NCBI RefSeq assembly: GCF_001548095.1
Contig: NZ_AP014815.1
Span: 186,001 to 250,000 of the forward strand
Direction: 5' to 3'
Origin: Geminocystis sp. NIES-3708
Lineage (GTDB): Bacteria; Cyanobacteriota; Cyanobacteriia; Cyanobacteriales; Cyanobacteriaceae
DNA length: 64,000 nt
Shown here: positions 1 to 64,000 of the stretch, one piece after another
Layout: the number at the start of each line of letters is the position of its first letter
How positions within the stretch are numbered: position 1 is the stretch's first letter
Notes under the pieces: generated by a model
The model's database searches: none
Seen by the model: the letters and a program-made list of their open reading frames with translations, nothing else
What the model was told of the DNA's origin: nothing
Translations under genes and position numbers: made by a program

Positions 1-628
1 CCATTTCAATGCTAGGTACAGTAAAGGAAATAGCGCCATAGGGTTCACCCGGCTGTATGTAGTTAAATACTTTTACGGTTTGTGGTGCTCCCGTTGATTG
101 AGACAAAGTAGCTCTTATGGTTTGTAGTTTGTCTGGACGTGGAATATTTTCTCCCCAAAATGTTAATAGTGCACCTTGATAATCACCACCAGGTCCTGAA
201 ATGCGTATGAATCCGTCTTTTTTCCAGAAGAAAGCAGCACAATATTCTCCCGGTGCGGCATCATTTTTGCCCTGAAAGAAATCCCAACCACCGTTATGGT
301 ATCTTTGGAATCGAGGATCATTGGTTAATTGATCTACTTTTTGGGCATTTGAAATCACCAGTTGAATTAAACTAAAAGCCACATTTAGCCTTTCTTGCAT
401 GGGATCATAAGGCTGTGATGAAGGTGTCGAAAAACTTTCTTCTTCTTGTTGTGATCTGTTGATAGCTTCTTGTACTGCACCTATATCATTCATTTCTTGC
501 CAATGTAATCTTTGTTGTTCACAAATGTTTGGCAAATCAGCACACGCTTGAGCTACTTTACCAACAGATAACACCAATGAAATTGTTGCAGTGGAAAGTA
601 TAAAACCAATTAAGTCAATTCGTGCCAT
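1..628 (-). CDS. Secreted protein of unknown function, C-terminus cut by window edge
   Basis: The frame opens with ATG at 626-628 and stays open to base 1, giving 209 codons, so the C-terminus lies outside the window. A strong ribosome-binding site, AGGAGGT, sits about 6 bases upstream. The N-terminus is a signal peptide: a hydrophobic run at residues 5-20 ending VAQA before CADL, so export and cleavage after Ala are likely; a lipoprotein is less likely because the -3 residue is Ala. After a Gln/Glu-rich stretch there is a Gly/aromatic-rich domain with WDFFQGKND and ISGPGGDYQG. I do not recognise the family. It is divergent from the P-loop gene at 798. Confidence 0.7.
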   Translation of the reverse strand, partial: MARIDLIGFILSTATISLVLSVGKVAQACADLPNICEQQRLHWQEMNDIGAVQEAINRSQQEEESFSTPSSQPYDPMQERLNVAFSLIQLVISNAQKVDQLTNDPRFQRYHNGGWDFFQGKNDAAPGEYCAAFFWKKDGFIRISGPGGDYQGALLTFWGENIPRPDKLQTIRATLSQSTGAPQTVKVFNYIQPGEPYGAISFTVPSIEM

Positions 629-668
629 TGCCAACCTCCTACATTGAAATACTCACTTTTTATTTCAA

Positions 669-691
669 TATTATACGAAGATAGTATAATA
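669..691. promoter_or_regulatory. 8-bp inverted repeat carrying back-to-back -10 boxes
   Basis: TATTATAC at 669-676 and GTATAATA at 684-691 are perfect inverted repeats separated by 7 bases. Each arm contains TATAAT in outward orientation: 685-690 on the plus strand and 70-75 of the 600s block (675 to 670) on the minus strand. They point to the P-loop gene (798) and the secreted protein (628). A shared divergent promoter or operator is an inference; no clear -35 box was found. Confidence 0.35.
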
Positions 692-797
692 AAGTATAAA
701 TACTTAATAAATAAAAATATAAAAATTAATTTCAATACAGTTAAAATCAATTTTTACATTGTTATAATAAGTAAAAATTATAGTTAAAATTTAGCCT

Positions 798-2834
798 TTG
801 TCTATTCTCGAATCTCAGCCGATTTGGATTGTCGGTGATAGTTGTTGCGGTAAAACAACCCGTTTAGCTTCTTTGATGGTGAAATGGTTTGAAACATCCT
901 CTTTTCTTGAAAAACCTCTAATTTTATGTGCTAATAATCAAGGAAAAAAAACTTTGATTAATATACTGTTAAATTTGAATAGTAATAGTTATCAGACTAA
1001 AATCCGAACTCCTTTAGCATTGATGATGGAAGATGTTACCCTATTCTATCCCTTACTGTGTCAAGAATTAAATTTACCTTCACAATTACCTATACGTTTA
1101 CGCTCAGAAACTGAACAAGAATTAGCTACTCAATTATGGCAACCACATTTAGCTACTGAGTTAGTGGGAATATTTGGCGGTGAATATAATTGCGTCAGAC
1201 GTATTTTAGATTTTTTACAGTTAGCAACTTCGGGAGGAATTTCCCCTGAAAAAATTGGCGATCACTTATTACAGTCTCATGTTATTAATATAAATAACAA
1301 AAAAAATATCATAGACTTAATCCAAAAATTAATTTTACGATGGCGTGAATGGTGTTTAGAAAAAGGTTTATTAAGTTATGGTTTAATTTATGAACTTTAT
1401 GGACTTTACTTATTACAAAATAATCATTATCAATCTTATTTAAAGAATAATTATAAAGCTATTTTCGCCGATGATGTAGATGATTATCCTGCCATGATGA
1501 AGGATTTAGCTGAAATATTTATAGAAGAAAAAAAATATGGAGTTTTTACCTATAATCAAAACGGCAAAATTTCTTTAGGTTTAAGTGGAGATCCTGAATA
1601 TTTACAAAAACTATCCAATTTATGTAATCAAGAATTATTAATAATTAATCATCTCAATAGTTTACGGATAAAAGTTGAAAATATTATTTTAGAAACTATA
1701 AATAAAGGTTATTCTGACCAAAAGTTTCCTGAAAATATGATAAATATTAAAACAAATTCTAGGGGAGATTTATTAAATATAATAGCTGATTGTATTATTA
1801 AGTCAATTAAATCAGGAAAAATTCAAGCTGATGAGATAGCAATTATAGCTCCCGGATTAGATGAAATTGCCCGTTATACTATTATGAGTTATCTCAAAGA
1901 TAATGACATAGAAACTAAGCCAATAAATGAACAACGCCCATTAATTACATCTCCTTTAATACGCAGTATTTTAACCCTTTTAACTTTATTATATGAAGGA
2001 AATGGTCTATTATTAAAAAAAGAAATGATTACAGAAATGTTGGTTATTTTATCATGGGAAAATATTGATTTGGTGAGAGGAGGTTTATTAGTAGATTATT
2101 GTTATTCTCCCGATATAAAATCACCCCGTTTATTAACAGTAGAATCATTTCCTAGATGGGATAGATTGACTTATCAAAGTTTAGAATATTACAATCAAAT
2201 TCGAGAATGGATTGATCAAAATCAAGAAAAAATTAATCAAGGAAATAATCATCTTTTAGGAGTCATTGACAATATTTTAGAGCATTTTTTTCTGAATATA
2301 GAAAAATTAAACTATAGTCAATTAGCCACCATCAGAGAATTTAGAGAAACTGCTCAACATTTTTGGGAAATACAAAAACGATTGAAAAACGAAAATATCA
2401 ACGATATACTTACTCAACTAATTAACTTATTACGTAAAGGTACAATTACAGCAAATCCCTTACCAATGACAACAATACCCCCTTTAATCGCTATTGAAAC
2501 TAAAGCCGTAGCCATCGCATCTGTATATCAATATCGCTCTTCTCGTGTTCATCATCGTTGGCAATTTTGGTTAGATATTGGCACTAATTATTGGAGTCAA
2601 AGCGGAGAATTATTAGCTTCATCTATTTTATTAAAATCATGGCAACCAAATTCTCAAATTATTTCTGAGGAGATAGAATCAGAAAATGAAAGACTGACGA
2701 GAATCATGCAAGATTTATTAGCTAGAGTCACAGAAAAAATTTTTCTTTGTTATAGCGAGTTAGATGTTAAAGGTAGTGAACAGACAGGTAAATTATCATC
2801 TTTAATTAACAATTCCACTCAAAATTATCCTTAA
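798..2834 (+). CDS. AddB/UvrD-like P-loop protein (putative recombination or repair helicase relative)
   Basis: A 678-residue protein with a Walker A motif, GDSCCGKT, at residues 13-20. Near residue 225 an acidic stretch, FADDVDDYP, could serve as Walker B. Residues about 340-400 (DEIAIIAPGL, then a PLITSPLIRSIL segment) resemble the second half of superfamily 1 helicases such as UvrD/AddB. I see no convincing C-terminal nuclease motif. The start must be TTG at 798: an in-frame TAG lies at 792-794, and the next ATG (about codon 27) would remove the Walker A motif. It ends 12 bases before the tRNA nucleotidyltransferase and is probably co-transcribed with it. Family assignment is by motif pattern only. 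Confidence 0.6.
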   Translation: MSILESQPIWIVGDSCCGKTTRLASLMVKWFETSSFLEKPLILCANNQGKKTLINILLNLNSNSYQTKIRTPLALMMEDVTLFYPLLCQELNLPSQLPIRLRSETEQELATQLWQPHLATELVGIFGGEYNCVRRILDFLQLATSGGISPEKIGDHLLQSHVININNKKNIIDLIQKLILRWREWCLEKGLLSYGLIYELYGLYLLQNNHYQSYLKNNYKAIFADDVDDYPAMMKDLAEIFIEEKKYGVFTYNQNGKISLGLSGDPEYLQKLSNLCNQELLIINHLNSLRIKVENIILETINKGYSDQKFPENMINIKTNSRGDLLNIIADCIIKSIKSGKIQADEIAIIAPGLDEIARYTIMSYLKDNDIETKPINEQRPLITSPLIRSILTLLTLLYEGNGLLLKKEMITEMLVILSWENIDLVRGGLLVDYCYSPDIKSPRLLTVESFPRWDRLTYQSLEYYNQIREWIDQNQEKINQGNNHLLGVIDNILEHFFLNIEKLNYSQLATIREFRETAQHFWEIQKRLKNENINDILTQLINLLRKGTITANPLPMTTIPPLIAIETKAVAIASVYQYRSSRVHHRWQFWLDIGTNYWSQSGELLASSILLKSWQPNSQIISEEIESENERLTRIMQDLLARVTEKIFLCYSELDVKGSEQTGKLSSLINNSTQNYP

Positions 2835-2846
2835 TTTAACAATCAA

Positions 2847-5552
2847 ATGGATTTAATTTTATGTCATCAAACAGCAGATTTCGATGCTTTAGGGGCAGCC
2901 GTCGGTTTAACAAAATTACATCATGGTGCAAAAATTGTCTTAACTGGAGGGGCTCATCCTTCGGTAAAACGTTTTCTAGCATTGCATCGAGATGAACTAA
3001 ATTTAATCGAATTTCGTAGTGTTAACCCTCAAAAAATCCGCCGTTTATTTATCGTTGATACTCAGCAAGGAGAGCGATTAGGAAAAGCATTGGAATGGTT
3101 ACAGATGAAGAGTTTAGAATCTATTACCATTTATGATCATCACCCAGAAAATAAATCTATTAGTGCGACTACTTTTAAATATATCGAAAAAGTGGGAGCT
3201 TGTTCCACAATTATTTGTGAACTTTTGCAACAAAATTCTATCACCCTTAATAATATAGAAGCCACTGTCATCGCTTTAGGTATTCATGTGGATACTGGTT
3301 CACTTACTTTTGAACAAACTACTCCCAGAGATGCCTTAGCTTTAGCATGGTTGATGAGTCAAGGAATTAATATTCGCAGTTTAAGTGAATATGTTGAACC
3401 CAGTTTATCTCCCCAATTACAAGCATTATTTCCCCAAGTATTGAAAAATTTACACACAGAGATAATTAATGGTAGTTGTGTGGGGTGGATGGTGTTAGAA
3501 ACTTCAAATTTCATTGCTGGATTGTCTAATTTAACAGAAAGAATTAGAAATTTAGTGGAAATTGATGTCTTATTGTTAGGACATTTTTATGGTAAAAAAG
3601 GCAAACAAGGAAAATTAACAATTATTGGACGTAGTAAGTTAGAGTCTGTGAATTTAGCTAATATTTTCACAGATTTTGGCGGTGGTGGACACAGTAGTGC
3701 GGCTTCTTTTTGTTGGCGATGTGATAATCCTCAAGATGTAATCGATAATTTACTACATCGTATTAAAAATTTAATTCCTCTTTCTCTTACCGCAACAGAT
3801 TTAATGTCATCTCCTGTAAGAACAATTATTCCTTACACGACTATAGAAGAAGCTCAAAGAATTTTACTCCGTTATGGACATTCTGGTTTATGTGTTGTGA
3901 ATAAAGAAGGAGAATTGCAAGGAGTGATTTCTCGTCGTGACATTGATTTAGCTTTACATCATGGCTTTTCCCATGCACCTGTTAAAGGTTATATGACAAA
4001 AAATGTACAAGTAATTAACCCTGATACTTCTTTAAATGAGATTGAAGGATTGATGGTAAATAATGATATTGGCAGATTACCCGTCATTAGGGATCATCAA
4101 TTATTAGGCATTGTTACCCGCACAGATGTTTTAAGGTATCTTCATCAACCTAACTTCAATCTCGATAATTCTCAGGAAAAAGAAAATTCTCCTTTACTGT
4201 CTTGTTTTTTTCCCTCTTTGGCAAAACATTTACATCCATCCATCTGGAAATTATTACAACAGGCGGCAAGTTATGCACAAAGTCAAGGATGGCATCTTTA
4301 TCTGGTAGGAGGAGGAGTAAGAGATTTATTACTGACACCAGAATCCGAAACTTTCTCCTTACAAGATATTGATTTAGTAGTAGACGGTTTTCATCGTAAT
4401 GCTGTTACTGAAGCAGGAGTCAAATTAGCTGAAGCACTACAAAGTTTTTATCCTCAAGCCCGTCTCAGTATTCATGGAGAGTTTCAGACGGCGGCTTTAT
4501 TATGGCATAAAGACAAAAATTTAGGCTCATTATGGTTAGATATTGCCACTGCACGCACGGAGTTTTATCCTTATCCAGCCGCAAATCCAGAAGTTGAATC
4601 TTCTTCCATTCGTCAAGATTTATATCGCCGAGATTTTACTATTAATGCCTTGGCTATAAGGCTTACTAATCCTCATGGTGGTGAGTTATTAGATTTTTTC
4701 GGTGGTTTACAGGATTTACGCTCGAATCTTATCAAAGTTTTGCATCCTAATAGCTTTATAGAAGATCCTACCAGAATTTTTCGGGCGGTGAGATTTGCAG
4801 TAAGATTAAATTTTACCATCGAAAACCAAACAAGAGAATATATCAACTATGCTATTTCTAGTGGCGTTTATGAAAGAGTTTCCCTCGAAAAAACTTCTAT
4901 TCCTGCTTTAACAACCCGTTTGAAAGCAGAATTAACTTATATTCTTCAAGCCAAATACTGGAAACAGGCTTTAAAATTATTAGACGAAGTAGGTGCATTA
5001 ATTTGTTTACATCCTCAGTGTAAATTGACTCCTGAATTATGGTGGCAAATTCGTTGTCTTCATCGATGGTTAAGATACTATAATTTGAATCAACAAAATC
5101 AGAAAGTATCTTCTTGGTTATTAAGACTAGAAATTATTTTGGCATCTTTTGAAGAAGGAGTAAAAGTAGCTGAAAATTTACAATTACCGAAAGAAAGTAT
5201 TGAAAGATTAAGACACCTATCAATTGATAATGAAAAAATTAAAAATAGATTACTCTCTTGTGAAAGTATAAGTCAAAAGGTAGAATTTTTAGCAATCTAT
5301 CAACCTTTTACCCTTTTACTTATCGCCGTCAAAAATAATAAACAAATTAGAAGTATTCTTTGGGATTATTTAATGCACTGGAGTAAAATAAAATCTCCTT
5401 TAAATGGAAAAGATTTACAGAATTTGGGTTATAAACCAGGGAAACAATATAAAGAAATGTTAACAAAAGTACAGGCTTTAGTATTAGATGGCAAGATTAA
5501 AAATAAAAAAGAGGCAATGGATTTTATTAGTAACAACTATCCCCTTGTATAA
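2847..5552 (+). CDS. DHH-CBS-poly(A) polymerase fusion, probable A-adding tRNA nucleotidyltransferase
   Basis: A 901-residue, three-part protein. Residues 1-310 are a DHH phosphoesterase: DFDALGAA at 11-18, DHH at 97-99 and the DHHA1 signature GGGGHSSAA at 278-286. Residues about 315-435 hold two CBS domains, likely nucleotide sensors. Residues about 475-900 are a class II nucleotidyltransferase: GGGVRD at 488-493, metal-binding DID at 507-509, RRDFTIN at 594-600 and DPTRIFRAVRF near 645. Some bacteria, including cyanobacteria and Aquifex, split CCA addition between CC-adding and A-adding enzymes, and the DHH/CBS-extended form is generally the A-adding one. A-specificity is inferred. It completes or repairs tRNA 3' ends. 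Confidence 0.85.
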   Translation: MDLILCHQTADFDALGAAVGLTKLHHGAKIVLTGGAHPSVKRFLALHRDELNLIEFRSVNPQKIRRLFIVDTQQGERLGKALEWLQMKSLESITIYDHHPENKSISATTFKYIEKVGACSTIICELLQQNSITLNNIEATVIALGIHVDTGSLTFEQTTPRDALALAWLMSQGINIRSLSEYVEPSLSPQLQALFPQVLKNLHTEIINGSCVGWMVLETSNFIAGLSNLTERIRNLVEIDVLLLGHFYGKKGKQGKLTIIGRSKLESVNLANIFTDFGGGGHSSAASFCWRCDNPQDVIDNLLHRIKNLIPLSLTATDLMSSPVRTIIPYTTIEEAQRILLRYGHSGLCVVNKEGELQGVISRRDIDLALHHGFSHAPVKGYMTKNVQVINPDTSLNEIEGLMVNNDIGRLPVIRDHQLLGIVTRTDVLRYLHQPNFNLDNSQEKENSPLLSCFFPSLAKHLHPSIWKLLQQAASYAQSQGWHLYLVGGGVRDLLLTPESETFSLQDIDLVVDGFHRNAVTEAGVKLAEALQSFYPQARLSIHGEFQTAALLWHKDKNLGSLWLDIATARTEFYPYPAANPEVESSSIRQDLYRRDFTINALAIRLTNPHGGELLDFFGGLQDLRSNLIKVLHPNSFIEDPTRIFRAVRFAVRLNFTIENQTREYINYAISSGVYERVSLEKTSIPALTTRLKAELTYILQAKYWKQALKLLDEVGALICLHPQCKLTPELWWQIRCLHRWLRYYNLNQQNQKVSSWLLRLEIILASFEEGVKVAENLQLPKESIERLRHLSIDNEKIKNRLLSCESISQKVEFLAIYQPFTLLLIAVKNNKQIRSILWDYLMHWSKIKSPLNGKDLQNLGYKPGKQYKEMLTKVQALVLDGKIKNKKEAMDFISNNYPLV

Positions 5553-5657
5553 TGAAATTTTTTAAATTTTAAAAAACTTTGACTTTTAGATATACTTTAT
5601 ATATCATTCATTATCCTTATATTATTTACTATTTGATCTATAAATTTATATAGTGTT

Positions 5658-5951
5658 ATGAGCAAATCATCTTCCATAATATCTCAATCAAATCTTCAAT
5701 CTCCTAATTTAGAATTACCCTCGACTGAGTTAATCAAAAAATCGCCAATTGCTAAGAAAAAAGTTGATAATGATATTACTAATAAAAAAGAAATCAACTA
5801 CTTCAATATATTTAAAAATTTAATTATTGTTACCAGTATTATTTTTAGTTTTGGTGGTTTAGGATTTGGTTTGGGTTTACGTTATGGAATAAATGTTGAT
5901 ATTTATCAATCTAAAATTTTTCCTGCTAATAATTTCAATTCTTATGATTAG
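5658..5951 (+). CDS. Small single-pass membrane protein, unknown function
   Basis: A 97-residue protein. The first 50 residues are polar, rich in Ser, Asn, Lys and Ile, and look disordered. A hydrophobic Gly-rich segment at about residues 52-72 (LIIVTSIIFSFGGLGFGLGL) is a likely transmembrane helix, followed by a short tail. Positive residues before the helix suggest the N-terminus stays in the cytoplasm. No Shine-Dalgarno sequence is obvious ahead of the ATG. It lies about 105 bases after the tRNA nucleotidyltransferase, in the same direction. I do not recognise the family. Confidence 0.6.
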   Translation: MSKSSSIISQSNLQSPNLELPSTELIKKSPIAKKKVDNDITNKKEINYFNIFKNLIIVTSIIFSFGGLGFGLGLRYGINVDIYQSKIFPANNFNSYD

Positions 5952-6106
5952 AACAATTATTTAGCTATTACTTATATTTAATAGACATCTCTAATAATTA
6001 TTAATTTAGCAAAGATAAAACTTTTACTAAAAAGGTAAAAATCTTTTTTGACAAGTCTCGTATAAAGCAATAATATTTTACCGACTAAATAATGAGGAAA
6101 TAAAAA

Positions 6107-7342
6107 ATGAATAGAAAATTTTTATTAACTATCTTAGTATTAATGGGAATTCCTTTTTTTTTAACCATTCAAAAAATAACATCTAAAGCCGAAACTACAA
6201 GTTTTACTAATGACTTTTTAAAATGTGAAAATGAACAATGTTTTTCTGTTAAAAATCAAACACTATCATCAAAAAGTATTGCTAATAATACGACTATTGA
6301 TAAACCAAAAATAGAAATAGCAATCTTACTCGATTCTAGTAATAGTATGGATGGTTTAATTGAGCAAACTCGAACTCAAATCTGGAAAGTTATTAACGCC
6401 ATCTCTGATGTTACGAAGAATGAAGAAAAACCTATTTTTCGAGTGTCTCTTTATCATTATGGTAATAATTCCCTGCCTTCTGTAGAAGGATTTCAAAGAA
6501 TGCTTAACGAGTTAACAACAGATTTGGATGTTGTCTCAGAAAAACTATTTAGTATTCAAACTAATGGAGGGCAAGAATATTCAGGTTGGGTCATTGATTC
6601 AGCGACAAAAGAGTTGCAATGGAGTGATAATCCAGATGATTTTCGTGTCATATTTATAGCAGGAAATGAACCTTTTGATCAAGGTAGTATGGATTGGCAA
6701 AAAGCGATTAATTCGGCGGTAAAAAAAGATATTTTAGTTAATACAATTTATTGTGGTTTGGCAGAAAACTCGGAAAGTGATTTATGGGTGAAGGCGGCGG
6801 ATATGGGTAAGGGTAACTTTTTTAATATTAATCAAGATCAAGAATTTGTCAATATTCCCAGTCCTCATGATAAACAGATTACTGACTTAAATCAATCATT
6901 AAATCAAACTTATATTCCTTATGGTAATCAAGGTAATATTGGTTATGCAAGACAACAACAACAGGACATGAATGCTATTAGTAGCCCTAATTCTGAAGCT
7001 GTGTTAAATCGTGCCGTGACAAAAACTACGAGTAATTATCGTAATTCTAATTGGGATTTAGTTGATGCTTTTACTGATGGGGTTACGGATTTAAAAGCTA
7101 TAGATAATAACAGTTTACCAGAAAATATGCGGGGAATGACTACAGAAGAAAAGATAAAATATATTCAAACCATGAAGGAAGAAAGAGAAAAAATCAGTAA
7201 ACAAATAGCTGAATTATCTCAAAAAAGAGATGATTATATTCGCAAAAATCTTCCTCAATCTTTTCAAGAAAATACCCTCGATATTTTAATGATTGAAACT
7301 TTAAAAAAACAATTATCAGCAAAAGGATTTATTGTTAAATAA
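6107..7342 (+). CDS. Secreted von Willebrand factor A domain protein
   Basis: A 411-residue protein with an N-terminal signal peptide (residues about 4-28, ending TSKAET). Residues about 68-250 form a VWA domain: the metal-ion-dependent adhesion site DSSNS is at 76-80, and a Thr/Asp-containing strand follows in the FRVIFIAGNEPFDQG region. The C-terminal 150 residues are Gln/Asn-rich, then a charged coiled-coil-like stretch (MKEEREKISKQIAELSQKRD). VWA domains bind protein partners through a divalent metal, so a periplasmic or envelope adhesion or scaffold role is plausible. AGGAAAT lies about 8 bases before the ATG. It appears monocistronic. Confidence 0.8.
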   Translation: MNRKFLLTILVLMGIPFFLTIQKITSKAETTSFTNDFLKCENEQCFSVKNQTLSSKSIANNTTIDKPKIEIAILLDSSNSMDGLIEQTRTQIWKVINAISDVTKNEEKPIFRVSLYHYGNNSLPSVEGFQRMLNELTTDLDVVSEKLFSIQTNGGQEYSGWVIDSATKELQWSDNPDDFRVIFIAGNEPFDQGSMDWQKAINSAVKKDILVNTIYCGLAENSESDLWVKAADMGKGNFFNINQDQEFVNIPSPHDKQITDLNQSLNQTYIPYGNQGNIGYARQQQQDMNAISSPNSEAVLNRAVTKTTSNYRNSNWDLVDAFTDGVTDLKAIDNNSLPENMRGMTTEEKIKYIQTMKEEREKISKQIAELSQKRDDYIRKNLPQSFQENTLDILMIETLKKQLSAKGFIVK

Positions 7343-7344
7343 TG

Positions 7345-7372
7345 AAAGGATTGCTGAAAAAATGCCTTTTTT
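7345..7372 (+). terminator. Possible intrinsic terminator after the VWA gene
   Basis: AAAGG...GC pairs imperfectly with GC...CCTTTT across a roughly 9-base loop, with a short bulge, and runs into six Ts just downstream of the stop codon at 7342. The stem is weak, so the call is tentative. Confidence 0.35.
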
Positions 7373-7586
7373 GATAGCAAAAGAAAGATAAAAATTAGGA
7401 AAATATCGATAAATATAACGAAAGATATTAATTTAAGTATTAAGACTAAGTACAACTAAAAAAAGAAAATAAAATCAAAAATATTGAGTTTTTGAATAAA
7501 TATAACCAAAATATTGCGATTTATTATTAATAGTATTTTAAAAACCTTGATTATATAAAATTTTATATTTATTCAGCTAATTTTTA

Positions 7587-8909
7587 TCATTCATCTTTTT
7601 TCTGTCTAAGTCTTTTCTGCCATTGTTGATCTATTTTATCTTTTTGTGTTAACTGTTGATCTAGCAAATCTTTTTCTGTGGAATAAGCCAAATTTTCTTG
7701 ATTGATAATTGTTTGATTAGCGAATTGTTGAGCATAATTAATTTTTAACTCTAATTCTTTACTAGATTTTAATATATTAGCTTTTTGTTCTCTTTTATTA
7801 TTTCTTTCATTTACTTTATTATTGCGATTTTGTAGCCAAAAATAACGAATTAAAGGAATTGTTAAATAACTAATTGCATAAGTTAACAATAATGGGTAAA
7901 GAAAGTCAATAAATAAGATAAAACCACCAATTTCTTCTGCTATTTCTGGTGTTAATAATGAGCCTAAGACTAAAGCTAATACTATATTAACTGCACCTAA
8001 AACAATCGCCAATATTTTTTGACTACTTGTTGCTTGACTAAATTGCCATAAATTTTCTTTCAAATAAGGAGAGATAGCCACTTTTTCTCTAGCTTCTGCC
8101 TTGACTTGTAGTTCAGGAAAATAATAAATAATCTCACCTTTTTCTGATACTTCTGGATAACCATTAAAACGAATTAAAACAGGTAAAACATAACCTTCAT
8201 CTCGTTCATTATAAATGTTAATATTATCTAAATAAGGAGCTAATTGTTCAGCGATAATCGCACCATTATTATTTTGAATTGTTGTGGCTATACTTCGCCA
8301 ACGTTTTTCTTCAAAATTAGCATTTGGATTACCATCACCAAAAAGAAAAGAATAAATTGATTCTAAAAAATTAAGCTCATTTTCAGAAGAATTACTGATT
8401 TGTCTTTGATAACGCTTTTGTTGATAATTAGGGGTGAATATCCAGAAAATATCAGGAGAAAACCAAAACCTTGGGAAAAAGAAAGTTCCTCCTTCTTGTC
8501 TGCTTGAATTACTATTACTGTCACTATCACTATCATTTTTACTATTAATAGCTATTACAATTACTAAAATAGCTACAAGCATTAAAATAATAGAAGAAAT
8601 TAATAAAATTCCAAAAGATATTCTAATTAAATAAAAAATAATTTGCCACGTTTTTTGTAAGAATTTTTGCCAACGTAATTGCCAATACTTATTTCTTAAA
8701 ATACTACGAAAATTAGGAGAAAATAAATAAGCTATATCTCCTGTTTCAGCTACTTGTAAATTACCGTTGGTATCCGAAGCCAGATTTAATAATTCTTGTT
8801 GTACAATCTTTAAATCTAATCCCGATTTACTAGCAACATCCCCCACTGTAACTCGATAATTTAATTCTTCAATAGACTGCATAACCGCAGGATTTGGACT
8901 ACTGATCAT
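7587..8909 (-). CDS. Cyanobacterial multi-pass membrane protein with N-terminal winged-helix-like segment
   Basis: About 440 residues. The N-terminal 70 residues (EELNYRVTVGDVASKSGLDL) look like a small helix-turn-helix or winged-helix fold. A hydrophobic helix near residues 95-120 and two more near 300-350 (KILAIVLGAVNIVLALVLGSLL and the following segment) are likely transmembrane. The C-terminus is a charged, coiled-coil-like tail. Proteins with this layout are conserved in cyanobacteria and, from memory, in chloroplasts, but I cannot name a function. ATG at 8907-8909 is preferred to an upstream TTG at 8915; the conserved part begins at the Met at 8882, which could also be the true start. 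Confidence 0.65.
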   Translation of the reverse strand: MISSPNPAVMQSIEELNYRVTVGDVASKSGLDLKIVQQELLNLASDTNGNLQVAETGDIAYLFSPNFRSILRNKYWQLRWQKFLQKTWQIIFYLIRISFGILLISSIILMLVAILVIVIAINSKNDSDSDSNSNSSRQEGGTFFFPRFWFSPDIFWIFTPNYQQKRYQRQISNSSENELNFLESIYSFLFGDGNPNANFEEKRWRSIATTIQNNNGAIIAEQLAPYLDNINIYNERDEGYVLPVLIRFNGYPEVSEKGEIIYYFPELQVKAEAREKVAISPYLKENLWQFSQATSSQKILAIVLGAVNIVLALVLGSLLTPEIAEEIGGFILFIDFLYPLLLTYAISYLTIPLIRYFWLQNRNNKVNERNNKREQKANILKSSKELELKINYAQQFANQTIINQENLAYSTEKDLLDQQLTQKDKIDQQWQKRLRQKKDE

Positions 8910-8915
8910 AATCAA

Positions 8916-9264
8916 TAAATTAGGATTTTTTCTTTTAGTATGCCAAATTTTAGTTTCTTATTAGCAGTTTTTTGTCAGAATATAAAACAAAAGCAATTAA
9001 GATAGCATCCGACTGTGTGAGTTGTAAGATTTTTAGAGGTGTTGGTTGTTAGCTTTGAGCTATAGATAGTAAGATTTACAGACTTTTTTTAAAATTTTTA
9101 ATGATTCACCAATAATTTAGGATTTTAATAGAGTTTTTAGACCAAACATATAATTACTGTAAGACAACGAAAAAAAGAATCAATAATAGGAACAATAAAA
9201 GCTAAAATTCATTCTCGGTAGCTAAATATTTAGCTAAAATTAATTTGTCAAATAATTTATTTTC
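8916..9264. other. Divergent intergenic region, 349 bp
   Basis: No open frame or RNA gene is apparent. It separates the membrane protein (minus) from the DUF3887-like protein (plus) and holds the 18-bp palindrome at 9219-9236. The rest is AT-rich with no motif I can support. Confidence 0.5.
9219..9236. promoter_or_regulatory. 18-bp perfect palindrome upstream of the DUF3887-like gene
   Basis: TAGCTAAATATTTAGCTA is its own reverse complement and ends 28 bases before the ATG at 9265. A related 14-bp palindrome with the same TTTAGCTAAA core lies 25 bases before lnt (41248-41261). A dimeric repressor site is possible; AT-rich chance is the alternative. Confidence 0.35.
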
Positions 9265-10014
9265 ATGAAAATTAGTAGATTTGTGACAGTCGGTTGTCTT
9301 TCTGTGATATTAGGAGGGTTAAGTTATCAAACCTCTAGTTATGCACAAACATCGGCGAATTATAGCTTAATAGCTCAAAATAATAATCAAGATCAATCCT
9401 CTCAACTTGAAGTTAAAGGTAAAGAGATTATCAATTTATTTTTTGCTGAAAAATTTGATTCTGTCATTCCATTATTGTCACCTCAATTACGAGGAGAAAT
9501 TTCTCAAGAGCTAATTAAAAAAAATTGGGATGAGACTATTCAACGAAATGGTAAATTTAAAAATATCCAAGAGTCTAAAGTAATGATTACCCCCGGTAGT
9601 GATTTGGCTATTTTTACTCTTAACTTTGACAAAATAACAGAGGATTGGGTAATTATTTTCAATGATCAACAAGAAATTATCGGCTTAGATATTCCTACTT
9701 CTCAAAATATAGATACTATTTCCCGTAACTTTATCAATTCCCTTGTGAGCAGTGATTCTGCTGAAGCTAGGGCTTATCTTCATCCCTTTTTAAAAGAAAA
9801 GATTTTTCCTCAACAGTTACAATCTCGCTGGAATAGTTTTACCGAAGGCAAAGGAGAATTTAAAGGAATTACGACTACTACAGTTAGAAGTGCTTCAAAA
9901 AGTGACGATACGGATATAGTAATTATGGACTTAGAATTTAGTCAAAATAAAGAACAAATCTTCGTGATTTTTGACGATTCTAAGAGTATCATTGGTGTAG
10001 ATTTTATTCAATAA
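9265..10014 (+). CDS. Exported protein with two tandem DUF3887-like domains
   Basis: A 249-residue protein with a signal peptide (residues about 5-28, ending SSYAQ). Two similar halves follow: residues about 50-135 (ELEVKGKEIINLFFAEKFDSVI...LIKKNWDETIQRNGKFKNI, abbreviated) and about 155-249 (SRNFINSLVSSD...LQSRWNSFTEGKGEFKGI). Both share the pattern of an N-terminal helix, then W-x(4-8)-GxFK, then paired strands. This is the DUF3887/DUF3805-like alpha+beta fold, related in shape to NTF2-type domains; members are often secreted and of unknown role. Eno begins 28 bases downstream on the same strand, so read-through into eno is possible. Confidence 0.7.
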   Translation: MKISRFVTVGCLSVILGGLSYQTSSYAQTSANYSLIAQNNNQDQSSQLEVKGKEIINLFFAEKFDSVIPLLSPQLRGEISQELIKKNWDETIQRNGKFKNIQESKVMITPGSDLAIFTLNFDKITEDWVIIFNDQQEIIGLDIPTSQNIDTISRNFINSLVSSDSAEARAYLHPFLKEKIFPQQLQSRWNSFTEGKGEFKGITTTTVRSASKSDDTDIVIMDLEFSQNKEQIFVIFDDSKSIIGVDFIQ

Positions 10015-10030
10015 TTCTAAGGTTTAATAG

Positions 10031-11332
<1,302 letters not shown>

Positions 11333-11338
11333 AATTAT

Positions 11339-11366
11339 TAGGTAATAGGTAATAGGTAATGGGTAA
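11339..11366. repeat. Short tandem heptamer repeat (TAGGTAA x4)
   Basis: Four units of TAGGTAA or a one-base variant run directly after eno. Short tandemly repeated heptamers of this kind are common between cyanobacterial genes. Confidence 0.7.
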
Positions 11367-11397
11367 TATTTCTCATTCCTAATTCCTATGTTCCTAA

Positions 11398-11799
11398 TTA
11401 TTTAATCGCTAATTCTTGAGATTCTTTTTTCAGCATTTCTAATAAATAATCATTATGACTATTTTCTGCTACTTTGATTCTTCTTTCTAAATTTTGTCTC
11501 AAATTATATAGATGCACTTGCTCTAAATTAGATTCGGGAAAATTGCTGACAATGCGAGAATGAGGTGCGATCGCAACTACAGGAGTTTCGGAGTTGGTCA
11601 TTACGGGAGTAGCATTTGGACAAGTACTGTAACTAACACCACGATAAGTTAAAAACAGTTTGGGTTGAAGTTGTGGAATATGTCTGGGTAACTTATAATT
11701 ACATTTATTGCCTCTATATTTACCAATAATGTCACTTTCTTTCATTTCTAATAAAGAAGTTTCAGATTTATATTGAGTACCACGATATTTCATTTTCAT
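11398..11799 (-). CDS. DUF4278 domain protein
   Basis: A 133-residue protein. The first 65 residues contain two YRG motifs (MKYRGTQY and FLTYRGVSY) with further KYRG, characteristic of DUF4278, a short domain almost confined to cyanobacteria and without known function. The rest is polar, with a predicted C-terminal helix. The start at 11799 is supported by AGGAG eight bases upstream, so the first of the two close Met codons is used. It converges with eno across the heptamer repeat. Confidence 0.75.
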   Translation of the reverse strand: MKMKYRGTQYKSETSLLEMKESDIIGKYRGNKCNYKLPRHIPQLQPKLFLTYRGVSYSTCPNATPVMTNSETPVVAIAPHSRIVSNFPESNLEQVHLYNLRQNLERRIKVAENSHNDYLLEMLKKESQELAIK

Positions 11800-12035
11800 A
11801 TTATTTTCTCCTAAGGTTATATGTTTTTATTTTATGAGTTTTAACATCTTTTTTCTTTCTGTATCTATTTTTACATTTTTACCAATTAAAGTAAAGACTA
11901 TGTAAGGAAAACTTAAGATTTCAATTCCCTTCAATAATTGATGATTCTTAATTAGTTGATGTTCATAGACCAAATCGAGTAGAATGCAGTAGTTCAAGAT
12001 CTTAAAATCAAGTTCTTATATTTAATTAATATTTC

Positions 12036-12728
12036 ATGGAGACGCAAGAAATTAGCGATCTTTTTCCGTTATTTCATAACCTTAATACAGAAACCTTGGA
12101 ATGGCTTTTATCCATGGGAGAAAGTGATAATTATGAATCAGGAGAAAGGATTATTACTGAAGATGACTGGGGTAAAGCTATATATTTAATAGTTTCTGGA
12201 TGGGTAAAACTAGAAAATATTTACACTGAAGAAACTGTAACGGTAGAAATTATTGGGAAAGGTGGATGTGTTGGTGAAGCTGGTATTTTAAGCACTCTAA
12301 ATGGTAATAGTCAAGTAGTAGCGATTTCTGCGGTAGAAGTATTTACCATCTCTGCACAAAGATTTCTTCAGATATTATTTCGGGATTCTCAAATACAAAA
12401 CCGTTTCTTAAAATTGATGGTAAGTCGAGTTACTGAATTTCAAAAATATTGTCAATTTCATCGTCAGACAGGAAAAGTAAGATTAGCTACTGTTTTGATT
12501 TCCCTAGCAGATAAATATGGTGAAATAACAGAAACAGGGGTAAAACTTTATCATTTTCAATCACAAGATTTAGCTAATTTAGCTCAATTAAGTTTAGAAG
12601 AATGTGAACTAATTATCACGAAATTAAAAAATAAAGGCTTGATTTCTATTAAATATCATGATCATATCCTTTATATCTCTAACATAAAACAACTTCATCA
12701 TATTATTGGAAAGTTAGGTAATGAATAA
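12036..12728 (+). CDS. Crp/Fnr-family transcription regulator
   Basis: A 230-residue protein. Residues about 10-125 form a cyclic-nucleotide-binding beta-barrel, with a ESGERIITEDDWGKAIYLIVSG segment (shown in part) and GEAGILSTLNGN in the phosphate-binding cassette position. The typical cAMP-binding Arg is not evident there, so the ligand, if any, is unknown. Residues about 145-225 are a winged helix-turn-helix, with the recognition region near SQDLANLAQLSLEECELIITKL. The sequence is clearly not NtcA. It reads towards the M61 peptidase gene 85 bases downstream, which could be a target or partner. Confidence 0.85.
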   Translation: METQEISDLFPLFHNLNTETLEWLLSMGESDNYESGERIITEDDWGKAIYLIVSGWVKLENIYTEETVTVEIIGKGGCVGEAGILSTLNGNSQVVAISAVEVFTISAQRFLQILFRDSQIQNRFLKLMVSRVTEFQKYCQFHRQTGKVRLATVLISLADKYGEITETGVKLYHFQSQDLANLAQLSLEECELIITKLKNKGLISIKYHDHILYISNIKQLHHIIGKLGNE

Positions 12729-12813
12729 TGAATAATTAGCTACCAACGATGAATAATTGAGGCAAAAATCTTCTTTGTCTAAATAAATAATTAATTATGA
12801 TTTAATAAGAAAA

Positions 12814-14559
12814 ATGAAAAAAAATAGTCCAAATATCCACTACTTTGTTTCCATGTCTTGTCCAGAATCTCATTTATTTGAGGTAACATTAAATATTGAT
12901 AATTGGCAAGAAAAAACCCTAGATTTAAAAATGCCAGTATGGACTCCCGGCTCTTATTTAGTAAGAGAATATTCTCGACACTTACAAAATTTTACAGCTC
13001 ATTTAACTGATAATAATAGTAATTTAATATGGGAAAAAAAAGCAAAAAATCATTGGTTAATCGATACACTAGAACAATCTCAAATAACAATTAAATATCA
13101 AATTTATGCTAATGACTTAACAGTGAGAACTAATCATTTAGATAGTACCCATGGTTATTTTAATGGTGCAGCATTATTTTTTTATATTCCTAATTATGAA
13201 AATTTACCTCTAAAAATTACGATTAATCCTCCTCAATCTCATTGGCAAATATCAACATCTTTACCGAAAATACAGTCCTTAGAAAATACTTTTTTAGCTG
13301 ATAATTTTGATACTTTAGTAGATAGTCCTTTTGAAATTGGGACACAAAAAATTTATGATTTTGAAGTAGAAAATAAACCTCATCAATGGGTAATTTGGGG
13401 AGATGGTAATATTGAAATAAAAAAACTTATTCAAGATACAGAAAAAATTATTAAAACAGAAGAAAAAATATTCGGTAATTTGCCTTATGATAACTACTTT
13501 TTTTTATTACATTTATCAGCTAGTGGTTTTGGCGGTTTAGAACATAAAAACTGTTGTGTATTAAATTATCCCCGTTTTGGTTTTAAAAAATCAGAAAAAT
13601 ATTATCGTTTTCTTCAATTAGTTGCTCATGAATATTTTCATCTTTGGAATGTAAAAAGAATCCGCCCTAAAGCTTTAGAAAACTTTAATTATGAGCAAGA
13701 AAACTATACCACTTCTCTTTGGTTTTCTGAAGGTACAACCAGTTATTATGATATGATTATTCCCTTAAGAGCTGGGATTTATAACCATAAAACATTTTTT
13801 GAGTTATTAAGTAAAGATATTAGTCAATATTTAACAATCCCGGGGAGAAATATTCAGCCTTTAAGTGAATCTAGTTTTGATGCTTGGATTAAATTATATC
13901 GTCGAGATGCTTATAGTAATAATTGTCAGATTTCTTATTATTTAAAAGGACAATTAGTTACTTTACTTTTAGATTTACTAATTAGAAAAAATAGTGATAA
14001 TGAAAAATCTTTTGATGATATAATGAAATCAATGTGGTTAAAATTTGGACAAAAAGAAATAGGCTTTTCTCCCGAACAATTAAAAAAAGAAATTGAGCTT
14101 ATTGCTAATACAAATTTAACAGAATTTTTTCAATTATATTTAGATAGCACTGCTGATTTACCATTTAATGAATATTTTGAACCTTTTGGCTTAAAGTTAG
14201 AGCCGCAAATAGATGTCAATATACCACCTTATTTAGGCTTAAATATTCAAAGAAAAAATGGTAATGAAGAGATAACTTTTGTCGATGCCAATTCTCCTGC
14301 AGGAAAAGTAGGTATTGAAGCAGGAGATGAATTATTAGCGATAGATGGTTTTCGAGTAAATATTGATAATTTAACCGATAGATTATTAGATTATCAACCC
14401 AATGACACGATCAAACTCAGTTATTTTCATCAAGAAGAATTAAAAACTGTAGAGATAAAGTTAGCCACTCCTCAAACATCTAATTATCAAGTAAAAATGA
14501 TTGATAATCCTACTAAAAAACAACAGGAAATGTTGAAAAAATGGCTTTATGTTATTTAG
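12814..14559 (+). CDS. M61 family metallopeptidase with PDZ domain
   Basis: A 581-residue protein. Residues 1-170 are the beta-rich M61 N-terminal domain. The gluzincin zinc site HEYFH is at 272-276 and a likely third ligand is Glu306 in WFSEGTTSYY. Just before it, the SGFGGLEHKNC segment matches the substrate-binding GGxEH-type strand. Residues about 475-560 form a PDZ domain (YLGLNIQRKNG...GIEAGDELLAIDG, abbreviated). The family includes glycyl aminopeptidases. No signal peptide is seen, so it is probably cytoplasmic. The length is normal for the family. A degenerate repeat follows its stop codon. Confidence 0.88.
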   Translation: MKKNSPNIHYFVSMSCPESHLFEVTLNIDNWQEKTLDLKMPVWTPGSYLVREYSRHLQNFTAHLTDNNSNLIWEKKAKNHWLIDTLEQSQITIKYQIYANDLTVRTNHLDSTHGYFNGAALFFYIPNYENLPLKITINPPQSHWQISTSLPKIQSLENTFLADNFDTLVDSPFEIGTQKIYDFEVENKPHQWVIWGDGNIEIKKLIQDTEKIIKTEEKIFGNLPYDNYFFLLHLSASGFGGLEHKNCCVLNYPRFGFKKSEKYYRFLQLVAHEYFHLWNVKRIRPKALENFNYEQENYTTSLWFSEGTTSYYDMIIPLRAGIYNHKTFFELLSKDISQYLTIPGRNIQPLSESSFDAWIKLYRRDAYSNNCQISYYLKGQLVTLLLDLLIRKNSDNEKSFDDIMKSMWLKFGQKEIGFSPEQLKKEIELIANTNLTEFFQLYLDSTADLPFNEYFEPFGLKLEPQIDVNIPPYLGLNIQRKNGNEEITFVDANSPAGKVGIEAGDELLAIDGFRVNIDNLTDRLLDYQPNDTIKLSYFHQEELKTVEIKLATPQTSNYQVKMIDNPTKKQQEMLKKWLYVI

Positions 14560-14579
14560 AAGTTGTTTCAGAAAACTAG

Positions 14580-14755
14580 AAGACAAGTGGAAAAATTCTC
14601 AATATTTGTACGTTTTTCAAAAAATTTTATCAATTAACAAAAAAGATAATCTTCTTGTTTCCCTGTCTTCCAAGTCAGTTATCATTTATTTCTATGTCTA
14701 ACTTAAGTTAAGCTCTCTCCTATTTCCTATGCTCACGAAAACACTTTTTAACTAA
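14580..14755 (+). repeat. Degenerate copy of the 188-bp dispersed repeat
   Basis: Read on the plus strand, this stretch matches the reverse complement of the tandem repeats at 19663-20037: GAAGACAAG..GTGG, then AAATTCTCAATATT, TTTTATCAATTAACAAAAAA and finally CTCACGAAAACACTTTTT align in order. Some internal bases are deleted and others are inserted. It fills the space between two convergent genes. Confidence 0.55.
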
Positions 14756-14758
14756 ACT

Positions 14759-16081
14759 CTATTTAGAAAGATTATCCCATTGATTAGCCGCATCCGTGAT
14801 AGCTTGTTCGATGGTTTTTTCTTTTAACATAGCACTCTGTATATTCTCATAAATAAATTTTTTCAGTTGATTAATATTTTTGATAGGAGGAATTAATACT
14901 TCTGCGGTATTTAACTGCATTGCACTGATTTTTCTTGCTTCTGTTACTATATCTTTTGTGGTTTCTTGTTCTAAATTACTAATATATTTTGCAATGGCAT
15001 CATTATGAGATGGTAATACATTTGCCTGTTGAGCAAAATTTAATTGGTTATCGCTATTAGTGACAAATAAAGCATAATTGATGGCGGCATCTAACTTATT
15101 ACTATCACGAGGAATAACTAAATTCATGACAGAGACACTCCTTTTATTAGTATTTCCTGTTACTTGAGGAGCTACGCCAGATTGATCATAAATTGTTGGT
15201 GCATTATTAGAGATAGTTTTTAAAAATTCAGCACCCGTACCTAAAAGAGATAATTCTCCAGCCTGATACAATTCTAAGGCATGACGATGTCCTTGGGTCA
15301 TAATTTCTGGGGGTAATAAGTCTTTTTGAAATAAATCTACCCAAAAACGAAATACCTTTATACCTTCAGGAGTATTAAATGCTGCTTTTCCTTGATCATT
15401 AACTAAATTTACTCCCATTTGTACGAAAGATTGTAACACTTCATTGGAGTCATTAGGAATAAGAGGCACAAAAAAAGCATATTTTCCTGTCTTACTTTTA
15501 ACTTTTTCAGCAACAATGGCTAATTCTTCATAAGTAGTGGGAGGTTTTTCGACACCAGCATTTTTAAATAATTCTTGATTATAAACTGTAACCGTAGTAG
15601 TTAAATACCAAGGAATACCAAAAGTAGTAGTTTCACACTGATTTTCAGCCCCACAAAGTTTAATCTGATTAGCTTCCCAAATTTTTGGTAAATATTGAGA
15701 TTTAATTTCTGGAGTTATTTTTTCATCTAAATTTAACCATGCTTTACGACTGGCTAATTGTGCGGCAAAATCAGGATTAAGATTTACCACATCAGGGGCA
15801 TTTTTCCCAGAAACTGCCGTTAAGATTTTGCTTTCCATGGCATTCCAAGGCACATCTACCCAGCGAATTTTATTATCAGTATTTTGAGTTTCAAAGGTTT
15901 TATTTAACTCAGTAAAAAATGGTGTAAATTGCGGTTGTAACTGCATTGTCCAAAACTCTATTTCTCCGTTAGAAGTAGCTTTAGGAGTCGTACAACTAAT
16001 CAGCAAAGTGATGAGTAACCCAGAAATAAACCAGAGAATATAACTACTTATACTATTTTTATGCCATGACCAAAAAAACAT
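14759..16081 (-). CDS. Extracellular solute-binding lipoprotein of a sugar-type ABC transporter
   Basis: A 440-residue protein. A basic, hydrophobic leader ends in the lipobox LISC with Cys30, so the mature protein is lipid-anchored at the periplasmic side. The body matches family 1 solute-binding proteins: EFWTMQLQPQF near the N-terminus, then KNAPDVVNLNPDFAAQLA, TYEELAIVAEKVK and a C-terminal helix bundle. Such proteins usually deliver mono- or oligosaccharides. No permease or ATPase gene is adjacent, so its transporter is encoded elsewhere. It is transcribed away from the transglutaminase gene's 3' side, in the same direction. Confidence 0.85.
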   Translation of the reverse strand: MFFWSWHKNSISSYILWFISGLLITLLISCTTPKATSNGEIEFWTMQLQPQFTPFFTELNKTFETQNTDNKIRWVDVPWNAMESKILTAVSGKNAPDVVNLNPDFAAQLASRKAWLNLDEKITPEIKSQYLPKIWEANQIKLCGAENQCETTTFGIPWYLTTTVTVYNQELFKNAGVEKPPTTYEELAIVAEKVKSKTGKYAFFVPLIPNDSNEVLQSFVQMGVNLVNDQGKAAFNTPEGIKVFRFWVDLFQKDLLPPEIMTQGHRHALELYQAGELSLLGTGAEFLKTISNNAPTIYDQSGVAPQVTGNTNKRSVSVMNLVIPRDSNKLDAAINYALFVTNSDNQLNFAQQANVLPSHNDAIAKYISNLEQETTKDIVTEARKISAMQLNTAEVLIPPIKNINQLKKFIYENIQSAMLKEKTIEQAITDAANQWDNLSK

Positions 16082-16238
16082 TTATTAAAATTCCTAATAA
16101 TTTATAGATAAAGACTCAAAGATTATATTACTAAACTTTCCAATCCTTCCATAAATTCAAAACAATATATAAAAGAAACATGGAGGCTAATAAAGTTTTA
16201 AGATTATTGGTAATAAGCTAAAAAGCATTTAAGTTATA

Positions 16239-16283
16239 TTTTTTAAATTAGTAAGAATTTTTTAAATTAGTAAGAATTTTTTA
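16239..16283. repeat. 19-bp tandem repeat, 2.3 units
   Basis: TTTTTTAAATTAGTAAGAA occurs at 16239-16257 and again at 16258-16276, followed by the first bases of a third unit. It lies between two minus-strand genes. No function is evident. Confidence 0.75.
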
Positions 16284-16357
16284 AAACTATTCCATTGCTG
16301 ATTACTTTCTCTCACCAATAAACTCAGATGCGTTTGGGCTTATCGTAGCAGAAAAGC

Positions 16358-18034
16358 TTAAGGTTGCAATTCTTCAAGTATGGTAAAAGAAACGTGATTG
16401 ATAGCTAATTGACCGATAGAAACTTTTTCCTTATTAACAGGATTTCCTTCACTCATTAAAGTTTCAAAAGGTACATCTTTTGCCATTTCCACATGATACC
16501 ATGAAAGACCCATAAAAAATCGAGTAGGATAAGGTCCACCATCATCTAAATCATCAGGATTTGACTCCATCGGCAACCAACCAATCGTTGGTAAATAAAA
16601 CTCCATCCACACATGGTTAAAATCTGGCACTAAAGGAATACCAAAATTTAAGACTTTAAGAGGACATTTGTAACGCCCTACTGTGCGACAGGCAATGCCA
16701 TTTAAACGTCCTAAAGCTAATAATAACCCTAAATATTCTCCGCAAGAACCTACGCCTCTTTTTAAAACAATGTCTGGTGTATCAATATGAGGTTTAATAC
16801 CATAGGTAAGATGATCATAAACATAATTACGAATACTATACATTTTTCTTAGAAGATTTGTTTCTGTGCCTCTAGCCTCTTCTGCACCTGATAAAATAAC
16901 ATCCGTACTCATAGCTAAATTATCATTATCAATTAAATATTTAGTTTCATATTCAGCAGATAAAGGAGGTAAACTTTCGCAATCACGAGGCTTAATTTGA
17001 TATTTGATACTCCATACCTCTAAAATTGCCCGCCAACCAAAGACAAAACGTTCATCGGAATTGAAGTCACAAAACTTGAATAAAGCTACTTTTTGCCCAT
17101 TATAATCTTCTTCAATATAAGGCAATCCGACGGGTTCAATACTTCTAATTTTTTGTCTATCACTTTCCGTCGGTAAAGCAATGCGCCATTCTAAATCTTT
17201 AAATTCGATGGAGTCTAAAGGGGCAATTTCTTCCAAATAAGTCATTTCTAAAAGAAATCCATTCGATAAAGTATATTTATTTTCTTGATCATACTTAAAA
17301 TAAAGAGGATGAATAAATGTACGATCTCGATATAATAATTCGTGATTTGGTTCAGCATTAGGATTATCCCGAATATAAGGCTCTTGATCACTATAAGCTA
17401 TATACAAAAGATCTTCACCACTTTTATCATCATCATAAAAACTTAAGGCTGTCGGGTATTCAAAAGGAGTTAGTAAACTATACTTACTTTTGCCTGTTGC
17501 TCTATCTAAACAATATACACTTTGCTCTAAATAATCACATAACCAAATTTCTTCCCCTTTAATGGTAATATTTTCTGTACCAATACCGGGAGCATAAAAC
17601 TTAGTAACAACTTCCCCAGCTTTAGAATAAACTAAAATCTGTGCTGTTTTTTCACAAGTAATATAAACAGTATTTTCATGAAGAGCGATGCCATTAGCAG
17701 GATAAGAAATAGAAAATACAAATTGAGGGGGTGAAACTATTTTTAATTCGTCATTATCAAATACTATATTGCAAACATAAATACGTTCTCGACAAGTAAA
17801 CCATAGTTCATTTTCAGAGAAACATAATCCTTTCGCACCAATAAAATCTTGCCAACAGGAATTATTAACTATTTTCGTTATGCTATTATGAGGATTAATT
17901 TGTAATAAATATCCATTACGAGAATCTACGGCAAATAAAGATTTATTTTTAAAAGCAATTCCATCAAGGGACGTTGCAATTATCGGGCGAATTGTAGAGT
18001 AAAACTGATTTTTGGTATGAGAATTGAAATTCAT
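16358..18034 (-). CDS. Beta-propeller plus transglutaminase-like protein
   Basis: A 558-residue protein. Residues about 1-250 are repeats of 35-45 residues with strands ending LFAVD, LWFTC, VYITC and IWLCD, which look like an NHL or SMP-30-type beta-propeller. Residues about 360-500 are a transglutaminase-like papain-fold domain: Cys431 in GVGSCGEY, His474 in DFNHVWMEFY, and the acidic third position appears to be Glu490 in WLPMES rather than the usual Asp. Such domains act as proteases, amidases or cross-linkers. No signal peptide is present. The propeller would bind a partner or substrate. The function is unknown. Confidence 0.75.
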   Translation of the reverse strand: MNFNSHTKNQFYSTIRPIIATSLDGIAFKNKSLFAVDSRNGYLLQINPHNSITKIVNNSCWQDFIGAKGLCFSENELWFTCRERIYVCNIVFDNDELKIVSPPQFVFSISYPANGIALHENTVYITCEKTAQILVYSKAGEVVTKFYAPGIGTENITIKGEEIWLCDYLEQSVYCLDRATGKSKYSLLTPFEYPTALSFYDDDKSGEDLLYIAYSDQEPYIRDNPNAEPNHELLYRDRTFIHPLYFKYDQENKYTLSNGFLLEMTYLEEIAPLDSIEFKDLEWRIALPTESDRQKIRSIEPVGLPYIEEDYNGQKVALFKFCDFNSDERFVFGWRAILEVWSIKYQIKPRDCESLPPLSAEYETKYLIDNDNLAMSTDVILSGAEEARGTETNLLRKMYSIRNYVYDHLTYGIKPHIDTPDIVLKRGVGSCGEYLGLLLALGRLNGIACRTVGRYKCPLKVLNFGIPLVPDFNHVWMEFYLPTIGWLPMESNPDDLDDGGPYPTRFFMGLSWYHVEMAKDVPFETLMSEGNPVNKEKVSIGQLAINHVSFTILEELQP

Positions 18035-18283
18035 GTTGAGAATTAATTCCTGAGTACAACAATAAATTGGGGATTAAATTAATAAAAATTTATGTATATT
18101 TGTAAATATCAAACAAAGATCACACATAAACTTATTAATCATATCTTAAATACTAAGAGACAATAACAAAATACATTCCCCGATGTTTGCTTATGGTGAA
18201 CATTATTGCGTATTTCCGAGATTTTACAGTAATTCGATCATCTACTATCTTTTAGCTTTCCCTTGTCCATTACCCATTGTTCT

Positions 18284-19669
18284 ATGATTATTAATAACTA
18301 TTCAATTTCATCAGTTTTAACTTCTCAACGTCAGTATTTTGCGACGGGAGAAACTAAATCTATTCATTTTCGCCGACAACAATTAGAAAAGTTAAAATCA
18401 GCTATTGTTGCTAGACAAGATAAAATATTAAAAGCATTAAACCAAGATTTAGGAAAGCCTGAGTTAGAAGGTTGTTTTGAGTTAGCTGTTTTACAAGACA
18501 TTGAATATGCTATTAAACACTTACCCCAATGGATAAAACCTCGGAAAGTCAAAACAGGTTTAGAAGTTTTTCCTAGCAGTGCTAAAATATATTCTGAGCC
18601 ATTGGGTGTAGTTTTAATTATTGGTCCTTGGAATTATCCTTTTTCTTTGATTATTTCTCCTTTAATTGGTGCGATCGCCTCTGGTAATTGTGCGATGATA
18701 AAACCATCAGAATTAGCACCTCATACCTCTACACTTTTAACAGAATTAATTAAAGATACTTTTTCTTCTGAATATATATCAATTCAAGAGGGGGGAGTGG
18801 AAGTTGCCCAAGAATTACTATCATTAAAATTTGATCATATCTTTTTCACAGGGGGAACAAAAATTGGTCAAATTGTGATGAGTGCCGCCGCCCAACATTT
18901 AACCCCTGTAACTCTCGAATTAGGGGGCAAAAGTCCTTGTATTGTTGATCAAGAGATAAATTTAAAAGAAACTGCAAAACGCATTACTTGGGGCAAATTT
19001 ATTAATGCAGGACAAACCTGTATTGCACCTGATTATATTTTAGTAGACCATGCCATCAAAAAAGATCTAATCATAGCCATAACACAGTGTATTAAAGACT
19101 TTTTTGGTGAAAATCCTTCGGAAAGTTCAGATTTTGCTCGTATTATTAATGCCCGACAATTTGAGCGTTTACGAGGTTTATTGAATAGTGGTGAAATTAT
19201 TATCGGTGGAGACACTAACCCTGATACTAAATATATTAGCCCCACAGTTTTAGATCACGTTAATATAGATTCTCCCGTTATGGCAGAAGAAATTTTTGGT
19301 CCTATTTTACCCATCTTAGAATATCAAACTTTAGATGAGGCGATCGTTTTTGTTAATAGTAAACCTAAACCCTTAGCCTTATATTTTTTCTCGAATAATA
19401 AAGGAAAGCAACAACGAATTTTGCAAGAAACCTCATCAGGTGGGTTATGTTTTAACGAGACAATTATGCACGTTGGCATAACAGAATTACCCTTTGGTGG
19501 TGTAGGAGATAGCGGCATTGGTGCTTATCATGGCAAAGCTAGTTTTGATATTTTTACTCATTATAAAAGCGTTTTATCTCGTCCATTTTGGGGAGATTTA
19601 AACTGGCGTTATGCACCTTATACTCAAAAAACTGTCAAAATGTTTAAAAAAATGTTTGCCAATAATTAG
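18284..19669 (+). CDS. Aldehyde dehydrogenase family protein (class 3-like)
   Basis: A 461-residue NAD(P)-dependent aldehyde dehydrogenase. The cofactor-binding and catalytic motifs are present: IIGPWNYPFSL, FFTGGTKIGQIVMSAAA, ELGGKSPCIVD with the general-base Glu, and GQTCIAPDY with the catalytic Cys. The short length, lack of an N-terminal extension and C-terminal hydrophobic-basic tail (YTQKTVKMFKKMF) resemble class 3 fatty-aldehyde dehydrogenases. In cyanobacteria the relative of this group converts fatty aldehydes to acids, so a lipid role is likely. ATG at 18284 is preferred to an in-frame TTG at 18263. The stop codon overlaps the first base pairs of the following repeat. Confidence 0.9.
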   Translation: MIINNYSISSVLTSQRQYFATGETKSIHFRRQQLEKLKSAIVARQDKILKALNQDLGKPELEGCFELAVLQDIEYAIKHLPQWIKPRKVKTGLEVFPSSAKIYSEPLGVVLIIGPWNYPFSLIISPLIGAIASGNCAMIKPSELAPHTSTLLTELIKDTFSSEYISIQEGGVEVAQELLSLKFDHIFFTGGTKIGQIVMSAAAQHLTPVTLELGGKSPCIVDQEINLKETAKRITWGKFINAGQTCIAPDYILVDHAIKKDLIIAITQCIKDFFGENPSESSDFARIINARQFERLRGLLNSGEIIIGGDTNPDTKYISPTVLDHVNIDSPVMAEEIFGPILPILEYQTLDEAIVFVNSKPKPLALYFFSNNKGKQQRILQETSSGGLCFNETIMHVGITELPFGGVGDSGIGAYHGKASFDIFTHYKSVLSRPFWGDLNWRYAPYTQKTVKMFKKMFANN

Positions 19670-20037
19670 GGTGTGATGAAAAAGTACTTTCATGAGAGTA
19701 AGAGATAGGTAGATGATTTTTTTGTCAATCAATAAAATTATTGTGAAAGTGCATCCAATGTTGAGAATTATTCTACCTGTCTACTTCTCTACTTGTCCAC
19801 CTGTCTTGTCTTCATCATTTTTCTTCTGTTGAATTCAGGTTATTTTCTGTTAATTAGGGTGTGATGAAAAAGTGCTTTCATGAGAGTAAGAGATAGGTAG
19901 ATGATTTTTTGTCAATCAATAAAATTATTATGAAAGTGCATCCAATATTGAGAATTATTTTACCTGTCCACTTCTCTAATTCTCCATCTGTCTTGTCTTC
20001 ATCATTTTTTTTCTGTTGAATTCAGGTTATTTTCTGT
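19663..20037. repeat. Tandem direct repeat, two copies of about 188 bp
   Basis: Copy 1 spans 19663-19850 and copy 2 spans 19851-20037. They differ by a few substitutions and one T in a T-run. Each contains internal complementary segments (CTTTCAT near the left end with ATGAAAG in the middle, and GAGAGTAAGAGATAGGTAGA with TCTACCTGTCTACTTCTC), so a long imperfect hairpin can form. No open frame is present. Copy 1 starts inside the last codons of the aldehyde dehydrogenase gene. Related copies lie at 14.6 kb and 59.7 kb. Confidence 0.9.
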
Positions 20038-20060
20038 GAATATTTGTAACTGAAAACCTC

Positions 20061-20120
20061 TGACGATCAGAAAAAACACCACACTATAATAAGAAGATTG
20101 ACATCAGGCAAACACGGAGA
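20061..20120 (+). promoter_or_regulatory. Candidate chlB promoter and ribosome-binding site
   Basis: TATAAT at 20085-20090 lies 18 bases after a weak -35-like TGACGA at 20061-20066. CGGAGA at 20115-20120 is a Shine-Dalgarno candidate about 9 bases before the ATG at 20130. All sit just after the tandem repeat. The assignment is from consensus only. Confidence 0.4.
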
Positions 20121-20129
20121 TATTATTTT

Positions 20130-21656
20130 ATGAAATTAGCTTACTGGATGTATGCTGGACCTGCACATATCGGCACTTTAAGAATTGCTAGTTCTTTTAA
20201 AAATGTTCATGCTATTATGCACGCACCTTTAGGTGACGATTACTTTAACGTTATGCGCTCAATGCTCGAAAGAGAAAGAGACTTTACTCCTGTTACTGCT
20301 AGTATAGTAGACCGTAACGTATTAGCAAGAGGATCTCAAGAAAAGGTAGTTGATAATATTGTCCGTAAAGATCAAGAAGAAAATCCAGATTTGATTGTAC
20401 TTACTCCTACTTGTACCTCTAGTATTTTACAAGAAGATTTAGAAAATTTTGTAGCCAGAGCACAAATTGATTCTAAAGGTGATGTTTTATTAGCTGATGT
20501 TAATCATTATCGTGTTAATGAATTACAAGCTGCCGATCGCACTTTAGAGCAGATTATACAATACTATATCCGTAAAGCTCAAAAAAAAGGTGATATTGTC
20601 ACAGAAAAAACGGCTAATCCTTCGGTGAATATTATCGGTATTTCTACTCTCGGTTTTCATAACCATCACGACTGTCGAGAATTGAAAAAATTAATGGCAG
20701 ATTTGGGTATTGAAATTAATTTAATTATCCCTGATAATGCCTCTGTTCATGATTTGAAAAAAATTCCTCAAGCATGGTTTAATCTTGTGCCTTATCGAGA
20801 ATTAGGCTTAATGACGGCTAATTATTTGAAAGAAGAATTTGGGATGCCAACGGTAGATATAACCCCCATGGGAGTCGTAGAAACTGCCCGTTGTATTCGT
20901 AAAATTCAAGAAGTCATTAATGCTCAAGGTGCTAATGTTGATTATGAAGACTTTATCGAGTATCAAACCCTTCATGTCTCTGAAGCTGCATGGTTTTCTC
21001 GCTCTATTGATTGTCAAAATTTAACGGGCAAAAAAGCAGTAGTTTTTGGGGATAATACCCATGCCGCAGCCATTACCAAAATTTTAACCCGTGAAATGGG
21101 AATCCATGTTGTATTAGCTGGTACTTATTGTAAATATGATGCAGATTGGTTTCGGAAAGAAGTCAGTGAATATTGCGATAACGTCTTAATTAGTGAAGAT
21201 AACGGTGAAATTGCTGATGCGATCGCCAAACTTGAACCTGCCGCTATTTTTGGCACACAAATGGAACGTCATGTAGGAAAAAGATTAGATATACCTTGTG
21301 GAGTCATTGCCGCCCCTATCCATATTCAAAACTTCCCCATAGGCTATAAACCATTCTTAGGTTATGAAGGTACAAATCAAATTACCGATTTAATCTATAA
21401 TTCTTTTACATTGGGTATGGAAGATCATTTGTTAGAAATATTTGGCGGTCATGATACAAAAGAAGTTATTACTAAAGGTATTTCTGCCAATTCTGACTTA
21501 AATTGGGATAGAGAAGCACAAGGAGAATTAAATAAAGTACCCGGTTTTGTGCGCGGTAAAGTCAAACGTAATACTGAAAAATTTGCTCGTGAGCGAGGAT
21601 TTAATGAAATTACTCTCGAAGTAATGTATGCTGCTAAAGAATCTGTAGGTGCTTAA
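20130..21656 (+). CDS. chlB: Light-independent protochlorophyllide reductase subunit B
   Basis: A 508-residue full-length ChlB. With ChlN it forms the NifDK-like catalytic component that reduces protochlorophyllide to chlorophyllide in the dark, receiving electrons from the ChlL iron-sulfur protein. The N-terminus [18 protein letters not shown] is typical, with [15 protein letters not shown] (Cys ligand region), DVNHYRVNE, and [13 protein letters not shown] following. The C-terminal domain ([19 protein letters not shown] and [12 protein letters not shown]) is specific to BchB/ChlB. ChlL and ChlN are not nearby, unlike the chlLN pair. It is flanked upstream by the tandem repeat. Confidence 0.97.
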
Positions 21657-21722
21657 ATTAATCAACAATTAATAATTAACAATTAAATCAATTTAAGGCA
21701 ATCCAATTATCAATTCTTCTCG

Positions 21723-22466
21723 TCAGAGACTTTTACCCGGTAATGTACGACTAACCTTAGCACGAAGTAAAATATGATTACCCTGACTATACCCAATAAA
21801 ACGAATATAAACTAACTCATTCAAAGTTAAATTTTCCTCATTGCTATAGTGAATTTCAGGATTAAACCCAACTCTTTCCCAAGGTTTTCCTATGGATTCA
21901 ATATCCCATTTGGCTAATAATTTATCAAGAGGTTTTAGTAAAGTAATCACATTTATAGCGGCTAAATCTGGTTTTAATTTCACCATGGTTTTAGCTGTGG
22001 GATAATTTACTAATAGAGTTTGTAATAAATTAAAAGATTCTTGTTGCCATTTATCCATTAATTCCGGAGGAAGATTCTCTAATTTTTCTTTTAAATCCTG
22101 ACACTGATTTTCTAATTCTTTAATATGATTTTCTAATTCTTGGACTTGATTCTGGAAATTTTGCTCATATTGAATAAATTTATCTTCATTAGATTCTAGC
22201 TGATCGCTGATAATTTGTAACTCTTCTTCTAAAGCCTGATTTTTTTGTGTAGCAAAATCTAACTCATGGATTTTTGTTGTCAATTGTCTTTTTACATCCT
22301 CAACTTCTGTGATATTCACTTCATGATTCAAGAGGGAGTCTTTAACCACATCATTAGATTTTGATTTTATCTTTTCAGTGGAGGAAGTATCATTAAATAA
22401 TGTCACTAATAATCCACAACAACCTAGCCATAATAATACTCCTAAAGAAAAAGAACTAAAATCCAT
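21723..22466 (-). CDS. Membrane-anchored coiled-coil protein with GrpE-like C-terminal domain
   Basis: A 247-residue protein. Residues about 5-24 are a hydrophobic anchor (SLGVLLWLGCCGLLVTLF). Residues about 55-130 form a long coiled coil rich in Glu, Gln, Leu and Asn. The C-terminal 110 residues resemble the four-helix and beta-wing part of GrpE: LLKPLDKLLAKW, then GFNPEIHY in the place of GrpE FDPxxHEA, then YIRFIGYSQGNHILLRAKV in the place of GYxxGDRVLRxAxV. This suggests a membrane-bound DnaK nucleotide-exchange-like factor, by inference only. It converges with chlB. Confidence 0.6.
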   Translation of the reverse strand: MDFSSFSLGVLLWLGCCGLLVTLFNDTSSTEKIKSKSNDVVKDSLLNHEVNITEVEDVKRQLTTKIHELDFATQKNQALEEELQIISDQLESNEDKFIQYEQNFQNQVQELENHIKELENQCQDLKEKLENLPPELMDKWQQESFNLLQTLLVNYPTAKTMVKLKPDLAAINVITLLKPLDKLLAKWDIESIGKPWERVGFNPEIHYSNEENLTLNELVYIRFIGYSQGNHILLRAKVSRTLPGKSL

Positions 22467-22670
22467 AATAAGATCATTGATAATTGATAATAAAAAGTAG
22501 CCAGTTTTGACATAAATATTTATTCATTAAAAATCTTGACATCAAATGTAGGCCATAATTAATTATTTCATCAATCTATAAGAAAATGATTTTTTTTATC
22601 ATTTTTAAGGATTCTAAATCAAGACTATCTTCTAAGATGATAATTAATACACTAAAACCACCATCAAATT

Positions 22671-22766
22671 ATGACTATCGATCAATTTTTAATGTTAATT
22701 GTACTATTAGTGCCGGGATTATTGCTTTCTATTTTAGTAATGGCTTCCTTTGCTAAAGGAGGATAA
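22671..22766 (+). CDS. 31-residue single-pass membrane microprotein
   Basis: ATG at 22671, stop TAA at 22764-22766. The product has an acidic N-terminus (MTIDQF), one hydrophobic helix at about residues 7-25 containing a Pro-Gly kink (LVPGLLL), and the tail FAKGG. Its size and shape match the small single-helix subunits of thylakoid complexes (Psb, Psa, Pet, Ndh types), but it does not match the PsbM, PsbT, PetN, PetG, PetL or PsaM sequences I can recall. No strong Shine-Dalgarno sequence precedes it. It is transcribed divergently from the GrpE-like gene. Confidence 0.55.
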   Translation: MTIDQFLMLIVLLVPGLLLSILVMASFAKGG

Positions 22767-22794
22767 CAATTAGCAATTAACAATTAGCAATTAA
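22767..22794. repeat. 14-bp exact tandem duplication
   Basis: CAATTAGCAATTAA occurs at 22767-22780 and 22781-22794, filling the space between the microprotein stop and the DUF760 gene stop. AATTAGC/AATTAAC-type repeats recur in several intergenic gaps of the window. Confidence 0.8.
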
Positions 22795-23118
22795 CTATAG
22801 AGAATCAGTGTTAGCAATACTTTCCTCTAAATCTTTTCTTTTTTCCATCAACGATAGAAAATAACCTGTCATCATAGCGGAAGCTAATAAATTAGCTAAA
22901 TTTTGTCTATCCGTCACTATTTGTACATTAAAACCTTCAGAAGGCAAACTTCCTAATAAACCTTGCACATTATGGCTAATAATTTCTCTTACCTCGGGAG
23001 TCGCAGATTGTGCCACTCTTTCTAAAGTTTCAGGGTGTTGTTTTTGTAAGTATTCTACTAATGTATTCTTAATTGTCGTTTCTGATTCGTGCTGGAAAAA
23101 ATTTGAATCAAATACCAT
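22795..23118 (-). CDS. DUF760 family protein
   Basis: A 107-residue soluble helical protein. The central pattern LVEYLQKQHPETLERVAQ, then EIISHNVQGLLGSLPSEGFNV, then TDRQNLANLLASAMMTGYFL is characteristic of DUF760, found in cyanobacteria and plastids of plants and algae. Its function is not established; plant members have been linked to light or UV responses. No signal peptide or membrane helix is seen. It lies 75 bases downstream of scpB on the same strand, so the two may share a transcript. Confidence 0.8.
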   Translation of the reverse strand: MVFDSNFFQHESETTIKNTLVEYLQKQHPETLERVAQSATPEVREIISHNVQGLLGSLPSEGFNVQIVTDRQNLANLLASAMMTGYFLSLMEKRKDLEESIANTDSL

Positions 23119-23192
23119 TATTAGTTTCCTCTATTGGAATTTATGCCTTTACTTTAACTCTATAATCTCTTAACAATATGATAATCTTTTTT

Positions 23193-23678
23193 TTACTGTG
23201 GTAGTTGATTAATTTCAAAATATTGATGAAACTTATTTGTCACCTCTAGCCAGTACGATCGCCCTTCTTCTTGACGACGTTTACGGATAAATCCAGCTTC
23301 CAACAACTCATTAACGTGTTGATAAGCACCACTTCCCCGCAATACAATTAAATCACTTTGAAGAATTGGATTTTTAAGAGCAATGGCAGCTAAAGTTTTA
23401 AGAATACTAGGATTTAATTCTGCGGGAATTAAATGCTCTAGCAGAGATTGATAACAATTTCTTAACTGTAAACTATAGCCGTTAGGTGTTTCTAATATTT
23501 CTAAAGCACTATCACGATAACCATAATCAGACATTAACTGAATTAAAGCCTCTTGAACTTCATCTATGGATTGATTAGTTAATGCTACAAGTTCATTTAG
23601 AGGAGTTGGTTGTGCCTTTAAATAAAGAATTGCCTCAATTTTGTTAGTCAGATTAGGAGATAATGATTCTAGTTCCAT
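23193..23678 (-). CDS. scpB: Segregation and condensation protein B
   Basis: A 161-residue protein with two winged-helix domains. The first, NKIEAILYLKAQPTPLNELVAL, is the classical ScpB N-terminus; the second contains LKTLAAIALKNPILQSDLIVLRG and a C-terminal wing. ScpB dimers bind the ScpA kleisin of the SMC complex, which organises and segregates the chromosome. The protein is at the short end for ScpB but both domains are present. ATG at 23676-23678 is preferred to an in-frame TTG at 23684. scpA is not adjacent. Confidence 0.9.
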   Translation of the reverse strand: MELESLSPNLTNKIEAILYLKAQPTPLNELVALTNQSIDEVQEALIQLMSDYGYRDSALEILETPNGYSLQLRNCYQSLLEHLIPAELNPSILKTLAAIALKNPILQSDLIVLRGSGAYQHVNELLEAGFIRKRRQEEGRSYWLEVTNKFHQYFEINQLPQ

Positions 23679-23891
23679 GCCCAAATATTTACTTGTTTAA
23701 ACTGATTAATAAATAAACATTTAGATTAAAAATTATAGTAGGCATCATATCACAAAAAATCAAGAAAAAAGGCTAGTTCATGGACTAGAAATAATACTTT
23801 TGCCTCAAGTTAAAATTATGCCCTAAAATTTTCATAATCTTTTCATTTTTGTTATAATAATTCTGTGTCCATTATTGGGTTTAATAAATTT

Positions 23892-24644
23892 ATGAATGAT
23901 TCTAGCTGTTTAAAAGTTGAGAATTTAACGGTTAATTATCGAGAAGTTGAGGCTTTAAGAAATATAAGTTTTCAAATTATACCAAAACGAGTGACAGGAA
24001 TTATCGGTCCAAATGGTGCAGGAAAAAGTACTCTAATGAAAGCCATGTTAGGTTTAATCCCTTACCAGTTAGGATCAATTTTGTTTGATAGTCAGCCTTT
24101 AATTAAACAAAGACAGAGAATTGCTTATGTACCACAAAGATCGCAAATTGATTGGACTTATCCAGCCACAGTTTGGGATGTCGTTATGATGGGTAGAGTC
24201 AAAAAAACTGGATGGTTAAAGCCGTTTTCCATGATGAGTCGCTTAACCGCTAAAAAGGCATTAGAAAAAGTAGGAATGTTTGACTTTTGCCATCGTCCCA
24301 TCGGACAATTATCAGGAGGACAACAACAAAGAGTATTTTTAGCTCGATCTTTAGCTGGGGAAGCTGATATATTCTTTTTTGATGAGCCTTTTGCTGGAGT
24401 TGATCAAAAAACTCATGCTGTAATCTTTGATATTTTTCGACAATTAGCGGATGAAAATAAAATTGTATTAGTAGTAAATCATGATTTAGGAGAATCTATT
24501 AACAATTTTGATGATCTTATTTTACTCAATAAAACTTTAATTGCTTCAGGAAACAAAGAAGAAGTTTTACAAGAAGAAAATTTATATAATGCTTATGGTG
24601 GAAAAGTATCTTTTTTCTCCCATAGTTCTAAATTTGTAGCTTAA
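23892..24644 (+). CDS. Metal (Mn/Zn-type) ABC transporter ATP-binding protein
   Basis: A 250-residue ABC ATPase of the MntA/ZnuC/SitB type. It has Walker A GPNGAGKST, Q-loop YVPQRSQIDWTYPATVWDVVMMGR, signature LSGGQQQRVFLARSL, Walker B IFFFDEPFAG and the H-loop VVNHDLGE. The YVPQR and P-A-T-V-W-D-V features are typical of Mn/Zn/Fe chelate importers. A TATAAT box at 23853-23858 would place the transcript start near 23865, so ATG at 23892 is preferred to the in-frame GTG at 23865. The permease gene follows after 73 bases; no solute-binding gene is present. Confidence 0.88.
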   Translation: MNDSSCLKVENLTVNYREVEALRNISFQIIPKRVTGIIGPNGAGKSTLMKAMLGLIPYQLGSILFDSQPLIKQRQRIAYVPQRSQIDWTYPATVWDVVMMGRVKKTGWLKPFSMMSRLTAKKALEKVGMFDFCHRPIGQLSGGQQQRVFLARSLAGEADIFFFDEPFAGVDQKTHAVIFDIFRQLADENKIVLVVNHDLGESINNFDDLILLNKTLIASGNKEEVLQEENLYNAYGGKVSFFSHSSKFVA

Positions 24645-24717
24645 TAAAGTCTTTTTACTTTACACTATTTGACCTTTTATCTTATTTTTATTTTAAACAT
24701 ATTAAGTATAATAAATA

Positions 24718-25572
24718 ATGCTAAATTTGTTAATTGAACCTTTGCAATATGCTTTTATGCAAAGATCTTTGTTAGTTGCTATCGTTATAGGTATAATTTG
24801 TTCGGTGGTTGGCAGTTATTTAATGGTACAAAGACTAGCTCTATTAGGAGATGCCATTAGTCATTCTGTTTTACCCGGATTAGCTATCGCTTTTATTTTA
24901 GACATTAATATTTTTATTGGTGCATTTATTGCTGGATTAATTAGTACTGTTTGTATTAATTTTATTAGAAATAACTCAAAAATTAAAGAAGATGCTGCGA
25001 TGGGAATAGTGTTTTCTGCTTTTTTTGCGTTAGGAATAACCTTAATTACAGTAGTTCAAAAAGAGAATAAAATAGACTTAAATCATTTTCTTTTTGGTAA
25101 TATATTAGGAGTTAGTTTACCTGAAGTAAGAGATACCATTATTATTGCCCTTTTTGTCTTGTTAATTGTATTTTTATTTTACAAAGAGTTATTATTTTAT
25201 ACTTTTGATAAATTAGGTGCAGAATCTGTTGGTTTACCTGTTAACCTCCTAGATACAGGATTAATGATTTTAATTGGTTTAACTATTGTGGCAAGTTTAA
25301 AAGCTGTGGGAGTTATTTTAGTTTTATCTTTATTAATTACTCCTCCTTCCACTGCTTATTTATTAGTAAATCGTTTAAATCAAGTTATGTTAGTGGGAGT
25401 TTTGTTCGGGGTGATTTCGAGTATTAGTGGAATGTATTTAAGTTATTATTTTAATTTACCTTCTGGTCCAGCTATTGTATTAGTTGCAACTACTTTTTTT
25501 ATTATTAGCTTTTTATTTAGTCCCAATCAAGGTTTAATTACTGGTTATTTTCGATTAAAATTTAAGGAATAA
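24718..25572 (+). CDS. Metal ABC transporter permease (ABC-3 family)
   Basis: A 284-residue inner-membrane protein with about eight or nine predicted helices. YAFMQRSLLVAIVIGIICSVVGSYL (abbreviated here to its first helix), DAISHSVLPGLAIAF and GVILVLSLLITPPSTAYLL are hallmarks of MntB/ZnuB-type permeases. With the upstream ATPase it would import Mn or Zn, driven by ATP; which metal cannot be read from the sequence. In Synechocystis the Mn system includes a binding protein (mntC) next to mntA and mntB, and that gene is missing here. A hairpin terminator follows. Confidence 0.88.
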   Translation: MLNLLIEPLQYAFMQRSLLVAIVIGIICSVVGSYLMVQRLALLGDAISHSVLPGLAIAFILDINIFIGAFIAGLISTVCINFIRNNSKIKEDAAMGIVFSAFFALGITLITVVQKENKIDLNHFLFGNILGVSLPEVRDTIIIALFVLLIVFLFYKELLFYTFDKLGAESVGLPVNLLDTGLMILIGLTIVASLKAVGVILVLSLLITPPSTAYLLVNRLNQVMLVGVLFGVISSISGMYLSYYFNLPSGPAIVLVATTFFIISFLFSPNQGLITGYFRLKFKE

Positions 25573-25584
25573 TTATTAATTACA

Positions 25585-25620
25585 ATTCCCCTCTAAAGAT
25601 TGAGAGGAGAATCATTTTTA
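25585..25620 (+). terminator. Hairpin terminator after the metal permease
   Basis: ATTCCCCTCT (25585-25594) pairs with AGAGGAGAAT (25603-25612) with one C:A mismatch and an 8-base loop, followed by CATTTTTA. It lies between the convergent permease and cynS stops. Confidence 0.65.
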
Positions 25621-26061
25621 CCATTTTTTATAAGGCAAGAATTTACCACACATGACAACTTTTACTCTGTCTCCTTTCACATCTTCTATTTTTTCTACAT
25701 CCAAAGTGAAATCAATAGCACTCATAATTCCATCTCCAAATTTTTCTTGAATGACGTCTTTTAAAGGCATTCCATAAACCTGCATAATTTCGTAAAAACG
25801 ATAAATCAAAGGATCAGTAGGAATAACAGGCTCTAATGAACCTTTAACAGAAGAAACGGTTAATTCTTGTGCTAATTCTTGTGGTAATCCTAAAACCTCC
25901 AAAATTTTTTTCGCTTCAGTTTCATCAGCAGTGGCTTGGCGGTAAAAAACAGAGGCAATCCAAACTTCATCTCTACCTAAAATTTTTTCTAATTCTTCAA
26001 ATGTAATTCCTTTTGCTTGTTTTGCCGCTATTAATTTTTCAGTGATTTTTGCGATCGCCAT
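25618..26061 (-). CDS. cynS: Cyanate hydratase (cyanase)
   Basis: A 147-residue full-length cyanase, which converts cyanate and bicarbonate to ammonium and CO2 through carbamate. The N-terminal part is a lambda-repressor-like helix bundle ([17 protein letters not shown]... region). The C-terminal catalytic domain has the Arg, Glu and Ser positions in [13 protein letters not shown] (R, E) and the [11 protein letters not shown] (S) motif. The ATG overlaps a HIP1 octamer at 26051-26058. In cyanobacteria cynS is usually under nitrogen control by NtcA; I found no clean GTA-N8-TAC site upstream. It is encoded without the cynABD cyanate transporter. Confidence 0.95.
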
Positions 26062-26311
26062 AATTTTTTTTTCTTGATAATATTAAACATCAATTATGAA
26101 ATTATTCAGTTTCTGCAAATTGTCTTCAATGATACAAAGTTAAACAATTAAATTTTATATTTCAACATTATTACTACATGAAAATCAAAAGTGATAATTG
26201 TCTAAATTCAATGTATTAATTTAGTTTTAATTTCTTGACATTTTATTAGAGGTAACATATTTTTTTGTATTATAATTTTTAATTATTTGTTTTTATAATG
26301 TACATTAATGC

Positions 26312-26461
26312 ACATTGAAGATAATCACTGAGTGTTTGTCCACAGATAACAATTTTACGGTCATTACCTTTCACTGTTTGAATTACCATTTCTACTATAT
26401 ATTTAACTGCTTGGTTATGTTCATCGAAAATGTCTGCTATCAATGAGGAATCTCGATCGAA
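26312..26461 (-). pseudogene. Remnant of the C-terminal part of a PEP synthase gene
   Basis: On the minus strand, codons from FDRDSSLIADIFDEH through DRKIVICGQTLSDY align with the intact PpsA C-terminal region (LDRDSSLVAHIFDER ... NRKIGICGQAPSDY); I count 31 identities in 46 positions. The catalytic ICGQ segment is retained. The similarity begins and ends abruptly, without a start codon, so it is a fragment. It has the same orientation as ppsA and flanks the ATPase/DUF4276 pair on the far side. It sits in the 438-bp gap between cynS and DUF4276; the remainder of that gap is AT-rich with nothing else I can support. Confidence 0.8.
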
Positions 26462-26499
26462 TTTCAGTCAAAATATAAACGTATAAAAATCAAGACAAA

Positions 26500-27108
26500 C
26501 TAAATTATTTCTAGTAAACCTTGAACAAAAATCTGGAAACTTTGAGAGCGATTCTCGTATGGATTCATGTACTGAGAAATTTCTCTTGCACAGGCTAATT
26601 TTTGTAATCCACCTTTAAAATAACCTGCTCTGTTTAAAATTTTTTCTAATGCTTCCCAAGTTCCTCCTTTTATATTATCGGGATTCCGATAAGATTTTTG
26701 ATTGACTAGATTTTGCGGTACCCTTGGATAGGCTTGACGAAGAGCATTTATATCACCAAAAAACCATGCCTCTAATTCTTCTACAACAATGCGGTTAAGA
26801 ACTTGAAAATCTTGATTATTTGTTTTTGAACTTTTAGTAATAAAACCATTTTGTTTAGCAATATCTTCTAATTTTTGTTTTAATTTAAGACAATCTTCTC
26901 TATCTTCATCAATCATAACAACTATTTTGTAATCATTAGGAATTCAAGCCTTATAACCTTTTAAACGATTAGGCAGTTTTTTCAATAAATCTTCTTTCCC
27001 TCGAAAATCGTGAATGTTAAAAGCTATTTCGGAGGATAGTATTTTTGGTAATAAATTTTGTAACGCTTCTTTTAACGATGCTTCCTCGACTAAAAATTCT
27101 AAATTCAC
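26500..27108 (-). pseudogene. DUF4276 (Toprim-like) gene interrupted by one in-frame TGA
   Basis: GTG at 27106-27108, preceded by GAGGAG at 9 bases, opens a frame that reads VNLEFLVEEASLKEAL, continues 54 codons, meets TGA at 26944-26946, then goes on in the same frame to 26500 (202 sense codons in all). The stop lies in GYKA-stop-IPNDYKIVVMIDEDRED, where DUF4276 proteins normally have Trp (AWIP-type), so TGG to TGA is a single transition. The acidic motifs LVEE and IDED match a Toprim-like site. The ATPase stop is 19 bases upstream. Translation could restart at Met65, but that product lacks the first acidic motif. Confidence 0.8.
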
Positions 27109-27127
27109 GATTATTTACTCCTCAAAT

Positions 27128-28339
27128 TTATCTTCCTAAACCAGAATTTTTCAAAGGATTTCCTACATCAAAATGATCTTCCATCCATAAAGAACCTAAT
27201 AATGCACCATGTTCAATAAATTCTTTTACTCCCTTCATATCTGCTGTTCTTTTTGCTTGGGTAAAACCTTTTTCATCTCGGTATAAAACCCACAACTCTT
27301 CAGGTTTTAAAGAATCTACAAAGAAGGGAGAATGAGTTGTCACCATTAATTGAGTGTGACTAGATGCACTACGACATTCTTCTGCTAATTCAGGCAATAA
27401 GCGAGGATGTAAATGATTTTCTGGTTCTTCTATGCTTACTAATTGAGGTGGTTGAGGATCGTATAACACAGTTAAATAAGCTAACATTTTTAATGTTCCA
27501 TCAGAAGCAAATTTTGAGAGTATCGGTTGAGCAAAAGGAGCATCTTTGATTTGTAATAAAAGATGATTGTCAAGCATAATTGATGCTTCCACTTTTTCCA
27601 GACGAGGAATACGATCAGAAAGGACTTTTAATATTTGATCTAATCTTTCTGGATGTTCTTCTTTTAGATATTGAATTACATTGGGTAAATTATCTCCCGT
27701 AGGAGTTAATCTTTCTTGGGCACCTGCTTCAGTACGATTTTTAGTATTATCGGCACTAATATAAGATAAATACCAACTGGTAATAAATTTTCGTAAAGCA
27801 CTAACCCGTGGATGTCTAGAGAACTGTCCTAAAGTATTCACCGCTAAAAATTCTGGCGATTCTAATTTTTCTGAAATACGTTCATTTCCAGCATCGGGAG
27901 TATCACCACTAATAACTTGTCCTTCCCCTCTTTTAAAGTCTAAAAAGCGAAAAGGTTTACCACCACTTCCTCTTCTCCAATGTAACCATTCTTCAGCTAC
28001 AAAAGGATGATTATTTTCTTCTGCGATCGCCAAATGATATGTAATAATTGGTGATTTTCCGGGATGATATTTTTCCCTATATTGTATCTCAATTACAACA
28101 CATCCCTCACTACCCCTAGTACGCAATTCTCTAAATCTTCCCCGTCTATCCCATGCCGTTCTTAAACTTTCTGTAAAACATTCTGATAAAAAAGCAAAAA
28201 CATCAAAGATAGTAGATTTTCCACTGCCATTTGGCCCCAAAAATACTGTTAAAGGAGTAATCTCTTTTAATTCAAGGTTATGTAAAGCTCGATAATTTTG
28301 TACTTTCAGAGATTCTATTCTAGGAATATTTTGTTGCAT
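27128..28339 (-). CDS. AAA/OLD-type ATPase (AAA_21/RecF-like), partner of DUF4276
   Basis: A 403-residue SMC/ABC-type ATPase. [18 protein letters not shown] is the typical N-terminal strand, followed by Walker [10 protein letters not shown] at 35-43. Near the C-terminus there are a D-loop-like [11 protein letters not shown] segment, Walker [13 protein letters not shown] and the H-loop TTHSPFF. This layout is that of OLD-family and AAA_15/AAA_21 proteins, which drive anti-phage systems such as Gabija, PARIS and related two-gene modules when paired with a Toprim-type nuclease. ATG at 28339 is preferred to a TTG at 28384. The stop is 19 bases from the DUF4276 start, which implies an operon. Confidence 0.85.
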
Positions 28340-28393
28340 CTTCTTGATAAGTGGGTAAGGCCTTAATAATTTGACCCTACCCAAATATTATAA

Positions 28394-30904
28394 CTATTTA
28401 TTTGCGTCTAATCTTTCTTCTAGTTTCGCAATATCAAGCAAGGTTTTCAGTAAAGAATCAGGGTTTAAACTCATGGAATCAATACCTAATTCTACTAAGA
28501 AACGGGCAAATTCAGGGTAATCACTCGGTGCTTGTCCACAAATACCGATTTTGCGGTTATTGCGTTTCGCTTTCTCAATTACCATGCGTACCATATCTTT
28601 AACGGCATCGTTGCGTTCATCAAAAATGTGTGCTACTAATGAGGAATCTCGATCAAGTCCTAAAGTTAGTTGAGTAAGATCATTTGAACCAATAGAAAAA
28701 CCGTCAAAGATTTCGCTAAATTGATCCGCTAAAATAACGTTACTGGGAATTTCGCACATTACATAAACTTGTAAGCCATTTTCACCCCGTTTTAAACCGT
28801 GTTTTTCCATCTCTGCTAATACTCGGCGACCTTCATAGGGAGTGCGACAGAAAGGAATCATCGGAATTACGTTAATTAAGCCCATGTCATCACGGACACG
28901 TTTTAAGGCTTTACATTCTAAACCGTAAGCATCACGATATTTTTCATCATAGTAACGAGATGCACCACGCCAACCAATCATGGGGTTTTCTTCTTTAGGT
29001 TCAAAATCTGCTCCCCCTAAAAGATTAGCATACTCATTGGATTTGAAGTCAGACATCCTTACTACTACTGGATTGGGATAGAAGGCGGCTGCGATCGTAC
29101 CTACACCCTGAGCGACTTTATCTACGAAGAAATCGGATTTGTTTTCGTAACCTAGAGTTAACTGTGCAATCTCTTTCTTGACGGATTCATCGGTTAATTC
29201 ATCATATTTCATCAATGCTAAAGGATGTGCTTTGATATGATTAGCGATAATGAACTCTAAACGGGCTAAACCAACACCATCGCAAGGAATTAACGCTAAT
29301 TTGAAGGCTTCTTCGGGATTACCCACATTCATCAAGATTTTGGTGCTAGTTTTGGGTAAATTGTCCAGTTGAGTTTCTATGATGTCAAAGGGTAGTAATC
29401 CAGAATACACTCGTCCTTCTTCTCCTTCAGAACAAGACACGGTAATATCTTGACCAGTTTTGAGGATACCTGTAGCGTTACCGCAACCGACGATCGCAGG
29501 AATACCCATTTCACGGGCAATAATCGCCGCATGACAGGTGCGTCCCCCTTGGTTAGTGACGATGGCACTAGCTTTTTTCATGATAGGTTCCCAGTCGGGA
29601 TCGGTTTTGTTAGTTACAAGCACTTCACCTGCTTTAAACTCACCAATTTTATGTACATCAAGGATAACACGGGCTAAACCTTGACCGATCATTTCACCGA
29701 CAGCACGACCCGTAATAAGTATTTCACTTGTAGCTTTTAGTTTATAGTCACGGAGGATACTACCTGATTTTTGCGATTGTACGGTTTCTGGACGGGCTTG
29801 TACAATGAATAATTGACTTGTTTGACCATCTTTCGCCCATTCAATATCCATAGGGCTATATTGACCCCTTTTTTCGCTGTAATGATCTTCAATAATACAA
29901 GCCCATTTGGCGAGGGTTAAGGCTTCTTCATCGGTGATGGAATATTGTAAACGCTCAGATTCTGACACAGGAACGTTTTTAACTTGTTTACCACCCCCTA
30001 AATCATACACCATTTTAATTTCTTTAGAGCCAAGACGTTTATTCAAAATGGGTTTGAAGCCTTGTTTTAGAGTTGGTTTGAAGACGAAAAATTCATCGGG
30101 GTTGACGGCACCTTGTACCACGTTTTCCCCTAAACCATAAGCGGAAGTCACGAAGGCGGCATCTTTAAAGCCTGTTTCTGTGTCGATACTAAACATAACC
30201 CCTGATGAGGCTAAGTCCGATCGTACCATTTTTTGTACACCCACCGATAAGGCGACTTCAAAATGATCAAAATTCTTGACAGTACGATATGATATAGCTC
30301 TATCTGTAAAAATGGAAGCGAAACATTTATGGCAAGATTCAAGAACTTGTTTTACTCCGTGAACGTTTAAGTAGGTTTCTTGTTGCCCTGCAAAACTAGC
30401 ATCAGGTAAGTCTTCCGCCGTTGCTGATGATCTTACAGCTACATCTATATCATAAGAGAAACTACGCAAACGCATCATTTCTTCTTCATCATCCGTAGTG
30501 CAGAGATTAGGATTATTACCATAGCGTTCACAAAGTGTAAAATAAGCCTCAGAAATAGCTAAATCTAACTCTTTGGGGAAAGGAGTATTTAACACCAACG
30601 CTCTAGCCTGTCGTCCAACAGCTTGTAAATTGGGCAAATCTTCCACGTCTAAATTGGCGAAAATTTTGCGTAATTGGACTTCTAATCCTGCTTTTTTTAC
30701 AAAGTAACGATAAGCATAAGCAGTAGTAGCGAATCCTGTGGGAACATTAACACCTTTTGCGGTCAATTGTTGGATCATTTCCCCTAGGGAGGCATTTTTT
30801 CCTCCTACCATTGGCACATCTTCGATACCTACTTCTTCAAACCACAAGACGAATTTTTCTTGTTTGGTTGTAACGTTAATTCTTTCTGTGGAGGCATTTA
30901 CCAT
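28394..30904 (-). CDS. ppsA: Phosphoenolpyruvate synthase
   Basis: An 836-residue enzyme that makes phosphoenolpyruvate from pyruvate, with ATP going to AMP and phosphate. The N-terminal ATP-grasp domain has VGGKNASLGEM and SSATAEDLPDASFAGQQETYL. The central swivelling domain carries the phosphorylated His in GGRTCHAAI. The C-terminal PEP-binding barrel has GLARLEFI, DFKSNEY, MCEIPS, GSNDLTQLTLG and the catalytic Cys in ICGQAPSDYP. GGAG lies about 9 bases before the ATG. The AAA ATPase begins 55 bases downstream of its stop. It is the intact counterpart of the remnant at 26.3 kb. Confidence 0.96.
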   Translation of the reverse strand: MVNASTERINVTTKQEKFVLWFEEVGIEDVPMVGGKNASLGEMIQQLTAKGVNVPTGFATTAYAYRYFVKKAGLEVQLRKIFANLDVEDLPNLQAVGRQARALVLNTPFPKELDLAISEAYFTLCERYGNNPNLCTTDDEEEMMRLRSFSYDIDVAVRSSATAEDLPDASFAGQQETYLNVHGVKQVLESCHKCFASIFTDRAISYRTVKNFDHFEVALSVGVQKMVRSDLASSGVMFSIDTETGFKDAAFVTSAYGLGENVVQGAVNPDEFFVFKPTLKQGFKPILNKRLGSKEIKMVYDLGGGKQVKNVPVSESERLQYSITDEEALTLAKWACIIEDHYSEKRGQYSPMDIEWAKDGQTSQLFIVQARPETVQSQKSGSILRDYKLKATSEILITGRAVGEMIGQGLARVILDVHKIGEFKAGEVLVTNKTDPDWEPIMKKASAIVTNQGGRTCHAAIIAREMGIPAIVGCGNATGILKTGQDITVSCSEGEEGRVYSGLLPFDIIETQLDNLPKTSTKILMNVGNPEEAFKLALIPCDGVGLARLEFIIANHIKAHPLALMKYDELTDESVKKEIAQLTLGYENKSDFFVDKVAQGVGTIAAAFYPNPVVVRMSDFKSNEYANLLGGADFEPKEENPMIGWRGASRYYDEKYRDAYGLECKALKRVRDDMGLINVIPMIPFCRTPYEGRRVLAEMEKHGLKRGENGLQVYVMCEIPSNVILADQFSEIFDGFSIGSNDLTQLTLGLDRDSSLVAHIFDERNDAVKDMVRMVIEKAKRNNRKIGICGQAPSDYPEFARFLVELGIDSMSLNPDSLLKTLLDIAKLEERLDANK

Positions 30905-31409
30905 AATAATTTATCTCCTTTATTGACAGAATTAAAAAAAGTCGAGAAATTTCTAAGATTAATTTTATTTTGTTGATAAATTTTTGGTTAATTTAATATT
31001 TATTCAAAACTCTTATTCTTTCTAAAGATAAATATCAAAAACCATCAAACATTATTTTCATCAATTATTACTTATCTTAGAATAAAACATAATTTAGCTA
31101 GTTTTAAGGAATTGCTAAAGTCTTTTAAAAAGAACATTTACTCGTCCAATTTATTTGTTATTTTATTCTTGACTGATTTTTCTTCTAATTTTTAATTACT
31201 TATTTAAACCTAATTTTATTAAAGCAGATATTATAACTAGATTATTTTTTTTGACAGAAAACTTAACTATTCTTTGCAAAGATTAAACTTTTATATTTCT
31301 GAAAATATAGCTTATTATCTTTCATCGTTGCGAAAATCAAATTATCTTGAAAAATATTTAAAAATTTAAAGGAGTGAAGAATCAAAATTAATTCCTCATT
31401 CCTTCATAC
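30905..31409. other. 505-bp intergenic region upstream of ppsA
   Basis: It contains the ppsA ribosome-binding site (complement of TCTCC at 30914-30918) and otherwise AT-rich sequence with no open frame, RNA gene or strong hairpin that I can support. It separates ppsA from the 3' end of hemH, both on the minus strand, so the ppsA promoter must lie here. Confidence 0.5.
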
Positions 31410-32573
31410 TTACAATATCCCTACAAAATGTAAAGGACCATGACCACTGATTATTTCAATCATCAAAGCTAAAAACCCAAGCATCGCTAATCTTCCGTTC
31501 CATACCTCGGCGGCACTGGTTAATCCCCATTCCCATTTTTCTTGGGGATACATCTTCATATTTTTCTTTGGATGGGTGACTTCATTAAATAGCAAAGGTT
31601 TTTTGTTTAAGGCTTCAGTGGTTAAACTACTCAAGGCTTCGATAAACATAGGATCAGTATTCAACGCTGGTACACGTTTAAAATTAGTTATTCCTGCTTC
31701 TTCTGCAACTTCCCTATATTCCAAATCAATTTCTTGGAGGGTTTCAATATGTTCAGAAACAAAACTAATTGGTACTACTAATAAGTTTTTGATATTTTGT
31801 TCCCCTAATTCATTTAGTGCATCTTCTGTATAGGGTTTTAACCATTCCACAGGACCTACTTTACTTTGATAGGCTAGGGTATAAGGATTTTTAGTGTTAA
31901 GGGTTTTCATAATCAAGTCAGTACACTCTTCAATTTCTACTTGATAAGGATCTCCTGCTTCCATTACATAACTTTTGGGAACACCATGAGCACTGAAGAA
32001 AATATGTACTTCATCAGGATTTTCAAATTGTTGTAATTCCTGTTTAATTAAATCTGCCATTGCCTTTAAATAACCTTGATGATTATGCCATGAAGGTATT
32101 AGGGTATATTCAACATTTTGGAGATGGGGATCTGTTTTCCACATTTCTTCTATAACTCTAAAACTCGATCCACTGGTACTAATAGAAAATTGAGGATATA
32201 AAGGTAATATAACTAACGTTTCAATATTATCTTGTTTAATTTTTTCGATCGCTTCTTCAGTGAAAGGATGCCAATAACGCATACCAACATAAACTTGAAT
32301 ATCTTTCCCTTGTTCAGACAATTTAGATTGTAAAGCTTGTGCTTGTGCTTCAGTAATTTGTAGTAATGGTGATCCACCACCAATTTCCAGATAATTAGCC
32401 TCAGATTTTTTACTGCGAAGAGTAGAAATTAACCAAGCAAGGGGTTTTTGTAACCAAGGAAAAGGTAAACGAATAATTTCGGGATCTGAAAATAAATTAT
32501 ATAGAAAAGGACGTACATCCTCTAATTTTTCTGGACCACCTAAATTTAATAACAATACTCCTGTACGACCCAT
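31410..32573 (-). CDS. hemH: Ferrochelatase with C-terminal chlorophyll-a/b-binding-like helix
   Basis: A 387-residue protein. Residues 1-325 form the ferrochelatase core, which inserts ferrous iron into protoporphyrin [26 protein letters not shown] and [11 protein letters not shown] with the catalytic His, and [17 protein letters not shown] (shown in parts) with the conserved Glu. A linker leads to a transmembrane helix with the light-harvesting-like motif [16 protein letters not shown]. This extension is typical of cyanobacterial and plastid type II ferrochelatases and may bind chlorophyll and couple heme to chlorophyll supply. The enzyme would be tethered to the membrane by this helix. Confidence 0.96.
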
Positions 32574-32891
32574 GATATTAATATTTTTATTTTAAAATTT
32601 TCTTTACTAAGTGTAACAATATATTATTGCTAGTTTAAGTTTATTAGCAAAATTAACAATTTACCAATGATTTACTGAAAAAATTTTCAGGTTTTATGGG
32701 TTTTTTGTTTCATTTCGCAATAATTTATGAAATAATGTCAACACTTTGACTAAATATATAATGCCAACTCTTCCAGTTTATTGCAAGTAATTATCAATGA
32801 GAGCCATAGGAAATTATTAACTTTGATCCAAAAAAAGTCATCATTTTTACAGATGAAGATTTTTAGATCGATTTTCTGAAGCCGTTACAAC
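32574..32891. other. 318-bp intergenic region between hemH and the DedA gene
   Basis: No open frame is supported. It includes a 7-bp perfect hairpin, CTGAAAA-AA-TTTTCAG, at 32675-32690 and AT-rich sequence that should hold the hemH promoter. No RNA gene is seen. Confidence 0.45.
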
Positions 32892-33491
32892 TTATTTTTT
32901 CATTTGTTTTCTAATTATCCATATCAAAAAGAAAAATATAATACTTAATAAAGCAATTTTAGATACGGGGGCAATATATTGTTCTACCAATTCATAATTA
33001 TCTCCTAAAACATAACCTGAACCCGTTAAAAGTGAGACCCAAAGTAATGTTCCGATGGTAGAATAAATGATAAAAGAACTCATATTCATGTTATTTATTC
33101 CTGCGGGGAGAGAGATAAGAGTTCGTATTCCCGGTACTAATCTGCCTAAAAAAACAGCAATATTTCCATATTTGTTAAACCATTGATTGGCTTTACTAAT
33201 ATCCGTAGCAGAAACAAAAATCCATTTACCATATTTATCTGCTAATTTTTCTAATCTGGATTCATCTACAAGTTTGCCAAAATAATACCAAGGAAATGCT
33301 CCCAAAATCGTTCCGATTACCCCAGCAACAATAGCGGGTATTAACTCCATTTTTCCTTGAGACACAGTAAAACCAGCTAAAGGCATAATCAACTCGGAAG
33401 GAATAGGCGGAAATAAATTTTCTAAAAACATTAATAGGGCTATTCCCATATACCCTAAAGAATTCATTGTGTTGGTAATCCATTCAGTCAT
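32892..33491 (-). CDS. DedA family membrane protein
   Basis: A 199-residue integral membrane protein of the DedA/Tvp38/VTT superfamily. Hallmarks are FLENLFPPIPSELIMPLAGF near the N-terminus, the re-entrant-loop region GTILGAFPWYYFGK, and FLGRLVPGIRTLISLPAG with the conserved Arg residues. Members act in envelope lipid turnover, with undecaprenyl-phosphate or phospholipid flipping shown for some. About four to five membrane segments are predicted, and the C-terminus is basic (IRKQMKK). The gene lies 98 bases downstream of phoH on the same strand. Confidence 0.92.
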   Translation of the reverse strand: MTEWITNTMNSLGYMGIALLMFLENLFPPIPSELIMPLAGFTVSQGKMELIPAIVAGVIGTILGAFPWYYFGKLVDESRLEKLADKYGKWIFVSATDISKANQWFNKYGNIAVFLGRLVPGIRTLISLPAGINNMNMSSFIIYSTIGTLLWVSLLTGSGYVLGDNYELVEQYIAPVSKIALLSIIFFFLIWIIRKQMKK

Positions 33492-33589
33492 GATTTTTTA
33501 TATTTTTTCATTAATTCATCACAAATCTTAACCTAATTGCCAAAAAGTAATATTTTTAATTAAATTTCTAAATTATTGTTCGGCAATAC

Positions 33590-34546
33590 TTAATTACTAT
33601 TAGCTTCATAAGCGGCGACAATTTTTTGCACAAGAGGATGTCTAACTACGTCTGCTTGAGTTAGGTAACAAAAACCAATACCTTCTACATTTCTAAGAAT
33701 TTTTGTAGCTACTACTAATCCCGATTGCTGATGAGATGGTAAATCAGTTTGGGTAATATCCCCTGTAACAATCATTTTTGAACCAAAACCCAAACGAGTT
33801 AATACCATTTTTAATTGTGCTGGAGTTGTATTTTGTGCTTCATCAACAATGACATAAGCATTACTTAAAGTTCGTCCCCTCATGTATGCTAATGGTGCAA
33901 CTTCTATTTTTCCTTTTTCCATTAATTCAGGAATTTTCATTGGATCAATAAACTCATATAACGCATCATAAAGAGGGCGTAAAAAAGGATTAACTTTTTG
34001 TTGTAAGTCTCCGGGTAAAAATCCTAGTCTTTCTCCCGCTTCCACCGCAGGACGTGTTAAAATTAGGCGATCGCATTCATCTTTTAATAAGGCTTGTACT
34101 GCTAATACTGCGGCTAAAAAAGTTTTACCAGTACCAGCAGGACCGATACCGAAGGTAATATCATGTTGTTGAATAGCCTTGATGTATTGTCGTTGACGAA
34201 AAGTTTTTGCCCGAATTAACTCACCGTTGCGAGTTTTGGCGAATACTTCTTTTTGAATATTTTGATATTCCTCTGTTTTACCAGTATCTAAAGCCTGAAA
34301 TGCTGTCATAATATCAGGCTGAGTTAAAGGTTTAGCTTCACCCCAATAAGGCTTAAGACAATAAATAACGTCAATACTTCTTTGTACTGGTTTTGGTTTA
34401 CCATGAATAACTAAGTCTTGACCTCGTAATACTAGATTTGCCCCAGTATGACGAGCAATATATTTTAAATTTTCTTCTTGACTACCAGCTAAGGCAATGG
34501 CACTAGCAATATTAGGTAAGGAAATAGTTTGAGAATCTTCAGTCAT
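33590..34546 (-). CDS. PhoH family ATPase
   Basis: A 318-residue PhoH-like protein. An N-terminal KH-like segment (LKYIARHTGANLVLRGQDLVIHG, abbreviated) precedes a P-loop NTPase domain with Walker A GPAGTGKTFLA and Walker B YVIVDEAQNTTPAQLK, plus the sensor LTRLGFGSKMIVTGD. PhoH proteins are predicted RNA-associated ATPases or helicases, and their induction by phosphate starvation is known only in some bacteria. No Pho box was identified. It is divergent from the TRAP permease across a 71-bp gap. Confidence 0.92.
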   Translation of the reverse strand: MTEDSQTISLPNIASAIALAGSQEENLKYIARHTGANLVLRGQDLVIHGKPKPVQRSIDVIYCLKPYWGEAKPLTQPDIMTAFQALDTGKTEEYQNIQKEVFAKTRNGELIRAKTFRQRQYIKAIQQHDITFGIGPAGTGKTFLAAVLAVQALLKDECDRLILTRPAVEAGERLGFLPGDLQQKVNPFLRPLYDALYEFIDPMKIPELMEKGKIEVAPLAYMRGRTLSNAYVIVDEAQNTTPAQLKMVLTRLGFGSKMIVTGDITQTDLPSHQQSGLVVATKILRNVEGIGFCYLTQADVVRHPLVQKIVAAYEANSN

Positions 34547-34617
34547 AGTTAATAATTAGGAATGAGGAATTGTGAAATATCATCCTCTTATTATCCATTA
34601 TTCATTATTCATTGATT

Positions 34618-35955
34618 ATGTATGATTGGTTAGGCTTATTAATGTTTGCAGGAGCGTTACTATTTTTATCATTAGGTTATCCTGTTGCTTTTTCCTTGGG
34701 GGGAGTCGCATTAATTTTCGCTTTAATAGGTTCAATTTTAGGGATTTTTGACCCTATTTTTTTTAGTGCTATGCCCTCCCGAATTTTTGGGATTATGTCT
34801 AACTATACCCTTTTAGCTATTCCTTATTTTATCTTTTTGGGGTCAATGTTAGAAATTACGGGTATCGCCGAGAAATTATTGGAAACGATAGGTATTTTAT
34901 TCGGCAGAATCAGAGGTGGATTAGCTTTAGCCGTGGTTGTAGTTGGAGCATTATTAGCGGCAACGACAGGAGTGGTGGCGGCAACGGTGGTGGCAATGGG
35001 GTTAATTTCTTTACCCATTATGCTTCGTTATGGTTATAACAAGGAATTAGCTACGGGAGTAATTGCCGCTAGTGGCACATTGGGGCAAATTATTCCTCCT
35101 AGCGTAGTTTTAGTAGTTTTAGCTGATCAATTAGGAGCCCCTGTTGGAAGTTTATTTATCGGCTCACTTATCCCCGGATTATTGATGGCAGGAGCTTTTG
35201 CTCTTCATGTTTTGATTGTAGCATGGATTCGTCCTGATACAGCACCAGCTTTACCTCCCGAAGTTAGAAATATTGGTGGTAAAGCTTTATGGGTAAGGGT
35301 TTATCAGGCTATGATTCCTCCTATTTTGTTAATTATTTTAGTTTTGGGAAGTATCTTTTTTGGTGTTGCCACCCCCACCGAAGCAGGTGCAATTGGCTCA
35401 TTAGGAGCAATGATTTTGGCTTATTTTAATCAAAATTTAACTTGGAATGCTTTAAAAAAAGCCTGTGATTCCACCATGAGAATTTCTTCCATGGTGATCT
35501 TTATCTTACTAGGTTCAACGGCTTTTAGTTTAGTTTTTCGTGGTATTGGTGGCGATCATTTTATGGAACAATTATTGGTTAATTTACCCGGTGGAAAATG
35601 GGGCTTTTTAGCTATTAATATGTTAGTCATTTTCATCTTGGGATTTTTTATTGACTTCTTTGAAATTGCTTTTATTGTAATTCCTATTTTTGCTCCAGCC
35701 GCTAAAGCTTTAGGCATTGATTTACTTTGGTATGGAGTTATTTTAGGCACTAATTTACAAACTTCATTTTTAACGCCTCCTTTTGGCTTTGCATTGTTTT
35801 ATTTACGAGGAGTTGCACCGCCTGAAATTAAAACTATTGATATTTATAAAGGAGTAATTCCATTTATTTTATTACAATTATTTGTGTTATTATTAATTAT
35901 AACTTTTCCACCTTTAGTAACTTTTTTACCATCTTTAAATCAAGGAATTAATTAA
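34618..35955 (+). CDS. TRAP transporter large permease (DctM-type)
   Basis: A 445-residue, 12-helix membrane protein. The motifs GYPVAFSLGGVAL, FLGSMLEITG, ATTGVVAATVVAMGLISLP, ASGTLGQIIPPSVVLV and TPTEAGAIGSLGA are those of DctM/SiaM-type TRAP large subunits, which move organic acids across the membrane by sodium coupling with a periplasmic binding protein. Neither DctQ nor DctP genes are adjacent, so partner subunits are encoded elsewhere. ATG at 34618 is preferred to TTG at 34612. The substrate cannot be determined. Confidence 0.92.
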   Translation: MYDWLGLLMFAGALLFLSLGYPVAFSLGGVALIFALIGSILGIFDPIFFSAMPSRIFGIMSNYTLLAIPYFIFLGSMLEITGIAEKLLETIGILFGRIRGGLALAVVVVGALLAATTGVVAATVVAMGLISLPIMLRYGYNKELATGVIAASGTLGQIIPPSVVLVVLADQLGAPVGSLFIGSLIPGLLMAGAFALHVLIVAWIRPDTAPALPPEVRNIGGKALWVRVYQAMIPPILLIILVLGSIFFGVATPTEAGAIGSLGAMILAYFNQNLTWNALKKACDSTMRISSMVIFILLGSTAFSLVFRGIGGDHFMEQLLVNLPGGKWGFLAINMLVIFILGFFIDFFEIAFIVIPIFAPAAKALGIDLLWYGVILGTNLQTSFLTPPFGFALFYLRGVAPPEIKTIDIYKGVIPFILLQLFVLLLIITFPPLVTFLPSLNQGIN

Positions 35956-36086
35956 AGTTTACTGAAAAAGTATTTTATTTTAATAAGTTAACTATCAGCA
36001 GTTGGCTATCATCTTAAATTACTGAACATTAAGAAGATTTTTAGCTTATTATTATTATGATTAATTCTATAAAATATTAAAAATGA

Positions 36087-36800
36087 ATGAAAGCAATTGA
36101 TATTAATAATTTGTATTTTCAATACAATAACTATAATTTATTTGATAACTTATCTTTAACTATTGAACCTCAAACAAAAGTAGGCTTAATTGGGGCGAAT
36201 GGTGGTGGTAAAACTACTCTTTTTTTATCCATCTGTGGGATTTTAACACCCAAACTAGGAGAAATTAAGTTATTTGATAAAGTAGTAAAGCCTAACAATT
36301 TTTATCCTGAAATTGGCTTAGTATTTCAAAATCCTGATGATCAATTATTTTGTCCTAGAGTGAAAGATGATATTATTTTTGGAGCTGAAAATTTAGGCTT
36401 ATCTTCCGACGAAATTGATTTAAGAATGGCAGAAGTTTTTAAAACAACTGGAGTTGAACATCTACAAAATCGAATCCCTCATCAATTATCAGGAGGGGAA
36501 AAATGTATGGTAGCGATTGCATCAGTTTTAATCATGAATCCGAAAATTATTCTTTATGATGAACCTAGTGCTAATTTAGATTTAAAAGCAAGAAGAAGAC
36601 TAATTAATTTTTTACGATCTTCCTCTCAAACTATTATAATTTCTTCCCATGATTTAGAGTTAATTTTAGAAGTTTGTGAGCGAGTAATTGTTTTAAACCA
36701 AGGCAAAATAGTCGCCGATGGTAATCCTATAGATGTGATGAGTAATGCTGATTTAATGTTAGAAAATAATTTAGAAATTCCACCTTCTTTAAAGAATTGA
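36087..36800 (+). CDS. Orphan ECF/CbiO-type ABC ATPase
   Basis: A 237-residue ABC ATPase of the cobalt/nickel or vitamin energy-coupling type: Walker A GANGGGKTT, Q-loop GLVFQNPDDQLFCPRVKDDIIFG, signature LSGGEKCMVAIASVL, Walker B IILYDEPSANLD and H-loop SSHDLELIL. The Q-loop sequence QNPDDQLF is diagnostic for CbiO/EcfA proteins. No membrane T-component or S-component gene is nearby, so its transporter must be supplied from another locus. It converges with pipY, with 6 bases between the stops. Confidence 0.88.
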   Translation: MKAIDINNLYFQYNNYNLFDNLSLTIEPQTKVGLIGANGGGKTTLFLSICGILTPKLGEIKLFDKVVKPNNFYPEIGLVFQNPDDQLFCPRVKDDIIFGAENLGLSSDEIDLRMAEVFKTTGVEHLQNRIPHQLSGGEKCMVAIASVLIMNPKIILYDEPSANLDLKARRRLINFLRSSSQTIIISSHDLELILEVCERVIVLNQGKIVADGNPIDVMSNADLMLENNLEIPPSLKN

Positions 36801-36806
36801 AAATTA

Positions 36807-37493
36807 TTATTTGCGATCTCCAAAAATAATAGTACCTAAACGAATCATCGTTGCACCAGCTTCAATAGCTAAAGAATAATCTCCAGACATTCCCATAGAT
36901 AATTGATCAAAATCTGGTGGAAAATATTGATTTTTCCGTAAATTTGAAGCGACATTTGCTACTCCTTGAAAAGCTGATAAAATCTCCTCTGAAGATAAAC
37001 CCGTAGGCAAAATAGTCATTAAACCACGAAAATGTAGATTTTTTAAGTTTAGTAACTCAGACAGATCTTGATAAAATTCATCGACACTCCATCCATATTT
37101 ATTTTCGTCGGGTAAAAATTTAATTTGTAAACAAACTTGGGGTAATTTACCAATAACCCCATTTTCTAATGCTTGTTGAGCATGAAAATCCAATTTTTGA
37201 GCAAGTTTTAAACTATCAACAGAGTGAATCCACTCAAAAGATTCTACTGCTTTTTTCGCTTTATTTGTTTGCAAATGACCAATAAAATGCCAACAAATAT
37301 CTCTACAATGTTTTAATTTTTCTTGTTTATCAATAGCCTCTTGTAGTTTGTTTTCTGCAAAATTCTTCACCCCAGCTTCATAAACTGTCTGTATAACTTC
37401 TACCGAAACGGTTTTTGTCACTGCAATTAAACAGACATTAGAAGGAATTGTCTCTTGAATTTGGCGTAAATTGTTAATGATAGGATTACTCAT
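36807..37493 (-). CDS. pipY: PLP homeostasis protein of the YggS/PROSC family (PipY)
   Basis: A 228-residue single-domain TIM-barrel PLP protein. The PLP-binding Lys is Lys27 in LIAVTKTVS; other family motifs are FAENKLQEAIDKQ, WHFIGHLQTNKAKK, IHSVDS and SMGMSGDYSLAIEAGATMIRLGT. It has no enzymatic activity in known members but controls PLP and amino acid homeostasis. Its start overlaps the pipX stop by 4 bases (ATGA), the arrangement conserved in cyanobacteria where PipX and PipY are functionally linked. It converges with the ECF ATPase. Confidence 0.93.
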   Translation of the reverse strand: MSNPIINNLRQIQETIPSNVCLIAVTKTVSVEVIQTVYEAGVKNFAENKLQEAIDKQEKLKHCRDICWHFIGHLQTNKAKKAVESFEWIHSVDSLKLAQKLDFHAQQALENGVIGKLPQVCLQIKFLPDENKYGWSVDEFYQDLSELLNLKNLHFRGLMTILPTGLSSEEILSAFQGVANVASNLRKNQYFPPDFDQLSMGMSGDYSLAIEAGATMIRLGTIIFGDRK

Positions 37494-37759
37494 TGAAAAG
37501 TATGTTGATAAAGTTCATTGACTTGTTTATAAATATCCCATTCCCCGTTACCTCTAAGACGACGTAATTTTGCTTCTACTAAGATACGTGCCTCTGTACG
37601 ACTTAAAGGCTCAAAAATGGTCTCTGTAGCTTGAATGACGACTTTAAAAAAAAGACGTTGAGCATATAATGTTGTAAATAACTCCTCATTTTTTTCGATA
37701 ATGCACAAACGATAGAGAAGACCAAAATTTGGGTGATTGATATATATTTCTGTACTCAT
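37490..37759 (-). CDS. pipX: PII-interacting protein X (PipX)
   Basis: An 89-residue protein with a Tudor-like N-terminal domain (YINHPNFGLLYRLC and ELFTTLYAQRLFF) and a C-terminal helix pair (ARILVEAKLRRLRG). Tyr32 and Arg35, key contacts known in Synechococcus PipX, are present in LYAQRLFF. PipX binds the NtcA activator when nitrogen is scarce and PII when nitrogen is sufficient, so it links carbon-nitrogen status to transcription. It is the first gene of the pipX-pipY pair. Length matches the family. Confidence 0.95.
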   Translation of the reverse strand: MSTEIYINHPNFGLLYRLCIIEKNEELFTTLYAQRLFFKVVIQATETIFEPLSRTEARILVEAKLRRLRGNGEWDIYKQVNELYQHTFQ

Positions 37760-37951
37760 TAAACTTAGGAATAATGCTAATATTTAGGCTTTAGCATAGA
37801 TGATATTTGATTGTATCGCTTATTATGCAATAATTCTATCTTTTAACCATAATTACTCCTATTTCTTACAAAAATTAACGGTTGCATTTAAGAAAAGTAA
37901 AGGTTATGATGGTTTTAGAGATAAAAAGTTTTATAGGAGTCTTCTTTATTA

Positions 37952-38086
37952 ATGGATCAGATAGAGAAAGTGATTGAAAAACTAAAAGAGTGGACTCAAA
38001 GATTAATTGAGGCTTTACTAGGACCACAATCAGAACCTGAACCCGAATTAATTCCTATTCCTGTAAGGGATCGTGGTCAATATTAA
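37952..38086 (+). CDS. 44-residue conserved-looking small protein
   Basis: ATG at 37952, stop TAA at 38084-38086. It begins with an amphipathic helix (IEKVIEKLKEWTQRLIEALL), then a Glu/Pro segment (PQSEPEPELIPIPV) and ends RDRGQY. AGGAG at 37935-37939 lies 12 bases upstream. I think related small proteins occur beside aroQ-like genes in other cyanobacteria, but that is from memory. It precedes aroQ by 40 bases on the same strand. The function is unknown. Confidence 0.55.
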   Translation: MDQIEKVIEKLKEWTQRLIEALLGPQSEPEPELIPIPVRDRGQY

Positions 38087-38126
38087 GTTATAATTTAACC
38101 TTAATTTTTATAGAAAATCTTAATCC

Positions 38127-38573
38127 TTGTTAAAATTTAGTATTCTAGTATTAAACGGACCCAATTTGAATCTTTTAGGTAAAAGAGAACCCACTATATA
38201 TGGAAATCTGACCCTTGAGAATATTAACACAATCTTAGAGCAAGAAGCTAATAACTTAAATGTTGTGCTATCTTGCTTTCAATCTAATCATGAAGGTGTG
38301 TTAGTTGATCATATCCACGAAGCATTAAATAATTATCAAGGAATTCTCATTAATGCTGGTGCTTACACTCATACAAGTATAGCCATCCGAGATGCTTTAG
38401 TCGGAGTAGCTATTCCTGCGGTAGAAGTACATTTGAGTAATATTTATAAGCGAGAAGGTTTTCGACACAATTCATACATAGCACCGATAGCCATTGGACA
38501 AATTAGTGGTTTTGGTGCTGAAAGTTATCGTCTAGGTTTACGGGCATTAGTTAATTATTTGCAATCTTCATAA
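38127..38573 (+). CDS. aroQ: 3-Dehydroquinate dehydratase, type II
   Basis: A 148-residue dodecameric-type shikimate-pathway enzyme that dehydrates 3-dehydroquinate to 3-dehydroshikimate. Motifs are [15 protein letters not shown] with the catalytic Arg and the Tyr in [37 protein letters not shown], and [18 protein letters not shown] with the catalytic His near the active-site lid. The start is TTG at 38127: an in-frame TAA at 38121-38123 prevents a longer ORF, and there is no internal ATG before the first conserved strand. Confidence 0.94.
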
Positions 38574-38649
38574 TTAGAATACACACTTAGAATATTATTA
38601 GAATTTTAATGTTTTTAATAATTATAAATTTTAATTATTTAAGAGCTTA

Positions 38650-39243
38650 TTATTCCGATAACTTTAGTAATTCTGTTAAGGTTTCTGGAGATACATTAAG
38701 TTTCGGGTTATGTTTAACACTTTTCGCTAGTTGTGATAATAAATATAATTGTTGATTAGGGTTTAAGGTAAAAGTTATCTCTACTTTTTTTTCTTTATTT
38801 CTGACAAGGATAAGATGATTTTTGCTGTCACTATTACTGACTATTTCTACCTCTCCTAGTGAAAAAGTTTGATAGACAATCTTTGCAACACTAAAACGAA
38901 TAAGAGTATTTGATTGAGATTGTAAATAAATGTCTAATTCTTGATTATTGATGTCCAATTCTAGTTTTTGAGGAGTGTAACCAAATTCTTTTTCATCATT
39001 TTGTTTTTTTCCATAAACTGTTATCCCTCTTATTTGGGGTGATTCTAAGATAAATTCTTCATCAAATCTTTGGGATTTCCAATCAATATCATTAAGATTC
39101 CCTGTTTCTGGAATTAATCTTTGGGCTATTTTCACTTTTTGTTGCCCTAAATTTGACCACCATTCACTAATAAATTGTAAATTAGTAACATTATAATTAT
39201 CTACATTTTCGCTATTTTGTTGCCAAATTATTTTACTACTCAT
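38650..39243 (-). CDS. Protein of unknown function, predicted beta-rich
   Basis: A 197-residue soluble protein starting MSSKIIWQQN. It is predicted beta-strand-rich in its central part (LELDINNQELDIYLQSQ, LIRFSVAKIVYQTF, HLILVRNKEKKVEITFTL) and ends with a helical region. It has no signal peptide or membrane segment. No catalytic motif or known domain is apparent. It is minus-strand, 71 bases downstream of the thiS start region's gene end, and may be transcribed with thiS. I do not recognise the family. Confidence 0.6.
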   Translation of the reverse strand: MSSKIIWQQNSENVDNYNVTNLQFISEWWSNLGQQKVKIAQRLIPETGNLNDIDWKSQRFDEEFILESPQIRGITVYGKKQNDEKEFGYTPQKLELDINNQELDIYLQSQSNTLIRFSVAKIVYQTFSLGEVEIVSNSDSKNHLILVRNKEKKVEITFTLNPNQQLYLLSQLAKSVKHNPKLNVSPETLTELLKLSE

Positions 39244-39313
39244 TTTTAATACTTTAATTTAATTATCTTTTTTGTTCTATAACTATCTTATTAATTATTA
39301 ATTTCTAATTATT

Positions 39314-39529
39314 TTATCCCCCACCGACAATAGTAACAACTTCAAGGCGATCGCCATTCTTAACAATAGTAGTATCCCAATATTGTCGATGAAGAATATC
39401 GCCGTTATATTCCAAAGCAATTAAACGAGGATTAAAACCAAGGGAGGGTAATAATAAAGGTAAAGAGAGATCGTTAGCACAAGTGTAAGGCTCACCGTTG
39501 ACAATAATAGTAATATTATCTTGAATCAT
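39314..39529 (-). CDS. thiS: Sulfur carrier protein ThiS
   Basis: A 71-residue beta-grasp protein. It begins MIQDNITIIVNGEPYTC, with LPLLLPSLGFNPRLIALEYNGDILHR in the middle and the required C-terminal Gly-Gly (VTIVGGG), which is adenylated and thiocarboxylated to deliver sulfur for the thiazole ring of thiamine. ATG at 39529 is preferred to a TTG at 39541. It stands alone here, whereas many cyanobacteria place thiS next to thiE or thiG. Confidence 0.88.
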   Translation of the reverse strand: MIQDNITIIVNGEPYTCANDLSLPLLLPSLGFNPRLIALEYNGDILHRQYWDTTIVKNGDRLEVVTIVGGG

Positions 39530-39613
39530 AAAAACTATCAAAAATTGAGATGTCAGACTTTAGTCCTAGCATTTTAATATATCAGGCATTCTGAAAATAT
39601 CGCCATTACTATT

Positions 39614-41113
39614 TCAATTAAGTTTATTTATTGATGCTAACTTATTTTTAACAGCATTAATGAGAGTATCTAAAATATAAAGCCTTGCATAATATTTATC
39701 ATTACCCGGCACAATAGTCCAAGGAACTTGACCCGTGCCAGTTCGTGCTATAGTTTGATTAACTGCAACATTATATAAATTCCATTGTTCTCGATTACGC
39801 CAATCTTCATCGGTTAATTTATAACTTTTAAAAGGATCATCTTTTCTTGCTTCAAAACGTCTTAATTGTTCTTCAGGACTAATATGTAACCAATATTTAA
39901 GAATAATATAATTAGAACTAGCTAATTGTGCCTCATATTCATTAATTTCTCTGTAAGCACGTCTCCACTCCATTTCTGTGGCAAAACCTTCTATTCTTTC
40001 CACTAAAACTCTACCATACCAACTACGGTCAAAAATACCAATTTTTCCTGTGGGGGTTAATCGTCGCCAAAAACGCCATAGGTAATGATGTAAATGTTCT
40101 TCATCTGTAGGTGCGGCAAAAGCATGGACTTCATAGCTACGAGGATCTAAAATATCAGTAATTCTTTTAATTGCACCACCTTTACCTGCCGCATCCCAAC
40201 CTTCAAATAATAGGAGAATACCAATATTTTGTTCAAAGATGTCTTTTTGTAACTTTCTGAGTTCTAATTGAGATTGTTTAAGTTTGATTCTATACTCTTC
40301 TTTTGGAATAGTAAGACTTAAATCAATTTGCCCTAAATAATCATGCTCAGTAGATAATAAAGCAGTTTGAGGAGGTAAAGAAGGGGTTTGTGGAGTAATT
40401 TTACGTTTTGCTAAGGCTTCTCGAATAGTAGAAACTAATTGTGTTAACACCTTAACTTTTGCCCACCGTTGACAATCAGCTTCGACTAACACCCAAGGGG
40501 CAAAACCACTACTTGTATAAATAAGCATTTCCTCCGCTAAATCATGATATTGATCATAATTTTTAGCTTGTTGCCAATCTTCTTTTCTGACTCGCCATGA
40601 TTCAAATTCGTCTTTTTCGTATTCTTTGAGGCGACTTCTTAATTCTTTTTTGCTTAAATGAAGCCAATATTTAGCAATTACTGCTCCATCTTCTACTAAA
40701 TGTCTTTCAAAAGCATTAATATCACGCATGATAATTGGCACTTCTCCATTAGATAATCGCTCAAATAATCGATCTTCTAATAAGTGAGTGTACCAACTAT
40801 GATAGAAAATACCAATACTACCTTTAGCAGGTATTTTTTGCCAAAAACGCCACAGAAAAGGATATTTTTTTTCCTCTTCTGAAGGTGCAAAAGTCGGATG
40901 TACAATAAAACCACGAGGATCCATATAATTAGTCATTTGCTTGACTAAAGCCCCTTTTCCTGCTGCCGCCCATCCTTCTAAAACAACGATAATTGGTAGT
41001 TTTTCTAACCAGCAAATATTTTGTAGCGATCGCAATTCTCGCATTAAGCCTTCTATTTTGGCACGATAAGTTTCTTTATCCAAAGAAATAGTTAAGTCTA
41101 AAGTATCTAACAT
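39614..41113 (-). CDS. Tandem PPK2-domain polyphosphate kinase (polyphosphate:AMP phosphotransferase type)
   Basis: A 499-residue protein with two PPK2 domains. Domain 1 (about residues 15-255) has Walker A LEGWAAAGKG; domain 2 (about 280-495) has FEGWDAAGKGGAIKR, a RSWYGRVLVERIEGF Walker-B/lid-like segment and KDDPFKSYKLTDEDWR. Both contain the lid motif. Two-domain PPK2 proteins generally transfer phosphate from polyphosphate to AMP, making ADP. The substrate is inferred from domain count. The in-frame TTG at 41146 would add 11 residues but ATG at 41113 is preferred. It is divergent from lnt. Confidence 0.88.
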   Translation of the reverse strand: MLDTLDLTISLDKETYRAKIEGLMRELRSLQNICWLEKLPIIVVLEGWAAAGKGALVKQMTNYMDPRGFIVHPTFAPSEEEKKYPFLWRFWQKIPAKGSIGIFYHSWYTHLLEDRLFERLSNGEVPIIMRDINAFERHLVEDGAVIAKYWLHLSKKELRSRLKEYEKDEFESWRVRKEDWQQAKNYDQYHDLAEEMLIYTSSGFAPWVLVEADCQRWAKVKVLTQLVSTIREALAKRKITPQTPSLPPQTALLSTEHDYLGQIDLSLTIPKEEYRIKLKQSQLELRKLQKDIFEQNIGILLLFEGWDAAGKGGAIKRITDILDPRSYEVHAFAAPTDEEHLHHYLWRFWRRLTPTGKIGIFDRSWYGRVLVERIEGFATEMEWRRAYREINEYEAQLASSNYIILKYWLHISPEEQLRRFEARKDDPFKSYKLTDEDWRNREQWNLYNVAVNQTIARTGTGQVPWTIVPGNDKYYARLYILDTLINAVKNKLASINKLN

Positions 41114-41247
41114 TGTGATTCTGATGAATAATAAATATACATTCAATATATAATTACTATAACCTAAATATTAAAACTCTTAACTTCTCTTAATAATTTT
41201 TTTTTATAGTTTATTTTACAAATATTATCTATAAAAAAAGTAATTAA

Positions 41248-41261
41248 TATTTAGCTAAATA
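41248..41261. promoter_or_regulatory. 14-bp perfect palindrome upstream of lnt
   Basis: TATTTAGCTAAATA is self-complementary and ends 25 bases before the lnt ATG. It shares the TTTAGCTAAA-type core with the palindrome at 9219-9236, which is at almost the same distance from its gene. A common operator is possible; AT-richness makes chance possible too. Confidence 0.3.
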
Positions 41262-41286
41262 ATTTATATTAATTTTAACTTATAAA

Positions 41287-42855
41287 ATGTTTATTAATTC
41301 ACAAAAAATATCTTTTAAATACCTAATTTATGCCTTTATAGGAGGGCTATTAATGGGTTTTACTGTCGCTCCAACTAATTTATGGTTTTTAGGATGGATA
41401 GCTTTAATTCCTTTATGGATAGCCTTATATCAGTCAACTGTAACAGCAGTTTTAGCAGGATTATTATGGGGTTTTGGTTATCATGGTTTTGCTTTATTTT
41501 GGATTACTGGTATTCATCCGATGACGTGGATGGGGGTTTCTTGGTTTAATAGCTTAATTATCGCTATTTTTTGTTGGTTATTTATTACTTTTTGGGGAGC
41601 AATTTTAGTTACGATTTGGTCATATATTTTAAATTTAATTATTAGAAAAAATATATCTAAGAATAAATTATTAAGTCCTAATTTAACAACAATATTTTTA
41701 GGAGTAATATTCTGGTGTTTATTAGAAAAAATTTGGAGTTTTACACCTTTATGGTGGACTTCTTTATCTTTTACTCAAAGTCCTTATAATTTAGCTATTT
41801 TACAATTATTAAAAATTTCAGGACCAACTACTGTTACAGCATTAATTGTCTTAATTAATGGTTTATTTGCTGAAGATATTTTATTTATAAAAAATAATTA
41901 TAAAAATTCCTATAAGAATAAATATTCCCTAATTACTAACGGCATAATTTTGTTAACTATTACTCATGGTATGGGTTATTTACATTATCAAAAACCTCTT
42001 AATGATCAATCTGAAAATTTAATTAGAATTGGTATTATTCAAGGTAATATTCCCAACGAAATAAAACTTTATGATTCAGGTTTTAAAACCGCCATGATTA
42101 ACTATACCAAAGGTTATAATTACTTAGCTGAGAAAAAAGTAGATTTGATTATAACTCCCGAAACAGCCCTACCTTTTTTTTATAATGAAATTGTTGATCA
42201 CAGTCCTATTTTTAAAGCAATAAATCAAGAAAAAATACCTTTACTATTAGGAGCATTTGATCTAAAAAATGAAAGTTATACTAATACTTTATTTAGCATT
42301 AATCAACAAGGAAAAGTTATTAGCCAATACGACAAAATTAAATTAGTTCCTTTAGGTGAATATATTCCTCTAAGAAAAATTTTCGGTAATATTATCAATC
42401 GACTTTCTCCCCTAGATACTCATTTAATTGCTGGAAAAAAAGATCAAATTTTCCAAACTTCTTTTGGACAAGCTATTGTTGGTATTTGCTATGATTCGGC
42501 TTTTTCAGACATTTTTCGTCATCAAGCCTTAAAAGGAGGCAAATTTATTGTCACAGCCTCTAATAATGCTCACTATAGTGATATTATGCCTTTTCAACAT
42601 CATAGTCAAGATGTTATGCGATCGATTGAAGCAGATAGATGGACTGCAAGAGCAACAAATACAGGATATTCAGCCATCATTGACCCTCATGGTAATACAA
42701 AATGGATTTCTAATCTTAATCAATTCCAGACTCATGTAGGTGAAATTTATCGCCGTGATAGGATTAATTTATATATAGCAAAGGGAGATTGGTTAATCAT
42801 ACTAATGATTGTTATAATGAACTGCTATATTTTTATTGTAACATTTGATAAATAA
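41287..42855 (+). CDS. lnt: Apolipoprotein N-acyltransferase
   Basis: A 522-residue enzyme of the Lnt/nitrilase superfamily that N-acylates the N-terminal Cys of lipoproteins at the periplasmic side of the inner membrane. Residues 1-235 contain about six transmembrane helices. The C-terminal nitrilase domain has the catalytic triad: Glu in TPETALPF, Lys in DKIKLVPLGEY and Cys in GICYDS. A final helix lies at the C-terminus. The window has lipoproteins (14.8 kb and 51.4 kb) that it would modify. It is divergent from the PPK2 gene. Confidence 0.93.
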   Translation: MFINSQKISFKYLIYAFIGGLLMGFTVAPTNLWFLGWIALIPLWIALYQSTVTAVLAGLLWGFGYHGFALFWITGIHPMTWMGVSWFNSLIIAIFCWLFITFWGAILVTIWSYILNLIIRKNISKNKLLSPNLTTIFLGVIFWCLLEKIWSFTPLWWTSLSFTQSPYNLAILQLLKISGPTTVTALIVLINGLFAEDILFIKNNYKNSYKNKYSLITNGIILLTITHGMGYLHYQKPLNDQSENLIRIGIIQGNIPNEIKLYDSGFKTAMINYTKGYNYLAEKKVDLIITPETALPFFYNEIVDHSPIFKAINQEKIPLLLGAFDLKNESYTNTLFSINQQGKVISQYDKIKLVPLGEYIPLRKIFGNIINRLSPLDTHLIAGKKDQIFQTSFGQAIVGICYDSAFSDIFRHQALKGGKFIVTASNNAHYSDIMPFQHHSQDVMRSIEADRWTARATNTGYSAIIDPHGNTKWISNLNQFQTHVGEIYRRDRINLYIAKGDWLIILMIVIMNCYIFIVTFDK

Positions 42856-42966
42856 TTGAAAATAACACTCATTACACAAAATTAATCGAATATTTGTGAT
42901 GTAAAACACTAAAAAGGTGGATCAAAGATCAAGTTTTGTGCTAAAAAGATTATGTAAAGAAAAAAA

Positions 42967-42977
42967 GGTGTGAGGAG
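42967..42977 (+). promoter_or_regulatory. Predicted Yfr1 small-RNA target over the porin ribosome-binding site
   Basis: GGTGTGAGGAG at 42967-42977 is the exact complement of the conserved Yfr1 motif CTCCTCACACC. The Shine-Dalgarno GAGGAG (42972-42977) lies inside it, 12 bases before the ATG at 42990. Yfr1 is a cyanobacterial small RNA shown in Prochlorococcus to repress translation of outer-membrane porins by pairing with their 5' ends. The same control is inferred here. Confidence 0.65.
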
Positions 42978-42989
42978 CTTTTTAGTCTC

Positions 42990-44783
42990 ATGTTTAAATT
43001 AGTCAAGAATTACGCCATCGCAACTCCTGCGATTTTGGCTCTAAGTGTTGTGTCCAATGGTATTATTACAAACTCCGCTAGTGCGAATGAAGTAAATCCT
43101 GATACAACATTACAACAGATTACAGAATATAACGATACTCAACCAATGAGTCAAGTTACTTCTGTTTCCCAATTAAGAGATGTTTCTCCTACTGATTGGG
43201 CTTTTGAAGCATTAAGAAGCTTAGTTGAGCGTTATGGTTGTATCGTTGGTTATCCTGATCGTACCTTCAGAGGAAACCGTGCATTAAGTCGTTACGAATT
43301 CGCCGCCGGTTTAAACGCTTGTATGCAACAAATGGAGCGTTTAATCGCCGCTAGTGAAGCCGTGTTAAAAGAAGATATTGAGAAATTAAAACGCTTAATG
43401 GCTGAATTTGAAACTGAATTAGCCGCATTAGGTGCAAGAGTAGATAATTTAGAAGGTAGAGTTGCTTTCTTAGAAGATCATCAATTCTCCACTACTACCA
43501 AGTTAAAAGGGGAAGTCATAATGGACTTCGTAGCCCAAACTGGTCCTGATTTCAAATTAACTGATGTTTATAGCACCAGAAATTCAGCCGTTACCGTTAA
43601 CAGTAGCGGTCGTATAACCAACAGAGGAGATGCTGAACGTAGTGCAAGAGATTCTGATGAACAAGCTACCGTTAGTAATCGTGTTCGTTTAACTTTAGAT
43701 ACGAGCTTCACTGGTAAAGACTTATTAAGAACTCGTTTGGCGGCAGCGAATATTCCTAATTTGGGTGCTGCCTACGGTACAGATATGGCTCGTCTTAACT
43801 TTGAGCAAAATACAGAAAATGATGTTATCATAGACCGTGCTTATTATAGAACCCCTCTAGGTAAAAATGCAACTTTCTGGGTCGGTACAGCTTTGCCACC
43901 TCAAGATATTTACGACACCGTAAGTCCTTATACTTCCAGTGATGCTACTGGTGCATTAGCTCGTGTTAACCGTTATAACCCCTTTATTTATCGTCAACCC
44001 GGTGATACGGGTATTGGTTTTAAATACAAATTTAATAATCAGTTCGATATTACCGCTTCTTATTTAGCTGGTGGTAGTTCAGGAGATGCTGCTAATCCGG
44101 CTAGTGGTGGAGGTCTCTTTGATGGAACTTATAGTACTGGTGTTCAGTTAGGCTTTCGTCCTACCAAAAACTTGAACATAGCGGCGGCTTATATGCACTC
44201 TTATTTCAATGGAGACAGAGCCGGAGTAGGTGTACCTAGTCGAGCTAACTTAACTGGCAGTACAGGTAGTGATTATACCAGTGCAGTTTCCAGAGGTATA
44301 TCTTCATTGGATCCTAATGGTGGTGGTTTCCGTGGTTCAAGAGATCCTTTCAGTGGTGCGGCTACGACTTCCGATAACGTCGGTTTACAAGCCAGTTGGA
44401 AAGTGGCAGAGAAAGTAAACCTTGCTGGTTGGGTAGGCTGGGCTTTTGCTCAAGGTCAATCTCATGATAGTACTGGTGCTAATCGTAAAGGTGATGGTGC
44501 GGACTTATTCACATGGAATGCGAACGTTTCTTTCCTTGATTTGGGTAAAGAAGGTTCTGTGTTAACTGTTGCTGGTGGTCAAGTTCCCCGTGCTGGTAGT
44601 GTAGATGGTACTGTTGGTCGTGATCGTGGACAATCTTGGATTGTGGAAGGTCAATATTTATACCCTGTCACCGATAATATTTCTATTACTCCGGGTGTTT
44701 ATGCAGTATTCGATCCTAACAATACCGATAGTGGACAAAACACCATCGTAGTTGGTCTTCTCCGTACTGTCTTCAAATTCTAA
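42990..44783 (+). CDS. SLH-domain iron-uptake-type porin (OprB family)
   Basis: A 597-residue outer-membrane protein. A signal peptide (residues about 10-35, ending NSASAN) precedes an SLH domain at about 50-115 (VSQLRDVSPTDWAFEALRSL, GYPDRTFRGNRALSRYEFA) that binds peptidoglycan-linked polymer. A coiled coil (about 118-160) leads to a C-terminal beta-barrel of the carbohydrate-selective porin (OprB) family that ends VGLLRTVFKF, with terminal Phe as expected for outer-membrane insertion. This architecture is typical of the major Som and iron-uptake porins of cyanobacteria. A Yfr1 site covers its ribosome-binding site, and a terminator follows. Confidence 0.93.
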   Translation: MFKLVKNYAIATPAILALSVVSNGIITNSASANEVNPDTTLQQITEYNDTQPMSQVTSVSQLRDVSPTDWAFEALRSLVERYGCIVGYPDRTFRGNRALSRYEFAAGLNACMQQMERLIAASEAVLKEDIEKLKRLMAEFETELAALGARVDNLEGRVAFLEDHQFSTTTKLKGEVIMDFVAQTGPDFKLTDVYSTRNSAVTVNSSGRITNRGDAERSARDSDEQATVSNRVRLTLDTSFTGKDLLRTRLAAANIPNLGAAYGTDMARLNFEQNTENDVIIDRAYYRTPLGKNATFWVGTALPPQDIYDTVSPYTSSDATGALARVNRYNPFIYRQPGDTGIGFKYKFNNQFDITASYLAGGSSGDAANPASGGGLFDGTYSTGVQLGFRPTKNLNIAAAYMHSYFNGDRAGVGVPSRANLTGSTGSDYTSAVSRGISSLDPNGGGFRGSRDPFSGAATTSDNVGLQASWKVAEKVNLAGWVGWAFAQGQSHDSTGANRKGDGADLFTWNANVSFLDLGKEGSVLTVAGGQVPRAGSVDGTVGRDRGQSWIVEGQYLYPVTDNISITPGVYAVFDPNNTDSGQNTIVVGLLRTVFKF

Positions 44784-44823
44784 GATAAAAAAAATATTCT
44801 GTTAATTCAGAATCAGATAAAAG

Positions 44824-44862
44824 TGAATCAGGTTCTAAATATAGAAACTTGGTTCATTTTTT
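44824..44862 (+). terminator. Intrinsic terminator after the porin gene
   Basis: TGAATCAGGTTCT (44824-44836) pairs with AGAAACTTGGTTCA (44842-44855) with wobble pairs and one bulge, then TTTTTT follows. It lies 40 bases after the porin stop. The rest of the 345-bp gap to the DUF3155 gene is AT-rich and featureless to me. Confidence 0.65.
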
Positions 44863-45113
44863 GTAGTTTTTAATTTCATATATTAAGAGTTGTTCCACAA
44901 GTCAAGCGATGGGCAGTAGGTAATCTTGCAATGGTGATAAAAATTGATAATTTCTAAATAAGAATTGATTTTAAATTTCTTTTTTCCAGATGTCTATTTT
45001 ATTAAGGTAATCTTAAAAATACTGTCTAAAAATAATCCCGAAAAAGGATTGACTTTTTGATAAAAACGTTATATAATTCCCAAAAATGTAGTAAATATAA
45101 CATTTAACTTATG

Positions 45114-45120
45114 AAGGAGG
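45114..45120 (+). promoter_or_regulatory. Shine-Dalgarno that fixes a TTG start for DUF3155
   Basis: AAGGAGG is followed by 8 bases and then TTG at 45129-45131. An upstream in-frame ATG at 45111 would place this perfect ribosome-binding site inside the coding region, so TTG is the likely start. Confidence 0.75.
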
Positions 45121-45128
45121 AAGTAAGG

Positions 45129-45449
45129 TTGGCTAGAAAAAGAAAACGTAAAAGTCGCCGCCGCCTTGAAGGACGTAAAATTCTTGAACTTGTGCCTCAT
45201 TACTATATCGAAAGTGGAGAAGATAAGCCAGTTACAGCCGCTCGTAAACATATTCGAGCCAATGGTATTACTCCACCAGCATTATTAGTAGTTAAAAGAA
45301 ATGAACATACTACTGATCGATATTTTTGGGCAGAAAAAGGATTATTTGGTGCTCAGTACGTTGAAGAAAATCATTTTCTTTTCCCTAGTTTAAGAGTAAT
45401 AAAACCTCAAGTAAAAGTAACGACTCCTGCTTTACTAACAGTTCATTAA
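45129..45449 (+). CDS. DUF3155 family protein
   Basis: A 106-residue basic protein (MARKRKRKSRRRLEGRK...). The N-terminal Lys/Arg cluster, then ILELVPHYYIESGEDKPVTAARKHI, ITPPALLVVKRNEHTTDRYFWAEKGLFGAQYVEENHFLFPSL (abbreviated) match DUF3155, a family limited to cyanobacteria. The basic tail suggests RNA or membrane-phosphate binding, unproven. Start choice: TTG at 45129, from the ribosome-binding site at 45114-45120; the ATG at 45111 would add six residues. A GGGG-CCCC terminator lies about 230 bases after its stop. Confidence 0.75.
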   Translation: MARKRKRKSRRRLEGRKILELVPHYYIESGEDKPVTAARKHIRANGITPPALLVVKRNEHTTDRYFWAEKGLFGAQYVEENHFLFPSLRVIKPQVKVTTPALLTVH

Positions 45450-45679
45450 TATTTTTTAATTGACGGTTTTTGATGAGTAAATAAAAACCATGTATAAGTT
45501 GGTTATTACTTTACTTATATATAAGATTTTCAAACTTTTATATTATTATCAAAGGTTGAATATAATTTTATATAATTTCTCTTAACAAATTGCGGAATTT
45601 TTGTTTTTTCAATCATTTGTCTAGCTTAAATATTTCATCAATATATTTAAAATATTTTTATTTTATTTATATATTAATC

Positions 45680-45703
45680 AGGGGTTTTATCCCCTTTTTT
45701 TAT
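45680..45703 (+). terminator. Intrinsic terminator, AGGGG/CCCCT stem with T-run
   Basis: AGGGG at 45680-45684 pairs with CCCCT at 45691-45695 around a 6-base loop, and seven Ts follow. It points on the plus strand, so it should stop transcripts from the DUF3155 gene 230 bases upstream or from an unannotated RNA in the gap. It sits just before the stop of the minus-strand SH3 gene. Confidence 0.75.
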
Positions 45704-45705
45704 TT

Positions 45706-46233
45706 TTAATAACAATTCAAATAATTAGCATTTACCCATCCTGTTTTTCCATTTACTCTACTATTCGGTCCATTAATTACTTTAATATAATACCAAGGAA
45801 AATCTCCTTTAATATATTGGACTATGTTATTATTATTCAATCCAGCGATAGATTCTCCATCAGGACTTTTACGCACTGCTAATTGTCCCGTTTTAATGTT
45901 AATAACCGAACAATTACCTGAAGAGGAGGAAGATTGAGAAGTGCTTTGAAAGCGAATTTGACTTTCGTGAATATAACCATTTTTACCGCAGACATCCGTG
46001 ATATACCAACCGTTACTATAACCATAAGTATCAATAGCCGTGACGGTTTTAATACTACAAAGAATTTGACCGTTAGGAGTCGCTCTCACATTAGAAGGAG
46101 GGGCGTAAATCACTGCTTGACTATTTTGAGCCGATACACTAGATAATTTGGACTCTAGGGGAATAGTCAAAGAACAAAAAGTAACACTTAATCCTAGTAA
46201 AGTTTTTATAGTAGAAGGGAGTTTTTTATTCAT
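45706..46233 (-). CDS. Exported bacterial SH3 domain protein
   Basis: A 175-residue protein with a signal peptide (residues about 8-37, ending SVSAQ). Two SH3b-like domains follow: about residues 45-95 (PPSNVRATPNGQILCSIKTVTAI ... NGWYITDVCGKNGYIHESQI) and about 110-175 (GQLAVRKSPDGESIAGLNNNNIVQYIKG ... GKTGWVNANYL). The second has the NGKTGWVxxxYL ending typical of SH3_3. These domains bind peptidoglycan or other ligands in the periplasm. Four Cys residues could form disulfides. It probably has its own promoter; divergent folC begins 300 bases away. Confidence 0.85.
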   Translation of the reverse strand: MNKKLPSTIKTLLGLSVTFCSLTIPLESKLSSVSAQNSQAVIYAPPSNVRATPNGQILCSIKTVTAIDTYGYSNGWYITDVCGKNGYIHESQIRFQSTSQSSSSSGNCSVINIKTGQLAVRKSPDGESIAGLNNNNIVQYIKGDFPWYYIKVINGPNSRVNGKTGWVNANYLNCY

Positions 46234-46533
46234 AATTTATTAATTGTTGTTAATACACAAAATAGATCTTAGACTAATTCAATGATTGATAGAAATAAAG
46301 TATTTTAAAATATAATCATGAGATATTATTTAAAATTTTTATTCACAATTTGATGATACTATGAAAAATTCTTGTTTATAAAGAATAATGTAATATTTAT
46401 TAATAATTAGTTATTGATAATTGACCATTTTTTAAAGTTGGATGAACAAAATAATTTATAATTATTTAAAATAAAAAAAATTATTTAAGTATTAATCTTA
46501 AATAAAGATATTGATATTAATAATTATTACAAT
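46234..46533. other. 300-bp divergent intergenic region, SH3 gene and folC
   Basis: Strongly AT-rich with no open frame or RNA gene that I can support. It should hold promoters for both flanking genes, but no clear -35/-10 pair stands out. Confidence 0.4.
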
Positions 46534-47787
46534 ATGACAGAAAATATTGATTTATTACTAGAATCTTATCAAAAATTTGGTATAAATCTAGGACTAGAAA
46601 GAATAGAAAAATTATTACAATTATTAGATAATCCTCATAAAAAAGTATCAATAATTCATGTAGCTGGAACAAATGGTAAAGGTTCGGTATGTGCTTATTT
46701 ATCCTCAATTTTTACTCAAGCTGGTTATAAAACAGGACGTTTTACTTCTCCTCATTTGGTAAATTGGAATGAAAGAATTTGCATTAATGAAAAACCCATT
46801 GAAGAAGAAAAATTAATTAATATTCTTAAACAAATTCAATCTGTAATTGATTTCACTTCCGAATTTCCTACTCAATTTGAAGTTATTACTGCGGCGGCAT
46901 GGCTCTATTTTGCTCAATCAGAAGTTGATATTGCGATTATGGAGGTAGGACTAGGAGGAAGATTAGATGCTACAAATGTTTGCGATCGCCCTTTAGCTAG
47001 TATAATAACTTCGATTAGTCGTGAACATTGGCAAAGATTAGGGGATACTTTAGGGAAGATTGCCACAGAAAAAGCAGGAGTCATTAAAAAAGAATGTCCT
47101 GTAATTGTGGGTAATTTACCTCAAGAAGCAAAGGAAGTAGTCGAAAATAAGATTAAAACTTTAAATTGTCCTCATATTTGGGTAAAACCTGCCCAGAAAA
47201 TCCCTCACAGTTCCGAAAATTGGGCTAAATATGAAGATATTGAATATCCTTTATCTCTTGGGGGTAATATACAATTACAAAATTCTGCTTTGGCGATCGC
47301 CACTTGCAAAATACTACGAAAAAAAGGATGGAATCTAAGCCAAGAAGCGATACAGCAAGGTATGAAAAAAGCTAATTGGAGAGGTAGAATTGAATGGGTG
47401 AGATGGGAAGGACAAAAAATTCTTATTGACGGAGCTCATAATGTAGCTTCAGCAAGAGTTTTAAGAGAATATGTAGATACTTTCAATAAAGAAATTATCT
47501 GGGTTATAGGGATGCTATCCACAAAAGATCATGAAGGGATTTTTCAGACTTTGTTAAGCTCTAACGATGAACTACACTTAGTACCTGTACCTGATCATAG
47601 CACTGCGACAACAGAACATTTATCAGAATTAGCAAAAAAGGTCAATTTTCAGTTAAAAAAAGTTAATCAATATTCAGATTTGTTTATGGCATTAGACACG
47701 GTAAAAAAAACAGTTAATAATGATAAACAAATTATTGTTATTTGTGGCTCATTATACTTATTAGGATATTTTTTAAAAATAAATTAA
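46534..47787 (+). CDS. folC: Folylpolyglutamate synthase / dihydrofolate synthase
   Basis: A 417-residue Mur-ligase-family enzyme that adds glutamate to dihydropteroate and to reduced folates. Motifs are the P-loop HVAGTNGKGSVCAYL, FTSPHLVNWNERI, the Mg-binding MEVGLGGRLDATN, ITSISREHWQRLGDTLG, EKAGVIKKECP and the C-terminal LIDGAHNVASARVL. Both activities are normally carried by one protein in bacteria. Its stop overlaps the convergent aldose epimerase gene by 4 bases (47784-47787). Confidence 0.93.
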   Translation: MTENIDLLLESYQKFGINLGLERIEKLLQLLDNPHKKVSIIHVAGTNGKGSVCAYLSSIFTQAGYKTGRFTSPHLVNWNERICINEKPIEEEKLINILKQIQSVIDFTSEFPTQFEVITAAAWLYFAQSEVDIAIMEVGLGGRLDATNVCDRPLASIITSISREHWQRLGDTLGKIATEKAGVIKKECPVIVGNLPQEAKEVVENKIKTLNCPHIWVKPAQKIPHSSENWAKYEDIEYPLSLGGNIQLQNSALAIATCKILRKKGWNLSQEAIQQGMKKANWRGRIEWVRWEGQKILIDGAHNVASARVLREYVDTFNKEIIWVIGMLSTKDHEGIFQTLLSSNDELHLVPVPDHSTATTEHLSELAKKVNFQLKKVNQYSDLFMALDTVKKTVNNDKQIIVICGSLYLLGYFLKIN

Positions 47788-48647
47788 AAAACTTCTATGA
47801 TTATATTTGCTTTATGAATTTCTTGAGGTTGTAAATATTTTAATTGTTCTCCTGTATTAATACTATTACGAGGTGAACTCCAAGGTTCGAGACAAATATA
47901 ATCTTTATCCTTTAATGTCCAAAATACTAAGGTAGAAAATAATTCAGTGAAAGTTATATCAACTTTTAAATTACGTTTATAATCAGCAAAAGATGTTTTT
48001 TGTTCACTTATTTGAGTAAAAGCAATGTCAATTTCTTCCGTAGAATAGTCTAATTCTCCATTAAATGGATAAGTAATATCTCCATTTTTATTATGATATT
48101 CAGTAGCAGGAATTTGCAAGTTTAATTGATTTTTATCATTGCAATAAAAATAAGGATGAAAACCGACAGAAAAAGGCATTTTTTCTTGAGATTTATTTTG
48201 ATATAATTGCTCGATAATTAACTTTTTTCCTAATAATTTATAAGTAAATTGTAACTCAAATTCAAAGGGATAAACTTTTAATGTTTCTGAATTACTTTTT
48301 AAGGATAAAATTATGTTAGCGGAAGAATCAGTAGATTGACTTATTACTTTCCAGGGTAAATCCCTCGCAAAACCATGTTGTTTTAAAATATATTGCTGAT
48401 CTTGATAGTTAAAGATATTATCAGGTAAGTTACCGCAAATAGGAAATAAAATAGGGATTCCTCCTCTAACACTTAATTGCGGATTTTTAAATCTTTCTTG
48501 ATCTAAGTATAAAATTTTTTGTCCTTGTATTGTCCAATCTGTAACAATACCTCCCTTTTCAGGAACAATTTCTAAGCGAGAGTTACTATCTAAATCTTTT
48601 AAAATATAAGTTAAGTATTCTTCTTGTTTTATGGCAATATTAAACAT
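47784..48647 (-). CDS. Aldose 1-epimerase family protein (YeaD/galactose-mutarotase-like)
   Basis: A 287-residue beta-sandwich protein. SRLEIVPEKGGIVTDWTIQG and VRGGIPILFPICGNLPDN at the N-terminus, PFSVGFHPYFYCND with the catalytic His and CLEPWSSPRNSINTG with the Glu-containing motif are typical. Relatives act as mutarotases or hexose-6-phosphate 1-epimerases; which activity applies here cannot be read out. No signal peptide, so it is cytosolic. The 3' end overlaps that of folC. Confidence 0.85.
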   Translation of the reverse strand: MFNIAIKQEEYLTYILKDLDSNSRLEIVPEKGGIVTDWTIQGQKILYLDQERFKNPQLSVRGGIPILFPICGNLPDNIFNYQDQQYILKQHGFARDLPWKVISQSTDSSANIILSLKSNSETLKVYPFEFELQFTYKLLGKKLIIEQLYQNKSQEKMPFSVGFHPYFYCNDKNQLNLQIPATEYHNKNGDITYPFNGELDYSTEEIDIAFTQISEQKTSFADYKRNLKVDITFTELFSTLVFWTLKDKDYICLEPWSSPRNSINTGEQLKYLQPQEIHKANIIIEVF

Positions 48648-48895
48648 ATAATTATTAAGTAGAGTATGATTAAAAAACTTTTTGATGGATGGTAGTTAGG
48701 AGAAATACTTATTAATAAAGATTTTTATTTCAGTATTCTAATTAAATAAGTAAATATTTTGTATAAAATCGGATTAAAAATGTTAGGTTTTTAAATAAAA
48801 GCAAACAAAATGTTACACTGTTGTTAATGGAATATTTCTAAATCGTTGATCATAAAAGACTTTTGACTTTTGTAGCAAGTTATAATTATAAATAT

Positions 48896-51271
48896 TTATT
48901 TTTTTTCTGATGTTTTAGGTATTGAAAATCCTTTAGGATTAGACCGAGATTTTGTTAATTGTACCTGAAATTTAACTTGATCAACTATTTTATCTTTTCT
49001 GATTTCTAATATCCATGAACCTTCTTGTAATTCCCAGAAAAAAGAATTAGAGACATTAGTAGCTATTTTCTGGTTATTTAACCATAATTCTACTGGCTCA
49101 TTGATTTTTCCTCCTAATTGAAATTCTAATTTTTGTTGGTGATTTTTATCACTATCTAATAAAAAAACATCACCATTCCGAGGAGATAAAATTCTTAAAT
49201 TAGTGGGCATCAAATCAGAAAGAGGTTGTTTTGCTAACCATTCATTATATTCTGATGGTAAATTGAGATCAGAGGAAGAATTATTATTGTCTGAGGTGGA
49301 CTGATAAAATATATCAGGCTTATTTTCGTAATCACTCAAATCCTGTGGATAAAAATATTCTTGCACAATAGAAGGACAATAGGGAGTTGGCTTTAAACCT
49401 GAAAGAGCACAAATAGGGCGTTTTATCATTCCTACAGGTAAATCAAATGGCTGAGGTGTTTTTTGTTCATGTAAGTGTAATAAAATGCGATTCCAAAGAG
49501 GTGCGGCACCCATAACTCCAGAAACTTGACGCATTGGTTGCCCGTCAAAATTTCCCACCCACGTAGCAACAGTATAATCAGATGTAAAACCAATTGTCCA
49601 AGTATCTCGAAAATTAGATGAAGTACCCGTTTTGACTGCTGAAGGAAACGGTAAATTGAGAATTGAATTAACTCCAAAAGCTTTAGCACGGGCATGGCGA
49701 TCGCTTAACATATCTGTAACTAAACTCCAACTAGAAGTATCTTTTGACAATTTAAAGTTGGTAGGTTGTGGTTGATTAGTTATTGTTTGTAAATCTAAAT
49801 TTTGAGTTCCTTTTTGTGCCATGATACGATAAGCACGGGCTAATTCCCAAAGGGAAACTTCACCACTACCAAGAGTTAAACCTAGTCCATAGTATTCTGG
49901 AGATTGATTAAGATGTTCAAAACCTAGTTTTTGTAATCGAGTTAAAAAATTTTCAACGCCTACTTTCTCTAAAACACGCACTGCTGGTACATTTAAGGAA
50001 TTCGCTAAAGCAACTCTTATCCTTACTGGTCCAGAAAAAGTTTCACTATAATCACTAGGACTATACAATTTTGCCCCCGGAATTGCATAATGAGTAGGAA
50101 CATCTGCTAAAACAGTGTTACCATGAATTAAACGCTTTTCTAAGGCTAATTGATATAAAAAAGGTTTCAAAGTTGAGCCTGGCTGTCGTAAGGCTTGTAC
50201 ACCGTCATTATTGCCTAATTCATCTACCCCAAAATAATCTGTAGAGCCAACATAGGCTAATATTTCTCCTGTATGATTATCAATTACTAAAGCAGCGGCT
50301 TGATGAACATTATGAGATTTAAGACTGCGAATTACTTCTTTTGCTTGGGTTTCTACAAATTTTTGTAAAGGAAGATCAATAGTTGTTTGAATTTGGCTAG
50401 GATGATTTACGGGAAGTTGACTCGTTACCCAAAAAAGAAAATGAGGTGCGGCAATAATGCCTTGTTGTCGAGATTGTAGAGGTATTTTTTCTTGATAGGC
50501 TTCTCTTGCTTGATTTGTGGTGATATAACCTTCTTTTGTCATCCGTTTAAGTACATATTTTTGTCGGCGTTTTAAATATTCCCAACCGATATAGGGATTA
50601 AGATAAGTCGGATTATTGGGAATCGCAGCTAAAATACTTGCTTGAGCAAGGTTTAAATCTTTGGCGGAAATACCAAAATAAATACGAGAAGCGGCTTCTA
50701 AACCATATATATTACTTCCCATGGGCAAACGGTTAATATAGGCTTGTAAAATAGCATTTTTATCCATTCCTGCGGTTAATCGCCAAGAAAGCCAGATTTC
50801 TTTAAATTTTGCTGGTAAAGTACGGGAAGAAGGTTCGAGCATTCTCGCTAATTGCATAGTAATGGTGGAAGCACCACTAATGACTTTTTTTGATTCTATG
50901 GCTTGGTAAATTGAGCGAATAATTGCTTTAAAATCTAATGCACCATGATGATAAAACTCTGCATCTTCTGTCGCTAAAATTGCTTTAATAAATATTGGCG
51001 AAACTTGATCAAGGGTAATGACTGAAGTATGATTTTGATCACGGGTTAAAATAGTTCCTAAAGGTAAACCATTGCGATCGCTAAATTCTATAGCTTGTTC
51101 ATTTTGTTGAATATCCTTTTCTGTAATAGGAGCAAGATAAGGAATTAATCTCACTGTTAATGACAAAAATATTAGTATTAACAATCCTCTCATTTTACCA
51201 CTACGTCTTTGCCAGAGGAGTAGGTAAATTTGTTGAGTAATTATAATTAGCCCTTGAGGAAGTTTGCTCAT
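48896..51271 (-). CDS. pbpC: Penicillin-binding protein 1C
   Basis: A 791-residue bifunctional peptidoglycan synthase. After a membrane anchor (about residues 25-45), the glycosyltransferase domain has the catalytic Glu in ATEDAEFYHHGALD and GASTITMQLARML. The transpeptidase domain has the serine motif GSTLKPF, SLN in NSLNVPAVR and the KTG motif in AVKTGTSSNFRDTWTIGF. The C-terminal 100 residues match the BiPBP_C domain (NGDVFLLDSDKNHQQKLEFQ...), specific to the 1C class. The gene is divergent from the alpha-2-macroglobulin gene, and the two are linked in many bacteria. Confidence 0.94.
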   Translation of the reverse strand: MSKLPQGLIIITQQIYLLLWQRRSGKMRGLLILIFLSLTVRLIPYLAPITEKDIQQNEQAIEFSDRNGLPLGTILTRDQNHTSVITLDQVSPIFIKAILATEDAEFYHHGALDFKAIIRSIYQAIESKKVISGASTITMQLARMLEPSSRTLPAKFKEIWLSWRLTAGMDKNAILQAYINRLPMGSNIYGLEAASRIYFGISAKDLNLAQASILAAIPNNPTYLNPYIGWEYLKRRQKYVLKRMTKEGYITTNQAREAYQEKIPLQSRQQGIIAAPHFLFWVTSQLPVNHPSQIQTTIDLPLQKFVETQAKEVIRSLKSHNVHQAAALVIDNHTGEILAYVGSTDYFGVDELGNNDGVQALRQPGSTLKPFLYQLALEKRLIHGNTVLADVPTHYAIPGAKLYSPSDYSETFSGPVRIRVALANSLNVPAVRVLEKVGVENFLTRLQKLGFEHLNQSPEYYGLGLTLGSGEVSLWELARAYRIMAQKGTQNLDLQTITNQPQPTNFKLSKDTSSWSLVTDMLSDRHARAKAFGVNSILNLPFPSAVKTGTSSNFRDTWTIGFTSDYTVATWVGNFDGQPMRQVSGVMGAAPLWNRILLHLHEQKTPQPFDLPVGMIKRPICALSGLKPTPYCPSIVQEYFYPQDLSDYENKPDIFYQSTSDNNNSSSDLNLPSEYNEWLAKQPLSDLMPTNLRILSPRNGDVFLLDSDKNHQQKLEFQLGGKINEPVELWLNNQKIATNVSNSFFWELQEGSWILEIRKDKIVDQVKFQVQLTKSRSNPKGFSIPKTSEKK

Positions 51272-51430
51272 TTCAATTTCGACAATTTCTGTCTTACTGT
51301 TGCCATAGTTTGCATATTTTTCATTTTAGCAAAACTATTTTCAAGGCTAAATCATAAGAATTGTATCTATTTGAGTAATCTTTTTTTTAAATTTGCTATC
51401 ACAAAGTTATGAATAATTGGGGAAAAGTAA

Positions 51431-54400
51431 ATGTCAGCAAAGGGTAAAACTCGTAAAATTATTAAATACGGAAAATACTTGATCTTGAGTATTATTGCCT
51501 GTATTTTTATAGTAGGATGTAACCTATTGAGTATTCAAGAAGGAAAAGAGCCTTTACCATCAGTTTCTTCTATACCTTTACCAACTTTACCTAATTGGAT
51601 TGAGCAAATTACCCCCATCGATGAAGCTAAACCCTTATCTCAAATTTTGATTCGTTTCAAAAATCCCTTAACTCCTCTTGAAAAACTTGATACACCTGAA
51701 CAAGAAAATCTGTTAACTAAGTTTGAAATATTACCTCCTTTACCTGGTCAGTTTCGTATTTTAACACCAAAAATGGTAGGTTTTCAGGCTGATCAAGCAT
51801 TACCAAAAGCCACGAGAATTAAAGTTACGTTAAAAGCAGGTTTATCAGATTTAAAAAATAACACTTTAGAAGAAGATTTAGCGTGGACATTTAATACTGA
51901 AACAATAAAATTAACCAATTTACCCGGTAAAACTATGGATTCAGATGAAGAAGTTCAACCTATTGATATTAAGCCTAATTTAGAATTTACTTCTAACGTT
52001 GAACTAGATCTTCATTCTCTCACAAATAAAATTAGTTTGAATTCTTCAGAAAGTCAAGAAAAAATTAACGTTACAGTTGCATTAAAACCTAAAGATAAAA
52101 ATACAGAATATACTGAAGATTCTTCAGAAAAATTTGATCCTTCTTCTCCTCTATGGATTTATACACTTAAACCTCAAAAAACTCTAAATAAAGCAACTAA
52201 TTATCAATTAGAATTCGCCCCAGGTTTACTTCCTCTCAATGGTAATTTACCCAGTCAATTTCCTTTTTCTAGTAAGCTATTTACCTATGCACCTTTAGCC
52301 TTTGATAAAATTGAAAATTATGGAAAACCTGATCAATATGGAGTTTATGGACGTTTTGTTAATGGTAGTCCTCAATTAAAATTTAATAATGGTTTAATCG
52401 CTAAGTCAGTAATCGAAAATATAACTATTAATCCTACTCCAAAAAAAGCTATAAAATTACTTCAAACTTATGATGAAGATAATATTGTAAGTTTTAATCC
52501 TTGGGCATTAGAAGCAAATACTAACTATACAATTACTATTAATTCTAAACTTCAAGATAAATTTGATCAAACTTTAGATAAACCCCTTACTTTAAAATAT
52601 CAAACAGGAGATATTGCCCCAGAAATATGGGCACCTAGTGAGTTAAATATTTTCCCTTCAGAAACTGATTTACAATTAAATATTTCTACAGTAAATTTAC
52701 CAAATTCTCAGTATCAAGCCACTTATAAAGTTATTCAACCAGAAGATTTAGTTTATAGTGAATCTGCTTATCCTACAGGACAAAATAATGATTTATTACC
52801 AAACTCAAAAACTTGGTCAACTTTTACTGCCAAGGGCAAAAAAAATGAAGTTTATGATAATGTTATTCCTCTCAAAGAAAAACTAAATAATAGTAAGGGA
52901 ATATTAGCTTATGGAGTTAAAGCAAAGACGAATAGTTATAATGAAAAAGATAAAATTTTATGGCGTGAACCAGAATATTACGGATTAGTACAATTAACTA
53001 ATTTAGGTGTATTTTCTCAGTGGTTTCCTGAATCTGGTTTAATTAAAGTTTATCATTTATCTGACGGTTTACCAGTAAATAATGCTACGGTAGAAATTTA
53101 TCTGTCAAAATTAGAAAATACTGAAGAAAAATATCCTCCTCAACCTTGTGCAATAAGTCAAACCGATGAAACAGGAACTATAATTTTTGATGGTGAAAAA
53201 TGGAGTAATTGTCTTATCAATAATGAACCTCCGAAATTATTAGTAATTGCCAAAAAAAATGATGATTGGGCATTTGCAAGAACTAATGAATATAGTGGTG
53301 CTTATGAATATGGAATTAACGCAGGTTGGGATGATAAAAAACCTATTTCCAGAGGAATTATTTTTTCTGATCGACAATTATATCAACCTCAAGAAACTGC
53401 TTATTTTACTGGTACTGCTTATTACTTAAAAAATGGAATTTTACAGCAAGATAAAAATATTCTTTATCAAGTTACTTTAACAAATCCTGATGGAAAAAAG
53501 GTTGATTTAGGTACACAAACGACTAATGAATTTGGAACATTTTCCTTAGAATTACCTTTAGCTAAAAATCAACCATTAGGTAACTATTCTTTAGTAGCAA
53601 AAGGGGAAACAGGAGTTGAAATTTATGGAGATTTTCGGGTGGCTGAATTTAAACCACCCAATTTTAAAGTTGATCTTAAATTGGATCAAGAATTTGCTTT
53701 TATTAATGAAAAAATAACCGTTAATACAGAAAGTAATTATTTCTTTGGTTCACCCGTTCAAGGAGGTAAAATAAATTATTATGTTACCCGTCAAAAAGCT
53801 AATTTTACACCAAAAAATTGGGATAAGTTTAATTTTGGTCGTCAATGGTTTTTTCCTGAAGAAGAGCCTGAAGTCCCCAATGATGTATTACAAGATAATC
53901 AAATTTTAGATAAGACTGGTAAAAATACTCAACAAATTGCTGTATCTCAAGATTTACCTTATCCCATGACTTACCTAGTGGAAGCACAAGTTAGCGATAT
54001 TTCTAATTTATCGGTGTCGAATAGTAAAACTTTTACAGCTTTACCTAGTGATAAATTAATTGGATTACAAAGCGACTTTGTCGCGAATGCAGGGCAATCT
54101 TTTCCTGTTAAATTAATTGTGACGGATGCCACAGGAAAAGTGATTACTGGGGAGAAAGTCAAAGTAGAATTGCAATCAATGAATTATAGCAGTGTCATGA
54201 AATTGGAAGAAGGAAGTCGCATTGCTAACCAACAAATTGAGTATAAAACAGTAGCACAGCAAGACATAATGTCTAGTAACGAGCCTCAAATAATTTCTTT
54301 TACCCCTTCTGATTCTGGCTCATACCGTATTCAAGCAAATTTTATCAATAGTAATACTGATATTACAGCTACCGATTCACAAATTTGGGTAACAGGGGAA

Positions 54401-57166
54401 AATCAAGTTAATTGGGCTGATAGTTACGATAGTAATCAACTAAAAATTGAACTTGATAAAGACACCTATCAAGTGGGAGAAACTGCCACTGCATTGATAC
54501 AATCTCCTTATCCCGAAGGAGAATTATATTTTGCCGTAATTCGTCATGATATTATTTATCATACTACTCAAAAAGTAACAGGGGGTGCACCTAAAGTTCA
54601 ATTTACCGTTACTCCTGAAATGTTGCCTAATGCTGCGGTAGAAGCTGTTTTAGTGCGTCAAGGTACACCTTTAACACAAATGGAAGCAGGTAACGTCAAA
54701 AATTTAGTACGCATTGGTTTTACACCTTTTAATCTCAACTTGGATGAACAATATTTACAAGTAAAAGTCACTCCCCAAGAAACCATAACAAAACCAACTA
54801 CAGAGCAAACTATTAATTTAGAGCTAAAAGATTATCAAGGTAATCCCATTGAAGGACAATTTACTCTGATGGCTGTTAATGAAGCTATACTACAATTGAC
54901 GGGTTATAGTCCTCCAGATTTAGTCAAGACTGTTTATGCAGATCAAGATATATCAACTCGTTTAGCTGATAATCGTCCTCAAGTGGTTTTGAATTCTCCA
55001 GCTTCTCCACTACAAAAGGGTTGGGGATACGGAGGTGGAGACTCAGCAGGAATTGCTAATACCCAAATTCGTAAAGATTTTCGTGCTTTAGCCTATTATA
55101 ATGGCTCTATTTTAACCGATAGCAACGGAAAAGCTAGTATTAATTTTACCTTGCCTGATGATTTAACTACTTGGAGATTAATGGCGATCGCCACTGATGG
55201 GAACTTACATTTCGGAAACGCTGAAACAACTTTTATTACGCAAAAACCCCTTAGCACTAATCCGATTTTACCTCAATTTGTACGCTTAGGAGATCAATTT
55301 TTAGGAGGTTTATCCGTTACTAATTTAGCAGAAAAATCAGGATATTTAAGTATTAATAGTGAGAGTTCAAACAATTTTAAATTTACTAAAGAATCTCAGC
55401 TAAAAACTCAAGCAGAATCAGGAACAAAAATTTATACTTTTCCTATAACTGTAAGTAAAATAGGCGAAGGTAAAATACAATTTTTAACAAACTTAAATAA
55501 TCAGGAAAAAGACGCTTTTGAAACACCCTTAGAAGTCAAAAATTTAGACATAACAGAACAACTAATAACATCAGGTAAAATAGAAAATGAAATTACAATA
55601 CCTTTAAATATTAATAATCAAGTAATAGCTGATGCAGGAGGTTTAGAAATTTCCTTAGCTAACACCTTAATTCCTAATATAAATCTTACTGCTAAACAAA
55701 TTTTTGATAACGAAGAATATCCCTTTTTAGAAAGCTCTGCCAATCGTTTAATGATTGCCGCAAATTTACAAATTCTCAAAGAGAAAGGTAAATTAAATTT
55801 AACGGATTTTCAACCGATAAAAAAAGCTAATGAAGCTATAGAAAATTTAGAAAAATTGCAAAAAGAAGACGGTGGATTTACCTCATTTCCACAAGGAGAA
55901 AAGTCAGATCCTTTTTTAACACCTTATGTTGCTAATAGTTTAGTACAAGCAAAATTAGCAGGATTTAAGATTGATAAAAATTTACTCACTTCTGTGACTA
56001 ATTACTTAGAAAAAATCTTAGCAAATCCAGATCAAGATAACTTATGCAATAACTTGATTTGTAAAAATCAAATCCGTTTAAATAGTTTAATTGCGTTAGA
56101 TAATTTAGGACAAAAACGTACTGATTTTTTACAATCTATATATGAACAAAAAGACGAATTAGATTTCGTAAATCAGATTAAATTAGCTCGTTATCTTAGT
56201 CAATTTCCAGAATGGACAAATCAAGCAGAAAATCTTATTAATAATATTCAAGAAAGCATCTATCAAACAGGAAGAAATAGTACTGTTAATTTACCTTCTT
56301 ATTGGAGTTGGCTTGACTCAAATACTATTGCTCAAGCAGAAGCATTACGTTTATTTATTACTAAGGAAAATTCATCAGAAAATATTGATCGTTTATTAGA
56401 AGGATTATTAGCAATGCGACGAAATGGAGTTTGGAATAATAATTATGAAAATGCTCAGGCATTAACTGCTTTAGTTGAATATAGTCAATTAGAAAGTATT
56501 TATTCTAATTTTCAGGCAACAGTAAAACTTAATAATCAATTGTTAGAAAATGTCAAATTTCAAGGTTATAAACCATCTAATTATGACATCAATATTTCTA
56601 ACAAAAATTTACCAAATGGAAAAAATAATTTAAAATTAAGTAAATCTGGTGAAGGTATTTTACATTATTTAACAGCTTATAAATATCGATTACTTGGCAA
56701 TCAACCGGGGTGTTTAAATGGACTGCGAGTTACTCGTTATATTCATCCTGTTAATCAACAAAATATCATTGAAAAATTAGGACTTTATGCCCCTGATAAA
56801 TTAGTAACTTTACCTGTAGGAAATATTTTTGATTTAGAATTAGAAATTATCACAGATCATCCCGTCAATCATCTTATTATTAATGATTATCTTCCCGCAG
56901 GATTAGAAGCTATTGATAGCAATTTTCAAACATCAAGTAACTATTTTCAAGCTCAAGAAGACAGTTGGCAAATTAATTATCAACAAATCTATAAAGATAA
57001 AATAGTTGCTTATGGTGATCAACTAGAAGCAGGAGTGTATCATTTACATTATTTAGTACGCTCAGTTACTAAAGGAACTTTTGAATGGCCCGGTGCTGAA
57101 GTTCATTTACAATACGCTCCTGAAGAATTTGGACGTACTGCCTCAGCAAAAATGGAGATAAAATAA
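51431..57166 (+). CDS. Alpha-2-macroglobulin family lipoprotein, thioester motif missing
   Basis: A 1911-residue protein. The N-terminal leader ends in the lipobox IVGC with Cys30, so the mature protein is lipid-anchored. Macroglobulin (MG) domains follow, with IIFSDRQLYQPQETAYFTGTAYY typical of MG3-MG4, then GWGYGGGDSAGIANTQIRKDF before the bait-side MG7, SINFTLPDDLTTWRLMAIATDG, and the thioester-domain helices from about residue 1400 (INLTAKQIFDNEEYPFLESSANRLM, shown in parts). The usual CLEQ is replaced by FLES at 1432-1435, so no thioester forms. Bacterial members are thought to trap host or rival proteases in the periplasm. It is divergent from pbpC. Confidence 0.9.
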   Translation: MSAKGKTRKIIKYGKYLILSIIACIFIVGCNLLSIQEGKEPLPSVSSIPLPTLPNWIEQITPIDEAKPLSQILIRFKNPLTPLEKLDTPEQENLLTKFEILPPLPGQFRILTPKMVGFQADQALPKATRIKVTLKAGLSDLKNNTLEEDLAWTFNTETIKLTNLPGKTMDSDEEVQPIDIKPNLEFTSNVELDLHSLTNKISLNSSESQEKINVTVALKPKDKNTEYTEDSSEKFDPSSPLWIYTLKPQKTLNKATNYQLEFAPGLLPLNGNLPSQFPFSSKLFTYAPLAFDKIENYGKPDQYGVYGRFVNGSPQLKFNNGLIAKSVIENITINPTPKKAIKLLQTYDEDNIVSFNPWALEANTNYTITINSKLQDKFDQTLDKPLTLKYQTGDIAPEIWAPSELNIFPSETDLQLNISTVNLPNSQYQATYKVIQPEDLVYSESAYPTGQNNDLLPNSKTWSTFTAKGKKNEVYDNVIPLKEKLNNSKGILAYGVKAKTNSYNEKDKILWREPEYYGLVQLTNLGVFSQWFPESGLIKVYHLSDGLPVNNATVEIYLSKLENTEEKYPPQPCAISQTDETGTIIFDGEKWSNCLINNEPPKLLVIAKKNDDWAFARTNEYSGAYEYGINAGWDDKKPISRGIIFSDRQLYQPQETAYFTGTAYYLKNGILQQDKNILYQVTLTNPDGKKVDLGTQTTNEFGTFSLELPLAKNQPLGNYSLVAKGETGVEIYGDFRVAEFKPPNFKVDLKLDQEFAFINEKITVNTESNYFFGSPVQGGKINYYVTRQKANFTPKNWDKFNFGRQWFFPEEEPEVPNDVLQDNQILDKTGKNTQQIAVSQDLPYPMTYLVEAQVSDISNLSVSNSKTFTALPSDKLIGLQSDFVANAGQSFPVKLIVTDATGKVITGEKVKVELQSMNYSSVMKLEEGSRIANQQIEYKTVAQQDIMSSNEPQIISFTPSDSGSYRIQANFINSNTDITATDSQIWVTGENQVNWADSYDSNQLKIELDKDTYQVGETATALIQSPYPEGELYFAVIRHDIIYHTTQKVTGGAPKVQFTVTPEMLPNAAVEAVLVRQGTPLTQMEAGNVKNLVRIGFTPFNLNLDEQYLQVKVTPQETITKPTTEQTINLELKDYQGNPIEGQFTLMAVNEAILQLTGYSPPDLVKTVYADQDISTRLADNRPQVVLNSPASPLQKGWGYGGGDSAGIANTQIRKDFRALAYYNGSILTDSNGKASINFTLPDDLTTWRLMAIATDGNLHFGNAETTFITQKPLSTNPILPQFVRLGDQFLGGLSVTNLAEKSGYLSINSESSNNFKFTKESQLKTQAESGTKIYTFPITVSKIGEGKIQFLTNLNNQEKDAFETPLEVKNLDITEQLITSGKIENEITIPLNINNQVIADAGGLEISLANTLIPNINLTAKQIFDNEEYPFLESSANRLMIAANLQILKEKGKLNLTDFQPIKKANEAIENLEKLQKEDGGFTSFPQGEKSDPFLTPYVANSLVQAKLAGFKIDKNLLTSVTNYLEKILANPDQDNLCNNLICKNQIRLNSLIALDNLGQKRTDFLQSIYEQKDELDFVNQIKLARYLSQFPEWTNQAENLINNIQESIYQTGRNSTVNLPSYWSWLDSNTIAQAEALRLFITKENSSENIDRLLEGLLAMRRNGVWNNNYENAQALTALVEYSQLESIYSNFQATVKLNNQLLENVKFQGYKPSNYDINISNKNLPNGKNNLKLSKSGEGILHYLTAYKYRLLGNQPGCLNGLRVTRYIHPVNQQNIIEKLGLYAPDKLVTLPVGNIFDLELEIITDHPVNHLIINDYLPAGLEAIDSNFQTSSNYFQAQEDSWQINYQQIYKDKIVAYGDQLEAGVYHLHYLVRSVTKGTFEWPGAEVHLQYAPEEFGRTASAKMEIK

Positions 57167-57345
57167 ATCCGTAAATATTACGATAACTGAAAGCTGAGTA
57201 CTCATAGTTAAAACTTCTAAAAATCTCACGACTTCCATAGTAAGATTGCTATATAATATTTTTTTAGTAATTCAAAGTATTATATTTATTGTCATTAATT
57301 ATAAAGATTTAGTATTAAAGTAGATAATAGATATTGCCTAATTTT

Positions 57346-58500
57346 ATGATAGAAGATCAAGAAAAAATTTACTGGTTAGCATGGTCAAAAATAAAAGGAC
57401 TAGGTGCAGTATCTCTAAAAAAAATATATGATTATTTTGGTAGCTTGGAACTAGCTTGGAAAGTTTCACCCCAAGAATTGATAAAAATAGAAGGAATAGG
57501 TAAAAAATTATGTAACTCAATTCAAGAAGAAAAAATAAAAATTGAGCCTGAAAATTTATACTTAAAACATCTCGAAAAAAATCCTAACTTTTGGACTCCT
57601 AACGAAAAAGAATACCCTCAATTATTATTAGAAATTCCTAGCCCTCCAGCCATATTATATTATCAAGGAAAAGTAAATTTAGCTGAAAATCAAGGTATAA
57701 ATCCATTAATCGGTATTGTTGGCACACGAAAACCCACAGAACATGGAAAAAAATGGACGTATAATATAGCGAAGGCTTTAGCTGAAAATGGTTTTACGGT
57801 GGTATCAGGTTTAGCTGAAGGTATTGACACTCAAGCGCATCGTGGTTGTTTAGATGGTGGTGGAAGAACTATTGCTATACTAGGTAATGGACTTGATAGG
57901 GCTTATCCTTCAAGCAATCGTCAGTTAATGGCAGAAATTGCCGAAAAAGGGCTAATTATGACAGAATATGAGTATGGAAGCACACCAGAAAGGAGTAATT
58001 TCCCAGCCCGTAATCGCATTGTTGCTGGTTTATGTCGAGCAGTTTTAGTGATGGAAGCACCAGAAAAATCAGGGGCGTTAATAACTGCCCGTTATGCCAA
58101 TGAGTTTAATCGAGATGTTTATACTTTACCGAATACTCCTGATAATGTTCAAGCGAGGGGATGTTTACGGTTAATTCATAATGGGGCGGAGGTGATTATT
58201 ACCCCAGAAGAGTTATTAGCTAGTTTAGGAGTGATTCCTAGTTTAGTTGAAGGGCAACAATTATCATTATTTTCAGCGTCTTCTCCTTCAATACCGCAAA
58301 AAACAAAAGAAGAACCCATCTTATCCTCTACTTTTAGAATAATTTATGACCAGATCGATGTCAACCCCACTTCTTTTGATGTGATTGTGGAAAAAAGTTT
58401 TCTCAATAGTGGAGAAGTTTCAGGAATTTTATTACAACTAGAGTTAGAGGGTTTAATCACTCAATTACCCGGCATGATGTATCAAAGAATTAATAATTAA
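57346..58500 (+). CDS. dprA: DNA-processing protein A (DprA/Smf)
   Basis: A 384-residue protein. A SAM/HhH-like N-terminus (GLGAVSLKKIYDYFGSLELAW, abbreviated, and IEGIGKKL) is followed by the Rossmann DprA core: IVGTRKPTEHG, VVSGLAEGIDTQAHRGCL, TIAILGNGLDRAYPSSNRQL, SGALITARYANEFNRDVYTLP and RGCLRLIHNGAEVI. A C-terminal winged helix (IIYDQIDVNPTSFD...) ends it. DprA loads RecA on incoming single-stranded DNA during natural transformation. ATG at 57346 is preferred to TTG at 57334. Confidence 0.93.
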   Translation: MIEDQEKIYWLAWSKIKGLGAVSLKKIYDYFGSLELAWKVSPQELIKIEGIGKKLCNSIQEEKIKIEPENLYLKHLEKNPNFWTPNEKEYPQLLLEIPSPPAILYYQGKVNLAENQGINPLIGIVGTRKPTEHGKKWTYNIAKALAENGFTVVSGLAEGIDTQAHRGCLDGGGRTIAILGNGLDRAYPSSNRQLMAEIAEKGLIMTEYEYGSTPERSNFPARNRIVAGLCRAVLVMEAPEKSGALITARYANEFNRDVYTLPNTPDNVQARGCLRLIHNGAEVIITPEELLASLGVIPSLVEGQQLSLFSASSPSIPQKTKEEPILSSTFRIIYDQIDVNPTSFDVIVEKSFLNSGEVSGILLQLELEGLITQLPGMMYQRINN

Positions 58501-58603
58501 TAATATTAGAAAATCCAAAATATCTAATTAACTTTTAATTCCTAATTATCAATTAATTCCTCATTCTCGATTTCCTTTTCAATCTAATTCCTAATTATTT
58601 GTT

Positions 58604-59503
58604 GTGAATATAATCTTATCTTCGGTGTTGCCAGTAGCTTTAATTATTGCGATGGGTTATGTTGGCAATAAAACTCTAAAATTAGATCAATCAACTTTAT
58701 CTCAAATTAGTGTTTATATTTTAGCACCTGCATTAGTTGCAGATAGTTTTTATCGTACAACTATTTCTAATGATGCAGCTTTAAGGTTACTTTTAGCTTA
58801 TGTTTTAACCACAGGAATTATTTATGGTGGCGTGGTAATAATTAGCAAACTTCTCAAATTATCCGCCGATGATGATAAGGGATTATTAGCCATTAGTCTT
58901 TGCCCAAATAACGGTAATATGGGTTTATCAATTATTGCTTTTTCTTTAGGAAATGAAGGGTTAGAAAGAGCGGTAATTTATATGATTTTTTCTAGTGTCG
59001 TGTTATTTGGAATGTTACCAGCGATGCTAAAGGGTGATAGTTTAATGACAAGTTTAAAAGTTACCTTTAAGTTACCATTAATTTGGTCAATGGTCATCGG
59101 AATTATTTTACATTTTACGAAAATAACTTTACCTTTCAATCTCGGCAAAAGTTTGGAATGGTTAGGCATTTCTGCTATTCCCATTGCTTTAATTATTTTA
59201 GGAATGCAGTTAAGTAAAACTAAATTTGAGTTTGGTGTCGGCGAATTTACCGCTACCATTGGAAGATTGGCGATCGCCCCGATAATAGCTTATAGTGTAG
59301 GAAGGTTAGTTGGTTTAGACGGATTAGATTTACAAGTATTGACTTTACAAACAGCGATGCCAACGGCAGTAAATGCAGTGATTATGATTAAAGAATTCGG
59401 CGGAAATACGACAATGGTAGCAAGAACAATTATCATATCTACATTGATGAGTTTTGCAACTTTGCCCCTAATAATTTGGTTAATGACTTCACCTTTAGTT
59501 TAA
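58604..59503 (+). CDS. AEC family (auxin efflux carrier-like) transporter
   Basis: A 299-residue, roughly ten-helix membrane protein of the AEC family (PF03547). VLPVALIIAMGYVGNKTLKLD and SQISVYILAPALVADSFYRT at the N-terminus, LCPNNGNMGLSIIAFSLG in the middle and LQTAMPTAVNAVIMIKEFGG near the C-terminus are family landmarks. Bacterial members export or import organic acids such as malate; the substrate cannot be read from sequence. The start is GTG at 58604; no earlier in-frame ATG is seen. It precedes the HicB-like ORF by 22 bases. Confidence 0.88.
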   Translation: MNIILSSVLPVALIIAMGYVGNKTLKLDQSTLSQISVYILAPALVADSFYRTTISNDAALRLLLAYVLTTGIIYGGVVIISKLLKLSADDDKGLLAISLCPNNGNMGLSIIAFSLGNEGLERAVIYMIFSSVVLFGMLPAMLKGDSLMTSLKVTFKLPLIWSMVIGIILHFTKITLPFNLGKSLEWLGISAIPIALIILGMQLSKTKFEFGVGEFTATIGRLAIAPIIAYSVGRLVGLDGLDLQVLTLQTAMPTAVNAVIMIKEFGGNTTMVARTIIISTLMSFATLPLIIWLMTSPLV

Positions 59504-59525
59504 TAAAAAATTACAATAATTAAAT

Positions 59526-59825
59526 ATGAATAATAACGGTAAAAAAGTTTATGATTATACAGTTATTGTTGAAAAAGAAGAAGGCAGTTATCATGCTTTT
59601 TGTCCTCTTCTTAAAGGTTGCCACTCTCAAGGAGATACTTTTGAAGAGGCTATTGCAAATATCACAGAAGTGATTGAGTTATATATTGAAAGCCTAATTG
59701 CTGACAATTGCCACACAGCATCCAAATATACCTCAGTTCTACACAAGAAAAATGGTGAAGACAAGACAGGTGAAAGAGTCTACAAGTGGACAGGAAGAAA
59801 AATTCTCAATATAGTACAGTTATAG
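59526..59825 (+). CDS. HicB-like protein with C-terminus derived from a repeat
   Basis: A 99-residue ORF. Residues 1-60 match the HicB antitoxin RNase H-like fold (YDYTVIVEKEEGSYHAFCPLLKGCHSQGDTFEEAIANI, abbreviated, then ELYIESLIAD). From about residue 67 (KYTSVLHKKNGEDKTGERVYKWTG...), the coding DNA aligns with the 188-bp dispersed repeat, so this part is probably not original. No hicA toxin gene is adjacent. An orphan HicB regulator or a truncated remnant are both possible. It follows the AEC transporter closely. Confidence 0.65.
   Translation: MNNNGKKVYDYTVIVEKEEGSYHAFCPLLKGCHSQGDTFEEAIANITEVIELYIESLIADNCHTASKYTSVLHKKNGEDKTGERVYKWTGRKILNIVQL
59724..59815 (+). repeat. Partial copy of the 188-bp repeat inside the hicB ORF
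   Basis: Bases GAAGACAAGACAGGTG, AAGTGGACAGG and AAAATTCTCAATAT appear in the same order and near-identical form in the reverse complement of the tandem repeats at 19663-20037. The similarity begins near ATACCTCAGTTCTACACAAG and fades after 59815. It supplies the last third of the hicB ORF. Confidence 0.75.
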
Positions 59826-59855
59826 TAAAATAATAATGAAACTTACTGTAAAGCT

Positions 59856-61211
59856 ATGCTAATAGAAGAAGAAACGTTAATTACAGCAGTTAAAGGTTTA
59901 ACTAGACGGGTAAATATTAAAGTAGAACATTTACAAATCATTGATCAGGCTCTGAAATACAATAACTTTAATAATGAACAATGGGATAATATTCTTAACC
60001 GAAATAATATTAATTTTGCCCTAAAAGATAAGATTTATACGATGGAAATGGTAAGACTTTTAACTTTAAGAGCGATCGTTAATCCTCATACTATTATTGA
60101 ATATTTACTCTGGTTAAATTTGGGTAAAAAAAGTAATAATAATCCTCTGAATTATAGTCTTAATTTTCAGCAACAAGTTAATAATATTTTCAAAAATAAT
60201 AATTCATTATTGGTTATTAATTGTCACCTAAAAAAAGGTATTGATACCATTATAAAAGAGTTAGAAAAGCAAAATAAAATTATACAATCACTAGAGCAAT
60301 TTATCTCAGATAATAGTAATTTATGGAAAGATTCTTTTAAAGGTTATTTATCGACAAAAAAACCATCTATATTTAACAAAATTATATCTGAATATATATT
60401 TCCCAAAAAGTTTACTAAGCAAAATTTTCCTGAAAAGTTTGTTGCCGAAAAAAAGTTTGTAATTGAAAAAACTTTAAGTGGTTATTCTAATATTGTATAT
60501 AGTGTAGCATTTAGTCCTGATAGTCAATATTTAGCTAGTGGTAGTTGGGATAATACTATTAAAATTTGGAATGTTAATAATGGAAAATTAAAACAGACTT
60601 TAACTGGTCATTCTAATATTGTATATAGTGTAGCATTTAGCTGTGATGGTCAATATTTAGCTAGTGGTAGTTGGGATAAAACTGTTAAAATTTGGAATGT
60701 AAATAATGGACAATTAAAACAGACTTTAACCGGTTATTCTAACATTGTATATAGTGTAGCATTTAGTCCTGATGGTTCATATTTAGCTAGTGGTAGTTGG
60801 GATAAAGCCATTAAAATTTGGAATGTGAATAATGGAAAATTAAAACAAACTTTAACTGGTCATTCTGATGATGTATATAATGTGGAATTTAGTCCTGACG
60901 GTCAATATTTAGCTAGTGGTAGTCAGGATAAAACTATTAAAATTTGGAATGTGAATAATGGACAATTAAAACAGACATTAACTGGTCATTTTAAGAGTGT
61001 AAATAGTGTAGCATTTAGCTGTGATGGTCAATATTTAGCTAGTGGTAGTGGTGATAAAAACATTAAAATTTGGAATGTAAATAATGGAAAATTAAAACAG
61101 ACATTAACTGGTCATTCTAATAATGTAAATAGTGTAGCATTTAGCTGTGATGGTCAATATTTAGCTAGTGGTAGTTGGGATAATACTATTAAAATTTGGA
61201 AGCTACAATGA
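59856..61211 (+). CDS. WD40 repeat protein with uncharacterised helical N-terminal domain
   Basis: A 451-residue protein. Residues 1-120 form a helical, Asn/Lys/Leu-rich domain with no match that I recognise, followed by a linker of about 80 residues. Six WD40 repeats of 42 residues occupy 206-451: each follows the [33 protein letters not shown] pattern. Most beta-propellers have seven blades; six nearly identical ones suggest recent copy-number change. No signal peptide or membrane helix is present. It lies 30 bases after the HicB-like ORF. The function is likely protein scaffolding. Confidence 0.8.
   Translation: [451 protein letters not shown]
60471..61208 (+). repeat. Six near-identical 126-bp WD40 units
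   Basis: Units start at 60471, 60597, 60723, 60849, 60975 and 61101; the last is 108 bp. Long stretches are identical at the base level (for example GCTAGTGGTAGTTGGGATAA), which points to recent amplification or gene conversion. Confidence 0.9.
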
Positions 61212-61214
61212 GAA

Positions 61215-61299
61215 TAAGTTAAACAGTTATCGATCATCCTTCATCAACATCAGTATATTTTATAATTAGTGCAATATCTAAGTTAAACAGTTATCGATC
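61215..61299. repeat. 21-bp direct repeat, two copies 64 bp apart
   Basis: TAAGTTAAACAGTTATCGAT plus C at 61215-61235 and at 61279-61299 are identical. They flank an AT-rich spacer between the WD40 gene and the methyltransferase gene. Only two copies exist, so this is not a CRISPR array. Confidence 0.75.
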
Positions 61300-61362
61300 G
61301 CAATTTTTCTTTACAATAGTTAATATAACTTCATCATAAAATCATAACTGTATATCATAACC

Positions 61363-62439
61363 ATGGAATCAATCTTTGACTTAACCCAATTTATACCCGA
61401 AGAATTGTTAAAAAACGCTTATGAAACATGGCAACAAACCAAAGCAGGTTTTAGTTTAGCGCATAAAAACTTTAGTACTGAAATCAAAAAAGTCTTTTTT
61501 CCGAATAATGCCATTGAATATAAAGAAATAACTCCTGAAACTTTCCAAACTTTACAAGCTAGATTTCAGATAATTATTGAAGAAGATTGGCGAGATGCAC
61601 AAAGAGGAATTTATCCTGTTAATTTATTATTCGATGCTGACTGGCAGGAATTTTTACAAAGCTATCTCAAAATTTGGTTAGATTATCCCCAAACTTGGAC
61701 AAGGATGCAACAACAAAAATCTCAAGATTTCGCTGAAGATGTTAACCTCGAATCTTATCCTCAATATTATCGCCGTAACTTTCACTATCAAACTGATGGT
61801 TATTTAAGCGATTATTCTGCTAATATTTATGATTTGCAAGTAGATATTCTTTTCAATGGTATTGCTGATGCCATGCGTCGCCGAATTTTAAAACCACTTT
61901 TGGAAAGGTTAAAAAACTTTGATAAAAATTCTGACTTGAAAATATTGGATTGTGCTTGTGGTACTGGTAGAACTTTGAAATTTTTAAGGGCAACTTTTCC
62001 TGATGTATCTTTATATGGCGTTGATTTATCTTCTGCTTATTTACGCAAAGCCAATCAATTATTATCTCAACTTCCCCAAGAATTACCGCAGTTAATCGAA
62101 AGCAACATCGAAAATTTACCTTATCAAGATAATTATTTTCAAGGAATTAGTAACGTTTTTGTTTTTCATGAATTGCCTAATCCTATCAGACAAAAAGTTA
62201 TTGATGAATCTTTCCGAGTTTTACAATCGGGAGGAGTTTTCGTGATTTGCGATTCCATACAATTATCAGATTCTCCTGAGTTAGAAGCCATGATGACTAA
62301 CTTTTCCATTGCATTTCATGAGCCATTTTATCATGATTATATTCAAGATGATATAGAATTACGCTTAGATAAAGCTGGGTTTAAATATATTGAAGTGAAA
62401 ACCTATGGCTTTAGTAAATATTGGGTAGCGACAAAATAA
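61363..62439 (+). CDS. Class I SAM-dependent methyltransferase
   Basis: A 358-residue protein. The N-terminal 190 residues are helical, with no recognised domain. The C-terminal half has the Rossmann-type SAM fold: motif I LDCACGTGRTL, the acidic residue at the end of strand 2 in YGVDLSSAYLRKAN, motif IV ISNVFVFHELP and the post-motif FRVLQSGGVFVICD. The substrate is unknown. It has an upstream gap with the 21-bp direct repeats and is probably transcribed alone. Confidence 0.85.
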   Translation: MESIFDLTQFIPEELLKNAYETWQQTKAGFSLAHKNFSTEIKKVFFPNNAIEYKEITPETFQTLQARFQIIIEEDWRDAQRGIYPVNLLFDADWQEFLQSYLKIWLDYPQTWTRMQQQKSQDFAEDVNLESYPQYYRRNFHYQTDGYLSDYSANIYDLQVDILFNGIADAMRRRILKPLLERLKNFDKNSDLKILDCACGTGRTLKFLRATFPDVSLYGVDLSSAYLRKANQLLSQLPQELPQLIESNIENLPYQDNYFQGISNVFVFHELPNPIRQKVIDESFRVLQSGGVFVICDSIQLSDSPELEAMMTNFSIAFHEPFYHDYIQDDIELRLDKAGFKYIEVKTYGFSKYWVATK

Positions 62440-62721
62440 TTAGAAATTTTAGATTTTTTTCTTGATTTTTATTTCTTCTTTAAAACGAAATTTTCGGAAA
62501 ATCTTGATTCACGATACCATCAAAATTATTGATTATTGTTTCTAAAATTTTACAACTACTAAAATTACTATTCTTAAAAATAGCAAGTTGATAGAAAAAA
62601 CTAAAAATAATACAAGGTTTAGTGATAATAATTTAATAAGGAAATAACATATAAAGAATAAGTTTAACACCTTAGATTTTACACTCTAAACCTTGCATCA
62701 AAATAACAAATATTTTATATT

Positions 62722-63060
62722 TTATTTCGCATTAATAGCTTCTTGAGAAACAGGTACAAAGTCGCCATGAATGGTTAAAGCTAATAGCATTTCGTCATCT
62801 TCAGGGATTAATTTACCACTAAGTACGCAACTTTCATCCTTTCTTGCAGTAGCGGGAATAGTGGCGCGAATATCAGTTTTGGAAAAATTAGGACGATATT
62901 CACCAGATTTTTGTTGAACATAATTCCAGAGAATATCTCTGATTAAAGTTTGATAACCTTGACTACCAGATAATGCTTTTAAGCTATCTTTGAGGGTTTT
63001 TTCCAAACGGATACTGGTTACTTCCATTTGAGTTGTCGATGTTCTGTGTACTCCGCGCAT
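62722..63060 (-). CDS. Ribbon-helix-helix-like protein
   Basis: A 112-residue protein. Residues 12-50 (MEVTSIRLEKTLKDSLKAL..., then YQTLIRDILWNYV) follow the strand-helix-helix pattern of Arc/CopG/MetJ-type DNA-binding dimers, with alternating residues in VTSIRL that would contact the DNA major groove. The C-terminal half (RATIPATARKDESCVLSGKLIPEDDEMLLALTIHG, abbreviated) is beta-rich and of unknown role. GGA precedes the ATG by about 10 bases. No toxin partner gene is adjacent. Confidence 0.65.
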   Translation of the reverse strand: MRGVHRTSTTQMEVTSIRLEKTLKDSLKALSGSQGYQTLIRDILWNYVQQKSGEYRPNFSKTDIRATIPATARKDESCVLSGKLIPEDDEMLLALTIHGDFVPVSQEAINAK

Positions 63061-63301
63061 AATTTTTATTCCTTTAAATTATTTAGACATTAGGTGATAC
63101 TAGAGTAGTATAAAACTTCTCTACTTTGCCAAAAATTAGGCAAAAACTTTACAAATATTTACTATCTATTATTACATAAAAGTGATTAAAATGAAATATC
63201 AATTCTAAAAATTGAATTATAAATTTAGTTTTTCGGGCTTTTTCTTCTATTTAAGATAGTTGTTGTTAAAATGTGGAAAAGAAAATTTATCAGCTATAAC
63301 T

Positions 63302-64000
63302 ATGACTATTAAATTGATTGGATTAAAAGCAGACCATTTTCGTCATCCCCTTGATTTAAAAGCAACGACTCAATTAAAGCAAATTCCAGGCTTAGATTTA
63401 GCTATGAGAGGGGTTTTAGGTAGTGTGGCTGAAGATTTTTTTTATCTAAATAATATCGCTTCTAGCATTCTAATTAGTGAAAAACAATTACCAGATTTAT
63501 ATGAATTGTTGTTGTCTGCCTGTGAAGTCTTAGACTTAGACGTACCACAACTTTATATCCAACAAAACCCTATTCCCAACGCTTATACCTTGGCAATTAG
63601 GGGAAAAAAACCTTTTATTGTAATTCATACATCATTACTAGAAATTCTTAACCCTGATGAAATTAAAGCCGTCATAGCTCACGAATTAGGACATCTAAAA
63701 TGCGAACACGGAGTTTACCTAACTTTAGCCAATATCATGGTGTTAGCCGCAGGTTTAATACCTTCTTGGGGAACTTTTGTGGCTCAATCTTTACAAAGTC
63801 AATTATTACAATGGGTGCGTTGTGCAGAATTTAGTTGTGATCGTTCAGCATTATTAGTAGTACAAGATCCCAATGTAGTGATGTCGTTACTCATGAAATT
63901 AACAGGAGGTTCTCCTAGCATTGCCAGTAAATTGAGTTTAGAGGCTTTTATGGCACAAGTTAAAAAATATCAAGCGATGAGTCAGACTGACATCGGTAAA
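63302..64000 (+). CDS. M48 family metalloprotease, C-terminus beyond the window
   Basis: The first 233 codons of an M48 protease. The zinc site HELGH is at residues 127-131 in VIAHELGHLKCEHG and the third ligand region reads CAEFSCDRSALL, matching E-x-x-ADR. Residues 155-185 are a hydrophobic stretch (ANIMVLAAGLIPSWGTFVAQSL), suggesting membrane attachment. Cyanobacterial M48 proteins of this type lack the long N-terminal helices of HtpX. It is divergent from the ribbon-helix-helix gene. Confidence 0.85.
   Translation, partial: MTIKLIGLKADHFRHPLDLKATTQLKQIPGLDLAMRGVLGSVAEDFFYLNNIASSILISEKQLPDLYELLLSACEVLDLDVPQLYIQQNPIPNAYTLAIRGKKPFIVIHTSLLEILNPDEIKAVIAHELGHLKCEHGVYLTLANIMVLAAGLIPSWGTFVAQSLQSQLLQWVRCAEFSCDRSALLVVQDPNVVMSLLMKLTGGSPSIASKLSLEAFMAQVKKYQAMSQTDIGK

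What the first reader, a model, noticed from the sequence alone, without database searches (positions are those of the whole stretch)
26500..28339. ATPase + DUF4276 pair: candidate two-gene defence module, broken by one nonsense codon
An OLD/AAA_21-type ATPase is followed after 19 bases by a DUF4276 gene with Toprim-like acidic motifs (LVEE, IDED). Split ATPase/Toprim pairs are the architecture of anti-phage systems such as PARIS, and a like role is inferred. The DUF4276 frame has a proper ribosome-binding site, GTG start and an otherwise continuous reading frame, but TGA at 26944-26946 replaces an expected Trp codon. One G-to-A change would explain it. Loss of the nuclease while the ATPase stays intact could reflect relief from autoimmunity.
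Basis: partly seen in the sequence, partly recalled or inferred. Interest (0 to 1): 0.75.

Follow-up and report, generated by a model that had tools for sequence, protein, structure and literature searches.

The report
Broken nuclease beside intact ATPase
A cyanobacterium-like genome carries a two-gene module that resembles known anti-virus systems, in which the predicted DNA- or RNA-cutting gene is knocked out by a stop codon while its partner stays whole, a one-sided decay that recurs in many relatives and suggests the cutter harms its own host.

Summary
An ATPase (27128-28339, -) is followed after 19 nt by a DUF4276 frame (26500-27108, -) with one in-frame TGA, codon 55, a tryptophan in at least 90% of aligned relatives. 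The pair matches PADLOC's candidate defence system HEC-01 (317 and 556 bits), not PARIS (no DUF4435 match). The DUF4276 model (pLDDT 91) matches best the Toprim region of an OLD nuclease (Foldseek E 2.8e-4). So it is a split OLD-like ATPase/nuclease pair, predicted inactive here. Among four congeners searched, one more has an open ATPase with a broken DUF4276, one only an ATPase remnant. This fits a toxic effector restrained by its ATPase. Toxicity and defence remain untested. The module sits at a ppsA 3' end where defence cassettes pile up with copies of the ppsA tail at their borders.

The parts
27128..28339 (-). ATPase gene (403 aa), HEC-01A type; [18 protein letters not shown] and THSPF read as Walker A, Walker B and H-loop (motif names recalled)
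   Evidence: AAA_21 106 bits; PADLOC PDLC04182 556 bits; fold like PtuA and OLD ATPases
26500..27108 (-). DUF4276 gene frame (GTG to TAG, 202 codons), HEC-01B type, predicted Toprim nuclease, broken
26944..26946 (-). in-frame TGA, codon 55; Trp in at least 90% of aligned relatives
27109..27127 (-). 19-nt spacer with GAGGAG (27118-27123), likely ribosome-binding site for DUF4276
26500..26916 (-). possible restart ORF (138 aa, starts MIDED) after the TGA; would lack the first strand and E8
   Evidence: restart itself is not tested
28394..30904 (-). ppsA-type gene (PPDK_N and PEP-utilizer domains; the name ppsA is recalled) upstream of the module; 54 nt separate its stop from the ATPase start
28352..28383 (-). 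hairpin between ppsA and the ATPase
   Evidence: -18.3 kcal/mol, z -3.1
26310..26458 (-). decayed 149-nt copy of the ppsA 3' region (codons about 748-800)
   Evidence: 79% to own ppsA, 81-82% to the ppsA of G002 and G004
26177..26299 (-). remnant resembling the end of the EcoRV-like gene and the start of the D12 methyltransferase gene of congener G004
   Evidence: 70.7% over 123 nt, E 1.6e-10; genes named
25618..26061 (-). cyanate lyase gene, the next open gene downstream

Best explanation
A two-gene module of the HEC-01 kind: an ABC/OLD-like ATPase (sensor and restraint) and a stand-alone Toprim nuclease, DUF4276 (effector). Shown here: gene structure, family matches, predicted fold, conserved acidic residues, the nonsense codon, and one-sided decay in relatives. 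Inferred: in a working pair the ATPase holds the DUF4276 nuclease inactive and releases or activates it when a phage product is sensed, and the nuclease then cuts host or phage nucleic acid, as AriA/AriB of PARIS do with tRNA. In this genome the nuclease should be dead: the 54-residue product has E8 but no DxD, and a restart product has DxD but no E8. The system is thus switched off and the ATPase is left without a client. The nuclease is lost first because it is costly or toxic, while losing the ATPase first would free it.
For: Membership: PADLOC HEC-01B 316.8 bits and HEC-01A 555.9 bits. Pairing: in 80 of 82 loci the ATPase lies directly upstream, and the other two begin within 140 nt of a contig end; in the order sample 108 of 129 ATPase hits have a DUF4276 hit downstream, median gap between profile matches 27 nt; in 14 of 17 reference pairs the longest DUF4276 ORF overlaps the ATPase end by 1-20 nt. 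Fold: Foldseek top hit 6njv, OLD C-terminal region, E 2.8e-4, probability 1.00. E8, D67, D69, E111, E113 and K170 are invariant in 54 sequences, in the order of the OLD residues E400, D455/D457, T506/E508, K562 (PMC6755086 passages). One-sided decay: 27 DUF4276-only against 3 ATPase-only losses in 144 loci; p = 1.7e-10 against the length-expected 1/3 and 4.2e-6 against 1/2. The other set gives 5 against 1. Congeners: G004 intact, G002 broken by insertion, G003 ATPase truncated with no DUF4276 beside it. Recent loss: on the window's branch DUF4276 has 19 silent and 9 changing substitutions, the stop included, none at these residues.
Against: I found no toxicity, nuclease or phage assay of this system in what I could read. 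The fold match is to one PDB entry below E 1e-3, with TM-scores near 0.5 and rmsd 7.3; an acidic residue at the place of OLD E404 is missing, and I could not superpose models. AriB does not appear among the 50 of 700 PDB matches shown. One-sided decay is also expected if the ATPase alone has a use. Against that use: the ATPase count of changing to silent substitutions is higher in the two genomes with a broken DUF4276 (31:48) than in the intact one (7:30), p = 0.035, with ppsA unchanged (p = 0.56); but these are small numbers from three genomes. Four loci have an open ATPase and no DUF4276 trace. The counts are not corrected for phylogeny. Defence neighbours are present but not dominant, and no control set of neighbours was run.
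Confidence: 0.68

Rival explanations
1. The ATPase has a function of its own (for example a DNA-binding or housekeeping role), so DUF4276 is dispensable and its loss is neutral rather than favoured.
For: ATPase frames stay open in 27 loci with a broken DUF4276 and in 4 loci with no DUF4276 trace (G107 twice, G202, G196:C18).
Against: The ATPase shows more amino-acid change in the two congeners with broken DUF4276 (p = 0.035). In G003 the ATPase is truncated and no DUF4276 lies beside it. The two genes otherwise co-occur tightly.
Confidence: 0.17
2. The TGA is a sequencing or assembly error and the module is intact.
For: One assembly only; the rest of the frame is well conserved with few changing substitutions.
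Against: Single nonsense codons and other lesions occur in the same gene in many relatives, mostly at different positions, and random error would hit the longer ATPase more often. Congener G002 has a 105-nt insertion in the gene.
Confidence: 0.07
3. The gene still works by stop-codon readthrough or by translation restart at the ATG 27 nt after the TGA.
For: An ATG follows closely and the frame after the TGA is conserved.
Against: Restart would lack E8 and the first strand. The stop is absent from the two congeners aligned. Other genomes carry stops at other codons, and Microcystis sp. LSC13-02 has TAG at the same codon.
Confidence: 0.05
4. The module is a true PARIS system or another characterised split system (AbiL, MADS).
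For: Same architecture; the ATPase also scores against AriA (103.9 bits), AbiLi (85.8) and mad3 (89.0) models.
Against: The best HEC-01A model scores five times higher; the DUF4276 protein has no DUF4435, AriB, AbiLii or mad4 match at E up to 0.1, and DUF4435 is not among the 14 Pfam families matched by the 54 members of A2 at E up to 1.
Confidence: 0.03

Closest known systems
HEC-01 (PADLOC, Hma-embedded candidate 01)
   Same: Both genes match its models nearly end to end, adjacent and in the order A then B.
   Different: Here the B gene is a pseudogene. HEC-01 itself is a candidate: PMC12988326 (passages) says several HECs, including HEC-06, were active; HEC-01 is not named in the passages I saw. 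One paper lists it as detected in Desulfovibrio piger (PMC12724379 passage).
PARIS (AriA ATPase + AriB Toprim tRNase)
   Same: Separate ATPase and Toprim genes; in PARIS the ATPase sequesters the effector (passages of PMC12409363).
   Different: The PARIS effector is DUF4435 (PMC9122126 passages); DUF4276 is another family. Trigger and target are unknown here.
OLD family nucleases (class 2 OLD, 6njv)
   Same: Predicted Toprim fold and order of metal-site residues.
   Different: OLD joins ATPase and Toprim in one protein; here they are two genes, and the acidic residue matching E404 is absent.
Septu/retron PtuA
   Same: The ATPase model matches retron and Septu PtuA chains best (E about 3e-14).
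   Different: PtuB, the partner in Retron-Eco7, is an HNH nuclease (PMC12409363 passage), not Toprim.
Synechocystis sp. PCC 6803 pSYSM pair SGL_RS00110/SGL_RS00115
   Same: Open ATPase and DUF4276 genes with 1-nt overlap and the aligned acidic residues.
   Different: Its DUF4276 is 33% identical to the G004 protein; it lies on a plasmid among other defence and toxin-antitoxin genes.

Membership tests
HEC-01 (PADLOC) | ATPase matching a HEC-01A model | tested here: met
   PDLC04182, 555.9 bits, residues 6-394
HEC-01 (PADLOC) | second gene matching a HEC-01B model | tested here: met
   PDLC04202, 316.8 bits, only for the frame read through its stop; the product as translated is truncated
HEC-01 (PADLOC) | adjacent, same strand, A before B | tested here: met
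   19-nt spacer
HEC-01 (PADLOC) | anti-phage activity | not testable with these tools
   no assay seen in the listings
PARIS | AAA_15 or AAA_21 ATPase | tested here: met
   AAA_21 106 bits, AAA_15 76 bits
PARIS | DUF4435 (AriB) effector | tested here: not met
   no match at E up to 0.1
OLD nuclease | Toprim fold | tested here: met
   AlphaFold2 pLDDT 91.2; Foldseek 6njv E 2.8e-4; a prediction, not a solved structure
OLD nuclease | metal-site residues E, DxD, (T/E)xE, K | tested here: inconclusive
   invariant residues in the same order (OLD residues); no superposition possible, and no acidic residue at the E404 place
OLD nuclease | ATPase and Toprim in one protein | tested here: not met
   two genes
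toxin-antitoxin-like pair | effector harmful without its partner | tested here: inconclusive
   only indirect: 27 against 3 single-gene losses

The most novel reading that the evidence does not exclude
HEC-01 works like a toxin-antitoxin pair: the ATPase is the restraint of a host-toxic Toprim nuclease, and autoimmune cost drives repeated, independent effector-first loss across cyanobacteria. In this genus the ppsA 3' end also serves as an integrase-free dock where each incoming defence cassette brings its own ppsA tail and displaces the older one.
Probability: 0.45. Interest if true: 0.62.

Novelty: new member of a known kind. Interest (0 to 1): 0.48.

Why it matters
HEC-01 is a catalogued candidate defence system for which I found no mechanism described. 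The predicted fold, the conserved residues and above all the one-sided decay turn it into a testable statement: DUF4276 is the toxic nuclease and the ATPase its restraint. An open pair lies on plasmid pSYSM of the laboratory strain Synechocystis sp. PCC 6803, so the test needs no new strain. Counting which gene of a pair breaks first could be used in general to tell effector from restraint in uncharacterised two-gene systems.

Tried and rejected
PARIS, AbiL and MADS membership: tested with Pfam, PADLOC and NCBIfam and rejected for lack of a DUF4435, AbiLii or mad4 match. Sequence searches of the PDB with DUF4276 gave no match below E 0.1, so the Toprim claim rests on the predicted fold. BFVD gave no match below E 1e-3; an RloB-like protein ranked sixth. 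Apparent breaks dropped after inspection: G049 and G089 (stop is the natural end), G395 (same), G036:C51 (the ATPase stop is its end). G017 and G239 were set aside as ambiguous because only the C-terminal end differs. G039, first counted as an ATPase loss, proved to be one deletion that took the ATPase 3' end and the DUF4276 5' end and was moved to 'both'. Left out of the counts: contig-edge cases G257, G246:C1035, G009, G022, G108, G135, G522, G397, G316; weak hits of another type G171, G241, G521, G541; and G202:C1:1296159/1296716 is one ATPase in two rows. G022 would count against my reading if kept: its ATPase match stops 67 residues short although 223 nt remain on the contig, and its DUF4276 state is unknown. 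G067's ATPase has a stop at position 12 of a reference with a longer N terminus; I counted it open because the profile match has no stop. The two samples of loci overlap (L140 and L027 are 100% identical), so they were not added together. Of the pairs called intact, 80 of the order sample and 15 of the class sample rest on profile coverage and the tool's stop count; only some were also read. The flanking-gene survey took the nearest ORF of 150-900 aa on each side, so longer genes such as many hsdR were left out, and the outputs show 25 of 153 and 25 of 88 families. A literature search for DUF4276 found 0 papers; the search for HEC-01 listed 15, of which I opened one. All papers were seen as listings, abstract starts or passages, none in full.

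Full report
WHAT IS THERE. On the minus strand the window holds a ppsA-type gene (28394-30904; PPDK_N 401 bits), 54 nt later an ATPase (28339-27128), 19 nt later a DUF4276 frame (27108-26500), then a decayed ppsA fragment and a decayed methyltransferase fragment, then cyanate lyase (25618-26061). The DUF4276 frame has GTG, a GAGGAG site and one in-frame TGA at codon 55. Read through, it covers PF14103 from end to end (120.9 bits). The genome has one DUF4276 match.

WHAT FAMILY. PADLOC names both genes HEC-01, with 316.8 bits for the nuclease gene and 555.9 bits for the ATPase. HEC stands for Hma-embedded candidate; PMC12988326 (passages only) says several HECs, HEC-06 among them, were active in assays. 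The original work it cites is not in the library. PARIS needs a DUF4435 effector (PMC9122126 passages); DUF4276 does not match it. The pair is widespread: 85 of 291 genomes of the order have a match to the DUF4276 model at E up to 1e-20 and 95 of 291 to the ATPase model at E up to 1e-50; 32 and 35 of 319 in the class sample, which shares some genomes with the order sample. A pattern scan of one genome per species gave 447 stretches, 390 of them relatives, of which the best 80 were kept, including Poribacteria, Elusimicrobia and methanogenic archaea. The viral collection gave 2.

FOLD AND ACTIVE SITE. The model of the read-through protein has mean pLDDT 91.2. Its only PDB match under E 1e-3 is 6njv, the C-terminal region of an OLD protein (E 2.8e-4, probability 1.00, TM about 0.5); PH0156 follows at 5.8e-3. 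E8, D67, D69, E111, E113 and K170 are invariant in 54 sequences. This order mirrors E400, D455/D457, T506/E508 and K562 of an OLD nuclease (PMC6755086 passages), but I could not superpose the models, and nothing matches E404. The ATPase model resembles PtuA and OLD ATPases. The TGA separates E8 from the DxD pair, so neither product could form the metal site (inference).

HOW OLD IS THE BREAK. Congeners G004 and G002 have a Trp codon at the site. On the window's branch DUF4276 shows 19 silent and 9 changing differences, the stop included, with none at the conserved residues named above. The loss therefore looks recent. G002 has the same gene broken in another way, by a 105-nt insertion with four TAA codons. 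G003 has only an N-terminal ATPase piece (265 of 403 residues) at this place and no DUF4276 beside it; it has another DUF4276 elsewhere, next to a distant ATPase. G001 has neither gene above the cut-offs, and nothing but ppsA was found in the stretch after its ppsA, which ends 2.1 kb on at the contig end. So of five genomes of the genus one has an open pair here (G004), two have an open ATPase with broken DUF4276, one has a remnant and one has none.

WHICH GENE BREAKS FIRST. Parsing searches gave 129 ATPase hits and 114 DUF4276 hits, with 108 ATPase hits in pairs. The apparent breaks and the solitary hits were re-examined with subfamily references. Of 123 usable loci of the order sample: 83 both intact, 2 ambiguous, 23 DUF4276 broken with traces left and ATPase open, 4 ATPase open with no DUF4276 trace, 3 ATPase broken with DUF4276 open (G051, G152, G256:C197), 1 DUF4276 with no ATPase found nearby (G275), 7 both broken. 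Of 21 further loci of the class sample: 16 intact, 4 DUF4276 broken, 0 ATPase broken, 1 both. In all this is 27 against 3 of 144; p = 1.7e-10 against one third and 4.2e-6 against one half. With G039 counted as an ATPase loss it is 27 against 4, p = 8.8e-10 and 1.7e-5. Restricted to nonsense, frameshift or insertion it is 16 against 1 (p = 2.7e-7 against one third). The one-third expectation also holds for one-step stop mutations (0.338). In the loci, 5 of 82 have a nonsense codon in DUF4276, and 1 of the 80 with an ATPase has it broken; this set was drawn by DUF4276 and overlaps the other. The nonsense codons lie at 11 and 38, 20 (two loci of different subfamilies), 55 (two loci, TGA and TAG), 103, 106, 110, 111, 115, 137 and 169, so most are separate events; G050 and G072 share one lesion. 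I did not build a tree. Sequencing error would hit the longer gene more often, so it does not explain the bias.

WHAT THIS MEANS. If the ATPase only activated the nuclease, losing either gene would be equally harmless and the longer ATPase would break more often. The reverse is seen, as expected if free DUF4276 is harmful and the ATPase restrains it, as AriA restrains AriB (PMC12409363 passages). The rival, a separate use of the ATPase, is weakened by the higher share of amino-acid changes in the ATPase of the two congeners with broken DUF4276 (31:48 against 7:30, p = 0.035) while ppsA shows no difference (p = 0.56). That test is small. The harm itself has not been measured.

NEIGHBOURHOOD. 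In an IMG/VR contig the pair sits in a type I restriction operon, hsdM-hsdS-ATPase-DUF4276-hsdR (L200). On a Meiothermus plasmid the order is hsdS-DUF4433-macro domain-ATPase-DUF4276-hsdR. In Synechocystis sp. PCC 6803 it lies on pSYSM beside nucleotidyltransferase/DUF86, RelE/HigA and a phosphorothioation-associated gene. In the passages of the PCC 6803 toxin-antitoxin inventory that I saw (PMC4963859) the neighbouring pairs are listed and this one is not. Of 126 flanking ORFs of 82 loci (150-900 aa only), 7 match Methylase_S, 3 HSDR_N and 5 TIR_2, but 8 are sigma-70 factors, so some copies lie among ordinary genes. No control set of flanking genes was run.

THE ppsA DOCK. In G000, G002, G003 and G004 the ATPase is preceded by the same ppsA tail and leader (97-99% identical over 75-88 nt), with a predicted hairpin in the window. 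In G000 and G002 this is the real ppsA end. In G003 and G004 it is a second tail, placed after other cargo: in G004 DUF433/DUF5615, an EcoRV-type restriction enzyme (399 bits) and a D12 methyltransferase. G004 has a third tail after DUF4276. In G000 the old ppsA piece and a piece of that restriction cassette lie after DUF4276, the reverse order of G004. The simplest reading (inference) is that each cassette arrived with a ppsA end, recombined in ppsA and pushed the older end downstream. None of the five G004 ORFs that I searched with Pfam is an integrase; the other ORFs there were not searched.

LIMITS. One assembly; no reads; no assays; the genomes from the genome search are unnamed; counts are not phylogenetically corrected; most pairs called intact were judged by profile coverage.

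Noticed in passing
window 26310-26458; L022 (G004) 4780-4864, 6831-6932, 9558; L100 (G003) 4744-4797: Copies of the ppsA 3' tail border defence cassettes downstream of ppsA, in different orders in congeners; looks like repeated docking at the ppsA end without a visible integrase.
   Followed up: partly
window 26177-26299: Remnant of an EcoRV-type/D12 methyltransferase restriction cassette that is open in congener G004.
   Followed up: partly
L023 (G002) about 5164-5268: 105-nt insertion in DUF4276 with a CCCCCTAGCCCCC-containing sequence, perhaps a small dispersed repeat of cyanobacteria (recalled resemblance).
   Followed up: no
L146 codon 55 of DUF4276: Microcystis sp. LSC13-02 has a TAG at the same conserved tryptophan codon as the window's TGA: an independent hit at the same codon.
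   Followed up: yes
L200 855-8698; L276 1-7644: ATPase-DUF4276 pair embedded between hsdS and hsdR of type I restriction operons.
   Followed up: yes
L275 (pSYSM of Synechocystis sp. PCC 6803) 3811-5552: Open pair in a laboratory cyanobacterium, a ready test bed.
   Followed up: partly
L100 (G003), between ppsA and the ATPase: Opposite-strand stretch that seems to encode an NPPY-type methyltransferase remnant, read by eye only.
   Followed up: no
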